From Tetrapyrgos nigripes (taxonomy: Eukaryota > Basidiomycota > Agaricomycetes > Agaricales > Campanellaceae), in contig JAACJM010000319.1 of NCBI GenBank assembly GCA_013368315.1, positions 1-64,000 of the forward strand: a DNA stretch of 64,000 nucleotides, given 5' to 3'. The notes below the pieces were generated by a model. It saw nothing but the letters and a program-made list of their open reading frames with translations, was not told the origin of the DNA and made no database searches. The position numbers and the translations under genes are program-made. Numbering within the stretch: position 1 is the first letter of the stretch; the number at the start of each line of letters is the position of its first letter. Shown here piece by piece: positions 1 through 64,000 of the stretch.

Positions 1-1400
1 GACTCATTGTATTGGTGAGCATCAATGAAAACTTCATTGTGGGAACATTGACTTGCAGCCAGCGTAGAGTCATAGAAAGCAAAAGAAGATTCTATTTCAG
101 AGCTGACCATGAAGAATTTACAACAGCACTTGGCATCATTTGGCACCCCTCAAATTTTAAAATCACGCTCCACCACAGAGGCATGATGTCACTCAGTTGC
201 CCACTCCCTCCCTCCCTTCAGTCGGAGTCGGGGACCTTGGAGGCTTCCGCAAATAGCAAGTGGAGCCTCATCCTGATACCCCTCTCTAACACATCCGTTC
301 ATCATTTCATTTGTTCTCCTTTGTGTTTCCAATTTATTGCCTCAACATTTTCCAAGGATCAATTGCAGTGGGTGCTGCGTTTGCAGCAGAGGCCCATCAT
401 ATACCAGCATGATCTGTCATATATATATCTAACATGATTCATTCATTATTTTCCAGTTTGACTTTCACCTTGACTGCCTACTAAAGACAATTTTCTTCTG
501 CCCATCCATCCCACCCTCTTTTAATAACGCAAACCATTACTACCAAGTTCCAACATTTGTAGTATGTATTCTCGCTCACTTACAATCTCTATGTTTCAAT
601 GGGGGCAGTTGTCCCTGGTTTGGCCTATTAAACACAATAGCGAGGCTTGCGAGCAGTTGCTTTCAAGTTGTATATTTGTATCCTATACTCTTCATTGCCT
701 CTTGAGCAGTGTTTCTCCAAGTCTTGCTATGCACTACGCACTGTGCTCTTTGTATTATCAATAATTACAATACAACACTTGTACATACTTTTTGGTCTAC
801 CTCCAAGCTGAGATGTCTGCAGTGAGCTGCATGTGAATCATTGCCAAGTTTTCTTTTACTTCCATCACGACCTTCCACATTTGCGACTTCCTCTTCCACT
901 ACCATCAACGGCAGGTCCAGAGTCTTGAGCAACTTCGCCATAGGTGAAGACAGGGAGACAGGGAAACAGAGTGTTTTGACAGGTTGGCTGGACATGAGAC
1001 TTGGACTGCTTAGTTTCTGGTGAGTTGATTGGTAATTCTTTCCTCTGTTTTTCTGCCTCTAATTACTTTCTACAGGCTGGAGAAGAATACAACAAGCATC
1101 CCAAAGACCACAATGTTGCTCCTCAACTTAACCCCGATGGACAAATTTCATCCAAGGCATCCTCTGTCCTCACTGTCCTCATCTCCGAGTCCAGTCTACA
1201 AAACCAGCTCATGGAACCCTTCCGAAGCATCAGAGCTTCCAAATTGTCACTAAATTTCTCAAAAATTGCATTGTCCTTATTTCGTGTACCCAAGCACAAG
1301 TCGATGTGGAAGCAGTGATGCAGGAGAAGGGTGTTGGCTGTGAGAGCTCTCTTGTCCGAACCCTGTTCATCTCAATTACTATATCACTGCTACCTCAACT
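1..1400. other. No recognisable gene
   Basis: Only short open frames are present, with no family signature, no convincing intron-joined series and no clear repeat. The reading frames at 12-437 and 1001-1318 do not resemble any protein I know. The stretch 1240-1400 runs into the helicase fragment that follows and may be further decayed sequence of the same origin. Confidence 0.5.
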
Positions 1401-1703
1401 GTTGGCTGCATGCTGAGCCTTGTCTGCCTGTCTCCTTTAAACATCTCATTCTCTCCAAAAAATTCCCACCTCCTACTCTGTTTTTTGACCTTCAACTTCT
1501 CCACCATCAACTCTTTATAACAAGGAGTTTGAAGCCCTACACTCTTCTGCTATCAATGCCTTCAACAAGATCCAAATGCAAGCCTTCCAGGCTCTGTATA
1601 CATTGGATGAGAGCATCTTCATCAGTGCAACCAACTAGAAAGTGGCAAGACCAAGTTTGCTCTGCTAAGGCTATGGAGCAGCCTTGTGCCAAGAGACAGT
1701 TGA
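1401..1703 (+). pseudogene. BRR2-type pre-mRNA splicing helicase, decayed fragment
   Basis: BRR2 is the Ski2-like RNA helicase of the U5 snRNP that unwinds U4/U6. Three overlapping frames carry consecutive pieces of the start of its second helicase cassette. First is FKHLILSKKFPPPT with FFDLQLL (about 1435-1500), the family's leader to cassette 2. Then comes a frame with NKEFEAL, NKIQMQAFQALYTLDE and IFISA (about 1519-1635). Last is SGKTKFALLRLW (about 1645-1680), containing the Walker A lysine and threonine. Two frameshifts and in-frame stops separate the pieces, and nothing further downstream matches. Known: BRR2 is about 2,200 residues, so this is a small relic. Inferred: a duplicated or captured gene fragment, with the working gene elsewhere. 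Confidence 0.55.
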
Positions 1704-4507
1704 CCAGGATTGACAACTCCAAACAGTGACCAAATCAGGCTTACCCTTCTTCCACCTCAATCGATTCTCATCCTCCTTGTTACAGGATCTATGGTGATTG
1801 TGAGTCCCTAGTTCTTGTATCCTGATGGCCTTATTTTCTGAGTCCTGACCTTGTCCAGGTAAGCAATGATACAGCATCAAGCTATGGTGTTGACACTATC
1901 AGCATGGGTTCTTCCCTGCCCTTCCTTTCTGTCACTGCCTTCTCCTGTCCCTTCATTCTCTCACTTCTATCCTTATATTCTACTCCCACTTTGGGTTCTC
2001 AGATCCTGTATTATTTCGCTCTACTCCTTTCTCTTTCTCTATTGAATGCTGCATGTTGGGACATCTGTGTGTAATAACTGGGAATCTGGGTGTGGCTCAT
2101 GGTGGAAGTCAGTCTCTGCAGGGTAATTACTATGGTTGGTTTAGACAGGGAGAAAGATGGCACTGGGATGCTAAGCAGGGCCGCAGTAGAAGTTCAGTGT
2201 TGGCTGATCACAAAGATGTTCAACGAACACCACCGTTCCTTTACTGGTTTACGATTTTCATTTCCTATTTCCTTCCACCTTCGCTACGTACAACTTCTAC
2301 CTAATCTTCTGCTGTTATTCCTTCCTTATCTCTCTCTGCTACTTTTGTCTTTCAAGTCATGCATACCCTTACCCTCACCACCACCTGCTACACTTTTTCT
2401 TTTCACCACTTGTATGCCCCACTCTCCCTCTCCTCATTGTCGTCAGTGTACACTGTGTGCTATATGCCTCATCATCATCGCTGCTAGCTTCAATAGTTGA
2501 GGCAAATCCTGGGCCGTCTTCTACCTACCAGACCCACTTCAACTGATAGTTTTGCAACAAATACACCACACACACTACCTATATTCATACCCTCACCTAT
2601 ACCCACACCCACTTCATCTTCAACCTCATTTTCTCAGCCACACATATGCCACTGCCACTCAAGCTGTATCATCATCTATGCCTTCTTCAAGTTCTTCTTT
2701 ATCCAGACCTGTCTCCCACATTTCCACGTCCTTTCAACATCCCAGACACCATCGGGATTTATCACAGAAGACCCACAGTGTTGCGTTTAAAAACCCCTAT
2801 ACCTGGTTGTCAGTTCAGCACCTCATACTGCTGACATTTTGCAAGGGCTTGATGGGTTGCAGCTGCAGGTAAGTCTTCTTCAGTCTTCTTTGTTGTCTTT
2901 GTCTCTAACATGTTCTTTTAGTCCTCTGACTACCTTCGCTCCATGCTCCATGTTCAACCCAGAGCCCTCATCCTCAGCTTCAACAATGCCCACAGAGACC
3001 ATGGTCTCTCCCTCATCAACTACAGTCCAATCCACCACCTCAACCTCTCAACCCACCACCGCTCCTCCCCATATCCATACCACAACCCTTCTCACATCTC
3101 CCAACGTCATCTCTCACACTTCCTTTCCCAACCTGAATATAACCCTCACATCCACTCAAACAGCCATAGTGGGCAATGTACGCTCACCACACCCATCCCC
3201 ACTCCCAATCTCACAGCCACCACTCCGAATACTCTGAGTACTCTCATCAATACTCTATACCTGGACCCATGGACCCTTCCACCAGTGTTCCCCTCACTCT
3301 TGACTTCTCCTCATCAGACTCTTGTGCCAAATACACCATCCCCATCCTCGTTCCCTATGTTGAGCACTTTCAAAAACCCTACAGCGTCGTTGAGCATCCT
3401 GAAATTACACTGAAGTCCCTGATTTTCAACAATCAGAGGGGTACACATTGTCTTGGGACTGGGAGAGCATGTTTCCTTTGGCCACGTCATCATCATTGAT
3501 GAGCAGGATGGATGGATAGTATACTACCTAGTGTGGTTTCGAGACTACACCTATGTTGACCCCTGTGTCCCAACAAAAACAGGAATCCACTGCCCTTGTT
3601 GCCAGGTCTTACAAGGCAATGAAGGTGGACTTGAAGTCAAAGGCCCTATGGGTAGGAGCCTATGGAGCTCAACATGGAAGTTAATGTGATTATGATTAAT
3701 AACTCCTATACCTGGTCATCAGTTCAGTCTCCAAATGATGGGAGAGGCAATAGCAGTGAGGTTATGATCACCCTCCATCATCAGGCAGCCTGTGGTTCTC
3801 GCTCTACCTTTTGTAATAGTACATGCAGCCATACACATTAATCTAACCTTCTCAACTAGTATATGACTCCCACTGGCTGTACTCAAGTGGTACTTAAAGC
3901 TTATCTACATTTGCAAATAAATGTACTAGTAAATCTTTTGATTGCAACTGAGCTTAGACATTTCGTTTTCTGGGTTGATATGAGTTCAAAAGGAAACAAA
4001 ATGATTATTGAAAAGCCTCATTCTTGAGATAATCTTTTGTCCTGCCATGGGCTGTATACAAGTTGATTCTGGGCTAGCATCAAGATTATTTTGGGCATTT
4101 TGTGCCACTATAGTAAATGCAGGCCTTATAATGCCTTGTAACTGACTCAAAACTATTTCATCCAGATTATACTCTCAGGCAAGTCCCACTATAAAATTCA
4201 ATGGTTTCAATGAGGGAATTTTATGCACTCATTCTACTTGTCTTGAGTAAGCTCAACCTTATAGGCCCTTATTTTTAATTGGTCCATTAACATTACTTCA
4301 TGATTATTCTGCTATTCTTATTTGCCTTACCAGGTTTTGAAAATTATTTCCTGACCATTATACTGTCTTGTTATGTACTCAAAATAATTGCATGAAGTAA
4401 TTAAGCTACAGAATAATTTTACACAGCTTATCAGGAGTTATAAGGCAATGGATATAAATTTGCTTCCCTCATAAGTGATTACAAGTAAGTATTATTCTGT
4501 TGTCACA
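1704..4507. other. Low-complexity, gene-free stretch
   Basis: Between 2280 and 3330 the + strand is pyrimidine-rich and reads as serine/threonine/proline-rich peptide in several frames (for example 2839-3237). That follows from base composition and is weak evidence for a gene. A donor-like GTAAGT at 2871 and an open frame at 3453-3689 might belong to a real but unrecognised gene. From 3690 to 4500 the DNA is A+T-rich with no open frame of note. Confidence 0.45.
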
Positions 4508-6732
4508 TTATCTGCCCTGAAAGTTTTTGGCCATTTCTCTGGCACACACCAGTATTTCTTCTGCCTTGGCCTTCTCATTCACAGTGTTCATGTAGTCAGT
4601 TACCCATTCCACCAGATGGTCCATGAAGGTTCCTTTGATGGCTTGATGTAGAAGGTTGGGGGACATCAGCTCATGAATGTCAGCACACAGAAAATCTTTT
4701 GTAAATGACTGTAGTATGAGAAGAGTCAAAATCCATATGCCCACCAGAATAATAAACCATACCACAACATCGGTACAGCAACCATAATCGTCCCAGGCAA
4801 CATGAGCTGGGAGACCATTGACAATGATATCCATGGCCTCCCTTGACTGGTGCATACCACCTGGCCTATTAAGATTGTTGGGAGGGCTGTGACACCTGAA
4901 ATACTCAACATCAATGTCAAACCTTTATAACAAAGGCACATATACTCACTTAGAACAACATCCAGACACCACTCCTGAAAGCCAGACCTGCTCAGGATAG
5001 TTGGCAATATATGGTCCAATACCATATATCACTCACCGATAGTGACTGTCTGGACAGAGAATGATTTTGGGGGTGGTCATATCAGCATGTAAGGGCTCAA
5101 ACAGCTCAGTGAGACATGCATGGTACATCTGTTGAACAAATGCTTGAAACTCAGGCTTCTTGTGTTGGCTTTTGGTTGCTGAAAACAAAAAGTCAGCAAT
5201 GGTAAAGGGAGCAAATCAACTCAGCCTCACTCTTGGATATCACGAGAAAGGCCACAGGTACTAGCCCAAAGGGATGTGTACAACGGGTTACATTGGTAAG
5301 TTGCATGGGCTTGCATAAACAGGATGGTATTCTTGATGGCCAGTTGCAACAGAGACTGTCATTTTGTTGGAGCCAGTGGTGAATGAGTATTCAGGTCCTG
5401 TGCAATTTCATCCTGGGTCATTGATTTTAGTGCTGTATAGAAGAGAAGGAAAATAAAATGACATACTGCTTGTTTCAAAGCCCAATCTCCTGACATCACG
5501 TTGGACCATATTCACTGACCCGAACGGAATTTATTGAAGGTGGAGGATGTGAAGAAGTCTTCCTCTCGCATCTGTTCTCAGAAAAGCTGCCAGATATTGT
5601 GTTTGACAAACTTGTAAGTCTGAGTCATCCACAGAGGTGGGGTTGGAGGCTGGGGGCCATGGTATGATATTTCGAGGGTCTCCCAAGGGACATTGATATC
5701 CTCAATGGTGTCATGAACTGCTACAGTTCTTTTTCCTCCTTCTTCTTCTACTTCATTATTGAACCCATTTTCTGATCATTCGTCTATTGCATTTCCTGAA
5801 TAAACCTGTTTAAACCTTTTAAACTTTATGTTACTGACTTTGAACCTTATAAAACCTGTCAAACTTTATAATAACCATCAATCAATCTTCCATTCGATCA
5901 ATCTTATCCTTATCTTTTCCCTACATTTCTCTATTTTCTCCTATGTTTCTCCTATTTCTCCTATCTTGTTCCTATCACTTATTCATTGTTCTTCTATATA
6001 AACCACTAGACATTCTAGTTAGTCCTTTAGTTTGTTCACTTCGTCTCTGCTCTGTACTAGTACTACAGTGTAGAGCATAGTCAGCTTACTCTTGCTCTCT
6101 ATCTATCTCTCTATTCTCAATCGATCTTGTCTTTGTGTGACTTGGGTGGTTTGTCATTAAGTGTATCAACAACCTTGACAAATGGTGTGAATGAGGTTGT
6201 ACAGTTGTGTGGCATTGTTATATTGGAAACCATGGCCATCAGCTCTGCATTTGATGGCTTGGGCAGCCTGCAGGTCCAGAGCTTCTCTAATTGCATCAGC
6301 TGATGATTGTTGAGTGACAAAATGACAGTACACAAAGTTGAACTCAAGTCGGTCTGAGAACAGCTCCCAAGCATCTTGGGTGTGGTTGTGGTTGTGAACA
6401 TGGGAATGCTCTTCCTGAAGGCATGCCTCCGTCAGTTGGAGTAGTTAAACCTAGTGTGAGTGACAGGTAGAAACGCAAAAAAGACACATACCATTGAGAA
6501 GCAGATGGATGTCGCAGTGGAAAACTTCTCCTTCATTGCTTTCTGGTTCTCGAGTAACCTCTCTATGGGCAGAGTTGAGATGCTTTGACAAACCAGCAAG
6601 GGATCTGAGAATTTTGTTGGGGCAGTGTGGACAGGGGAAACACTGGTTCATGGGCAAAACAAACTGGGAGAAGGGAGGTGTCAAGGTAATGATGTTTGTT
6701 ATACCACAAAGTACCAAACACAACTGTAGCAA
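4508..6732 (-). pseudogene. Plavaka-type (CACTA-related) transposase remnant
   Basis: Plavaka elements are DNA transposons expanded in mushroom-forming fungi. Reading right to left, the remnant has an N-terminal C2H2 finger (about 6560-6635, CPHC ... SKHLNSAH), a middle segment around 6190-6290, the family block DTIEDINVPWE (about 5660-5710), and the block IHELMSPNLLHQAIKGTF followed by DHLVEW (about 4590-4690), which is characteristic of these transposases. Stops and frameshifts separate the blocks. A solo LTR sits between the segment at 6190 and the DTIEDI block. Family assignment rests on recognised sequence blocks; exon borders were not resolved. Certainly non-functional. Confidence 0.65.
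5709..6180 (+). mobile_element. Solo LTR of the chromodomain Ty3/Gypsy family
   Basis: This 472-bp segment begins TGTCATGAACTG and ends TTGACA. It matches the LTRs at 33778 and 41045 most clearly over its 3' half, including the block GTGTGACTTGGGTGG and the run around AGCATAGTCAGC. It is flanked by a perfect 5-bp target duplication AATGG (5704-5708 and 6181-6185). No internal Gypsy sequence remains, so it is a solo LTR left by LTR-LTR recombination. It is older than the full-length copy, from which it differs at many positions. It interrupts the Plavaka transposase remnant. Confidence 0.9.
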
Positions 6733-6989
6733 ACAAAAAAAAACTTTAACTCCTCACCATCTATGGCCACCAGACAGCATAACCGTACTACAGTTCCAGA
6801 CAAGCAAATTCAACTAATTTTCTCCCAGGCTCGGATTCCCGAACGCGGCCGCTCTGGGTCAAAATTATTTGACCAAAAGACTCAGAACATCGAAACATGT
6901 CGAAAAACACACCTCCGAAGTTTTTCCCACGAGCCGTTCTGAACGGCCATTGTTTTGGGGGTCCTGAACGAAAATTTTTTATATACTAT
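6733..6989. other. Gap between two transposase relics
   Basis: About 260 bp lie between the Plavaka start region and the stop codon of the Tc1/mariner-like gene. The stretch holds a NotI-like GC-rich patch (6843-6852) and should contain the downstream end of the Tc1/mariner-like transposon. I could not identify a matching inverted terminal repeat beyond 15262, so the transposon ends are not defined. Confidence 0.4.
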
Positions 6990-9110
6990 CTATGTAGATG
7001 GGTTAAGTACAGAATCGATATTCATCATTGCTGTCTCCAACACTTTGCGATGGCCCTTTTGCTTCTGAACTGCCCATGCAGCTGCTTTTCCTGTAAGTCC
7101 CAGCCTGTATGCACTCATAAAGCACCAGGAACGGTTAATAAACCTGCGAATTACATCAATAGGACAACTATCAAGATACTTAAAGGCTGCTTCCTTGGCC
7201 TCTGCAAAAGTGGCCTTGGGTTCTTCACGATAACGATACTTTGTCCAACCCCAATACTGTAAACAAATTGAGTCATTTATACATCAGCAGATAAAACTTG
7301 CATACCATTTCTATTGGGTTAAGTTCGCAGTGGAACTTTGGGAGGAAGATGCATTCATGACCCTTTCCTTTGATCAAAGTTTCAAGCATGGAAGGCTGGT
7401 TTAGGAAATCCTCTTGTTTACTGAGAAGACGGGCCATGCAACAATCCTCATTCTCAAAAGGACAAACAGGTGAGCATTTAGCATGCAGTTTGTCAACCTT
7501 GAATGCATGTTCCTTTAGGGTCTGCTCCAATCCCTTCTGAGTACCATCTGATAGAGTCATTTTCTGAACCTGTCCTCGAAACTCTTCAGTTGGGTTTGAG
7601 AGTGGAATAACTGTATCTTTCTGCCTTCGCTGCTTCCCTCCATTACCCTTGTTCATCTCAAAGGCTTTGAGTGCATCAGGAGGAAGTGAGGCATGGGCAG
7701 ATGACTGATCAAAAATGAACAATGCAACACAATTTGGATGTGCCTCCTCAAAGATGCTGATTGCATCTGTTACCTGTTCGAGAAGCTGTTTGGTATCCCA
7801 CCAATCATCTCCATTTGAGCCAGGATAAATGACGCGACGTGCATCTCGTGTGATTTCTCCATCTGGATTGTGGCAAATCAATCTTCCAGTGACCTGGTTG
7901 ATGAAGTCAGAAACGTGGATGAGTCTCCCTCGTCCCTTTTTGCACAACATAATTTGTCCAATTTTGAGCCTGAACACACAGGAGTAAGATAACAACTATT
8001 ATCTGGAAGATATTACTCACAAAACAGAGGTCTTGGAGTCATTAACATGAAAACCTGACTCATCATGAAATTGTGCAATAATCTCTTTCTCCCCTGGCTC
8101 CAACATTGGTTCCACTCGTTTCAGTTCTGGGCCTTCGTAATGAGCCATTTGCTGTTCAAACTTCTCCATCGCTGGAAGGAAGACTTCATTACGGTATTTG
8201 AGGACATCTGGACACTCATGTCCATCCACGTAAACTCCTTTTCTCAGAACTGTCAACCTCCACCCCAGCTTGATCAACCAACGGTGAGCAGTCCTGATAC
8301 ACAATGGCTTGTCCCGAAGAATGCCATGCTCAGGCAAGATCTTCTCATTCAATGCAGCTCTAAACTTTTTTGGTGTCACTTCCCCAATTTTTTGTGCGTT
8401 GAGCCATCTTCGAGCAGCATCACGAGTCCCTTCATTCGATAGCAGTGAGGTTGCAACTCGCAATCCACCTCTCTTCTCCTTCGGCAACTGTGCCCAGACT
8501 TGATAATGCCGAGCCAGAGCACGGACACGATGTGCGAAATGGACACCCAAGTCATCATCCTGCCACTGCTGAGCAATCTCCTCACTTGCTTGGACCTTCG
8601 AAAACCCTTTTAAACGGTATGGCTCACTTCTTTGATTGTAAGAGATTGTTTTTGATTTGCTCTCGTAGAATTTGCCAGGCCCTGATCTCGATGGGCTGTT
8701 TATGACTTGTGCTTTGGTGAACTTCAAGCTCATCCTCCCATGCCTCTCCCCCCACATCCTCGTTATCTAACTCCACCTCATCCCCTTTCCTTCTCTCTCC
8801 ATCGCTTCCTGGATCCAAATCTACTGTTGCTTTGCTAGGAGATGATCTAGGTGATGATGAAGGCTCAGATTCAGCCGCTGTAAGCACCAAATTATCTCCT
8901 TCATTTTCAGACTCGTCAACTTCAGATGAGGGAGATGACGTGGTTGGAGAACTGCCAGCAGTAGATGACTCTGTGGTAAGATAGCCATAGTTTGTTGTCA
9001 TTCCTCCACTATAGCCAAATTTCTCCAGGTTTGTCTGCCCCTTTGTGCTGGCCTTATATCAGCGTTGGGTTCTGGGGGCCTTCAATGAGATGACAGGGCC
9101 AACAGAATAG

Positions 9111-9960
9111 CACTGGAGGCAAATCCCTGTAAATCATCTGCCATACAGAGGTATTACAGTGACCTTACAACAAGTCATTCAATAAGTAATCCACCTTGTA
9201 TTACAGAGGTATTACAGAGAGAAGAATTTTCCAGAGCAATGCTGTAGGACTGCTGTAAGACAAGTTGTATTACAGGGACATTTCAGAGGCAAAATCCCTG
9301 TAGATCCAGTGCCCTACATAGGGATTACAGCAAACTTACACCAAGCCATTCAACAAGTATTCTGCCTTGGATTACAGAAGTATTACAGAGAGAAGAAATT
9401 TTGGGAGCAATGCTGTAAGACTGCTGTAAGACAAGTTGGATTACAGGAACATTTCAGAGTGACATGATGTCACAGTAATACATTAGGTAATACAGCCAAG
9501 AAATACAGAAGGATTTCAGTGTGACAAAAAGTCACAGTATATCTTCCAGTAATTCAAGTCTGTATTACAAAGGATTTACATCATTCAAGTATACAGTAAA
9601 TCTAGAGTGATGGCAAATGTTTTACAGGGGACTTACTGTGACATTTCAGTCACAGTAATATTGGGGTAAGTCAGCCAGGATTACTGAAACATTACAACAA
9701 AAAGGAAAGAATATATTTGAAAAATTAAATGTATTGATGGAAAATATATAATGTCACATTGAGGTGACAGTAAGAGGACTGAATGCTGGGAGACACTCTG
9801 CATGCACCCCCCCAGACACAACTTGCGCACACCATGGTGGATGCAACCTGCATGCACCATGGACGCAACTTGCATGCACTCTGGACACAACTTGTGTGCA
9901 CTCCAGACACAACTTGTGTACACTCCAGACGCAACCTGCATGCATGCTGGACACACTCTG
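9111..9960 (+). repeat. Left inverted terminal repeat of the CACTA-type element
   Basis: Matches the reverse complement of about 13880-14709 with few differences. It contains many TTACAG/CTGTAA motifs, the kind of subterminal repeat that CACTA transposases bind in known systems. Positions 9116-9290 and 9292-9465 are a diverged direct duplication of about 175 bp, each with the block GTAAGACAAGTTG near its end. Inward of 9783 the repeat continues into the first units of the minisatellite. Confidence 0.85.
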
Positions 9961-12900
9961 AATGCACTCTGGATGCAACTTGCACGCACTCTGGACGCAA
10001 CTTGCGTGCACTCTGGCAGGTTGCGTCCAGAGTGCATGCAGGTTGCGTCCAGAGTGCGCGCAGGTTGCGTCCAGTGTGTGCGCAGGTTGCATCCAGAGTG
10101 CGTGCAGGTTGTGTCCAGAGTGCATGCAGGTTACGTCCAGGGTGCGCGCAGGTTGCGTCCAGAGTGCACACAGGTTGCGTCCAGAGTGCGCGCAGGTTGT
10201 GTCCAGAGTGCGCACAGGTTGCGTCCAGAGTGCGTGCAGGTTGCGTCCAGAGTGCACGCAGGTTGTGTCCAGAGTGCATGCAGGTTGCTTCCAGGGTGCA
10301 CGCAGATTGCGTCCAGGGGGCTTGCACGCACCCTGGACGCACCCTGGATGCAACCTGCGCGCACTCTGGACGCAACCTGCGCGCACCCTGGATGCAATCT
10401 GCGTGCGCCCTGGATGCAACCTGCGCGCACTCTGGACGCAATCTGGGTGCACCCTGGCATCCAGAGTGCACGCAGGTTGCGTCCAGAGTGTGTCCATGGT
10501 GCATGCAGGTTGTGTGGTTGCATCCAGAGTGCGCGCAAGTTGTGTCCAGAGTGCGCGCAGGTTGTGTCCAAAGTGCATGCAGGTTGTGTCCAGGGTGCGC
10601 GCAGGTTGCATCCAGAGTGCGCGCAGGTTGCGTCCAGAGTGCGCGCCAGTTGCATCCAGAGTGCGTGCAGGTTGCTTCCAGGGTGCGCACAGGTTGCATC
10701 CAGGGCGCGCACAGATTGCGTCCAGGATGCGCACAGGTTGCATTCAGAGTGCGCGCAAGTTGCATCCAGAGTGTGCGCAGGTTGTGTTCAGAGTGCGCGC
10801 AGGTTGCGTCATCCAGGGTGCACGCAGGTCTCTGGACGCAACCTGCACGCACCCTGGAAGCAACCTGCGTGCACCCTGGACGCAACCTGCGCGCACTCTG
10901 GATGCAACCTGCGTGCACTCTGGAGGCAACCTGTGTGCACTCTGGACGCAACCTGCGTGTACCCTGGATGCAACCTGCACACACCCTGGACACAACACGC
11001 AACCTGCGCGCACTCTGGACGCACTCTGGGTGCACCTTGGACACAACCTGCAACGGAACTTGCGCGCACTCTGGACACAACCTGCACGCACTCTGGATGC
11101 AACCTGCGTGCACTCTGGATGCAACCTGCGCGCACTCTGGATGCAACCTGCGTGCACTCTGGAGGCAATCTGTGTGCACTCTGGACGCAACCTGCGTGCA
11201 CCCTGGATGCAACCTGCACACACCCTGGACACAACACGCAACCTGCGCGCACTCTGGACGCACTCTGGGTGCACCTTGGACACAACCTGCAACAGAACTT
11301 GCGCGCACTCTGGACACAACCTGCACGCACTCTGGATGCAACCTGCGCGCACCCTGGACGCAACCTGCATGCACTCTGGACACAACCTGCGTGCACCCTG
11401 TACGCAACCTGCGCGCACTCTGGACGCAACCTGTGGCCACTCTGGACGCAACCTGTGCGCACTCTGGACGCAACCTGCGCACACTCTGGACGCAACCTGC
11501 GCGCACTCTGGACGCAATCTGTGCGCGCCCTGGATGCAACCTGCACGCACTCTGGATGCAACTGGCGCGCACTCTGGACGCAACCTGCACGCACGCACTC
11601 TGGACGCAACCTGCAGAGTGTGTGCAGGTTGCGTCCAGAGTGTGTCCATGGTGCATGCAGGTTGTGTGGTTGCTGCATCCAGGGTGTGCACAGGTTGTGT
11701 CCATGGTACTTGCAGGTTGCATCCAGAGTGCATGCAAGTTGTGTCCATGGTGCACCCAGGTTGTGTCCAGAGTGCGGTCAGGTTGTGTCCAGAGCAACCT
11801 GTGCGCACTCTGGACGCAACCTGGGTGCACCATGGACACCACGCACTCTGGACACAACCTGCATGCACCATGGACGCAACTTGCCAGCACTCTGGACGCA
11901 ACCTGCACACACTCTGGACGCAAGCTGCGCACACTCTGGACACAACCTGCACGCACTCTGGATGCAACCTGCGTGCACTCTGGATGCAACCTGCGCACAC
12001 TCTGGACGCAACCTGAGTGCACCATGGACACAACTTGCATGGACTCTGGACACAACCTGCACACACCATGGACGCAACCTGTCTGCACCATGGACACAAC
12101 TTTGTTGCACTCTGGACACAACCTGCATGCACCATGGACACAATCTGCACGCACCATGGATGCAACCTGCACACATTGTGCACGCACTCTGGACACAATC
12201 TGGATGCACCATGGACACAACCTGCACACACTCTGGACACAACCTGGGTGCACCATGGACACAACTTGCATGGACTCTGGACACAACCTGGGTGCACTAT
12301 GGACACAACTTGCACGCACTCTGGACGCAACCTGCACACACCATGGACGCAACCGGCGCGCACTCTGGACGCAACCTGTGCACACTCTGGATGCAACCTG
12401 CGTGCACCCTGGACACAACCTGCGCGCACTCTGGACACCACCTGCACGCACCCTGTACGCACCTTGCGCACACTCTGGACGCAACTTGTGTGCACTCTGG
12501 ACGCAACTTGTGCGCACTCTGGACACAACCACACAACCTGCATGCACCATGGACACACTCTGGACGCAACCTGCGCGCACTCTGGACGCAACCCACATGC
12601 ACTCTGGACACAACCTGCGCACACTCTGGACGCAACCTGCGCGCACCCTGGATGCAACCTGCACACACCCTGGACACAACACGCAACCTGCGCACACTCT
12701 GGACGCACTCTGGGCACACCTTGGACACAACCTGCACACACTCTGGACACAACCTGCAACGGAACTTGTGCGCACTCTGGATGCAACCTGCGTCCACCCT
12801 GGACGCAACCTGCATGCACTCTGGACGCAACCTGCGTGCACCCTGTACGCAACCTGTGTGCATTCTGGACACAACCTGTGTTCACCCTGGACGCAACCTG

Positions 12901-14010
12901 TGTGCACCCTGGACACAACCTGTGCACACACCCGGGACGCAACCTGCACGCACTCTGGACGCAACCTGCGCACACCCTAAACGTAACCTGCACGCACCCT
13001 GGATGCAACCTGCGCACACCCTGGACATAACCTGCGTGCACCCTGGACGCAACCTGCGCACACTCTGGACACAACCTGCGCGCACTCTGGACACAACTTG
13101 CATGCACGCTGGACGCAACCTGCATGCACTCTGGACGCAACCTGCACGCACTCTGAACACAACCTGCGCTGCGCACACTCTGCAGATTGCGTCCAGAGTG
13201 TGTCCACGATGCATGCAGGTTGTGTGGTTGCGTCCAGATTGCACACAAGTTGCGTCCAGAGTGCGCGCAGGTTGTGTCCAGGGTGCGTAACCTGCGCGCA
13301 CTCTGTATGTAACTTGCATGCACGCTGGACACAACCTGCACACATGCTGGACGCAACCTGCACGCACTCTGAACACAACCTGCCCTGCGCACACTCTGGA
13401 TGCAACCTGTGCGCACCCTGGACACAACCTGTGCACACTCTGGACGCAACCTGCGGCCACTCTGGATGCAACCTGCGCGCACTCTGGACACAACTTGCAT
13501 GCACTCTGGACACAACTTGCGTGCACTCTGGATGCAACTTGTGCGCAATCTGGACGCAACCACACAACTTGCATGCATCGTGGACACACTCTGGACACAA
13601 CCTGCGCGCACTCTGGACGCAATCTGCGCGCACCCTGGCGTCCAGAGTGCGCGCAGGTTGCGTCCAGAGTGTGTCCACGGTGCATGCAGGTTGTGTGGTT
13701 GCGTCCAGATTGCGCCCAAGTTGCGTCCAGAGCGCGCCCAAGTTGCGTCCAGAGTGTGCGCAGGTTGCGTCCAGAGTGCGCGCAGGTTGTGTCCAGAGTG
13801 CGTGCAGGTTGCGTCCAGAGTGCACACAGGTTGCGTCCAGAGTGCGTGCAAGTTGCATCCAGAGTGCTTCCAGAGTGCGTCCAGAGTGCGTCCAGCGTGC
13901 ATGCAGGCCGCGTCTGGAGTGTACACAAGTTGTGTCTGGAGTGCACGTAAGTTGCGTCCATGGTGCATGCAGGTTGCATCCACCATGGTGTGCGCAAGTT
14001 GTGTCTGGGG
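9810..14010. repeat. 22-bp minisatellite with alternating orientation, open in all six frames
   Basis: About 190 degenerate units with consensus halves GCGCGCACTCTGG and ACGCAACCT. Units are arranged in blocks of opposite orientation, with switches near 10017, 10318, 10457, 10838, 11612, 11797, 13188, 13288 and 13637. Because 22 leaves remainder 1 on division by 3 and neither strand of the unit has a stop in any phase, every frame is open: frames of 1,162, 1,065 and 684 codons on the + strand and 1,097 and 1,082 codons on the minus strand. The peptides repeat every 22 residues. Variation between units is concentrated at the CpG positions. I do not interpret these frames as genes. Confidence 0.9.
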
Positions 14011-14709
14011 GGGTGCATGCAGAGTGTCTCCCAGCATTCAGTCCTCTTACTGTCACCTAAATGTGACATTATATATTTTCCATCAATACATTTAATTTTT
14101 CAAATATATTCTTTCCTTTTTGTTGTAATGCTTCAGTAATCCTGGCTGACTTACCCCAATATTACTGTGACTGAAATGTCACAGTAAGTCTCCTGTAAAA
14201 CATTTGCCATCACTCTAGATTTACTGTATACTTGAATGATGTAAATCCTTTGTAATACAGACTTGAATTACTGGAAGATATACTGTGACTTTTTGTCACA
14301 CTGAAATCCTTCTGTATTTCTTGGCTGTATTACCTAATGTATTACTGTGACACCATGTCACTCTGAAATGTTCCTGTAATCCAACTTGTCTTACAGCAGT
14401 CTTACAGCATTGCTCCCAAAATTTCTTCTCTCTGTAATACTTCTGTAATCCAAGGCAGAATACTTGTTGAATGGCTTGGTGTAAGTTTGCTGTAATCCCT
14501 ATGTAGGGCACCGGATCTACCGGGATTTGGCCTCTGAAATCTCCTTGTAATACAACTTGTCTTACAGCAGTCTTACAGCATTGCTCTGGAAAATTCTTCT
14601 CTCTGTAATACCTCTGTAATACAAGGTGGATTACTTATTGAATGACTTGTTGTAAGGTCACTGTAATACCTCTGTATGGCAGATGATTTACAGGGATTTG
14701 CCTCCAGTG
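13880..14709 (-). repeat. Right inverted terminal repeat of the CACTA-type element
   Basis: Inverted partner of the left arm, ending CCAGTG at 14709. It carries the same TTACAG-type motifs and the same internal duplication. Differences from the left arm are sparse (for example GGTGTCAC against GATGTCAC), suggesting a young element or ongoing homogenisation. The inner border is approximate because both arms run into the minisatellite. Confidence 0.85.
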
Positions 14710-15262
14710 TAGGTATTCGGGCGGTCTGGATAGTCATTAGTTTTTATGTTTTAAATAGAGGTTAGTTTACACACCTTTCTTCTCTCGTTGACATCGTTTT
14801 TCCTTTCTCCTTCTCTTCCTTTGCAACTCTTCTGGAATCCAGTCTTCATCATTCACATCCACATCCACAGCAGCTGCATATCTGATCAACTTTTCCTGCA
14901 ATCCTTCTTCCTCAAACTCTTCATCATTCCAATCCTCATCCACTAGTGCCCTTCCCCATCAGATTCTGAGCCCAAGTCCTCATCTCCTTCAAAATCTTCA
15001 CCATCTGAGTCTTCTCTCTCAGAATCAGGCTGGTACCCAAACCACCAAGCAAACGCAGTGTCCTCATCTCTAACCCAACACTCATCAAGGACTTTCTTTG
15101 GTATCTCTTCTCCCTCCTCCTCCGGGATTGATGGTTGCGCAGTTTGAGTAATTGCTGGGGTTCTGTGTCTGGTAAGCTTTGCGTTGAGGACTGCTGAGTG
15201 CGAGGCTGATTCCTCAGTCCAGAAATGTTATGCTGGCGCTTTTTAGGTCCTCCACCAGCCAT

Positions 15263-15942
15263 AGCAGACGAAGGAAAGGACTGAAGTTGGAGTGATTACT
15301 TAAGAGATCAGATATCAGTTTTTTTATGGTGCTGAACTCTAAATGGCAAAAGCAATCGATTGCCACTTTTTTCGGATTTTTCCAGGTTTTTTTGGGGGGT
15401 ACAGCCAATTTTCGGGGTCAAAATCCCCAAACTAAGGTACATCAAAATTGGCTCATTGATCTCTCTTCTAATGATCTCACTGAGCTCAAAAATACACTTT
15501 TCATGAGAAACAATGGATTCTACGGATCTACAGAACTCGGCCAAGACCAGTGAGAAAATCAGTTGAGCTTGCTTGTCCAGAACTGTATTGCTGGTGAGCC
15601 CTCTCTGCTTGCTTCTATGCTTCACCTTCCCTGACTAACATGCTCCAGAACCTGGTGACAACCCTGCAATGGCAGTTGACAATGCCAATGTTGTCGCTGA
15701 AGAGGCCATTGAGCCATCTGTAATGAGTGCTAGAGGCAAGGGTAGTGGTAGAGGAAGTCATGGCAGTAGGGGAGGTCATGGTGGAAAGGGAGGTCATGGT
15801 GACCAAGCAACTTGAGGAAATCAAGCAGGCTATGGTTGTCATGGTGGTAGCATTGCAGTCACAACTGGAGATTTTGAGAGTAATCCTGCTGAGGAGGAGC
15901 AGCCTCCACCTGTGAAGCCATGAAAAAGTAGGTGCTATATGT
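15263..15942. other. Upstream flank of the transposase gene, no clear gene
   Basis: Probably includes the 5' end of the Tc1/mariner-like transposon. Around 15350-15450 there is a small imperfect inverted repeat (GCCAATTTT ... AAAATTGGC). Between 15700 and 15900 a glycine/valine-coding GGTGGT/ATGGT-rich stretch may be the start of the gene that follows, but no start codon could be chosen with confidence. Confidence 0.4.
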
Positions 15943-18900
15943 ATGATAAGTTATGACTGTGCTGATGTGTTAGTAAAAGGCAAAGATGTACCCCAGACAC
16001 TCATACTTCCTAAACGCTCAAATAATGCTCAAATCCAACAGCTGGAGGACCCTGACAATGACCATGTCCCATGTGCTCCAAAACGTACATCTGCCCAGGT
16101 CCTTGCAGATGAAGCAGCCTATGCTGCTGAGGTCCAGTGTTGTCAAGATGAACAAGATGATGTTTACTGCCAGCTGGCAGAGGTTGAACTGGATGAGGAA
16201 GAACAAGACAGACAGGAGGAACAACTGTGGGTTATCAGACAGCTACTGAGTGTGGACCTGTCAGATGAGGACGAATGCTTCTTTCCCATAGAAGATGAAC
16301 TGGAAGACGACAACTCAGATGAGGATAAGTCTAATGAACACCTGTCCAAGAACAGACACAAAGGCACCAAGGTTAGTCAAAACATTATCTCATAGATTTT
16401 CAAGTAGGCTAACTCAAATGAAGCCCAAGGTCAAGCAGCCTGCAAAAGGTGAAGCACCTGCCCGATGATACGCCATACAAAATTCCAGTATACATACTTG
16501 GATTTTGGTTCATAATATCAGTTTTGATGTTCTTTTAAGGGAATAAGAGGACTAGGGTGAGCCCTGAACTGCTAGTTAATACCTAGCTACAATAATATTA
16601 AGTGCTTACGAATGGAGAAACAACTCATTCTAAGTACTATGATAGATATGTACGAGTTGGGAGTTATAATAGCAGACCCACCAAATGATAAAGATAGTCT
16701 ATAAAGGCTTTCAAATCCTATTATAATGACTAGAACTGCTAGCGTGATCCAAAGGGACAGTGAAATGTGAGGTAGCCCCTATTCACGGGCATAGGAACAC
16801 GTAAGCAATACAATCCTCGGCCAAAAGGTCGCTCAGAGAAGACAGTGCTAAGATCAGACATGTGGACAATCACACTAGGTCTAGATCTATGTATCGGTAA
16901 AACCCGTAGTACTAAAACGGCTTCGAGGGAATCTTAGGTATCTGTAAAAGGTACATATGGACAAAAGTAGGACAAAGTATATATGTACGGGATCCCAGAG
17001 AGTTCAGCTATCCATTGGTACAGAGGGGATAGTGGGTGGGCATCTCTACCAGAGATATGAGGGACAGAAGTGCTAAGTCGCAATACATCTGAATGATCGG
17101 AATACAACCCAAACAGGTAATGTTATTTCCAGATAAGGATAAATCCGTCAGTAATTGTCTAGCTAGGCATTGAAAGCATTGAGGAAGGAATAAGTATGCA
17201 AATGGGACTGCAGAAGAGCTGGACTCGTATGTAGGACTCAGTAGTAGACTGCTGGCAATACATAGAATGCAAATAAAGCAAGATAGGAGAAAAAGGGAAA
17301 GGAGAACCGAATGGAATAAAGAAACTACAAGAAAGCCCTACACCCCAAGCATAAGGATGTGTATGAAGGACCTAGCGGTCATAAGTGGAGCATTCTGAGT
17401 CATAGATGCGATGCTCACTAACCAGGACAGTACATGAAAACACCAGACGGCTTACAAAGGGAACTGAAGAAAGTTCCTACGAATATTTAGATAATATTGC
17501 ACAGTTTCTGTCTTTACTTACGAGGAAATAATTAGAACTCGCTAGCGGACTTTTTGATTTGTTTTATATTTTCTCTACATACCTTTTAGCGGACCTTGAA
17601 AAGAAATAGGTAACTGTATAATTGTAGCTGCGAGTGGTATAAAAGGACCAGATATTACAAGTAGCTACCCAAGCCACGTACTGTAGAGTATCGGATCTCG
17701 CTAGCAATAGTAGAGGACGTGAAACACGAACTAAAGCTTCTAAACAAACTTAACTTCACTCGCTATGAGTATAAACATTGTGTTGGAGATAATAGAGTTT
17801 TTAAAATTGAACATCTTTGGGGTTATAACTGTGATCATTGTGTTGACCTTCTGTTCTATTAAGTGTTGATTTTAAGTGTTTGATTTTAGGGACTAGTTGA
17901 TCCCCTTGGTGTTAAACTTGTGTTTATTGTATCATGCGCTAAGCGCTAACTTCATTGGAAAACACCAATCAAAAGTACTTATAGTACAGGTAAAACTGGG
18001 AGTTTGAGTACTCTGACTACTCGGAACACTTGTGTCATTTACATTTGTATACAGTTTTGTGTTTGGGTGCAGTTCCTAGCACTTAATTACAAAAACCACC
18101 TATTACCGAGTTGCTGAGATTAAAGAGCAGAAGCGGAAGGAGTGCGAGGAGGCAAAGGCTGAGAGTTGACATTGACATTGACAATTGACTCTGACTTCTA
18201 TTCTCATGAACTTGTGACTACTATAGGAAACCATGTGGCAATGCCTCTAATGCTGGCGGTATTCTTCCTGACTGGGAAAAAAGAGGTGCTCAAGAGGTTG
18301 TTGACCCAGCTGATGATCCCAACGATGCTGGCAGGATTTTTGTATGTCATCAGGGTCTGGATGATGAAGATGTAGATGATGTAGACCCACCTCTAGCTGA
18401 GATGCCAGCGAAAAACTGGTCCAACAATGTGTGTCATTGCTCTATCTTTCTCTAACCTTGTCTTAATTGGGTGTTTACAGCTGGTAAAATTTGCTAGTGC
18501 TACTTCCAAGGCAGCTACCCCCAAGCCCAAAGCCACAACCACCAAGTCCCACACCAAAACATCCTCTGCAGCCAGTGCTTCTATGCCCAAGTCTATTACT
18601 TTGCCTGCTGTTGCCAAGCAATTCTCACATTCTTTGGTGACCAGTGTTGGGACTGACACACCTATCTTGAAGGAAGTACCTATTCTGAATATTCAGAACA
18701 CCTGGAAGACCACAGGTTGCAACACCTTTAATGCACTACTGTTTTGCAGCAGCTGTCCATTTGAAGAGTTTATTAAAAACACCCCAGATTTCTTGGATGC
18801 AGTCCAGTCTGTTGTACCACTGCTGTACAAGAGTGAATACAAGGTCAAGAAGGGTGATACGTTGGTGGCAAGGCACAAGACGTCATCAAAGACTTTTTCA

Positions 18901-19143
18901 AGCAGGAGAGCTATGCCAGTGACCTGACTGCTAGACAAGATTATGCATGTTGGGCTCTGCAAGCTAACGGCCCTCTTTTGTTTGGCCAACCTGGAGCAGC
19001 AGGAACAAAGGATATACATGTCAAATGTGCTCAACAATTTGGTGGTGCTGGGGCAAGGAGCAAGGAGCAAGGAGCAAAGAGTGAGGCCTAGTGAGGACAA
19101 GGAAATGTGGGCCATTGCTGACACATGGCATAGATATGAGGCC
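15943..19143 (+). pseudogene. Uncharacterised protein gene split by a 1.64-kb repeat
   Basis: I do not recognise a function. The first clear exon (15943-16371) encodes an acidic, Glu/Asp-rich protein. An intron follows (16372-16423, with a CTAAC branch site) and a Lys-rich segment up to 16465. The repeat 16466-18105 then interrupts it, and removing the repeat with one CCGA copy makes the frame continue into a charged helix (AEIKEQKRKECEEAKA) that ends at a TGA near 18170. A likely later part, after another frame change, has an intron at 18429-18480, a Ser/Thr/Lys linker and a globular-looking segment ending near 19100. A frameshift near 18870 splits that segment. The protein resembles uncharacterised mushroom-specific proteins with an acidic N-terminus, but I cannot name the family. 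Confidence 0.5.
16466..18105 (+). mobile_element. 1.64-kb interspersed repeat, copy A (LTR-like, non-coding)
   Basis: Nearly identical over its whole length to 52250-53888 and partly to 20530-20806. It starts TGATACGCC and ends CCACCTATTA, and CCGA flanks it on both sides (16462-16465, 18106-18109), a 4-bp target duplication. It has no open frame of note. A TATA-like TATAAAAGG lies at about 17639-17647, roughly 460 bp from the right end. Length, lack of coding capacity and the TATA box suggest a solo LTR, but ends are not canonical TG...CA, so a non-autonomous element of another type is possible. Confidence 0.75.
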
Positions 19144-20529
19144 TATTGAAGCAACAACTGTCAACTGTGAATCTGTGATGCTGAGCTCTGAGTTTGAATT
19201 CCAGCCAAATGGCGAAAGCACTGCAACAATACAGGAATTGCCAAAACGCGGATCAGAGTGAAAAAGATAACTGAACAGGTGGACCATTTGTGGTGGGTTT
19301 GTAAGAACAAGTCCCTTAAAAGGACCTCGTAACTCTCGATGACAGTCTAAACAGAGGCCCCAGTTGTAAGTATCTTGTATTTTCTTTTGCTTTCTTTGAG
19401 TCTGCTCCATCTTGATCTACAGTACTTAATTAGACTTGTCCCCAGTTGCTGCACTGTCTGCAGAACATTATTTGATGAAAAGTCAAGTTCGCAGGGTCTT
19501 TGGCACAGATGCTGAAGTTTCTCACCGAATTTTCTGACTTAGACAAATGCAAGACAAATGTGAAGAGGCTCAGAAAATTATTTTCTCGTATCACTTACTT
19601 AGAGTATGCCCTAAATGCAGAATTTCACACTGAAAACACATATGAAATTGCTCTGTTTAAGTGTTGAGTGTGGCTAGAGATATGAGCGAAATGTTACCAT
19701 GGAATTTACTAACAGAAACTAAGGCTATGCTCTGATTCAGCCCCATCTATGGTACTTGCCCTTCATTAACCCTGGTGGAAGACTGCAAAAAGGCTAGCAT
19801 TTACTTAAGACCTTGCAGCTTCAGTTTCCTCACCAAATTTGTGGGTTGCCAGCAATAGGGAAGAGGCAGGTCAAGTACGAGCAAAGTACGAGTGTCTTGT
19901 CACTTTGTCCAAGAGCACATTTTTGCCAGCTCATTCTTGGTAAACAAGTAGAGAGGAGATACATAAGAGTGAGAAAAGGTTTTATGATGTCTTGAGTATC
20001 TTTCCTGGGCTCAGAGATATCTCAATGGCTCATAAGAGTTCTATTGAAGTACTGAATACAAGAACCACATGTAACTCAGGCAGTTGGCTGAATTTCAAGA
20101 AAATGAAGCCATAGCCTTACTCAGGGAGAGATTCTGCATAAGAATGACCATACGAAGAGGAAGTAAATTTTTTTTTTCTGAGCTCAGGTTTCAAATGATG
20201 GAGTCAAAAAATTCCATGTGAAATTTACAGTGTCTCCACCAAACACCCTGCAAATTATTTCAGTCGGGTCTCTGACCCATGTCTTTGATCAACTGTCATC
20301 AAAGTCAACTCCGGGCCAGACAATCTGGTTGGGTATGAATCTAGTACTTACTGTGTAATTGGTGCCTCAGGCATCCCTTTCTCTTTCTTTCTTTCTTTTC
20401 ACTTCTCCAACATTCTGACAAATCTTCCCTGCTATCCTAGACATTTCTAATGACTCACTGATACACTGTACAAAATTCACATATAGAAACACTATTTGAC
20501 AGTTAGAAAGCTGGTTCACCACTTCAATT
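19144..20529. other. No recognisable gene
   Basis: The stretch contains only short frames. A short AGGAGCA-type tandem repeat lies just upstream at 19055-19080. A T-run and an A-run around 20167-20180 are the only notable compositional features. Confidence 0.5.
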
Positions 20530-20806
20530 GGTATAGAAAGGACTAAAGTGAGTCCCGAACTGCTAGTTAAAGCACTAGTGGACTAAGTGTACGTGCCAGT
20601 ACAATAAAGCTAAGTACTTATGAATAGGACATGCTTATTCTAAGTCCTATGGTTGATGTGTACAGTGCTTCAGTTATAGTAGCAGATCCACCCAATATAC
20701 TATACAACTATACAAAGATCTATAAAGACTTTGTAGGAATTCCTACTATAATGTGCTTAGTACCACCAGTGCGACTCAAGGGAAAGTGAAGCCCCTATTC
20801 CACTGC
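20530..20806 (+). mobile_element. Fragment C of the 1.64-kb repeat
   Basis: Corresponds to the 5' part of copies A and B (for example GAACTGCTAGTTAA and AGCAGATCCACCCAA) but is clearly more diverged. Only the first ~300 bp of the repeat is represented. It abuts the truncated reverse-transcriptase-like fragment on its right, so it may mark the break that removed the rest of that gene. Confidence 0.7.
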
Positions 20807-20829
20807 AATCATCTCAGCCTAGCCTATGT

Positions 20830-21345
20830 GTTGGCTGTCACCCTGTCAGCCCTCTTTAAACTCCCAGCTAACCATTCCTGTTAATTATGAGAAGATGTTG
20901 ATGTGTCAATGAATAGAGTGTATGAGTTGTCTATGTCCAGAGGATTTATGATGTGAAGTCCTAGAAATGGTTGTTGTAGCAGGTTTAGCCACCATTTCAA
21001 ATCTTCCTGGACTGATTTAGATGACTCATGTCAGAGAGATGTGGATGCACAGTTGGGGAAACCAGAAACAAAATGATGGAGGGAAGCAAGATAGGCCTTG
21101 CCTTGTGGAGCTACCAGAGTGACATGTTGAAGAGTGCTGACTAACAATTCAGCTTCTTCCTCTGAGTGGTTGTTGAGCTTGAGCCAGTTTTTGATCTTGG
21201 GGTATTTTTCTTTTCCAGACAATGTCCCAGAAGAAAGTGATATAGAGAACAAACTTTGCAATGGCCCAGGACCAGCTGAGATATTCTGCAATGCTCCATA
21301 TGAGGTCTTTGTTGTAGGAATAGGTGTGGCTATCATCTAGATTAG
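20830..21345 (-). pseudogene. Reverse-transcriptase/RNase H-like fragment (mushroom retroelement)
   Basis: On the minus strand a segment reads FFWDIVWKRK, then KYPKIKNWLKL, EEAELLVSTLQHVTLVAPQGKAYLASL and FISGF-like FVSGFPN, followed after a frame change by DLKWWLNLLQQPFLGL and YTLFIDTSTS. This order matches the thumb of a reverse transcriptase, followed by the first aspartate of RNase H (FIDTS), as seen in a large group of uncharacterised Agaricomycete retroelement proteins. The palm with its YxDD is missing. The coding sequence stops at the repeat fragment on its left. I cannot say whether it is DIRS-like or another class. Confidence 0.5.
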
Positions 21346-22469
21346 TTTTCTTCATTATTCTGCAAAAGGGAGAAAATATTAGCTGTGTGATCAGATCTTT
21401 ATGAGCTTGACTAACTTTGTCCTTAGAGAATATTCTCTAAGGGTCCTCTTCAGCCAGCCTGCATTGACTCAACTGAAGGCTGAAGAAGGAAACCTGTAAG
21501 TTAAAATGGTATTTGTGATTGTTTGAAATCATAGCAATAGCTCAAATAATATTATCTAATTCAATGAAAGAGAATATGAGAAGCAATGAGTAATCTAATG
21601 TCTAAGAATGAGTTATTTAGGTACTTATTCAAGCTATAATCAAGCCAGTCTTAAGCTATTGCCAGGTTATCATCAAGCTACCCTCAAGCTACTGCAAGCC
21701 ACCTCAAGATAAACAATATCTGATTCCATTCACCAAAATCCACATATCAAATTCAATTCTTTAGTTGTACAAATTCATCCAAATTGCTATTCTGAGGGTG
21801 GAGATTCCAGCAGACTATGAATTGAATTGTAGTAATGGGGGACAGGATATCAAGGTGACAATTACAGCCTATGTTCATGCGCTGAAGAAGAAATTGTTAA
21901 AAAGAGACAATATAGGCAGTAGTGTTCAGAAATAACATACAGAGGCGATGTTGTAATATAATGTTAAGGAATTCCTGTTTCCATTTATTCATTTGGAGCT
22001 CATTGCCGTGCCCACCACCCCTCGCGAGCCTGCCTATGGCACTACAGAGATTTGCTGCCTGTTGCTGATCTTCAGTCAACATCTTCCAAGCATCACAGAA
22101 AGCTGCAGGAAAGGAAGGAGATCCACATCCAGACATAATCCAGAAAGACTGTTCAGCACATATAAGGAGTGCTATGGGGCAAAAAATCTAATATGAAATT
22201 TGTTTGAATCAGGGGGCAAACCCAAACAGACCTGCAAATGATTCCAATGATTGCTGCTCTATGCAGTGAGTATATTATGAAGAAAAAGACAAACAAATAA
22301 CATACAAAAGAAGGAGGGTCATTCATGATTTGCTTTGCAATCTTTGCATTTTCTTGCTATATGAGGCATCAGAATTGCCAAAAGAGAGTAATACAAAAGA
22401 AAATATGTTGACCAAATGAAGCAGTTAGATCATATTTTGAGAAAACCATTGAAGATGACAAGAATAAAC
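21346..22469. other. No recognisable gene
   Basis: A+T-rich sequence. The tandem-like run AAGCTA/CAAGC around 21650-21715 is a simple repeat. A minus-strand frame at 21897-22136 has no recognised family and may belong to the same decayed retroelement. Confidence 0.5.
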
Positions 22470-23590
22470 TCACAAGCTGGACACATTTTCAGGGGAGCCT
22501 GGTCAGCAGATGCTGGTCCCATCACACAGAAACACACTCACTCGCTGGACACATTTTCAGGGGGGCCTGGTCAGCAGATGCTGGTCCCACCACACACAGA
22601 GACACACTCACTGGCTGGACATATTTTCAGGGGGGCCTGGTCAGCAGATGCTGGTCCCACAACACACAGAAGAGACACACTCACTCGCTGGACATATTTT
22701 CAGGGGGGCCTGGTCAGCAGATGCTGGTCCCACCACACACAGAGACACACTCACAACCTGGACACATTTTCAGGGGGGCCTGGTCAGCAGATGCTAGTCC
22801 CCTACACAGAGACACACTCACAACCTGGACACATTTTCAGGGGGGCCTAGTCAGCACATGCTGGTCCCCTACACAGAGACACACTCACTTCCTGGACACA
22901 TTTTCAGGAGGGCCTGGTCAGCAGATGCTGGGCCCACCACACACAGAGACACACTCACTCGCTGGACACATTTTCAGGGGGGCCTAGTCAACAGATGCTG
23001 GTCCCACCACACACAGAGACACACTCACAACCTGGACACATTTTCAGGGGGGCCTGGTCAACCTATGCTAGTCCCACCACACACAGAGATGCACTCACTT
23101 CCTGGACACATTTTCAGGGGGGCCTGGTCAGCAAATGCTGGTCCCAGCACACACAGAGACACACTCACTTCCTGGACACATTTTCAGGAGGGCCTGGTCA
23201 GCAGATGCTGGTCCCACCACACACAGAGACACACTCACTTCCTGGACACATTTTCAGGGGAGCCTGGTCAGCAGATGCTGGTCCCACCACACACAGAGAC
23301 ACACTCACAACCTGGACACATTTTCAGGAGGGCCTGGTCAGCAGATGCTGGTCCCACCACACACAGAGACACACTCACAACCTGGACACAGTTTCAGGGG
23401 GGCCTGGTCATCAGATGCTGGTCCCACCCCACACAGAGACACACTTACTCGCTGGACACATTTTCAGGGGGGCCTGGTCAGCAGATGCTGGTCCCACCAC
23501 ACACAGAGACACACTCACAACCTGGACACATTTTCAGGGGGGCCTGGTCAGCAGATGCCACTCTCAGCCAGACACTCACATTCTTGTGAA
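22470..23590 (+). repeat. 70-bp tandem repeat, about 16 copies
   Basis: Units contain the blocks CTGGACACATTTTCAGGGG, CCTGGTCAGCAGATGCTGG and CACACAGAGACACACTCAC. Spacing between equivalent points is 70 bp in most units, with the first units at 68-73. The copies vary most at the word after ACTCAC (AACC, TTCC, TCGC, TGGC). Since 70 leaves remainder 1 on division by 3 and the unit has no stop in forward phases, all three forward frames stay open for most of the array. No spacer variation of CRISPR type is present: whole units are repeated. It is a minisatellite in non-coding DNA as far as I can tell. Confidence 0.9.
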
Positions 23591-24168
23591 TAATTCCCCA
23601 ATGAAATTCTCAGTACTCCTAGTCTTGAAAATGAACTTTTGAATCTGTCACCTCCTACCATAATACATGTTAAGTCATTATGTTTCCTTTTCTCAGCAAA
23701 TTAGAAACCTACTGCCTTTCCCTGTGCCACTGTCTATCACTTTCTAACATTTCAATAAAATTCAACATACATACTAACACAATTCTGTCAGTTGTATCCT
23801 CACATCCTGTTCATTACTCACATTCTACTCATTGTTCAGTGTGGAAATCACTCCTATAAAATTGTTTATCACTTACATAACTCTATTTGTCCAAATCCTT
23901 TGTTCACTGCCCTACAGCATTAATGTGAAAAAGGACAAATGATGCATCCGCATATTACATACCTCGAATATGTCCTCAAATTATTTCACCCACCTCATAC
24001 TGCAATGGCAAGCATTAAAGGGATAATATGTCTTGAAATTGAGCTCACATAAGCATGATGGAACCATCGCAGGCCCAAAAAAGGATCTTCATTCAACCTA
24101 AAGTTTTCAATTTTTGTGCTGGATAAATGTAACTTAGACAGAGGAAAATCACATATGAGAAACACGTA
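23591..24168. other. Intergenic, A+T-rich
   Basis: Between the 70-bp array and the 3' end of the GTPase gene. No open frame of note. It should contain the GTPase 3' untranslated region. Confidence 0.5.
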
Positions 24169-25172
24169 CTATTTGACTGCATATCTCATGCAAAGTTCCA
24201 AATTGTTGTGCTGGATACAAACAAATAGTAACTTCAGGGAAGGATCACCAAGTGAATCCGCGGTTTTCTCCATTAGTTCTTTTACCTGTTGCTGATGATG
24301 ACCATCATCTCGTTGCATATCTATCCACATAATGGTTAATAGTATTTCAGAGACAAATTCAACTCCATGCCTTCCAAGCATACATATGCGCTGGGTGGGT
24401 AATCACACTCTGCTAGTGGCTTTCGAAATTTATCTTCCAAATTGGCTGCTGCATCTTGACGGATCTCATCATCTTCTTTCTCTTCATCATACAGTTGCGT
24501 AACCAGGTCATCACACTTGGTAAATATAGCAATCACTGGAACTAGGCAACAGTTCAGAATCGAGACAAATGATAAATGGAAACACAAACCAGGTCCACAG
24601 TGCGTCTCCTTGAAAAATCTTTCTTCCAGTTCCAACAAAGGTCTTTCTGCGTCAGTGACCAGGCAAAACCTACAGCAGCAGTCAATACTAATAATGAAAC
24701 AAAGCTGGTCAGAAACATACCAAACTGCATGAAGTTGGTCCTCCACATCAGTTGCCTTTGCGCGTTTCTCAATAAATTGCTGGACATTCTCTAGCTCTTT
24801 CACACTACCCTTTTCAAATCCTGGTGAATCGTGGAAGATGAATTGTGGGTTACTGGAAAACGCAAATGGCCGGTAGATGTCATGAATTCCACGCTGATAA
24901 ATAGATTCAGTGCACAAAGACATGAGGAGGATTCCAATAATTTACATCTGCAGTAGGCTCTAGCTGTAAAATGTGCGTGAAGGTCAGTTTATAACTTTTA
25001 CCTTCAGATGACGGGAACACACCAAATTTCTTTTCTCTTCATCATAAATGCAAGGCTCTTCTGTCGTATTACAGACTCGCTTCAAGAGCGTCGTCTTGCC
25101 AGCATTAGCACGACCAATGACGAGTATACGAAAACGCTGAACCTCCGAACGTGCTGAAACGTTGCTGTCCAT
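24169..25172 (-). CDS. AIG1-like/septin-fold P-loop GTPase
   Basis: Predicted exons on the minus strand: 25002-25172, 24946-24963, 24721-24893, 24590-24669, 24371-24541 and 24169-24320 (765 nt, 254 residues). G1 is GRANAGKTT near residue 20, G3 is the DSPG after FIFH, and G4 is TKCD after VIAIF. It belongs to a fungal group of AIG1-like GTPases found in many copies in Agaricomycetes; their role is not established. Exon 2 is only 18 nt (LEPTAD) and is needed to join the frame. The last intron needs a GC donor (24370-24369) to keep frame and would then be 50 bp, close to the other introns (48-52 bp). If instead a base is missing here, the gene is damaged. The C-terminus could extend, since GTACGT follows the stop region. 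Confidence 0.7.
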
Positions 25173-26106
25173 GTCAATGCTTGTATCGATCGAGCTGGAA
25201 TACAGGACTTATATATGCGCTGTGGCCATAGAATTATCATATTACCTGTCAATCAATCCATTCTATGTTCGAAGACCACATGAACCATGCTTCGTGCACT
25301 AAACTTTGACGCCACTATCAGCTTCTTGCGACATCATCGGAAGTATGCGGGTTTGTAGCGCAACAAACGCACGAATCGGATTTTCTTCTCCGAAGAGCAC
25401 TGGTGATCATGTTCCTAACACGAACACGGATGATTGGGTTCGAAGACCACATGGCTTTGTGCGTTAAATTTTGACGCCACCATCAGCTTTCTTGCGACAT
25501 CATCACGGAATTATGTCGGTTTGTAGTGCAACAAACGCACGAATCAGATTTTCCTCTCCGAAGAGCACTGATCATCATGACCCAAACATGAGTAACTGGG
25601 ATCGAGTTCAGAAGACTCGGTCCGGACATAGAAAGAATTTTCCACCAATCTGAGTACCCTCACAGCGCAGCCGCAATGTGCGCAACCTCAACCATTCTTC
25701 GCAGTGACGTTTGGACTTCTGCGAAAACATACCCACACGTACCGACTCGGATGTCTGGGATCATTATGATTGTAAGAGGGAAATGGGAGAACTATGAGTC
25801 AAAAAGGTGACAATATAGCTATGGACAGGGAAAGAAAGGTCATGATCGACACGGAGACTTCGGAGTGGGTTGTGGGCAGTGAAATAGACAAAACAAAAAA
25901 CTGGGAAAGAGTCTTGGCCTAAATAAATAGTGGCCAGTTGCAAGGCGAATGGAAATGACATAGAAGGATGGAAAAGAAGAAATTTAGGCTTGAGATTCGT
26001 CTAAGGGACTCTCAGAATAAATGCAACGCCAGTAGACAGAATGTTGCAGAACTTTGGAGGGAGCGAAGGGTGATAATGAGTTATCAGTTGTTTTCCGAAT
26101 ATAAAT
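25173..26106. other. GTPase upstream region with a tandem duplication
   Basis: Holds the presumed GTPase promoter. Positions 25267-25411 and 25439-25580 are a diverged direct duplication of about 145 bp (shared blocks TTCGAAGACCACATG, CTCCGAAGAGCACTG). From 25600 to 26100 there is no recognisable gene. Confidence 0.6.
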
Positions 26107-26343
26107 TTATAGGACAGTCTTCATCGTCAACTCCTTTCTGACCAGATCCGCAATCTTCTCGTCGGGACGTAAAGTCAACGTTTGGTAAACTATATTCCGA
26201 ATCAGTCCATGAACTCTCCTGGCATCCGACTTTGTTTTGTACCTTTGTAACGTATCGTCAATGTCGTCTCTCGTGACTGGTCTTGGGGGGTCCCGGGTCA
26301 ACATATCAATGAATAGATTGTGTAGTATCAAGGTGAGATCCAC
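26107..26343 (-). CDS. Hypothetical C-terminal fragment
   Basis: The 78-codon frame ends with a charged helical segment (DDIDDTLQRYKTKSDARRVHG). Reading upstream, a short stretch around 26400 (SGSLTAP) lies in the same frame behind an in-frame stop. The pattern faintly recalls the C-terminal part of FAD-dependent monooxygenases, but conserved residues are too few to claim this. It is not intact as seen and has no clear start beyond the internal ATG. Confidence 0.2.
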   Translation of the reverse strand: MDLTLILHNLFIDMLTRDPPRPVTRDDIDDTLQRYKTKSDARRVHGLIRNIVYQTLTLRPDEKIADLVRKELTMKTVL

Positions 26344-26401
26344 GATACGTGCTCCGAGACGTAGTCACGGTGCAGTTAAAGAGCCAGACATAACAATTCA
26401 T

Positions 26402-28685
26402 GAGGCAATGAGAACATCATCAGTGAATGCGATGCACTCGATGGAGTAATTCACTTTTTGCAGAGCGTTGATCTGTTGGGCAGCAGTTCATAGGACTAAT
26501 AGGTCTCCTTCTACGTCATGTAGACATTTTCGAGTGACCCGGGTCAGTATAGGAAGCATCTTCAAGCGGCCTACAATGAAACTTAGTATGATATTCAGAA
26601 TGATAGGTAAGAGGTATTATACGAACCGCGTCACTATACGGTTTTGGTTCGGACAAATTTTTGCGTCAGGCATGTCCACCTATTCAGGGGGGCCCTATTG
26701 ATAACCCCACAATCAAAAATTGAAAATGAACCTTGGCCTTCCCGCGCGCAGTACTTCGATAACAACGAAATCATAGTTGGTGGAAGAGAGGTCGCAGCGT
26801 AGGAGGGAATAGAGGCGAAGGGAGAGTCGTTGCGTCAGCGCTTTGTCAGCCAAGTCGAACCGAAAAAATTGAAGCGCTTGGGCGCTAAATAAAAGGGTAA
26901 CTCCATTGCAAAGTCATTCCAGGCCTCATCTGCGTTCATCATCTCCTGTCAAACCCGCTTGGCAGCCTTTTTCTCAGTCTTAAGCTTCTTCTGTGCGTTC
27001 TACGTCTCCTTGTTCACTCATTCCATGGGTTCTTGGTCCCATGCGCGACTCATGTTTACCATGCTGAGGCTATTCATGTGATAGACATCACCGTACAACC
27101 TTAATTTGTTCTCGTTCAACTTGTTTTATACAACTCAGTCACAAACGCAGACGAAACATAAAGAAAGGAAACTTTGGTGGTATGTTTCAATAACTTTCGT
27201 TTTTCGGGTCTTTGGCGCCAAGCCTCAACAGTTTGCCATTCTAACCGCTATCCTCGGACGTACTGGTTTATCTGTTCCAAACTTATCCTACCCTCCATCG
27301 AATGGTCATCGCACAGGTGGTCATCTATCTGTCATCGTTGACAGCTGCAAGGCAGCTTCAGATTGCTCATCGATTTTTGATAACCACGGAGCTATTGATA
27401 GGTCCATCGATACCCCACTGTCGAGCACCTGTAACCATTAGACAATTGCCTGCTGGATTCGAGTCTCGCTTTTATCCTCTCAAGCGGCCATGGCTGGCAC
27501 CAATCCTCCCGAGCGCTACCTTCGAAAGTAGAAGAAACTCCCACTGGTATTACTCGGATTTATCCTCTGATCTATTTAAACTCACTACTTCATCAGATTT
27601 CGAATCCTTCTAGTTGGCAATGTCGGATGTGTCTTTCCGAATTTGGACTCATTTAGATTAGGATTGGAAAGTCTTCTCTCTTCTCTTCTTAGCAGCATAT
27701 TCAGCATCAGAATCAAAGTGGGTTCATATCCGCCGAGCTATGTGATGATCTCTTACAAAGAGAACATTGACAGGACACCGACATTGCGCTAATATGCTGT
27801 GCTATCGTGGAAAGTATTATTTCCGACTTAAAACGCCATTTCCGAACGCAAAAGCGTGACATGTGACACCCGAATTGACATCTAACTCCCGAATTCAGAG
27901 TGTTGAGTCCCGAATTCACACGAGCAAATACCCTTGAAGTTTGAGGATGGAATATGAAACCAGTCCTCGGACAAAATGCGAATTAACAATTGCCGTAGCG
28001 TATGTTAAATTGCGTGAAAGTGGTCTTCGCGGCGAACGCGAATTTTGCCGAGTATCAGTAATTCTGCGCACTAATTGTGAAAGTGGTGCACGAAAGTCAG
28101 TGCTTGAAGCCAATCAAAGTTCAGGTCCTTTCGATCAGGTGTAAGGTTTGCATAGCTTTAATGAGAGAGTGAGGCGGTTGTCATTCGTATCTTCGTTGTC
28201 ACCAATGACTATTGGGTTCAAAAGTGATTCTAGGTGTAGAGAATGAATTCCGAATTACATGCCACGTAGTGTTGGTCTAGATTGAGATAATGATGAATTG
28301 GCATCGTCCTAATTGATAAGTGGCAGCGTGCAAAAACTGGGTGCCAATTGATAATTGACGCGAACAGTCTGAGAAACTGGGCTCTCGCTATGGGAATATC
28401 AGCTCAATCAAAGCTCCGAGTCAATGAGGAGGACTCGGGTTTGGAAGTTGGCCCGCGTCAAAGGCCCGGAATCCCGGACTGGGCACTTCACCGGATGCCA
28501 CGCAACAACCTTGACCCAAATCCGAACCATACACCGTCGTCGTCTCCGCACCGCTCTACCACAACTCCGACTCATCAGCTACTTGTTGAAGCTTTTGTTT
28601 CCAATCCGCTGTTTGATTTGCGCTAACACCACCACGAGCCCAACTCTCTACAACTCCCCATCGCATCTCGAGTCCTTTTTCCATC
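26402..28685. other. No recognisable gene; one dispersed repeat
   Basis: Contains several short frames without family signature. The segment 27790-27882 is an inverted copy of 47031-47118 and is listed separately. Confidence 0.5.
27790..27882 (-). repeat. Dispersed repeat, inverted copy 1
   Basis: Reverse complement of 47031-47118 with few differences (shared blocks TGTCACATGTCACGCTTTTGC and ACTTTCCACGATAGCACAGC when read on the minus strand). It is followed on the right by further GAATTC-containing sequence that also occurs near 46950-47030. No terminal repeats or target duplication were found. Confidence 0.75.
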
Positions 28686-29201
28686 ATGATTTCGCACTCA
28701 CCTGTCCTGGGGGCGGTCCTGTCCGTCGATCCTAATCCTTCAATCCTAATCCTTCAGGGAGGTATCGTTCTCAACGGATACTACATCCCCGAAGGTACGG
28801 TCACATTATCACGCAAGCTTTAGTATCGCTCGTCAATGTCCGGACTTCCTCCCGATTCTGACACCTACATAGTATGTTTCTTCTATGCCTTTTTCACATT
28901 GTACCAAACTCATGTCTTCTCGATGCGGAGCAGTTACCCGGACCGTTGGTTGATCCTTGACAATGGCTACAAAGAGCGTCGAAGCCTGTTTGTCCCATTT
29001 GTTGTTGGTACTCGTCGCTGCCTGGGTGGAAAGTGAGTATCTTTGTGTGCCACTTGATGGTTTGGCCTTGTGACACATTACTGACTCACTATTTTTAGCA
29101 TGGCTATCTACCAAATATGCCTGATCATTGCTGGCATCATCAGGATTCAGCTTGCTCTAGAGACTAAACCGTTCGAAGCCGATGGGTTCCAGTCCGAATG
29201 A
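28686..29201 (+). pseudogene. Cytochrome P450 monooxygenase, C-terminal fragment
   Basis: P450s use a Cys-ligated haem to hydroxylate substrates, usually at the ER membrane in fungi. Seen here: GGIVLNGYYIPEGT (about 28756-28797), the strand before the meander; then PDRWL and the haem-binding signature FVVGTRRCLG (about 29000-29029), which fits FxxGxRxCxG with the Cys ligand present. An intron (29033-29098) leads to the last helix and strand (MAIYQICLIIA ... ALETKPFEADGF), ending at 29199-29201. The I-helix, ExxR and N-terminus are missing and stops lie between the first two pieces. A short direct repeat (CCTAATCCTTCA) at 28731-28757 sits at the upstream break. Confidence 0.75.
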
Positions 29202-29600
29202 CTGTACCGTCCCCGTATCTTGCATAGTTTACAACGTCTGCCCCCGTATCTTGCATCCTTCAACCTGGCTCAATCATATCCGTGGTCCAGAAGGAGCATA
29301 ATCCTGATCACTTACATCCGCTGTAGGCGCCCTGTGAGGTTTTCGCGAGTACCACGCCAAGATTACTGTGCCAGGTCACCGACGCGATTACTTGTGCTTC
29401 ATTACCTATATTGTATGTATATTATGATCAATAAATTCTCCACATGCTACAGACGTCCTCTCCATCCCATTCGATTCGCTCAAGGTGGAACATAGTTCCT
29501 TCAGTTTCCTCTATCACTCGGGGTATTGAAAACCAGCAAATAAATCTGAATCACAGATTGCCACATTTTGAGTTATATACAAGGAAACCAAATGCGCGTC
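29202..29600. other. Intergenic, 3' region of two converging genes
   Basis: Nothing coding is evident between the P450 fragment and the integrase-core gene. Confidence 0.5.
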
Positions 29601-31637
29601 TCAAAAAAAATTAACGCACAACGATCGTGCACAGACAAGTGCAGTCAACCACTGTGCTTGAAGATCCTCCAACCGTCCACCACCTCTCCATGGGGAGACC
29701 GATGCCTCCAGATGATATAACTGCTCAGGAGTCATGATTCCTTGAGGCGCCTCCACATGTACAAAATTTAAGTTAGTCGGCAGGTGTGTTTGTTCAATAA
29801 ATGCTGAGTCGCCGGTTTCATGAAGTTGGGAAGGATTGTTGTCGGCCTGTGATCTAAGGATCCCTTCACTCCGAAGTGCTTCCCAGTCTACTCCGTAAAC
29901 CTCCAGTTCAGCTTGGTTTAGGTTGAGGTCATGTCCTCGAAAACCATGCATGAACATATCAAAGCCGAACATGTCAATGGGCGACCTGTTAGGGCCATCG
30001 CGTATTTGTATCCTGTGGTTGTTCCAGCTTTCTGCCCAAAAGCTGAGCTCCTGGTTGATAATGGGTAGGAAGAGATAGTGCAATAGCCATCGGTGATTGT
30101 CGTTATTAATATCCAGTCCGTGATGCATCTCTAGATCAGTGAAAAAGTCATGCCACGACTGTCCAACCTGAGCGGTGACATCGACCCAAAGCCTTTCGAT
30201 TCGCACATTGTGAACGGATCTGAAATATCCGAAGAATAGTTTTTTAGTACAGTAAAAAATAGATGAAAGGATCACTCACTGGCCCCAAATGTACGATCCC
30301 CGCCTCTGTCCATTGTGATATTCCATCCAAGCTGCTACACGCAGATTCTCAGTCCCATGATCACCACGAAGTCTGGACGGCACCCCATAAACTGCAGCAG
30401 CCTGCAAGAATAGATGAAGGACAGTATCTGCATAGTTGTTGTTACTTGCACGCAGCCCAGTCACTAGTCTGGAATAGCCATCAATATACCCATGTATGAC
30501 GATGCCCCATCGAATCAAGCCTAGTATTTGTAAGTCGAGAAAAACTGAAGACATCAGTGGAATCAATTACTCACCATGCTGGCCGTCATGGTGCCAGAGA
30601 GCGTTAGGTCCTGGAACTTGATAACCATGTCGGCGAATTTGAATGCGAGAGAATACCCGATGGATGGGGTCAATTCAAATCAGGGATAGGCAGATCCTTT
30701 CTCTCGGTACGATGTGTCCAAGCCTTCTTAACATTCCATCCACCATACTAATACCAGCGCGGCGGTAGTGTATTCCCAAGCTGATGATTAACTCATCCAA
30801 CTCATTGTCAGACAAGGAAGAAAGGTAGGAGCGTGCATTGGGGGCAGAAGAAGATGCTGTGTCATCCGGGACACGCTGTTGCGGGTCAAGAAGATCATCT
30901 TTGGAACCACTTCCTTCTGAATCACCATCAAGCATAGTGTCGACTTCATCGGAAGGGAATGGATTCTGTCCAGGTTGGGCTATTCCCAGCTGCAAGAGTC
31001 TTCTTCGGACAGTTCGACGGCCAACATGCAAAAATCTGCTGATTCCTGAGGTGGAACGATGCCGGTATGCAAAATCAAGAAAACCAGGATTAATCTCTGT
31101 GCAAGGTCTTCCACGTTGATTTGTTGTAACAGTTTCAACCAGTAAAGGCCGTCCATGGTGGGAGGCCTGTAGAACAACATCATGCCTCTGCTGTACATCA
31201 TGTTGCATGTGTATGATATTTCGAACCAATAGTGCGTATTCTTCTTGATCCAACACCTGCTCTCTGTACTGCAATCATAGGAAAAAATAAATTACTGAGA
31301 ATATCAAAAGGTCACAACGCACCAAATGAACAAGCGAGCGGAATTCTTCAAGATCCTCACTGAGCTGCCTCAGTTGGAAAGTATCTGCACCAGGATTGCC
31401 AAGGACTTGACGGACTATATGGTCAAATTCAGCCGAATATGTTCTGAAGGATAGAACTAGGTTTTCAGCTGATGGCTCCTGTTCATTGGTGTTTCCGATA
31501 GAGGTGAGTTGTTGGTCCAAATTCGAAGGTCCAGCTGTCGCAGATTCATGGTTTTCACTGGCGATAGCATTTTGGGAGATGAAGAGCAATAGTACTAGGC
31601 AGAGCAAGCCCAGTACAGAGATACGACTCGGACGCAT
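29601..31637 (-). pseudogene. Integrase-core (rve-like, DDE) protein of basidiomycete type, one nonsense codon
   Basis: Exons on the minus strand: 31323-31637, 30575-31268, 30280-30520 and 29601-30219 (1,869 nt, 622 residues before the stop), with GT-AG introns of 54-60 bp. The RNase H-fold core is clear: ALWHHDGQHGLIRWG, then YIDGYSR, LRGDHGTEN and NVRIERLW, giving the Asp, Asp and Glu of a DDE enzyme. Proteins of this type are common, multi-copy and uncharacterised in Agaricomycetes. The N-terminus (MRPSRISVLGLLCLVLLLF) looks like a signal peptide or membrane anchor, which is odd for a nuclear recombinase. One in-frame TGA (30675-30677) replaces an expected arginine codon; without it the frame is fully open. 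Type is given as pseudogene on that single change. Confidence 0.75.
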
Positions 31638-31660
31638 GGTTCAAAATCAAATGACACACT

Positions 31661-32999
31661 GTGCGTAGACGCAATTATTTTCAACTCCCGCTCTTAATCA
31701 CTCTGGATCCTGGATGGCAGCTCAACAGCTGCAACAACAAACTACTAGTGCGCACTCTGTCGTGTTACACCTATCTATTCTCACTATTCTTAGCAGCTTC
31801 TTTTTCATTCATTTCTGCCACTTGTTCCATTTACGTTGACAACAAATCTGTGTCATCCAGCACCTTCCTTCGAGTCCCAGTAGCAAGCAATCATATCACA
31901 GAGAACTCTACAGGGTCTTCTGTCAGGCCGGACCAGCTTTTAGCTGCATTGAAGCAATCCATTCAGCCTCAAATTACGCTGTTAAAGCTTGAAGTCATTC
32001 TAGCAGTGCTTCATATTCCACCGAGCATAGCAACCCGGGTGGATATATACACCAACCGGATTGCTCGTGTCAATGAGCAGTTTGACTGTACTGCGCATCA
32101 TTACTGGAAGAGAATTGGGACTTTAGCTTGCCCTTCCAGTGAGCTGATACCTGGGGTCAAGACAACTCAATCTGCTTTCTCTCGAGATTTCGGACCTGCA
32201 GCTGATGACTTCACTCGAACTCATGTACTTGGTCCGGCTCATGATTTCAAGAAGCATTTCATAGTCTATTTCTGTATAGACTCTATTTGCTTCACAGCCC
32301 TTATCGAGTTTGTCCAGAATCCACTGTTCCCATTCTCTGCAGAGGATGAAGACGAAGTGTTCAAATCCTGTCTGGATGATTTTGTGCAGGATGAGGAGGT
32401 TAATGGCGTAAAACTGGCTGATGCTTTTATGTGCGATGAGGAACTTGATGGGGAACTTGATGGCCCTGGACCGACGCCAGCCATTCTGGAAAATGACAGC
32501 TGTCTGAAGCTGCAGAATGGCCTACAAGTTCTGCTATTTATTGGCATTACCCCCGACGAGTATCACTACATTGTTTCCGTTCACTATGAAACAATTGAAA
32601 TCGTTTGCGCCGTTCTTCTAATGATCACATATCTCCATTGGGTCCATATCCAGCCCTTTCCCTCCATGAGAGAAGACCCTATATCCAGGACCTTACAGAC
32701 TTACTTTGACCGGATGGCACTTGTTTTACGAGCTTACGGAATATCACAAAAAGTCTGGATTGGTTCACCTTGGGCTGGTAAGTCTTCTTAACATTTACTG
32801 CGTAAGCTCCAGAGTCTAATCCAATTGTTTTGAAGACACTGTTTACAGCCAGTGCCGTCTTCGCCGTATCTGGTGTGGCCTTCGACAGCTGTTCGGAGAA
32901 GGGGCGGTTCTGACAATGACCGTCACAACAGAAATATCCTCAATTGCTTGGGCATCTCTTTCAGATGACTTGCAATTGCTAGATGGATATCTGAGCTAA
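31661..32999 (+). CDS. Hypothetical protein, divergent neighbour of the integrase-core gene
   Basis: The exon 31661-32777, an intron of 58 bp (32778-32835, GTAAGT donor) and exon 32836-32999 give a continuous frame of about 426 residues ending at TAA. I do not recognise it. It has a hydrophobic stretch near residues 30-55 (a possible signal or anchor), an acidic middle (DEDEDEV ... DEEVNG ... CDEELDGELDG) and a second hydrophobic stretch near residues 305-325. Its first ATG is only 23 bp from the start of the integrase-core gene on the other strand, so the true start may be later or a shared promoter very compact. Such long frames are unlikely by chance in this A+T-rich context. Confidence 0.5.
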
Positions 33000-33204
33000 A
33001 GGACTCCTGAACTACATTCATTCTGTTTGGTCCTCATACTCTTATTATCACCATAATTGCTATCCACTTTACATCGCTAATCACTACCTTGCTGTCGTTT
33101 ATTACCTGCTACTTATTGCTGTCGTGCTATCATAGACTGATTTCTATAATATATTTGTGTGCATACGAGATATACAAAATATGTAAGAGTACAGACAAAT
33201 CTAC

Positions 33205-33777
33205 TTGAAACTAAACAAAGAAAACAAGAATGCAAGAAATAGTCTTGATGACTTTGAAGAGGTATTCACGTTGGGCAGGGTCCTTGATGTAGGTGTCGAT
33301 GAGGGAGTAAGTTTCGGAGTGGATGTTCTCCATCATGATCTGGAAACCGTAGAAGCAGCGAGCTTCAGCAGCTTGGACTTCGTTCGAGAAACGCTCAACG
33401 AGATTTTCGTTGACAATACCGTCAGAGGCGGCGAAAAAGGCGAGGACATGAGAGATGAAGTAGTGTTTGTTGTTGTTCATGTGGTTGTTCCAGTCGTGAA
33501 GGTCCTTGGAGAGATCCATCTCCTCAGCGGTCCAGAAAGAGGCCTCAGCTTTCTTGTACATCTGCCAGATCTTGGGGGTGATTAGAAATAACAACAAAGG
33601 TAGAGGTAGTCTTAGACACACACCTCAGGGTACTGAATAGGGAAGAGGACGAAGTGACGTTTGGTATCTTGAAGGAGAGGCTCCTTGTCTAAAACGACAT
33701 GTCAGAACAAGCAACGACGTGTAAAAAAAGGGAGACGCACTTTCGGGCAGATCAACTTCACCGACAAACTGGGACCT
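33205..33777 (-). pseudogene. Ribonucleotide reductase small subunit (R2), 3' part of split, truncated copy
   Basis: R2 carries the di-iron/tyrosyl radical cofactor that starts deoxyribonucleotide synthesis. Exons on the minus strand: 33741-33777, 33624-33688 and 33570 down to about 33211, with introns of 52-53 bp. The conserved run [20 protein letters not shown], then [39 protein letters not shown] and ENIHSETYS identifies it; the iron-ligand Glu and His residues in these blocks are present. Coding homology stops after EYLF plus about eight residues, so the last ~45 % of the protein is missing. It is the continuation of 41519-41777 on the other side of the Gypsy insertion. Confidence 0.85.
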
Positions 33778-34251
33778 TGTCATGAATCGCCTCCCGTCTC
33801 CTTCATTTTCTCTCTATTCTCCTTTACTATCTATTCACTTCTGTTCACCATTCTATCACCTCCCATAAACCCATAAATACTGATTACTTCTCATCATCGT
33901 CTCTTGGATCTATGACTCACTTCTCCGTTTCCTTTATCTCCATGGACATTCTCATGTACATATTTCTCTACTTGACCCACATTCTTATCTCCTCTGATTC
34001 CTAGGCTCCATGGACATTCTCACATATTCATTTCTTCTCTATATATATCGTAGATCTCGTAGCTAGTTCCTTAGTCTGTTCACTTCGTCTCCACTCCGCT
34101 CCTAGTACAGTGCAGTGTCGAGCATAGTCAGCTACTCGATCTCTTCTTGTCTCTATCATTCTTTCGCTATCTCATCTCATTGTAACTCGTCGAATCTATC
34201 TCGTTCATTGTGTGACTTGGGTGGTTTTGCTAAGTGACAACATTCTTGACA
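33778..34251 (+). repeat. 5' LTR of Gypsy copy 1
   Basis: 474 bp, TG...CA ends. TATA box TATATATA at 34040-34047. A likely transcription start lies about 30 bp further at AGTCTGTTCA (34073-34082), which also pairs with the primer-binding site. Identical to the 3' LTR except for one CpG-to-CpA change near its start. Confidence 0.95.
34040..34082 (+). promoter_or_regulatory. LTR core promoter: TATA box and predicted start site
   Basis: TATATATA (34040-34047) is followed 33 bp later by AGTCTGTTCA (34073-34082). In the LTR of Gypsy copy 2 the same pair is preserved. The start site is inferred from the spacing and from the complementarity to the primer-binding site; it was not measured. Confidence 0.6.
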
Positions 34252-36419
34252 CTTGAACAGACTCTCTTACACCCACCTCACAAACAGACCCTCGATAAAA
34301 ACACACTGGCTCTTAACTTCGAACCCCTTATTAACAATCTACGAACCCGACCTCCACCGTTCTATCCTTTCCCTATCGAAAAATCAAAGTACTTCGTAAA
34401 TTATCGAGAAGAACTCGAAACAACAGTACGCGAGCACGCTATCGCACTCGACGACTATTGGATCATACTCAACAAGAGATTGTGGATTCCAGGTGAAGTG
34501 ACTGTCTCCGAATACCTCCGAATAAAGATATCACCTGAAAACACCACTCCACGCTACGTTGCAATTGCAGATACGTGTTACCTCGTTCAACTAGGAGAAA
34601 CAAACCTCCCATATTGGTTCAGCCACGCCGACTACGAAGATAGCGACATCTTCGAGTTCAGCCAAGAGGAATACCATGAATATCTCCAAACCCGAGTCCC
34701 TAGAATAATCAACTACTATAGATCACTGGTCTCTTGGGAAGACGTCTCAGGAGAACAGTGGGATCTGTTATTTCCAGATTCTGAAACAAGTGAATGAGCG
34801 AAAGTGGAATTCCTAGAACCACTAGATCGTGTACAACCTCACAAAATCCTAGCCGTACTTCCTCCCCCCAGATCGTTTGTCTCAGACGACCTCACGCACA
34901 CGTTCCCCGAAACCAAAAAGATTGTTATTTCTCACACCGAAACCGGTGGGAGTTTTGTACAAACCATCCATGTCCCAACCGACTCTCCGTAAACAACCGA
35001 CCCCTTTCTATCGAAGAACAGGCAGTCGGTCTCGAACCAGTCTCACTCTTCGAATCACTCCCATCAGAACCAGCCGCAGAAAACCCAAATCCTGTCACAA
35101 CCCCGTCACCAACTCCTTCTCACGAACATTCCCCAGAACCCCATTCCCCTCACAACAGATCCCCGACGGACAGTACTCCTAGTGCGGCCCAAGAACCCAT
35201 CTCAATCAATCCCACACTTCCAATCGACTTCCACTCCATACACGCCGCTCTCAGAATGTCTGAAAACCCTGCCTCGGCCACCGCCGCTGCGGGAGGAACC
35301 CGAGACGCCGCACCACCTGATGACGAGGTTCAGGACGCTCAGTCCTCGGTCTTTCCTAACATGACTACCAAGGAATGAGGAGTGAAGCCAGAAAAGTTCA
35401 CAGGAGACCGAAACCAAACAAAGGATTGGATGGCCGAATTTAACAACTACCTCTGGCTCAACGATCAAGTCTATCCTACCGAAGACGAAAGGATATCATT
35501 CTTCCTCACGCTGTTCTCAGGAGATGAAGCGAAACGATGGGCGCGCAGTATGATGAAGAAGGTCTTTGAGGAAGAAGACAATTTCAGTGATAGTGATGAA
35601 GAATATACGAGCACCGACGAGGACTCCTCTGCTTTGAAACCAAAAACAAAAAAACTCTGGACTCTACACGAAGTAAAACGAGAGTTCCTGCGAGATTTCA
35701 AACCCGCAGCTCGGGAAACCCTGGTCCAAACCAAAATAGAGCACATCAAAATGGAAGGAGCCTTGGCGGATATAGATAAGTACAACTCCCAATTCAAACG
35801 ATACGCTGACGATACTGGCTATAACGATAAGGCGTTAATGAAATGGTATCGAAAAGGACTCCCCCGAGGATTGGTAGATCGAATCTCCTACCTACCCACT
35901 CAACCGAGAAATCTCGCGGCATTACAGAAGGCAGCGATAAAACAACACATGATTTGGTTAGAAAGGCAGGAGGAAAAAAACTCATGGAGTAAACCTCGAA
36001 GGGAGGAAGGACAGCTGGGAAGGGGGTCACAGAATATGAGAAGTAGTCGAACGAGAAGCATAGAAGTAAATGCCTTCCAAGACAACGTCCCAGGTGCATC
36101 TTCAATTACTAAATATCCACTGAAACTTACTCCCCAAGAAAGGGAAAAAATGAGGAGGGAAGGTCAATGCTTCAGGTGTCGAGGACTGGGACATATGGGT
36201 AACGACTGCCCTACATTCTCTAATACACCTCCGATCACTCCCAACAATACGACCTGGAGACCATCCATAAAGAAAACTGGAATCGCCACAGAAACCGCAG
36301 AGCCCGGGACCAACGCTACCACAGATAACATCTCAGAACTCACGACCAGAATCGGAGCATTATCAGGAGAAGAGAAGGAAGGACTACTGAAGAAGTTCGT
36401 AACGGAAGCGGATTTTTGA
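34252..36419 (+). pseudogene. gag: gag of Gypsy copy 1
   Basis: The upstream part (34234-34992) encodes a hydrophilic N-terminal region. It then changes frame near 34990, continues to a TGA at 35376-35378 where copy 2 has arginine, and resumes as the capsid-like segment (GVKPEKFTGDRNQ ... FFLTLFSGDEAKRW, 35379-36100) typical of Ty3/Gypsy gag. It ends with a CCHC zinc knuckle (CFRCRGLGHMGNDC, 36168-36210) and stops at 36417-36419. Gag would coat the RNA genome in the particle. The TGA, a stop at 34795-34797 and the frame change make this copy defective. An acidic stretch (FEEEDNFSDSDEEY) sits in the middle. Confidence 0.85.
34254..34263 (+). promoter_or_regulatory. Primer-binding site, self-priming type
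   Basis: TGAACAGACT begins two bases after the 5' LTR. Its reverse complement, AGTCTGTTCA, is the predicted first ten bases of the transcript. Known: Tf1 and sushi-type chromoviruses prime reverse transcription by folding the RNA 5' end back onto such a site, without a tRNA. I saw no tRNA-like TGG start here. Confidence 0.65.
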
Positions 36420-36421
36420 AT
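36405..36421 (+). promoter_or_regulatory. Predicted -1 gag-pol frameshift site
   Basis: The gag frame ends GAT TTT TGA (36411-36419). Slipping back one base on the T5 run reads TTT TTG AAT and enters the pol frame, which stays open upstream and downstream in copy 2. The same sequence is present in copy 2 (60178-60186, minus). A run of T before a stop is a plausible slip site; efficiency is unknown. Confidence 0.55.
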
Positions 36422-39400
36422 ACCTCCCCTGCTACGTCGTCAGGAGGAGGGACATGGACATACATACCAGTAAAACACAGGCAATACACGAGCCCTATAC
36501 CCCTTCATAAGCCATGATCCCTATCTGAATTAAGAATCACGGCAATCACTCGAAATCAACAGACCCCATCAATAGAGCTTAAAACCAAATTGATCGGGAA
36601 AATAACTGGACGAAAAATCGACGCAACCGCTCTACTAGACAGTGGAGCAGAAGGAATCATCATTAATGATACCTTCGCCCAAAAACATCATCTCAGTCGT
36701 ATTCCCCTAGAAAAACCATTTCCGGTTCGAAACGTCGACGGATCAGAAAACGTAATGGGATGGGTAAAACATTACACCGTTCAAAGACTACGGATTTACA
36801 CCCAAAACCACCAATCTCACCACGAGGAAACCGCCAAATTTTACATCACAGATATTGGAGATCACGATATCATTTTAGGTACCGATTGGTTACGACACCA
36901 CAATCCGGAGATCGACTGGACAACATCAGAAATCAACCTAACGTGATGTCCTAGCGCTTGTACGCAAAAAAGGACCCCGGTACAACCCAAAGCTAAGTCG
37001 AAAACCTCCCCTTCAAAAGTGAAGAAACCTGAAATAGTCGACCCCAGAACACATCACAAAGACTACCAAGTAACATTCAAAGATATCGTAGGCCCTCACA
37101 AAACAATGCCGCAACCCAAGATAGCGGGACAACGTCGAGCACAGCGATCTAGGAAGATCCGATTACAACGGATCGACTTAGGAGCAATGCTCACTTCAGA
37201 AGATACGACCGGACAATGGAATGTCCCGGGGCAATGGAGTGAACTCGTCATGGAATACCTAGACACCCCCACCGACCCTGATGAAGATCTATCAGATACC
37301 AAGCTGAGTATCCGAGCTGCCTTTACCAAAGCGTTACAAAACACTGAAAACAAATCCACGAACTCAGCAACCTCGTTGCAAGAACAAATACCAGAACAAT
37401 ACCATGAATACTTGTCGGTGTTCGACAAAAAGACTTCAGAACGCCTACCCCAACGAAGTAATTGGGATCACGCGATCGAACTACAAGACGGCTTCCAACC
37501 ACGCGCATGTAAAACATACCCTCTCTCTCCGAACGAACAATCCGAACTCGATTCCTTGCTGACCGAAAACCTCGAGAAAGGATACATTAAACCATCGAAG
37601 TCCCCAATGGCAAGTCCCTTCTTCTTTGTAAAGAAAAAGGACAGAAAGCTGTGCCCGGTGCAGGATTATAGAGCGCTCAACAAGGGTACTGTAAAGAACG
37701 CATACCCACTACCCCTCATCCCAGAACTAATTGATAAACTCAAAAACGCATATATATTCAGTAAAATCGACCTACGGTGGGGATACAATAACATCCGTAT
37801 CAAAGAAGGAGACGAATGGAAAGCCGCCTTCAAAACCAACCGAGGACTATTTGAGCCAACGGTCATGTTTTTTGGACTAATGAACTCACCGGCGACCTTT
37901 CAAGCAATGATGAACACTATCTTCAAGGACCTTATTGACCAAGGGAAGATCGTCGTCTATATGGATGATATTTTGATATTCACTCGTGACCTAGATGAAC
38001 ATCGGGAATTAGTCCAAACAGTCCTACGACGACTACGGGACAACAACCTATACGCCAAACCTGAAAAATGCATATTCGAAGCAGACAAAGTCGACTTTTT
38101 AGGACTGATTGTCTCTCACGACACCTTATCAATGGACCCAGTTAAGGTAGAAGGAGTACTCGAATGGCCAACTCCCAAAACAGTAAAGGAAGTTCAGGCT
38201 TTCCTGGGATTTGGAAACTTCTACAGACGTTTCATCAAGGACTTTTCAAAACTTGCACGCCCTCTCTTCGATCTGACAAGGAAGGACAACCACTGGAACT
38301 GGGGAACGGAGGCCGAAAAAGCATTCCAATCCCTCAAAACGGCCTTCACATCAAAACCCGTTCTACTGATGCCAGATCACACAAAACCATACCGAGTGGA
38401 AGTAGACGCATCAGACTACGCAACGGGGGGAATACTTATGCAAACCGGGGAAGACAATCGATGGCACCCAGTTGCCTACATCTCCAAATCCCTCTCAGAA
38501 ACCGAGCGAAACTATGACATCCACGACAAGGAACTATTGGCAATCATACGGGCATTGGAAGCATGGAGACACTATTTGGAAGGAGCCCCCCATTCTATCG
38601 AAATCTTCACCGACCACCGGAACTTGGAATATTTCCAGACCGCTCAAAAACTCAGTCGACGACAGGCATGATGGGCGTTATTCCTTACGCGATTTGAGTT
38701 CTCACTCCAACATAAACCTGGAAGTCTGAATGAAGCTGACCTGCTATCTAGACGACCAGACCATAAACTTGGGACCGAGAACGACAACACCAACAGAATC
38801 CTTCTCGACCCCAAATTCTTCCGAATCTGAGCAACTAGACAAGGAACAGTAACAGCCATAGGAGATGTAGAACTACGAAGGCGAATCAAGGAATGCCCCA
38901 AGAGGGACCTGGAAGTAGTGAGTGCCTTGGATGTCATCCTACGGAACGGACCACGTTCGCTGGTAAAAAACCTACAGGAATGGAATTACGAAGATGGAAT
39001 CATCTTATTCTGAGGAAAGATTTACGTACCAGCAGACAACGACCTCCGACGGGATATCGTAAAACTACATCATGACTCCCTGGCAACAGGACACCCCGGA
39101 CGATACAAAACTTACGAACTAGTCAGCAGGGAATTTTGGTGGCCTGGAATGTCAGTCTTCGTCAAGGACTACGTAACGGGCTGTGCCAAATGCCAGGTGA
39201 CGAAAACCAACAACCATCCCCCTCGGGTCCCCTTAATTCCTACCGAAATTCCAGAACGTCCGTTCGGGACTATTACCACTGACTTCATCACGGATCTCCC
39301 TGAATGCAAAGGGTTCAATGCAATTCACGTCACAGTTGACAAGTCAACAAAAACGGTCATCATATCGCTGTGCACAAAATCAATTGACAGTGACGGAACG

Positions 39401-40333
39401 GTGAATCTGCTACTTGACAACACCTGGCGGCGGTACGGGTTATGGGACAAGATGATATCTGACCGGGGGCCGCAGTTTGCTAGCAAGGTTATGGCCGCGA
39501 TCCATGAGAAGCTGGGCATAGCTTCAGCCCTCAGTACTGCTTACCACCCACAGACCGACGGGGAGTCGGAGCGATACAATCAGGAATTGGAACAGTTCCT
39601 ACGGATCTTCTGTAACTACCGACAAGAAGACTGGGTGGACTATCTACCCTACGCCGAATTCAGTCATAACACCAGAATCCACTCGGCAACAGGAAAATCC
39701 CCCTTCGAACTCCTACACGGATACCAACCACGTTTCTTTCCATCATTCAATCCAACCTCTAACCTACCGTCGATAGAGGAACGACTTGAAAACCTCAACC
39801 AACTCAGGGACGAGCTCAAAGCGAGTCTGACGTCAGCCGCCGAAACAATGAAAGCACAGCATGGTAATCATTCCATGTCTTGGACAGGATACAAGGTCGG
39901 GAACAAGGTGCTACTCGACAGAAAGAACCTGAAGACAACGAGACCCAAAGCTAAGTTGTCCGATCGTCGTCACGGTCCATTCGAGATCATCGAAGTAATC
40001 AGCCAGGTTAACTACAAATTGAAACTACCGACAACCTGGCGTATACACCCCATCTTCCACGTGTCCCTATTAACGCCGTACGTCGAAACGGACGCTCATG
40101 GACCAAACTACCCCGAACCTCCCGCGGAATTACTAGATGCAGACGAGGAATACGATGTCGAAATGATACTGGACTCCAAACCAACCAGAAATAGAAAAGG
40201 GACTCAATACCTCATCAAATGGTTGGACTACCCCGACTCGGAAAATACTTGGGTACCCACGTCAAACCTGACCAAGGTAAAGGACATGATCGAAGAATTC
40301 CACCAGAAACATCCCCGAGCTTACCGACATTAA
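36420..40333 (+). pseudogene. pol: pol of Gypsy copy 1 (PR-RT-RH-IN-chromodomain)
   Basis: Protease has LLDSGAEG (about 36628-36651). Reverse transcriptase spans about 37550-38120 with YMDD at 37958-37969. RNase H starts at VDASDYATGG (about 38400). Integrase has its HHCC zinc region (HHDSLATGHPG ... CAKCQ, about 39067-39195), then TTDFITDLPE, SDRGPQFAS and ESERYNQELEQF with the DDE residues. The C-terminal chromodomain reads YDVEMILDSK ... YLIKWLDYPDSENTWVP (about 40150-40270). In-frame TGA codons at 36944-36946, 38669-38671, 38828-38830 and 39011-39013 each replace an arginine codon (CGA or CGG) that copy 2 keeps. The region around 36480-36520 also carries a stop. Non-functional. Confidence 0.9.
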
Positions 40334-40489
40334 CGGCGTCTACCGACACAATCCACTGAATGAACTTAGCCGCTCCACGCTACCGCGGACATGACCTCAT
40401 TAAAAGGCGACTACGTTGAACCCAAACGACAGAACAAGCTCAATCACATCCTACTACACACCTCTTCACCCTCACACTACCGATTCGCT

Positions 40490-41032
40490 ATGTCTACACC
40501 CATTGCCATCACAGTCTCCACCACCAGGACGACAATCGACCCGTTAACGGACAACTCCGGACGCTGCAGATACGGTCAACGTTCAGGCCGGCGTTGCAGA
40601 TTGGATGAAGGACACACGGGGAGGCACAGCGGATGTAATCAGTGCATCTGGCCAGGGCAGGACTCGTCGAAACGATGTAGGATGGGAGAGGGACACCGGT
40701 CGAGATGCGCTACCTACCGGTCTAGCCTACGACCCAACGAACGAAACAACCTGGGATGGGGGGATGCAAGCGCGTGGGGAGGGGATATTCAGTTAAGCGA
40801 TGACGACAACAACGCTGGATGGGGCACAGCAGACGTCAACAACCATGATGGATGGGGCACATGGGAAGGGGGATGGGAAGGACGTGAGTCAGCCCTAACG
40901 GGATGGGGTAACTTCCCCCATGACTTACCAGAAACTTGGCCGACTATACGTGGCCTGGACAAGCAAATCAGGAGGCAGTGGACGGAGCAGTGGACCAGGT
41001 GGCTTCCGAGCTCCGGCGAAAGCTCGACCTAA
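40490..41032 (+). CDS. Third ORF of the Gypsy element: Cys/His modules plus GW/WG repeats
   Basis: 180 codons between pol and the polypurine tract; its TAA overlaps the start of that tract. The start is the ATG at 40490 because similarity to copy 2 begins there; an earlier in-frame ATG exists at 40391. Residues 26-73 hold two modules of the form C-x(9-10)-C-x5-H-x3-H/C (C26, C36, H42, H46; C52, C63, H69, C73), a likely zinc-binding pattern of no family I know. Residues 89-140 carry six tryptophans in GW/WG context (W90, 96, 111, 122, 129, 139) among acidic residues; the C-terminus is Trp/Arg-rich. Known: GW/WG motifs can bind Argonaute proteins. Inferred: an accessory factor, possibly against RNA silencing. 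Frame intact although gag/pol is dead. Confidence 0.8.
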   Translation: MSTPIAITVSTTRTTIDPLTDNSGRCRYGQRSGRRCRLDEGHTGRHSGCNQCIWPGQDSSKRCRMGEGHRSRCATYRSSLRPNERNNLGWGDASAWGGDIQLSDDDNNAGWGTADVNNHDGWGTWEGGWEGRESALTGWGNFPHDLPETWPTIRGLDKQIRRQWTEQWTRWLPSSGESST

Positions 41033-41044
41033 AAAGGGGGGTAG
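41033..41044 (+). promoter_or_regulatory. Polypurine tract
   Basis: AAAGGGGGGTAG lies immediately before the 3' LTR and is the usual plus-strand primer of LTR retroelements. The same tract is next to the 3' LTR of copy 2 (55847-55858, minus). Confidence 0.85.
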
Positions 41045-41518
41045 TGTCATGAATCGCCTCCCATCTCCTTCATTTTCTCTCTATTCTCCTTTACTATCTA
41101 TTCACTTCTGTTCACCATTCTATCACCTCCCATAAACCCATAAATACTGATTACTTCTCATCATCGTCTCTTGGATCTATGACTCACTTCTCCGTTTCCT
41201 TTATCTCCATGGACATTCTCATGTACATATTTCTCTACTTGACCCACATTCTTATCTCCTCTGATTCCTAGGCTCCATGGACATTCTCACATATTCATTT
41301 CTTCTCTATATATATCGTAGATCTCGTAGCTAGTTCCTTAGTCTGTTCACTTCGTCTCCACTCCGCTCCTAGTACAGTGCAGTGTCGAGCATAGTCAGCT
41401 ACTCGATCTCTTCTTGTCTCTATCATTCTTTCGCTATCTCATCTCATTGTAACTCGTCGAATCTATCTCGTTCATTGTGTGACTTGGGTGGTTTTGCTAA
41501 GTGACAACATTCTTGACA
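41045..41518 (+). repeat. 3' LTR of Gypsy copy 1
   Basis: 474 bp, one difference from the 5' LTR. Followed directly by the GACCT target duplication. Confidence 0.95.
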
Positions 41519-41777
41519 GACCTCAGCTGTTCAAAGTTGTCCTCCTCTTCGTGTACTTCTTCTTCATCGCCAAATGACGCCTGTCGTCAATGAGCTCGAG
41601 TTCGGCTGCAGTGACCTTGGACTTTTTGGTAGGCGACTCGATAGAGAAAGAGCCTATCCGAGATGCGAGCTAAAAGAAAAATGTCAGCCCGAGGTCATAA
41701 TGAAGAAGACGAGAAGAACCGACCTTCTTGCTGGGAGTGGGCTGAGGAGAGGGTACGCGAGTGGGAGTGGTGGCCAT
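41519..41777 (-). pseudogene. Ribonucleotide reductase small subunit, 5' part of the split copy
   Basis: Starts ATG at 41777. Exon 41724-41777 (MATTPTRVPSPQPTPSKK), an intron of 54 bp (41670-41723) and exon 41519-41669 (ASRIGSFSIESPTKKSKV and on). After SKVTAAELELIDD a one-base frameshift is needed to reach the acidic DEEEVHEEEDNFEQ stretch. Removing the Gypsy element with one GACCT copy joins this exon in frame to 33777 (reading on into VGEVDLPE), which proves that the two parts were one gene. The fragment is dead for three independent reasons: the frameshift, the insertion and the missing C-terminal half. Confidence 0.8.
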
Positions 41778-42210
41778 TGATGATAGAGATATGAGATGTA
41801 GAAGACGATGAGGAGAGAGAAAGCGGGAGGGATGTAGTAGTTGGGAGTGAAGAGACAAGAGCCAGATGAACCACATCTAAATATTCCAAAGATGCAAACA
41901 ATGTGAACGCGTAAACCTCTATCTACATGAACCCAGTTCTAGAGTGTCTTCACTGCCGGGTTCACCACTGACTGAGATTCTTCTGAAATGAGCAGACTGA
42001 CAATCAAGTAAATGACATTAGACGCATAGATAGCTATGTACGGAATTAGGGTATTATGAATGTAAGACAATGATGGAATGCAAGATCAGTGAAGAGAGCT
42101 GAAAAGATTGGAGGGAGTGAATAGTAATACTCTGGGAAGTGATTAAAAAAGGAGAGTAATGTTCAAAATGAGTGACGAGAAAAGCCTGAGTGGTGAGGTA
42201 CTACTCATGA
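41778..42210. other. Intergenic
   Basis: Upstream of the R2 fragment and downstream of the HECT-type pseudogene. No open frame of note. Confidence 0.5.
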
Positions 42211-45200
42211 CTAAAGCTGAGAATGATGTCCAACGGCATTAACAATCTCTACCAGGAGATAATGGTATAATCTGGTGTTGATGTCCCCACCACTTGCCTT
42301 TGTTGCAGAAATCAAAGACTTGAGATATGAAGAAGGAATACGGGCTACCATTCCACAAGTCTTGAAGCATATCTGACCTTGGGCTAGCATTGAACGACGA
42401 TGGTCGCGGCTGGAACAATACTCGCCATCTTCTTCGTCAATTAGAACAATCTGACATACAGGGAGATTGTCAACAACTAACGGACACAGTAGATCAAGGA
42501 AAGTTTACCTTGAGCCTATTATCATCCGACAGATCGCTCCTGATCCTGGGACTCCCAGTTATAGCCCATAACAACATCTGCAGTCGAAACGATGACTTAT
42601 TGACACCATCAACACTGACTTCGGGATGAAATGCACCACGCGCATCATCTAATAATTCAGGGATAGGGACTCCAGAACCTGAGAGAAACTGGATAAAGAA
42701 AGCCACCAGATCAAACGTCTGCCCTAGTGCCATGGTCAATTCCTGGAGGAGAGTTTCAGGCTGGTCAAATATCAGGAGGTGGGCGATTGATTCATATGAT
42801 TTGACATGGCCAGTTGAAATAACTGTGAGAAAGGATTCTGTTCCAGTACCATAGGACTTGATAACCTGTAGCATGTTTAAATACTGAACTGAGAGGAAAA
42901 TACTAAAAACAGACCTTTCTAAAATCAAACATAGGTTTCTCCTTGCAGGGAAGTTTGAGGCCTTCCACAAATGCTTAAAGCTCGGGATGGAGAGGAGGCT
43001 CAGGGCCGATCACCGCACAGTATAGCATCAATGATGCGAGAGAATTGTGAGCTGTCTGTGTACGAATTGCCATCGTCTCAACCTGCAATTAGCAATTAAT
43101 AATGGAACTTCGCATGTGAAAGAACAAAAGAAGAGATACCTGAAAGCCCATATATGTCAAGAAGAAAGCTTTCATGTCTTGTACATCACCTGCTGGACCT
43201 CTATCCAGCCATCCCTTCACAATCCCATAAAGATCCGGAGCCCACTCTTGGACAAACGATGGAGTCAATGAGCGCATGTCCCCTTCATGCAAAGCAAACT
43301 GCAGGAATAGAGGACTCAGGGGATCGGGATACAGACCATGCAAGAGCCTAAGCGCAGTAAGTGCTCCAAATGCCTTCATAAGGATTAGACGCTCTTGGCA
43401 AACGGTTCCTGCCATGAGCATAGGTATAGAAGTCGCAGGACCACAGAAGTCGCCGTGTAATTCATGCCAAAACTTGCTAGGCTGTCCTTGAATGATGCTC
43501 CAAGCCGAAGTGATGATTTCCGTATTGACTCCAGCACCCAAAGAAATGGTCTCGCCTTGAGGTTGGCCGGTGTTCCTGGAAAAGATAATTAGCTTCTAGA
43601 AGTATAACTCCAAGTTGACGAGATTCACTTACACATGCACCATTCGCTTTGGAGACAAGATGATCGAGAAATCCTGTTGCTCAGCTGCTTCCTTGACCAG
43701 CTCAATGAAGGCGTTGCCCGCATCAAAGACATCATTACCAATGCACTCCATTTAAGGTGCAAGATTACGCTGAGGATGAACAAGCAAGTAGACGTGACCA
43801 GGAAGTTCAGCGAGGCTGGTCAAGTGGGAGGATTCCACCTCTGGCGGCGTCCATGTCTCATTCCAAAGAGACGCTGGAATGATTCGACTTGCATTAGAAG
43901 CTGATGGCTGCGATCGTGAAGTCAACGACGGGGTTTGCATAGATGATTGAGAAGTCGAGGGCAGATCCTGATTTAAAATCAATTTTAAGTCAAACGAAAA
44001 ACATAGCAACTCCAAAAGACATACATCACCATTGGACAGCAACATCGTGTTCACCTCCAATTCTTCTTTGCAATTGCACGAATTGTCTCTTTCCCTTTCA
44101 GACTCGGATAACCTCATCTCATCTGAGCCATAGTTATATCTGCGCCAGTAGTGCTCACCAAGACAATCATGAACCAGTCTATCTTCAGAAGTACCCAGAC
44201 CAATTTCCCTAAAGTGAAGGCACCCTTGAGATCGCCCTTGACAACTGAAAAGCGAAATCAGTAGTTAGAACACAATGTAATGTGATTGGCTACTCACTGA
44301 ATCTCATATGCCATCGATCACCGTTGACAAGTGCATGCCTACAAACAGCTCTACCAGCCACAGTCGGCTTGCCAGCAATGGTTTTCAGGGTTTCATCTGG
44401 CAGGATAGGTATGATCTTCATTCCTACAGGCATCGAGTTATAAGTCCTGCTGCTGTTAAGGTACTCAAGTAGAGAAAGTGGGCTCAGTTCTTGACCATTC
44501 ACAGTGAGTCTGGGTGGGCTGACCGTCCAACCAAAACGGGTTTGATGTATCTGAATCAAGAGGGCGTTGACAAGTTCAGCGAATGTGGTAGAAGCCGTAA
44601 CGTTCATTTCGATTGCCAGGTTTGTAAAGTCAAGGAAGTCCCGCACTTCTACTCCCTTGGTTATGAGATAGTTCAAACGTTGCTAGAGGAACAGACGCAA
44701 GAGAATGGAGGTTAGTGTTGAAGCTAATACAGAAACGGTCACTTACTCCTGGTGGTGCGTTTGGCAAAATTTCGCATCTAAGGTGAACACTAAACACATT
44801 TGTGATGGGATCAACATAAAAGGTGTCATCGATTTTCGGCTTGGGAGCTGGTTGAATGCTGTTGTCCATTGACAGCGGTTGCTGCGCAGGTCCTCGTTTT
44901 CATCTTGGTCGTGAAGACGAACCCTGAGGTTGAGATTGCTGTGCATGAGCTAGTCGGTCTTGATTGACTTGGGATGTGAGTGATTGGAAACCGAGTGTCT
45001 GCATGCCGTGGAAATTGGAAGGAGGCAGATTAGTCACCACAGATGCGCTCGCAGAAGGGTATAGGGCAGCGTTGGCCTGCGATTGGGATACTGTGGCAAC
45101 ACTTGGATGACCTTGGGGTGGGGGTATATTTGGAGAGATGTAAGCCCGTACTCTAGGCATGCTGGAAGCAGGCCAGACCAGCTGGCTCACAGACGTGCCA

Positions 45201-45520
45201 GCTTGGTTGGGCTGAGCATACTGGGAAGAGAAACTCTCAAAAGAGTTTGCAGGAGGTACACTGGAAGGCGTAGAATTCGAAGGTGTGGAATTAGAAGGCG
45301 TGGGACCTGGCACAGACACAGCTCCGGTTCGCGTGCCCTCTTGGATCAAATTGATAGAGGGCGTTTGAGTGGGACTGGAAGAGATTTGGGGGTGGACAGT
45401 TGGAGCCTGACCAGTAGCGGGATTGACTGGCTGCAGGGACGCCTGGTACGCCTGGTACACAGTCAAGAAAGCTTGGAAGTTCTCTGGAGTGAGAGGTACG
45501 GAGGATGGGTTTGTAGACAT
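42211..45520 (-). pseudogene. HECT-type domain protein, decayed
   Basis: HECT proteins are ubiquitin ligases that form a thioester on a C-terminal cysteine. Exons on the minus strand: 44747-45520, 44298-44682, 44025-44244, 43633-43967, 43140-43575, 42915-43082, 42509-42865 and 42211-42450, introns 49-64 bp. The N-terminus is a Ser/Pro/Gln-rich linker. The middle (FDAGNAFIELVKEA, QPSKFWHELHGD) and the C-lobe (ICFKTCGMVARIPSSYLKSL, then YHYLLVEIVNAVG) fit the mushroom-specific HECT-like family; Cys of FKTC is the expected catalytic residue. Lesions: TGA at 44900-44902, TAA at 43752-43754 and 42975-42977, and a frameshift near 44210. Confidence 0.65.
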
Positions 45521-46177
45521 TTGCTGGAAAGGGCTGATGGCCGAATGGTGAAGGAGCGACTGGAATGTAGGAAGTGATGAAGAAGTGGTATCTGTGAAAG
45601 GAAAACAATGTTGAAAAGACAGTAGAAGACGATTCGACGGTCACTACTCACCAGATATCGTCATTGTCATCAATGACCGGCTAGCAGCTATGAACCACAG
45701 CGTCACCTTCAGGGCGGCGTAAGATGACTTCAACCGTCACTACTAGATATTTCCATTGTCATCAATGACCGGCTAGTAGCTGCGAAACATTGTGGTGTCA
45801 CCTTCAGCGATGCCGCATTATGCAAAACGAACTAACTTTAAAGATATTGTACATTCTTATTAGTTCTGTCTTGAGATTAGATTGAGAAAGGGACTTACAA
45901 TCTTTGAAGACCTCCTAACGACTGGAATAGGGCTTTGGGAGTGGCAAGTCTGGAGATAGAAGAGCTCAACATTGAACGTTGAAAGAGACCAGTCTGAAAA
46001 TTGACTAACCCCACATGAGCTTTGACATGTATGGCTTTGACATTACTGAGGACGGTCATGGTATCTGTTGGGACCAGACCATGCATTTGTCAGAGAGCCA
46101 ATTCGCATTACGACGCCAACTCACAACTGACGTAACCTGACAATTATGTTTTTGTCCGAAAACTGCTGTCATAATGG
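45521..46177. other. Upstream of the HECT-type gene; ~100-bp duplication
   Basis: Positions 45637-45705 and 45739-45810 are a diverged direct duplication, sharing ATTGTCATCAATGACCGGCT and the phrase GTCACCTTCAG. Otherwise nothing recognisable. Confidence 0.55.
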
Positions 46178-46340
46178 AATACCGAATTGAAGGAAGGGTG
46201 TACTGAATTGAAGGAAGGGTGTACTGAAGTGAAGGAAGGGTGTACCGAATTGAGACAAGGAGTACCAAATTGAGACAAGGAGTACCGAATTGAGACAAGG
46301 AGTACCGAATTGAAGGAAGGGTGTACCAAATCAAGAGTGC
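46178..46340 (+). repeat. Short 20-21-bp tandem repeat
   Basis: About seven to eight units alternate between GAATTGAAGGAAGGGTGTAC and GAATTGAGACAAGGAGTACC forms. Units of the two types occur in small homogeneous runs, as unequal exchange would produce. Confidence 0.85.
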
Positions 46341-48697
46341 TGAGTGCAGAACTGAACGGAGACAGTACAGGTTGACCGCTGGCAACACAAACTGGCATAT
46401 CGGAGTATCAGATTGCACTAAATATTTTTCCAAGATATGACTATTTGCTAAGTGCATTTCCCCCTCAAACAAATGTACAATTAATTTCCAAGCGAAAATA
46501 ATGCTTTATATGCTTTACATAAGTGTCCATACAACTACACCTACTTGCCTCAGGAGCGCGGGACATAGGTATCATGGGACATGGTAGCAAATGATAGGAG
46601 TTCTGGGCAAAACCAATTAAAATCTGCATTCTCCCAAAGAAAGAGGAACAACGCTCTCAAGTGCACGGAAATACATAATGTCTCGATTCATAATTATTTA
46701 ATCAGTTATTCCTGCTAACTACTTACAGGAGGCTTAGCAAAGCTTCAATGTCGGTCCAAATAATTCTAGTGAAATTCAATATAATCTGAGATGCTGATTT
46801 CGGTCCAACTTCTGCAAGTATTCGAAGTATTTGGGCTACTTGCAAGTGTTCGGACCATTCCCTGATCATTCGGCAAAAGCGTAAATCAGTGGTCGGGAGT
46901 CAATTCTCTTTATTCAGTACTCACTTCATAAATTCGGTCATTGTTCCTCTGAATTCAGCACTCGCCTTCAAGAGCTCGGATCTGAACTCTAGGAATTCAA
47001 TACTCGCCTTCTTGAATTCAGGATTTATATGTCAATTCAGGTGTCACATGTCACGCTTTTGCGTTCGGAAATGATGTTTTAGGTCGGAATAATACTTTCC
47101 ACGATAGCACAGCATATTTCATCAAACCTTTGCAGAAGTGACTGACACACCGGAAATACAAAAATATCTGCTCGACAGAAAGGCGTACAGAAACACACTT
47201 TTTTACAGATATATCTTATATCAGTATTAGTGATGTGATCTATCCGTTGAGCGGATATTTTTGTCTTTTCGGCATGTGACTCGAGTCTAGAAAATTTTCG
47301 TTTCTTCCCCACGCCCGCCAGCACAATATCACGTTCTTTCAGACCTCTCTTCCAACGCCATTCTTACTTATCCTACGCATGTCTAAATTACTTCAATGAC
47401 ATTTTGACACATATTCTGCCTAATTCTTAGATCTTGGACACCTCCAGCTACGTGAAGATCCATCTGTATGAACTTTCTCTCATCGTCGATGACGCGTTAA
47501 CGCGACAGTTGTCGGCCAAGCGCACTTTTTTCTGCTCTCTTTGCTCTACATTCACGCGAGGACGCAACTTCAAGACTTTATGCAGCGAAACCAACAGGGT
47601 TCAGAAGGTGGGAGATATAGGGTATTGGTCTTCGAGGTATGTATTGTCCCATGCTTCTCTTTATTCCAAGTCATGAAATGTCCTATCGCTTCGCTATTCG
47701 CTCCGCCTCAACGTCCTCAACATCCTCCCCAACCATGACAATCTATGTATTCAATTTCTTTTCTAATTCACACATCTCTCCTTCAACGTTATCCTCAAAC
47801 TCTACCTTCATCAAAGCTGAGCTAGATACTCGTTCAGTTCATGCCTCAAGTCTGGAATCTCGTTGTCAACGCATCAAGTCCCACAAAAGTAGCATTGACG
47901 TCAAGATAGTCTTTCGTGTGCGCAACGATGCTACTTGCGTATCTTGTGATTTTTCGCCTTTCTCTTCACTTGAAACTCTGATTCCTTGTGCTCCGTCGTG
48001 TGGGCTGCGTGATTCTTGCAGAGTGAGCAGTTGTTTAGGGATGTAGGATGGTATATATGCATTTCTTTCATGTTCTTAGCATCTATCCATCAGCACTTTA
48101 TTTTCAACTCTCCAATTTGCCTAACAAGCGAAATAGTTACGAGGCCCTCGTGGAAACTATATTTGCATCAAGCTTTGCGAAGTCGGCATGATTCGGCCTG
48201 GGCTATAAAAAGTTACATGTATACTCGGCATGCAGGCTTTGAGTCGCTCAATGACAACTTTCTCATTTCTCTACATTTTCAAGTTCCTTTTTCTGGCTCG
48301 TACACCATCCTTTGATCCTTTGTGTTACCGTGACACTGGTCCCTCCACAAACTATTACTAACTGTTACTTACTTACAAACTCAGCTTACCCCAAAGTCTA
48401 GTCAGTCTGAACTTGACTCCGACTCGGCAAATCCCAAATGCAAAAAAAAAAAAAAAAAACTTGATTGGTTGGTTTTTTTTGATCACGATTCAAATATTCA
48501 TGGCCTGTACCTGTTGCAACTTGCGCGTGCGACTTTTGCTTTAAGCTTTAAAAATTGCCAGTGGTCACGGCGACAGCATACTTTGACCGGACCTCGGTTT
48601 GGACTGGCTAGATCCTAGAAGGGACTACTCTGACCTTTTTCGCTAGGGTACTAGAGGATCTAGGCGGGAACACCAAGTACAGACCATGCACTAGTGT
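46341..48697. other. No recognisable gene; one dispersed repeat
   Basis: Several short frames have no family signature. A homopolymer tract occurs at 48441-48460. The copy of the dispersed repeat is at 47031-47118. Confidence 0.5.
47031..47118 (+). repeat. Dispersed repeat, copy 2
   Basis: Inverted partner of 27790-27882. It is preceded by a run with repeated GAATTC words (46950-47030) that partly recur at the other copy. Confidence 0.75.
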
Positions 48698-49700
48698 ATG
48701 GTGTTCATTCTGTTAAAAAAAATCATTTTCCGACTTTTCGAAAGTTTACCGACTTTTTGAAAGCTTACCGACTCTGCGAAAGTTTACCGACTTTCAGTTT
48801 ACCGACTTTGAATTTTTCCGACTTTCAGTTTTCCAACATCCGAAGTTGGCTGATTTCTCAGGTGGCTGCATAAGGTTGAATACTTCCATTCAGAAGCTGG
48901 TGCTCAGAGGGTATTGGATATTAATAAATGTCTGATTGAGTTATACATGGTGAAATATAAAGACAAGAGAGAAAATGAAACGAAGAAAATGGAAAGAACC
49001 AGGATATAGTCACTGTTGTTCACGATAACTCTCACAATTCTGCCATTCTCTCCTCCCTTCCAATTCTAGTAGAGATGCCTCGCCTTCTATTAAGTCAGAG
49101 AGTGTTGCTAGCGAGGATGAAGTGAAGGAATACTTGGGCAAGTCCTGGAACCTCTATGCGCATTGCGCATCGAGGACCTGCAAAGGGGTATCTTGAATGT
49201 CCGGTCTTCCCAATATATGCTCAAGATTTCTGCATACGAGTACGTTAGCTCTAGAGGATTCCTGGTTCAGGAACTATAGAGGAGGAGGAGTGGGAGAAGG
49301 CAAGAGCAAAGAGAGATGTGACGTGGCAGCCAAGCCAGAGTGGCGGTACAACTGACATTTCACATCACATGTTATGCACGTGGTCACGCGTCAAGCGAGA
49401 CACGTCCACATCCCATTGCCCCAAACTCCCTTTTCGACGATTTAACAAATCGGAGTGCCCCAGATATGTATTTAAAAGAGATATTCAAAAGCTTAGGTGC
49501 TTTAAGAGGCCAATTGCTAACATTATTCTTAGTCTGAATTCGAAAAGTTGGTAAATTTTGAAAGTCGGAAAACCTTGAAAGTTGGCCTTGAAAAGTCAGT
49601 AAACTTTGGAAGTCGGAAAACTGAAAGTCGGTAAGCATTCTCAGAATCGGTAAACTTTCAGAAAGTCGGAAAATGATTTATTTAACACTTTGAACACCAT
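48698..49700. mobile_element. 1.0-kb non-autonomous inverted-repeat element (MITE-like)
   Basis: Ends ATGGTGTTCA and TGAACACCAT are inverted repeats, flanked by an exact 8-bp target duplication ACTAGTGT (48690-48697 and 49701-49708). Inside both ends is a run of ACCGACTTT/CCGACTTTC words in mirrored orientation for about 150 bp. No transposase is encoded. An 8-bp duplication is known for hAT and for Zisupton-type KDZ elements; the terminal bases fit neither perfectly, so the superfamily is left open. Confidence 0.85.
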
Positions 49701-50085
49701 ACTAGTGTGAGTATATACATTCAAGTAATCCTGATGGCTATGACTATACATAGCTTGGACCTCACCCTGCTCCGATGTTTAAAATTAATCCTCTGGCACT
49801 GGGATCTTATGGATAATGATGGACCGTCGTAGTATACTAGGCATGTCACATACTTATTACTTGTGTACTACGGGATGTAGGCTGTAGCACGTAGCTACAC
49901 ACATAGAAATCCATCCTTGAAACCTGCAGTCCGAACAGAGCTTCGGCTGACAAACAATCTGGCGCCTACAATTCGGCCACTTAGTAAGGCTTAGGATGCA
50001 CATGAATAGACTAGTAATTGTGAACCCAGACACAGTGACTCACCCTGGCTAGTGACATTTCGGTTCCTTTTTACAAACCATTGTC
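49701..50085. other. Upstream of the carrier gene
   Basis: Holds the right copy of the target duplication and the presumed promoter of the carrier; no open frame of note. Confidence 0.4.
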
Positions 50086-51720
50086 ATGCCCGAGCCTCAG
50101 CCTCGGCCTTTGTCGACTGTCGAAGGCTTCTTCCTTGGTGGCCTTGCAGCTTGTGGAGCAGTATGGCTTTTTCTTCGCATTTTGTTGTTCGTCAGTGAGG
50201 GAGACCTTTGACTGAGTACTAACCAACAATCATGTCCCATCTCACTGCACCGCTATAACAGGTTACAATATCTAACCCTGCTGAAGTCGCAAAGACTCGT
50301 TTACAGCTTCAAGGAGAGTTGGCGAAGGATGGAGGCATGAAAGTGTATAGGAATATGTTCGATGTACTTGGAAAGACATTTCGGAATGAGGGTATATGGG
50401 GTGTTCAGAAGGGGTTGGGGGGCCTGCGGTGAGTTGACCTGATGCTTTAAATTAGTTCGTCTGGCATTAATGGGCTTTCTAACTTCATATAGTATCTATA
50501 TCAGGTAAGGCTTCAAGTCAAGCACGGGCATTCGAAGATCTAATGTCCTGCGCTCATGTCGATAACGACTCGGATGGCCAGCTTTTGGTGAACGGGGTTC
50601 AACTAGGTGCGTTCCTTCCTTCGAATTCTTGAACACTGGCCAAACACTCCATCCTCTTCCTGACTCTAGGATTCTATGAACCGATGCGCCAACTTGTCAA
50701 TCAAGCGGTGAATATTCCCAAAAATGAACAGAACGTGATTACATCTGTAGTCGCAGGAGCTGCTACTGGCGCCATTGGTGGTGTGTAAGAATATTCTGCT
50801 AGGAGCATCCGGCTCTAAGGTTCCTTAAAATTAAAATTTAATTGTCTAGCGTCGATGGGTAACCCAATGTTTTTGATCAAAGCTCAGATGCAGGTTCGTT
50901 GTCGCTGTCGCCAAAGTTTACTGCGTCGAAATTAAAGTATATCGGAACAAGGCCTATTCTCCCGCTTTACCTGTAGGAACTCAACACTTGCACAAGAATT
51001 CTATTCAAGCCTTGACCGTGATCATTCATCAAGAGGGTCTCTGCGGACTGCTCCGTGGGATGAATGCTGCTGTGTTGAGGACGTCTATGGGGTCATTGGT
51101 AAGTAATCATAATGCAGAATCAGCTCAACTAGTACTTCAATCTGAGGAAGGATTAAACTGAGATATATTTATGTGGTCTTCTTATACTAGGTCCAAGTCC
51201 CCTCGTATATATGGGCAAACGCCGAAGAAGCAATTCATTGATCATGGAATTCTTCCTGCCGATAGCTTTTGGACGTTTATGGCCAGTAGCTCCGTTTCTG
51301 GCCTCGTAGCGGTAAGTAGTAGAATGTTCGCTTTTTGTGATCTGTGGTTTGCTAACTACCAGTGGGATTCTGACAGCTGGCTGTGATGCAACCTACTGAC
51401 ACTGTATGTGTGTTTTACAATGGATAGCAGTGACTCACACTTATGGCTGATGACCCCATTCAGGTCCTGACAAGGATGTATAATCAACCCACAAAGATGT
51501 TACCGAACGGGAAATACATCGGGGTGCTCTATAAAAATCCAATAGACGCTCTGATCAAGATCTTTAAGATTGAAGGGCCCTTAGGATGGTATAAAGGTAT
51601 GTATTAGTTTCTGTCCAGGAGCCCAGATCATTCATATGCAGGACTTTTGCTCATTTTCTGAGGTTCACTCTGCACACGTAGGGGATTTTTGTTCTGTCCT
51701 TCGCTTTCACTAATGGAAAT
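50086..51720 (+). pseudogene. OAC1-like mitochondrial carrier, decayed
   Basis: OAC1 moves oxaloacetate and sulfate across the inner mitochondrial membrane. Exon 50086-50160 begins MPEPQPRPLSTVEGFFLGGLAACGA, and the next exon (50261-) has NPAEVAKTRLQLQGE, the first signature PxD/E-xxK/R motif of the carrier fold. GFYEPMRQLV, then SVVAGAATGAIGG, NPMFLIKAQMQ, EGLCGLLRGMNAAVLRTSMGS, MQPTDTVLTRMYNQ and IEGPLGWYKG follow in the OAC1 order. Lesions: a missing G in the G-run at 50415-50422, a frameshift near 51220 and another near 51645, then loss of the last segment at the Gypsy remnant. Homopolymer position of the first lesion leaves room for an assembly error. Confidence 0.75.
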
Positions 51721-51742
51721 ATTGTGCCCCTGGGATCTAGAA

Positions 51743-52249
51743 TCAAATGAACTGATCCTGATCAGGAACCTCTTCCACTGATGGGGGCGGTGCTACAGGG
51801 ATTTGCAGTCGGCCACTCATCCAGTCGATCTGTGGGTTCATCTTATGCAACCAGGGAAGACCCAGGATGACATCTTCTCTGCCTAAGTCTGTAACCAGAA
51901 AATCTAGCCATGCCTCCTGTCCATCTGCTGTCATAGCTAGCTGGCAGAACCGATCTATATGCCCTGCTTGGTTAAGGGTCCCATCAATGTTGTAGACATC
52001 TAGAGGTTTACAGAGGGGATAGGTTTGGATTCAGTGCTGCTTTACAAATGATTGTCCCAGGAACAGACCTGTAGCTCCACTGTCAACCATCACCACTACC
52101 ACTGCCTCATTTTGTCTTCCTCAGATTTTCACACGTATATGGAAGTGAGAAGCACAAGATTCTATTTCAGGGATACTGGATATGGTACATGAGGGAATAG
52201 AATTGTACAAGGAACAAGAGAGCATGTAGGTAGTCAGGGGTGTTCGCAC
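51743..52249 (-). pseudogene. Second Gypsy lineage: protease region
   Basis: The minus strand has a retropepsin-like segment with VDSGATG near 52083, then NIDGTLNQAGHI, the segment DFLVTDLGREDVILGLPWL, and NPQIDWMSG. It is the downstream part of the gag seen at 53889-55319, separated by a 1.64-kb repeat. Reverse transcriptase and later domains are absent: the sequence stops near 51740 at the carrier pseudogene. Confidence 0.75.
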
Positions 52250-53888
52250 TGATATGCCGTACAAAATCACAGTATACATACTTGGATTTTGGTTCATAAT
52301 ATCAGTTTTGATGTTCTTTTAAGGGAATAAGAGGACTAGGGTAAGCCCTGAACTGCTAGTTAATACCTAGCGGGACTAAGAAAACAACGGTACAATAATA
52401 TTAAGTGCTTACGAATGGAGAAACAACTCATTCTAAGTACTATGATAGATATGTATGAGTTGGGAGTTATAATAGCAGACCCACCAAATGATAAAGATAG
52501 TCTATAAAGGCTTTCAAATCCTATTATAATGACTAGAACTGCTAGCGTGATCCAAAGGGACAGTGAAATGCGAGGTAGCCCCTATTCACGGGCATAGGAA
52601 CGCGTAAGCAACACAATCCTCAGCCAAAAGGTCACTCGGAGAAGACAGTGCTAAGATCGGACATGCGGACAATCACACTAGGTCTAGATCTATGTATCGA
52701 TAAAACCCGTAGTACTAAAACGGCTTCGAGGGAATCTTAAGTATCTGTAAAAGGTACATATGGACAAAAGTAGGACAAAGTATATATGTACAGGATCCCA
52801 GAGAGTTCAGGGGATAGTGGACAGGTATCTCTACACAGAGATATGAGGGACAGAAGTGCTAAGTCACAATACATCCGAATGATCAGAATACAACCCAAAC
52901 AGGTAACGTTATTTCTGGATAAGGATAAATCCGTCAGTAATCGTCTAGCTAGGCATTGAAAGCATTGAGGAAGGAATAAGTATGCAAACGGGACTGCAGA
53001 AGAGCTGGACTCGTATGTAGGACTCAGTAGTAGACTGCAAATAAAGCAAGATCGGAGAAAAAGGGAAAGGAACACTGAATGGAATAAAGAAACTACGAGA
53101 AAACCCTATGCCCCTAGCGTAAGGACGTGTATGAAGGACCTAGCAGTCATAAGTGGAGCGTTCTGAGTCATAGATGTGATGCTCACTAACCAGGATGGTA
53201 CACGAAAACACCAGATGGCTTACAAAGGGAACTGAAGAAAGTTCCTATGAATATTTAGATAATATTGCACAGTTTCTGTATACCCTAATAAGCAAGTCTT
53301 TACTTACAAGGAAATAGGTAGAACTCGCTAGCGGACTTTTCGATTTGTTTTATATTTTCTCTACATACCTTTTAGCGGACCTTGAAAAGAAATAGGTAAC
53401 TGTATAGTTGTAACTGCGATATTACAAGTAGCTACCCAAGCCACGTACTGTAGAGTATCGGATCTTGCTAGCAATAGTAGAGGACATGAAACACAGACTA
53501 AAGCTTCTAAACAAACTTAACTGCACTCGCTACGAGTATAAACATTGTGTTGGAGATAATAGAGTTTTAAAATTGAACATCTTTGGGGTTATAACTGTGA
53601 TCTTTGTGTTGACCTTCTGGTCTAATAAGTGTTGATTTTAAGGCAACTGTGGCCTACAAGTGTTTGATTTTAGGGACTCATTGATCCCCTTGGTGTTAAA
53701 CTTGTGTTTATTGTGTCATGCGCTAAGCGCTAACTTCATTGAAAAACCTTAATCAAAAGTACTTATAGTACAAGTAAACTGGGAGTTTGACTACTCTGAC
53801 TACTCGTAACACTCGTCGCATTTACATTTGTATACGGTTTTGTGTTTGGGTGCAGTTCCTAGCGCTTAATTACAAAAACCACCTATTA
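52250..53888 (+). mobile_element. 1.64-kb interspersed repeat, copy B
   Basis: Near-identical to copy A over its full length, with the same ends (TGATATGCC ... CCACCTATTA). No target duplication was found (CGCAC against GTGCT). It lacks about 20 bp around the TATA box of copy A, between GA dinucleotides, so it probably has a dead promoter. It sits between gag and protease of the second Gypsy lineage. Confidence 0.8.
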
Positions 53889-55319
53889 GTGCTGTGGTGG
53901 GAATGGACACCCATTTCAAAAACCCTGTTGGTTAGCAATGTTACAGAGTAAGGCATTTTGACCAGTGATAGATTTTTGCAAGGCAGTAAGCACAGACGGC
54001 AATTCAGTGGATGAGGAAGCAGCGACAGTAGCAGCAGGGGCGAGAGTAGAGGTAGAAGGCAGTGGGTCATCAGGGAAGAGACTAAAAGAGTCACTCCTAG
54101 TGGCAGCCACATGCTGTCTGCTTCGGCCTCCTCCTCTGGGTCGACCCATGTATTGGTCCTGACAGACGGAAGAGTGATGACCCATCCTCTCACAGTATTT
54201 GCACTTGTCACATCCATGGTTCCCATCTCATTTCAGGTGATCCTTGGAACTGCAGCTGTAGCAGTGCCCCTGCATCGCCTTCTGATAGTCCATGAAGGTG
54301 CGTCTGTTACCCTGGGAACGCTCAGTGTGGGAGGTGTCAATATCCATGGCATTAGGGTCTCATGCAGAGGAGAATTTGGAGAGGGATGGGGTAAGGCCAG
54401 TGACCGGTTTTCCTATGAATTCTGCTAGGGTCTGTTCCACATGAAGTGCTCGGTTGATCAGCTCATCTAGGCTTTTAGGGGCCTCCTTCTGTCCTAGCTC
54501 CACATTTGCTAATGGGAACAATAGGTCTTTATGAAGGCGCTTCCAGAACTTGTACTGGAGGTCCTGATCTGAGAACCCAGTCTTCTCCACCCACATCTTG
54601 AAAATCTGAGAGAACTCTGCGACTGTTTTATCTCCCTGCTTCAATGCCTCAAGCTTGTTCTTGGCCAGCTGTTGCTTGTTTGCTACCCCAAATCAAACCT
54701 TTAGTGCGTGGGTGAAGTTGTCCCGGTTCCCTTCCCAGGGAAAGACTGCTCCAGCTTCTTCTGCTCTGACTCTGCTGATGTGACAAGCATACTCTGTGGC
54801 CCATTCTGCAGCGGATCCCTCCATCATAAGGAGTGCTTCTGCAATACACTTCCGTGGGTCGAGTTTCCCATTATCGAGTTTGAGCTGTTTCTGTTCTCCA
54901 GCCCAGAGAATGAAGAGAGATATGAATGAGTCGAGTTTGGCTGGCTCGCCTTTGAATGGGGCAGGTTTGGGAGTTTTGTCTGAGGATTCATGGGTAGGCC
55001 TATTGATCAAATTGGTGATTGCCTGTTGCAGTTGGTTCTGGTTGTTAGAGCCTGAAGGAGATTTTCAAGGGCAGCAGAGGACATGTCGACATCAGTGATT
55101 GGGGAGGCAACAGGACTGAGTGGGGCTGGTGACACAGGACAAGGGGATGGATTGTGTGTGATCATAGGACTGGGACAGGCTGTTGGTATGGCAGAAGGTG
55201 GAATGGATAGCAGGAGCGGAGTGTGAGTGAGGTCTGGCGACAGAACAGTGGAGATACTGAATTCAGGACCAGAGAATGGCAGGTGGCTGAAGGCAAGACA
55301 TATGAAGGAGTGGAGTAGG
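53889..55319 (-). pseudogene. gag: Second Gypsy lineage: gag
   Basis: Minus-strand segments read FKGEPAKLDSFISLF, WATEYACHIS, then QGDKTVAEFSQIFKMW, FWKRLHKDLLFPLA and SLDELINRALHVEQ, the usual capsid region of Ty3/Gypsy gag, followed by a CCHC-type knuckle (CKYCERMGHHSSVC). In-frame TGA codons interrupt it at 54693-54695, 54360-54362 and 54228-54230. It ends at the boundary with copy 2 of the chromodomain Gypsy. Different lineage from that element. Confidence 0.75.
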
Positions 55320-55846
55320 TGTCAAGAACGTTGTCACTTAGCAAAACCACCCAAGTCACACAGTGATCGAGATAGATTCAACGAGTTACAATGAGACGAG
55401 ATAGAGAGAAAGTGATGGGGAAGAGGAAAGATCGAGTAGCTGACTATGCTCGACACTGCACTGTACTAGGAGCGGAGTGGAGACGAAGTGAACAGACTAA
55501 GGAACCTAGCTACGAGATCTACGATATATATAGAAGAGAAGTGAATATGTGGGAATGTCCATGGAGATAAAGTAAACGGAGAAGTGAGTCATAGATTAAA
55601 GAGGAGTTTAGGAATCGGAGGAGATAAGAATGTGAGTCAGGTAAAGAAGTAAATATGTGGGAATGTCCATGGAGATAAAGTAAACGGAGAAGTGAGTCAT
55701 AGATTAAAGAGACGATGATGAGAAGTAATTAGTGTTTATGGGTTTATGGAAGGTGATAGAATGGTGAACAAAGGTGAATAGATAGTAGAAGGGAAAAAAG
55801 AGGGAAGTGAAGGGGGAAATGAAGGAGATGGAGGCGATTCATGACA
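55320..55846 (-). repeat. 3' LTR of Gypsy copy 2
   Basis: 527 bp, running from TGTCATGAATC at 55846 to TTGACA at 55320. It is longer than the LTRs of copy 1 because of an internal duplication (55551-55601 and 55650-55703, sharing the word GTGGGAATGTCCATGG). Confidence 0.9.
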
Positions 55847-55857
55847 CTACCCCCCTT

Positions 55858-56397
55858 TTAGGTCGAGCTTTCGCCGGAGCTCGGAAGCCAACTGGTCCAC
55901 TGCTTTGTCCACTGCTTCTTTATTTCTTTGTCTAAGCCACGTATAGTCGGCCAAGTCTCTGGTAAGTCGTGGGGAAAGTTACCCCATCCTGTTAAGGCCG
56001 ACTCGCGTCCTTCCCATCCTCCTACCCATGCGCCCCATCCATCGTGGTTGGTGACGTTTGCTGTGCCCCACCCAGCGTCGTCGTCGTTGTCTAACTCTAT
56101 GGTCCCCCCCCATGCGCTCGCATCCCCCCATCCTAGGTTGTTTCGTTCGTTGAGCCGCAGACTGGGTCGGTAGGTGATACATCTTGACCGGTGTCCCTCC
56201 CCCATCCGACACCGTTTTGTTGAGTCCTGTCCTGGCCAAATGCACTGGTTGCATCCGCTGTGTCTCCCTGCATGTCCTTCGTCCAACCTACAGCGCCGGC
56301 CTGAACGTTGGCCGTATCTGCAGCGTCCGGTGTTGTCCGTTAATGGGTCGATCGTTGTGGTGGTGGTTGAGACAGTGATAGTGATAGGGGTGGTCAT
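55858..56397 (-). CDS. Third ORF of Gypsy copy 2: Cys/His modules plus GW/WG repeats
   Basis: 179 codons, intact, starting MTTPITITVSTT. It has the same architecture as the ORF at 40490: all eight module Cys/His residues are kept, as are the six GW/WG tryptophans and the Trp-rich tail. Comparing the 50 codons from GRCRYG on, I count 17 synonymous codon changes and only two replacements (Thr/Ala and Ser/Thr), a pattern expected under selection on the protein. Neighbouring pol is broken in this copy (8-bp deletion near 59200, TAA at 58361-58363, loss of the chromodomain), yet this frame is not. Confidence 0.8.
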   Translation of the reverse strand: MTTPITITVSTTTTTIDPLTDNTGRCRYGQRSGRRCRLDEGHAGRHSGCNQCIWPGQDSTKRCRMGEGHRSRCITYRPSLRLNERNNLGWGDASAWGGTIELDNDDDAGWGTANVTNHDGWGAWVGGWEGRESALTGWGNFPHDLPETWPTIRGLDKEIKKQWTKQWTSWLPSSGESST

Positions 56398-56569
56398 GAT
56401 GGAATGTGATATGAGGACAAGGAGGTGTTTTTGGTAGGATATGGTTGAGTTCTGTTCTATCGTTTGGGTTCGATGTAGTTGGCTTTTAACGAGTTCGTAT
56501 CCGCAGCAGTGCGGGGCGGCCAAGTTCGTGATAGAATGTGACAGTAGATGCCGTTAGTGTCGGTAAGCT

Positions 56570-59500
56570 CGGGGATGTCGGTAATTTCAATTTGTAGTTA
56601 ACCTGGCTGATTACTTCAATGATCTCGAATGGACCATGACGACGATCGGACAACTTAGCTTTTGGTCTCGTTGTCTTCAGGTTTTTTCCATCGAGTAGCA
56701 CCCTATCTCCGATTTTGTACCCGGTCCAAGGAATGGAGTGGTTGCCATGTTGTGCTTTCATCGTTTCGGCGGCCGACGTCAAGCTTGCTTTGAGTTCGTC
56801 CCTGAGTTGGTTGAGGTTCTCGAGTCGTTCCTCTACTGTCGGTAGGTTAGAGGTTGGATTAAATGATGGGAAGAAGCATGGTTGGTATCCGTGTAAGAGT
56901 TCGAAGGGGGATTTTCCTGTTGCCGAATGTATTCTAGTGTTATGGCTGAATTCGGCGTATGGTAGATAGTCTACCCAATCTTCTTGTCGATAGTTGCAAA
57001 AGATCCGTAGGAACTGTTCCAACTCCTGATTGTATCGCTCAGATTCCCCGTCGGTCTGTGGATGATAAGCGGTACTAAGGGCCGAAGTGATCCCTAACTT
57101 CTCATGGACCGCGGCCATAACCTTGCTAGCGAACTGCGGACCCCGGTCTGATATCATCTTGTCCCATAACCCGTATCGTCGCCAAGTGTTGTCGAGTAGT
57201 AGATTCACCGTCCCGTCACTGTCAATTGTTTTCGTACACGGTGATATGATGACCGTCTTTGTTGACTTGTCAACTGTGACGTGGATTGCATTGAATCCCT
57301 TGCATTCGGGGAGATCCGTGATGAAGTCAGTGGTGATAGTTCCAAATGGACGCTCTGGGATCTCGGTGGGAATCAAGGGGATCCGGGTGGGATGGTTGTT
57401 GGTTTTCGTTGCTTGGCATTTGGCGCAGCCAGTTACGTAGTCCTTGACGAAGACTGACATTCCTGGCCACCAAAATTTCCTGCTGACTAGTTCGTAAGTT
57501 TTGTATCGTCCGGGGTGTCCCGTTGCCAGGGAGTCATGGTGTAGTTTTACGATGTCTCGTCGGAGGTCGTTGTCTGCTGGCACGTAAATCATTCCCCGGA
57601 ATAAGACGATCCCATCTTCGTAATTCCATTCCTGCAGGTTTTTTACCAGCGAACGTGGTCCGTTTCGTAGGATGACATCCAAGGCACTCACTACTTCTAG
57701 GTCCTTCTTGGGGCATTCCTTGATTCGCCTTCGTAGTTCTACATCTCCTATGGCTGTTACTGTTCCTTGTCTAGTTGCTCGGATCCGGAAGAATTTAGGA
57801 TCGAGAAGGATTCTGTTGGTGTTATCGTTCTCGGTCCCGAGTTTGTGGTCTGGTCGTCTAGATAACGGGTCAGCTTTATTCAGACTTCCGGGTTTATGTT
57901 GGAGGGAGAACTCAAATCGTGTTAGGAACAACGCCCATCGTGCCTGTCGTCGACTGAGTTTTTGGGCGGTCTGGAAATATTCCAAGTTCCGGTGGTCGGT
58001 GAAAATTTCGATAGAGTGGGGGGCTCCCTCCAAATAGTGCCTCCATGCTTCCAGTGCACATATGATTGCCAGTAGTTCCTTGTCGTGGATGTCGTAGTTT
58101 CGTTCGGTTTCTGAGAGGGATTTGGAGATGTAGGCGACTGGGTGCCATCGATTGTCTTCCCCGGTTTGCATAAGTATTCCCCCCGTTGCGTAGTCTGATG
58201 CGTCTACTTCCACTCGGTATGGTTTCGTGTAATCTGGCATCAGTAGAACGGGTTTCGATGTGAAGGCTGTTTTGAGGGATTGGAATGCTTTTTCGGTCTC
58301 TGTTCCCCAGTTCCAGTGGTTGTCCTTCCTTGTCAGGTCGAAGAGAGGACGGGCGATCTTTTAAAAGTCCTTGATGAAGCGTCTGTAGAAGTTTCCGAAT
58401 CCTAAGAACGCCTGAACTTCCTTTACTGTTTTTGGAGTTGGCCAGTTGAGTACTCCTTCCACCTTAACTGGGTCCATTGATAGAGTGTCGTGAGAGACAA
58501 TCAGTCCCAGAAAGTCGACTTTGTCTGCTTCGAACATGCATTTTTCAGGTTTGGCGTATAGGTCGTTGTCCCGTAGTCGTCGTAGGACTGTTCGGACTAG
58601 TTCTCGGTGTTCGTCTAGGTCACGAGTGAATATTAAAATATCATCCATATAGACAACGATCTTCCCTTGGTCAATGAGATCCTTGAAGATAGTGTTCATC
58701 ATCGCCTGGAAGGTCGCCGGTGAGTTCATTAATCCAAAAAACATGACTGTTGGTTCGAATAGTCCGCGGTTGGTTTTGAAGGCGGCTTTCCATTCGTCCC
58801 CTTCCTTGATACGGATATTGTTATACCCCCACCGTAGGTCGATTTTACTGAACACGTATGCGTTTTTGAGTTTATCGATCAATTCTGGGATGAGGGGTAA
58901 TGGATATGCGTTTTTCACGGTGCCCTTGTTGAGCGCTCTGTAATCCTGTACTGGGCGTAGTTTCCCATCCTTTTTCTTTACAAAGAAGAAGGGACTTGCC
59001 ATTGGTGATTTCAATGGTTTAATGTATCCTTTTTCGAGGTTCTCGGTCAAGAAGGAATCGAGTTCGGATTGTTCGTTTGGAGAGAGAGGGTACGTTTTAC
59101 ATGCGCGTGGTTGGAAGCCGTCTTGTAGTTCGATCGCGTGATCCCAATTGCTTCGTTGGGGCAGGCGTTCTGAAGTCTTTTTGTCAAACACTGATAAGTA
59201 TTCATGGGTATTTGTTCTTGCAACGAGGCTGCTGAGTTCGTGGATTTGTTTTCAGTGTTTTGTAGCGCTTTGGTAAAGGCAGCTCGGATACTTAGCTTGG
59301 TATCTGATAAGCCTTCATCAGGGTCGGTGGGGGTGTCTAGGTATTCCATGACGAGTTCACTCCATTGCCCTGGAACATTCCATTGTCTGGTCGTGTCTTC
59401 TGAGGAAAGCATTGCTCCTAAGTCGATCCGTTGTAATCGGATCTTCTTAGGTCGTTGTGATTGACGTTGTCCCGCTATCTTGGGTTGTGGCGTTGTTTTG

Positions 59501-60179
59501 TGGGGACCCACGATGTCTTTGAATAACACTTGGTAGTCTCGGTGGTATGTTCTAGGGTCGATTATTTCGGGTTTGTTCATTCTCGGAGGAGAGGTTTTGG
59601 ACTTAGCTTTGGTTTTTACTGGGGTTTTTTCCAGTGTACAAGCGCTGGGGCATCGCGTTAGGTTGATTTCCGATGTTGTCCAGTCAATCTCCGGGTTGTG
59701 GTGTCGTAACCAATCGGTACCCAGAATGATGTCACGATCTCCAATATCCGTGATGTAAAATTCGGCGGTTTCCTCGTGATAGGATTGGTGATCTGGGGTA
59801 TAGATCCGTAGTTTTTGGATGGTGTGATGTTTTACCCATCCCATTACGTTTTCGGATCCATCGACGTTTCGAACTGGAAATGGTTTTTCTAGGGGGATGC
59901 GACTGAGATGATGTTTTTGGGCGAAGGTGTTATTAATGATGATCCCTTCTGCTCCACTGTCTAGTAGAGCGATTGCATCGATTTTTCGTCCAGTTATTTT
60001 TCCAATCAATTCGGTTTTAAGCTCTATTGATGGGGTCTGTTGATTTCGAGTGATTGCCGTGATTCTTAATTCAGATAGGGATCGTGGCTTACGAAAGGGT
60101 ATAGGGCTCATGTATTGCCTGTGTTTTACTGGTATGTATGTCCATGTTCCTCCTCCTGACGACGTAGCAGGGGAGGTAT
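56570..60179 (-). pseudogene. pol: pol of Gypsy copy 2, chromodomain deleted
   Basis: Protease (LLDSGAEGIIIN) lies in the frame 59047-60432, RT in 58361-59191 (YMDD near 58650), RNase H and integrase in 56486-58240. Breaks: about 8 bp missing near 59200 shift the frame, and TAA at 58361-58363 replaces a serine codon. At the C-terminus, integrase runs to NYKLKLP and then jumps to the sequence following the chromodomain (junction about 56577-56582); roughly 280 bp including the whole chromodomain are gone, with the word ACA shared at the junction. A copy lacking the chromodomain would be expected to lose its chromatin targeting. Confidence 0.85.
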
Positions 60180-61446
60180 TCAAAAATCCGCTTCTGTTAC
60201 GAACTTCTTTAGTAGCCCTTCTTTTTCCTCTCCTGATAATGCTCCGATTCTGGCTGTGAGTTCCGAGATGTTGTCTGCGGTAGTGTTGGCCTTGGACTCC
60301 GAGGTCTCTGGGGTGACTGCGGTTTGCTTTATAGAGGGTCTCCAGGTCGTGTTGTTGGGAGTGATCTGAGGTGTAGAAGGGAACGTAGGACAATCGTTGC
60401 CCATATGGCCCAGCCCTCGACACCTGAAGCAACGTCCTTCCTTTCTCATCTTTTCTCTTTCTTGGGGAGTCAGTTTCGGTGGGTATTTAGTAATTGAAGA
60501 TGCACCTGGGACGTTGTCTTGGAGGGCATTTACTTCTATGCTTCTCGTTCGACCACTTCTTGTACTCTGTGACCCCTTTCCTGGCTGTCCTTCCTCCCTT
60601 CGAGGTTTACTCCATGAGTTTTTCTCTTCCTGCCTTTCTAACCAAATCATGTGTTGTTTTACCGCTGCTTTCTGTAATGCCGCGAGATTTCTGGGTTGAG
60701 TGGGTAGGTAGGAAATTCGATCTACCAATCCTCGGGGGAGTCCTTTTCGATACCATTTCATTAACGCCTTATCGTTATAGCCAGTATCGTCAGCGTATCG
60801 TTTGAATTGGGAGTTGTACTTATCTATGTCAGCCAGAGCTCCTTCCATCCTGATGTGTTCTATCTTGGTTTGGGCCTGGGTTTCCCGAGCTGAGGGTTTG
60901 AAATCCCGCAGGAATTCTCGCTTTACTTCGTATAGAGTCCAAAGCTTCTTCTTCGTTTCTGGTTTCGAAGCGGGGGAGTCCTCGTCGGTACTCATATATT
61001 CCTCGTCACTATCACTAAAGTCGTCTTCTTCTTCAAAGACCTTCTTCATCATACTGCGCGCCCATCGTTTCGCTTCATCTCCTGAGAACAGCGTGAGGAA
61101 GAACGATATTTTTTCGTCTTCGGTAGGGTAGACTTGATCGTTGAGCTGGAGGTAGTTGTTAAATTCGGCCATCCAATCTTTTGTTTGGTTCCGGTCTCCT
61201 GTGAACTTTTCTGGCTTTACTCCACGTTCCTTGGTAGTTGTATTAGGAAAGACCGAGGACTGAGCGTCCTGAGCTTCGTCGTCGGGTGGTGCGGTGTCTT
61301 GAGGGGCTCGAGTTCCTCCCGCAGCAGCGGTGGCCGAGTCAGGGTTTTCAGACATTCTGAGAGCGGCGTGAATAGAGTGGAAATCGATTGGGAGTGTGGG
61401 GTTGATTGAGATGGGTTCCTGGACTGCACTAGGAGTGCTGTCCGTC
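60180..61446 (-). pseudogene. gag: gag of Gypsy copy 2, N-terminally truncated
   Basis: Frame open from 61562 to 60180. The part from about 61446 to 60180 matches gag of copy 1, with arginine (CGT) where copy 1 has the TGA at 35376, the capsid-like segment and the CCHC knuckle (CFRCRGLGHMGNDC). The first ~39 codons of the open frame come from unrelated flanking DNA, so the true N-terminal region is lost. It ends at the same T5 slip site as copy 1. Confidence 0.85.
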
Positions 61447-64000
61447 AACTTGAATTCTATGAGTAATGATGCCAATGCTGGTGCCATTTTTGGCAAGATC
61501 AAGTGGGACACGAGACTGCTGTAATACCAGAGTGCTCTGCAGAGGTAGAAGGATGATATCAATCACAGATAGATGTTGAAAGGAGGAGGTGGAAGAAGAT
61601 ATTTTAGTTGCAAAGTGCGAAGATCCAGGATATGAATAAGTCCCTGGTAAGGCTTTGTATACTTATTACTTTGCATGGCAAGTTATGAGGCCCTTGGAAT
61701 ATATGATATACAGTATAAGTACTCACTAAGCTCAATGGTTCTCAGCATCTCATTCTCTCATTGCAAAGCAACATAACTCTTGTGATCTAAAATGTGTGCC
61801 CAGCAATATCTCCAATGATGGGGAGAATATGGTGTAGATACCAATGGTACAATCCCCTGGCACTCTCACCAAATGTATTCAGATGAAAGACCTATATTCA
61901 CATACATAGATACATAGTATACTACAACTATCATAATAACCAGACTCACCTAACCTCCTGCCTCAAACTCCAAGCGCACTGACCATAGGCAGATGTAGAT
62001 ATGTCCACTGTGTAATCACAAGTGAGATGGGTCAACAAGGACTCAAGAGAACACTTGCAAAAGATGACAGGAGTAGAGGACTGTTCAACATCCAAGGAGG
62101 GACTTGTAAGAATTGAGAAGATATTGAGCAAAGCGAAAGAATGGCCCACCACAAAATGAAGATACCCAGTCTCGTGTCTTTGAAAGAGCTTGGTTGAAAA
62201 TATCACCAGCAGACATATTCTGGTAGTTGTGTGTTGGCAGTCTGAAAGAGGTTGAAGGGGAGCAGTAACATCAATAATGAGGGCACAAAATGAGTAAAGT
62301 GGGCTGTGGATGAGCAAGGGAGGACATAAAACATACATGAACTCACATTGGCAGGTTGGATAGCTGATTCCTGTATGTATAATATTGGTGTGAGTGAATA
62401 TTGAATGACGAAAGCCAAAGGTAAAAAGTGAGAATGACAAGACGTGAGAGGATGGTAATCCCCAAAGGCGATGAGCAGAAAGCTGAAAATGGAAAACAAA
62501 GGGAATGCAGCTACTACGATGCTACAGGCAAATGACGAAGCAGAGACTCACCAACAGGATGAACTGCCAACCCTCTCAACTTTCAGATTCTCCTCCTCAG
62601 AACCTCTTGTGAGACGTCTGTCATAGCAGACAGTGGATCTGAGAATGGTGAGGTTGTCCTTCAACAGTGTCGGCATGACTTGGTAGACAGACTGGTGTAG
62701 GCATGGCAGGGGCTTGAGACAAAGACTGGTGTTGTGTGAGCTTCTCAGTCAGTGTATGCACTTGGCTTCATGAAGTAGTAGAAAAGTAAAGGTGATTTGT
62801 CAAAGGCAGGGAAGGCATGGGTTCTGGGTGTTGCCTCCTTGCTGTTGTTGGGTAAGTTGAGTGGATCGTTGCAAAGTTGCATGGATGATTGATGAAGGGT
62901 AGCAAACTACAGGTGTCACACAAAGAGAAGGGTGGGTGGAGAGTAAGAGAGAGAGGAAGGAGAGGTCGTCGTCGTGGTTCAGGTCAACAAGAAATATCAG
63001 ATATAGCGATGACGTATCAGCTGAGCATCAGTTGAAATGTCAGTCATTTCAGAGTGCTGAGGTGGCGTGTAAAACTTAGAACCCATGGAAAAATTTGCTA
63101 CTCAATTGCGAGGTCAACATAAGTTAACTTGGCCTAAAGGGCCTCATAATACTTGCAATGCTATCAGTTGGATCAGGACAATGTGTAAAGGAAGAAAGGT
63201 TATAATACACCACCATAAATCTTACCTTCTTCAATGCCAATTCCAGTAATAGATCTGAAAAGACATCACTATCCCATGATTTTTAGTTAATGGGAAGTAT
63301 TCCAAATGGAGATTGCAGAAGGGAGGGAACATCAGTGGAAGTGGGAGGGAAGAACTTCAAGAAGGGTGTTAAGCAGACCGATTTGACATGCCGGCTTGAT
63401 GTCATGGTTATCAATGTCAACAGTCACAGTCCTTGGATCTGGTCCAGACCGAGTCTGGACATTCTAGTTGTTGGGAAGGGCAAAGACTGGCTGTGGCAAC
63501 AAAAATGGGTGGGAGTTTGAGGTCGTGGTAAAATTTTCAAGGTTGACATAAGTTAACTTGGTCTTTAAGAGGCCTTGTAATTCTAGACAGCCACAAGAGC
63601 AGTTTTTTAAATACCAGGACCTACCTGTTGGTGCACACTGCCCAAATGTCCAAGAATCATTTAAAAATCTATAGAATTGAGTGGGATAGAGCCTGAAGAA
63701 GATTGGGCTTGGAAGATTTTGACAGATTTTGATGCACATGAAAAATTGGGTTGCGTCTTATGTACTTGAAATAGCTGTAAAAGGGCCTCATAGTGGGTGG
63801 TGGGGACCCTCTATTCAGATTGCAGTTTAGAATTTAGAAAGTTCAAATGACTTTCAAACTCCTACTTAGGCTTGCTTAAGGCATTTAGAATAGGATTTGG
63901 TTTAGAAATGCCCACAGAAGGTCATCCAGTTGGATGTAACTGTGGAAAGCAAGAGAATTGAGATGTATCTGTATTGAAAGCAGGATCCATCTGATGTGTT
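61447..64000. other. No recognisable gene; short repeated motif
   Basis: Minus-strand frames at 61946-62499 and 63464-63739 have no family signature. A 40-bp motif around ATAAGTTAACTTGG occurs at 63117-63160 and 63545-63590. The stretch is A+T-rich. No intron-joined gene could be supported. Confidence 0.5.

Follow-up and report, generated by a model that had tools for sequence, protein, structure and literature searches.

ORF3, a frame of 180 aa between pol and the polypurine tract, is almost certainly a true accessory gene. It belongs to a chromodomain-bearing Ty3/Gypsy lineage in the genome of Tetrapyrgos nigripes, and that the encoded protein is under selection is equally firm. Selection on the protein is recognized from dN/dS of 0.16 in clade A and 0.21 in clade B, compared with 1.4–1.7 in shifted frames. 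The window, i.e., the whole stretch of 64,000 nt that was analysed, carries two copies of the element. Additional ORFs in fungal chromoviruses are already known; an ORF3 of the present type, with GW/WG motifs or Cys/His modules, was not found described for any chromovirus in the open-access literature searched. The first-pass annotation had stated that chromoviruses normally encode only gag and pol. This is right for most full-length fungal elements of that survey, with one or two ORFs, and too strict for the rest, as extra ORFs are already drawn in some full-length fungal chromoviruses (PMC2864245, 2010). Those are fungal chromodomain Gypsy elements with an additional ORF in some, like the element of ORF3; section 5 of that paper gives no sequence, per-element position, or function of the extra ORF, which may or may not correspond to ORF3. 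Two ORFs are described as usual in PMC3248453 as well.

Structure of the element and its insertion site

The features of the two copies in the window, with coordinates and strand, are the following:

33773..33777, no strand: target site duplication GACCT, left; matches 41519–41523 exactly, and an element-free locus exists on L079
33778..34251, +: 5' LTR, 474 bp, TG...CA; 1/474 positions unlike the 3' LTR
34306..34797, +: ORF0, no Met codon, before gag; CTG at 34306 in acaCTGG, TGA stop overlaps the gag ATG
34794..36419, +: gag with CCHC zinc knuckle (Pfam Retrotrans_gag, zf-CCHC); in-frame TGA in copy 1
36329..40333, +: pol in the −1 frame of gag, with protease, RT, RNase H, integrase, and chromodomain (frames, Pfam)
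40490..41032, +: ORF3, 180 aa (translation, own-genome searches, alignment, dN/dS)
40565..40708, +: Cys/His modules of ORF3, CX9CX5HX3H and CX10CX5HX3C (residue invariance; dN/dS 0.093)
40748..40939, +: tryptophan-rich acidic segment of ORF3 with GW/WG (W invariance; dN/dS 0.167 and 0.201 in two parts)
41007..41026, +: 20-nt inverted-repeat core CGAGCTCCGGCGAAAGCTCG inside the ORF3 3' end (copy comparison)
41033..41041, +: polypurine tract AAAGGGGGG, directly 3' of the ORF3 stop codon (position before LTR)
41045..41518, +: 3' LTR, 474 bp (LTR comparison)
41519..41523, no strand: target site duplication GACCT, right; same 5 nt as on the left side
55320..55846, −: 3' LTR of copy 2 (blastn with LTR)
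55858..56397, −: ORF3 of copy 2, 179 aa (translation, own-genome searches)
56486..61446, −: gag-pol remains of copy 2 (inverted repeats I1–I3 and I10)

Copy 1 has the arrangement of a Ty3/Gypsy chromovirus, with TG...CA LTRs flanked by a 5-bp target duplication and with gag followed by PR-RT-RH-IN, where a chromodomain recognized in Pfam ends the integrase. The Pfam families found on copy 1 are Retrotrans_gag, zf-CCHC, gag-asp_proteas, RVT_1, RT_RNaseH, rve, and Chromo. An element-free version is present on locus L079 (contig C223), where both flanks abut with a 5-nt overlap and are 96.6% and 97.9% identical, respectively; the insertion of copy 1 is therefore young and occurs on only one of the two forms of this locus, which suggests that both haplotypes are represented in the assembly here. 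Copy 1 adjoins a match to the ribonucleotide reductase small subunit (PF00268, 33229–33576) and probably lies inside that locus. For copy 2, no 5' LTR was matched within the window by blastn with the LTR.

Several in-frame stop codons interrupt pol of copy 1, and its ORF3 is open. Gag and pol together carry several in-frame stops (35376–39013) despite LTRs that differ at 1/474 positions. Across the coding pieces of clade A, TGA accounts for 32 of the 36 in-frame stops, which fits CpG decay, and copy 1 was possibly mobilised in trans when already broken.

The extra ORF of 179–180 codons between pol and the polypurine tract is open in both copies and translates as first described. It starts at its own ATG in a good context, position −3 being a purine in 27/28 open copies. 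Read-through or frameshift from pol was rejected, as ORF3 is in the frame of pol in L029 and L030 and in another frame in L032 and L033. No conserved splice acceptor was recognized ahead of the ORF3 ATG: among 17 clade A spacers, no AG reaches 90% conservation.

The ORF3 protein, its copies, and selection

Both predicted Cys/His modules were recovered in translation as C26-x9-C36-x5-H42-x3-H46 and C52-x10-C63-x5-H69-x3-C73, and the six GW/WG tryptophans announced for the protein are present, with six W having a Gly neighbour in the first copy. All nine Cys/His of residues 20–75 are invariant in 26 aligned copies of clades A and B. In two aligned copies of clade C1, C49 is changed to Val, which leaves two four-ligand sets. 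The two sets resemble each other and, judged by eye, look like a tandem duplication. The eight Cys/His ligands together with the tryptophans are the best-kept residues of ORF3 in A, B, and C1, and the modules are rich in Arg (RCRYGQRSGRRCR). The spacing of ORF3 is not that of a CCHC knuckle (CX2CX4HX4C), and none of the Pfam matches obtained with 26 members is zf-CCHC. The pattern of the C2H2 zinc finger is CX2–4CX12HX3–5H; the ORF3 spacing differs from it, and no zinc-finger family was matched in Pfam (26 members, E ≤ 1).

In residues 76–150, invariance was found for 5/8 W, 3/13 G, and 4/54 other residues (W versus other, Fisher p 0.0009), and in an alignment of 12 sequences from A, B, and C1, no change is seen at W90, W96, W122, W139, W150, and W164. 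The neighbours of W were compared with shuffles in 24 rows, four C2 rows (L058, L061, L072, and L076) being excluded for wrong segment boundaries, as were three C2 rows in the comparison of residue conservation and GW. W with a Gly neighbour is above the shuffle mean in 20/20 evaluable rows, with single p values of 0.002–0.32 and with rows that are kin and not independent. The GW excess over composition is consistent across rows and weak or marginal in any one protein. No excess over shuffles was found for W with an Asp/Glu neighbour (lowest p 0.28). The number of W with a Gly neighbour is 4–7 in 12 Cys/His-type rows and 3–5 in 8 evaluable C2-type rows. As in hook proteins, several GW/WG lie in one polar segment, and W is conserved across relatives.

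No Pfam family was found for the two ORF3 proteins of the window, and a Pfam search with 26 ORF3 members gave four weak, unrelated families in few members (E ≤ 1), none of them a zinc finger. Matches in PDB were obtained at E 1.8 and 2.2 only. A search of 5.8 billion proteins returned P0003 alone, a T. nigripes gene model; as more than 100 scored ORF3 matches of the genome are represented by one annotated protein, this absence says little on other fungi. A scan of IMG/VR with the ORF3 alignment gave 25 pattern matches, of which none was confirmed. The mean pLDDT in AlphaFold2 was 30.4 for whole ORF3 (26 sequences) and 42.5 for the Cys/His region (23 sequences); it is below 50 nearly everywhere, in the Cys/His part as well as in the W-rich segment, and such values say nothing on disorder. 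Residues 153–171, with conserved Q163, W164, and W168, were modelled as a low-confidence helix. A fold search from these models was left aside, since a low-confidence model gives meaningless matches.

The search of the own genome with ORF3 DNA gave 80 candidates, 40 of which were scored (40/40 matches), and the protein search gave 531 loose first-look candidates, 150 of which were scored and listed. Among the 150 scored rows, clade A is 72–100% and clade B 45–53% identical to the window copy; in-frame stops are present in 33/150 rows when counted by hand, and some rows are fragments. The loci read were 20 further A, 13 B and one A relative, and seven others. In an integrase search of the genome (1,603 candidates), the 105 scored matches revealed a third group at 81–86%. 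On 26 loci of this group that were read, a Cys/His-type ORF3 was recognised in 12 (C1) and a different type of ORF in 14 (C2). The chromodomain tree was computed with 36 rows from clades of the own genome (5/41 dropped as too short) and midpoint root. In this tree, B is split from A+C at 100/100, C1 and C2 are joined at 97/93, and A is supported at 94/92. According to the tree, the Cys/His-type ORF3 is most simply ancestral, and the C2 type is a later remodelling or replacement.

The dN/dS ratios were computed by the Nei-Gojobori method as the ratio of means over all pairs. In clade A (18/22 copies, at least 90% covered in one frame), dN/dS of ORF3 is 0.159, compared with 1.43 and 1.74 for the same DNA in the two shifted frames. 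Other parts of clade A elements have values of 0.114 (gag, 18 copies), 0.114 (RT, 15 copies), and 0.073 (integrase-chromodomain, 19 copies). Along clade A ORF3, dN/dS is 0.079 at the N-terminus (residues 2–24), 0.093 in the Cys/His modules, 0.167 in LGWGDxSxWG, 0.201 in the GW segment, and 0.280 at the C-terminus. The ratio is 0.212 in clade B (11/13 loci, without one with a stop and one identical duplicate), 0.348 in C1 (8/12 loci, several with stops), and 0.229 for the C2 ORF (14/14 loci), and the shifted frames of B, C1, and C2 give 0.82–1.43. The earlier count for the two window copies in codons 24–73, 17 silent and 2 replaced codons, is exact, and across the entire ORF3 there are 49 silent and 23 replaced codons. 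The view that the protein was under selection is upheld in all four clades by the low ratio in the true frame versus 0.82–1.74 in shifted frames. Both a dN/dS near 1 and an absence from family members were looked for within this genome, and neither was found. The nt identity is 0.87 in ORF3 and 0.82 in the neighbouring spacer.

The C2 ORF starts with an S/T-rich stretch and FSFxPETSLxFSxTKxPYxP and is without Cys/His modules. A W-rich acidic segment follows, in L059 DDGWGNPDNDKGWDSDGWGSWGHHT, and this part has the lowest dN/dS of the ORF, 0.160 (75/91 pairs usable), compared with 0.333 in the N part. Alignment of C2 with the Cys/His type in hhalign gave a 19-column W-rich match with probability 37, which is too low to show common descent. 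In copies L053, L055, and L070 the frame continues into the LTR and has a predicted hydrophobic end, LFISYLHGLLF...; the remaining C2 copies stop before this stretch. A database search with C2 returned P0004, a T. nigripes gene model, and P0005, a C2-type sequence of 144 aa that is coded on a 1,172-bp contig in another record and is 36% identical. P0005 keeps the GW core DGWGNLHNNDGWDSDGWGLWGHH and the same reading of the nucleotides before the polypurine tract as C2 and is the sole sign in this analysis of the ORF beyond this assembly.

Possible functions of ORF3

The best-fitting reading of the ORF3 tail is that of an Argonaute hook, with a probability of roughly one in three, and the Argonaute part of the earlier interpretation, an RNA-silencing antagonist or recruiter, is compatible with the data. 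ORF3 would then be a two-part adaptor, in which the basic Cys/His-rich N-terminal half may hold a nucleic acid or a host partner, and W in small-residue surroundings of G/N/S/D may be short linear motifs for a host protein with tryptophan pockets. The host partner of the tail would most likely be Argonaute, and the element RNA would thereby escape silencing or use Argonaute. In clade C2, the adaptor would combine a similar tail with another front half. A similar W-rich segment in two otherwise different ORF3 types speaks for the Argonaute reading, as do the conservation of W above other residues of the acidic segment, the Gly neighbours of W, and the PIWI-family matches of the host.

The host genome has 21 matches to the PIWI family (35 candidates scored) in 10 contigs, some of them with stops. 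The best matches of an exon on contig C112 are N. crassa QDE-2 and human AGO2; for the exon before it, Piwi proteins are the best (E 0.0005), with human AGO2 at E 0.98 only. In the alignment of the C112 exon, Arg is kept at human AGO2 position 688, and Phe replaces Leu 694, both of which are presumably tryptophan-pocket residues. The Phe for Leu 694, the Piwi-like neighbour exon, the weak GW excess per protein, the variable pockets of fungal Argonautes, the low hhalign probability between the two W-rich segments, and the C2 rows that fit an activation-domain composition were counted against the Argonaute reading.

According to a 2025 analysis, the tryptophan pockets vary among fungal Argonautes, and of the three pockets one is better preserved in fungi (PMC12477606). 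RNAi silences transposons in some fungi, e.g., Cryptococcus, where Gwo1 is found with Ago1 in P-bodies and the pathway restrains transposons (PMC6643885). The likeness to Gwo1 of Cryptococcus neoformans lies in the basidiomycete host and the Argonaute pathway restraining transposons, but Gwo1 is a host silencing factor (PMC6643885), and ORF3 comes from an element that would itself be a target of silencing. For P1 of sweet potato mild mottle virus (SPMMV), mutagenesis together with AGO1 binding established three WG/GW motifs (PMC2904775). ORF3 is similar as an element-encoded protein with several W beside G, but unlike P1 it is known from sequence alone, and no sequence kinship is claimed.

ORF3 could also be an RNA-binding, nucleocapsid-like protein, which is possible but somewhat unlikely. 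Its modules would bind the element RNA or cDNA, and the W tail with the C-terminal helix would assemble with Gag or itself. The modules are Arg-rich and among the most constrained parts (dN/dS 0.093, with 0.079 for residues 2–24), and the low-confidence helix 153–171 holds conserved Q163, W164, and W168, but gag already has a CCHC knuckle, the ORF3 spacing is unlike such knuckles, and clade C2, without modules, indicates that these are not essential for keeping an ORF at this place. An unlikely role is that of a transcriptional activator of the LTR, with modules binding DNA and the acidic tryptophan segment as activation domain. By a composition rule, an activation domain has a net charge of −9 or lower and at least seven W/F/Y/L in a 39-aa window; 6/12 C2-type rows pass this rule, but 0/12 Cys/His-type sequences do, and 0/6 did in a separate run. 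The segment is acidic and aromatic, but W is beside Gly more often than expected and beside Asp/Glu not, which is unlike the acidic-aromatic pattern usual in such domains, and C2 is without a recognisable DNA-binding part.

It is very improbable that ORF3 is a functionless frame, captured or left over, whose conservation reflects young copies or a constraint on DNA. The last ~20 nt before the stop are constrained whatever the frame, and stops are present in 33/150 rows, but the true-frame dN/dS of 0.08–0.35 versus 0.82–1.74 in other frames largely refutes it, the 3' tail excepted; conservation between clades A and B at 45–53% identity and the less conserved neighbouring spacer (0.82 versus 0.87 nt identity) also speak against it. 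An envelope-like or membrane protein for cell-to-cell spread, as in errantiviruses, would suit the position after pol and the hydrophobic end in the LTR of C2 copies L053, L055, and L070. This role is likewise highly improbable, as no hydrophobic or signal-like stretch was seen by eye in the A, B, and C1 translations, the other C2 copies stop earlier, and there is no Pfam match.

Tentatively, and at well below even odds, the Argonaute reading may be extended to the lineage, which would have a hook of its own with a GW/WG tail and would blunt or redirect RNA silencing; the front half of the hook would be exchangeable, with Cys/His modules in three clades and an unrelated domain in the fourth. 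If true, basidiomycetes would have an RNAi suppressor encoded by a retrotransposon, next to a second accessory protein translated from a CUG ahead of gag; in the open-access literature searched, no RNAi antagonist encoded by a fungal retrotransposon was found. With its numerous copies, its evident selection, and variants that naturally have or lack the modules, the lineage makes the question of the GW hook directly testable. VANC of Arabidopsis VANDAL elements is a transposon-encoded anti-silencing protein; it differs from ORF3 as an unrelated protein of a DNA transposon in the DNA-methylation pathway, and for ORF3 an anti-silencing role is only proposed. TET/JBP dioxygenases of fungal DNA transposons are similar as accessory proteins possibly acting on host silencing but differ in belonging to DNA transposons and in being unrelated DNA-methylation enzymes (PMC12730594). 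Orchid Ty3/Gypsy elements with an m6A demethylase domain are also Gypsy elements that fixed an additional conserved domain, but they have plant hosts and a recognisable enzyme domain (PMC9289625).

The 3' end of ORF3, the frame before gag, and minor observations

A 20-nt core, CGAGCTCCGGYGNAAGCTCG, was identified in 54/59 copies of clades A, B, C1, and C2 as the best 20-mer with at least 14 matches. In 51/54 copies, 8 or 9 nt separate it from the polypurine G-run that follows. In A, B, and C1 it is read as PSSGESS or near it, and in C2 in another frame. Conservation of the SSGESS tail as protein was ruled out, since C2 reads the same nucleotides in a different frame; the tail of ORF3 is probably conserved for DNA or RNA, as a cis-acting signal, rather than for protein. 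The core can form a 6-bp stem, with all six pairs in 46/54 copies. The inner four pairs never vary, and pairing of the stem is therefore not proven.

ORF0 is an open frame in 34234–34797 of the window, with about 163–187 codons between the 5' LTR and gag. Its dN/dS is 0.276 in 19 clade A copies (2/21 matches dropped as partial), with 0.94 and 1.15 in the shifted frames. All 19 listed clade A copies have the CTG, flanked as acaCTGG or, in one copy, with acg in place of aca. Over 20 copies, the ATG count in the 490 nt upstream of gag averages 0.9 versus 6.5 in shuffles, with none in 10/20 copies and at most five, and in L078, the single clade B locus read, there is no ATG in 420 nt before gag. 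These patterns suggest that ORF0 is a CUG-started protein and that AUGs before gag are selected against. No Pfam match was found for ORF0. Glyco-Gag of murine leukaemia virus is a CUG-started accessory frame upstream of gag, and ORF0 resembles it as an accessory frame before gag with a putative CUG start; glyco-Gag is in frame with Gag, whereas the stop of ORF0 overlaps the gag ATG in another frame. This chromovirus has extra ORFs under selection at either end, one of which overlaps a likely cis signal.

The start of gag (34794–35030) has a Cys/His stretch of its own, CLRRPHAHVPRNQKDCYFSHRNRWEFC in clade A, apart from the CCHC knuckle, and a related stretch is present at the gag start of clade B L078 (tblastn E 1.75e-06). 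A cut-short ORF3 with equal scores was found on contigs C3, C22, C58, C168, and C172; the three that were read share one broken translation, and on four of the five contigs a partial ORF0 likewise gives equal rows. The group first looked like a recent amplification of a defective variant. The truncated copies on C3 and C168 start equally far from the contig end, and that on C22 does not; duplicated chromosome ends are a possible origin of the group. A tandem array with 21-bp spacing and units like GGTGTACTGAATTGAAGGAAG is located at 46155–46368 of the window.
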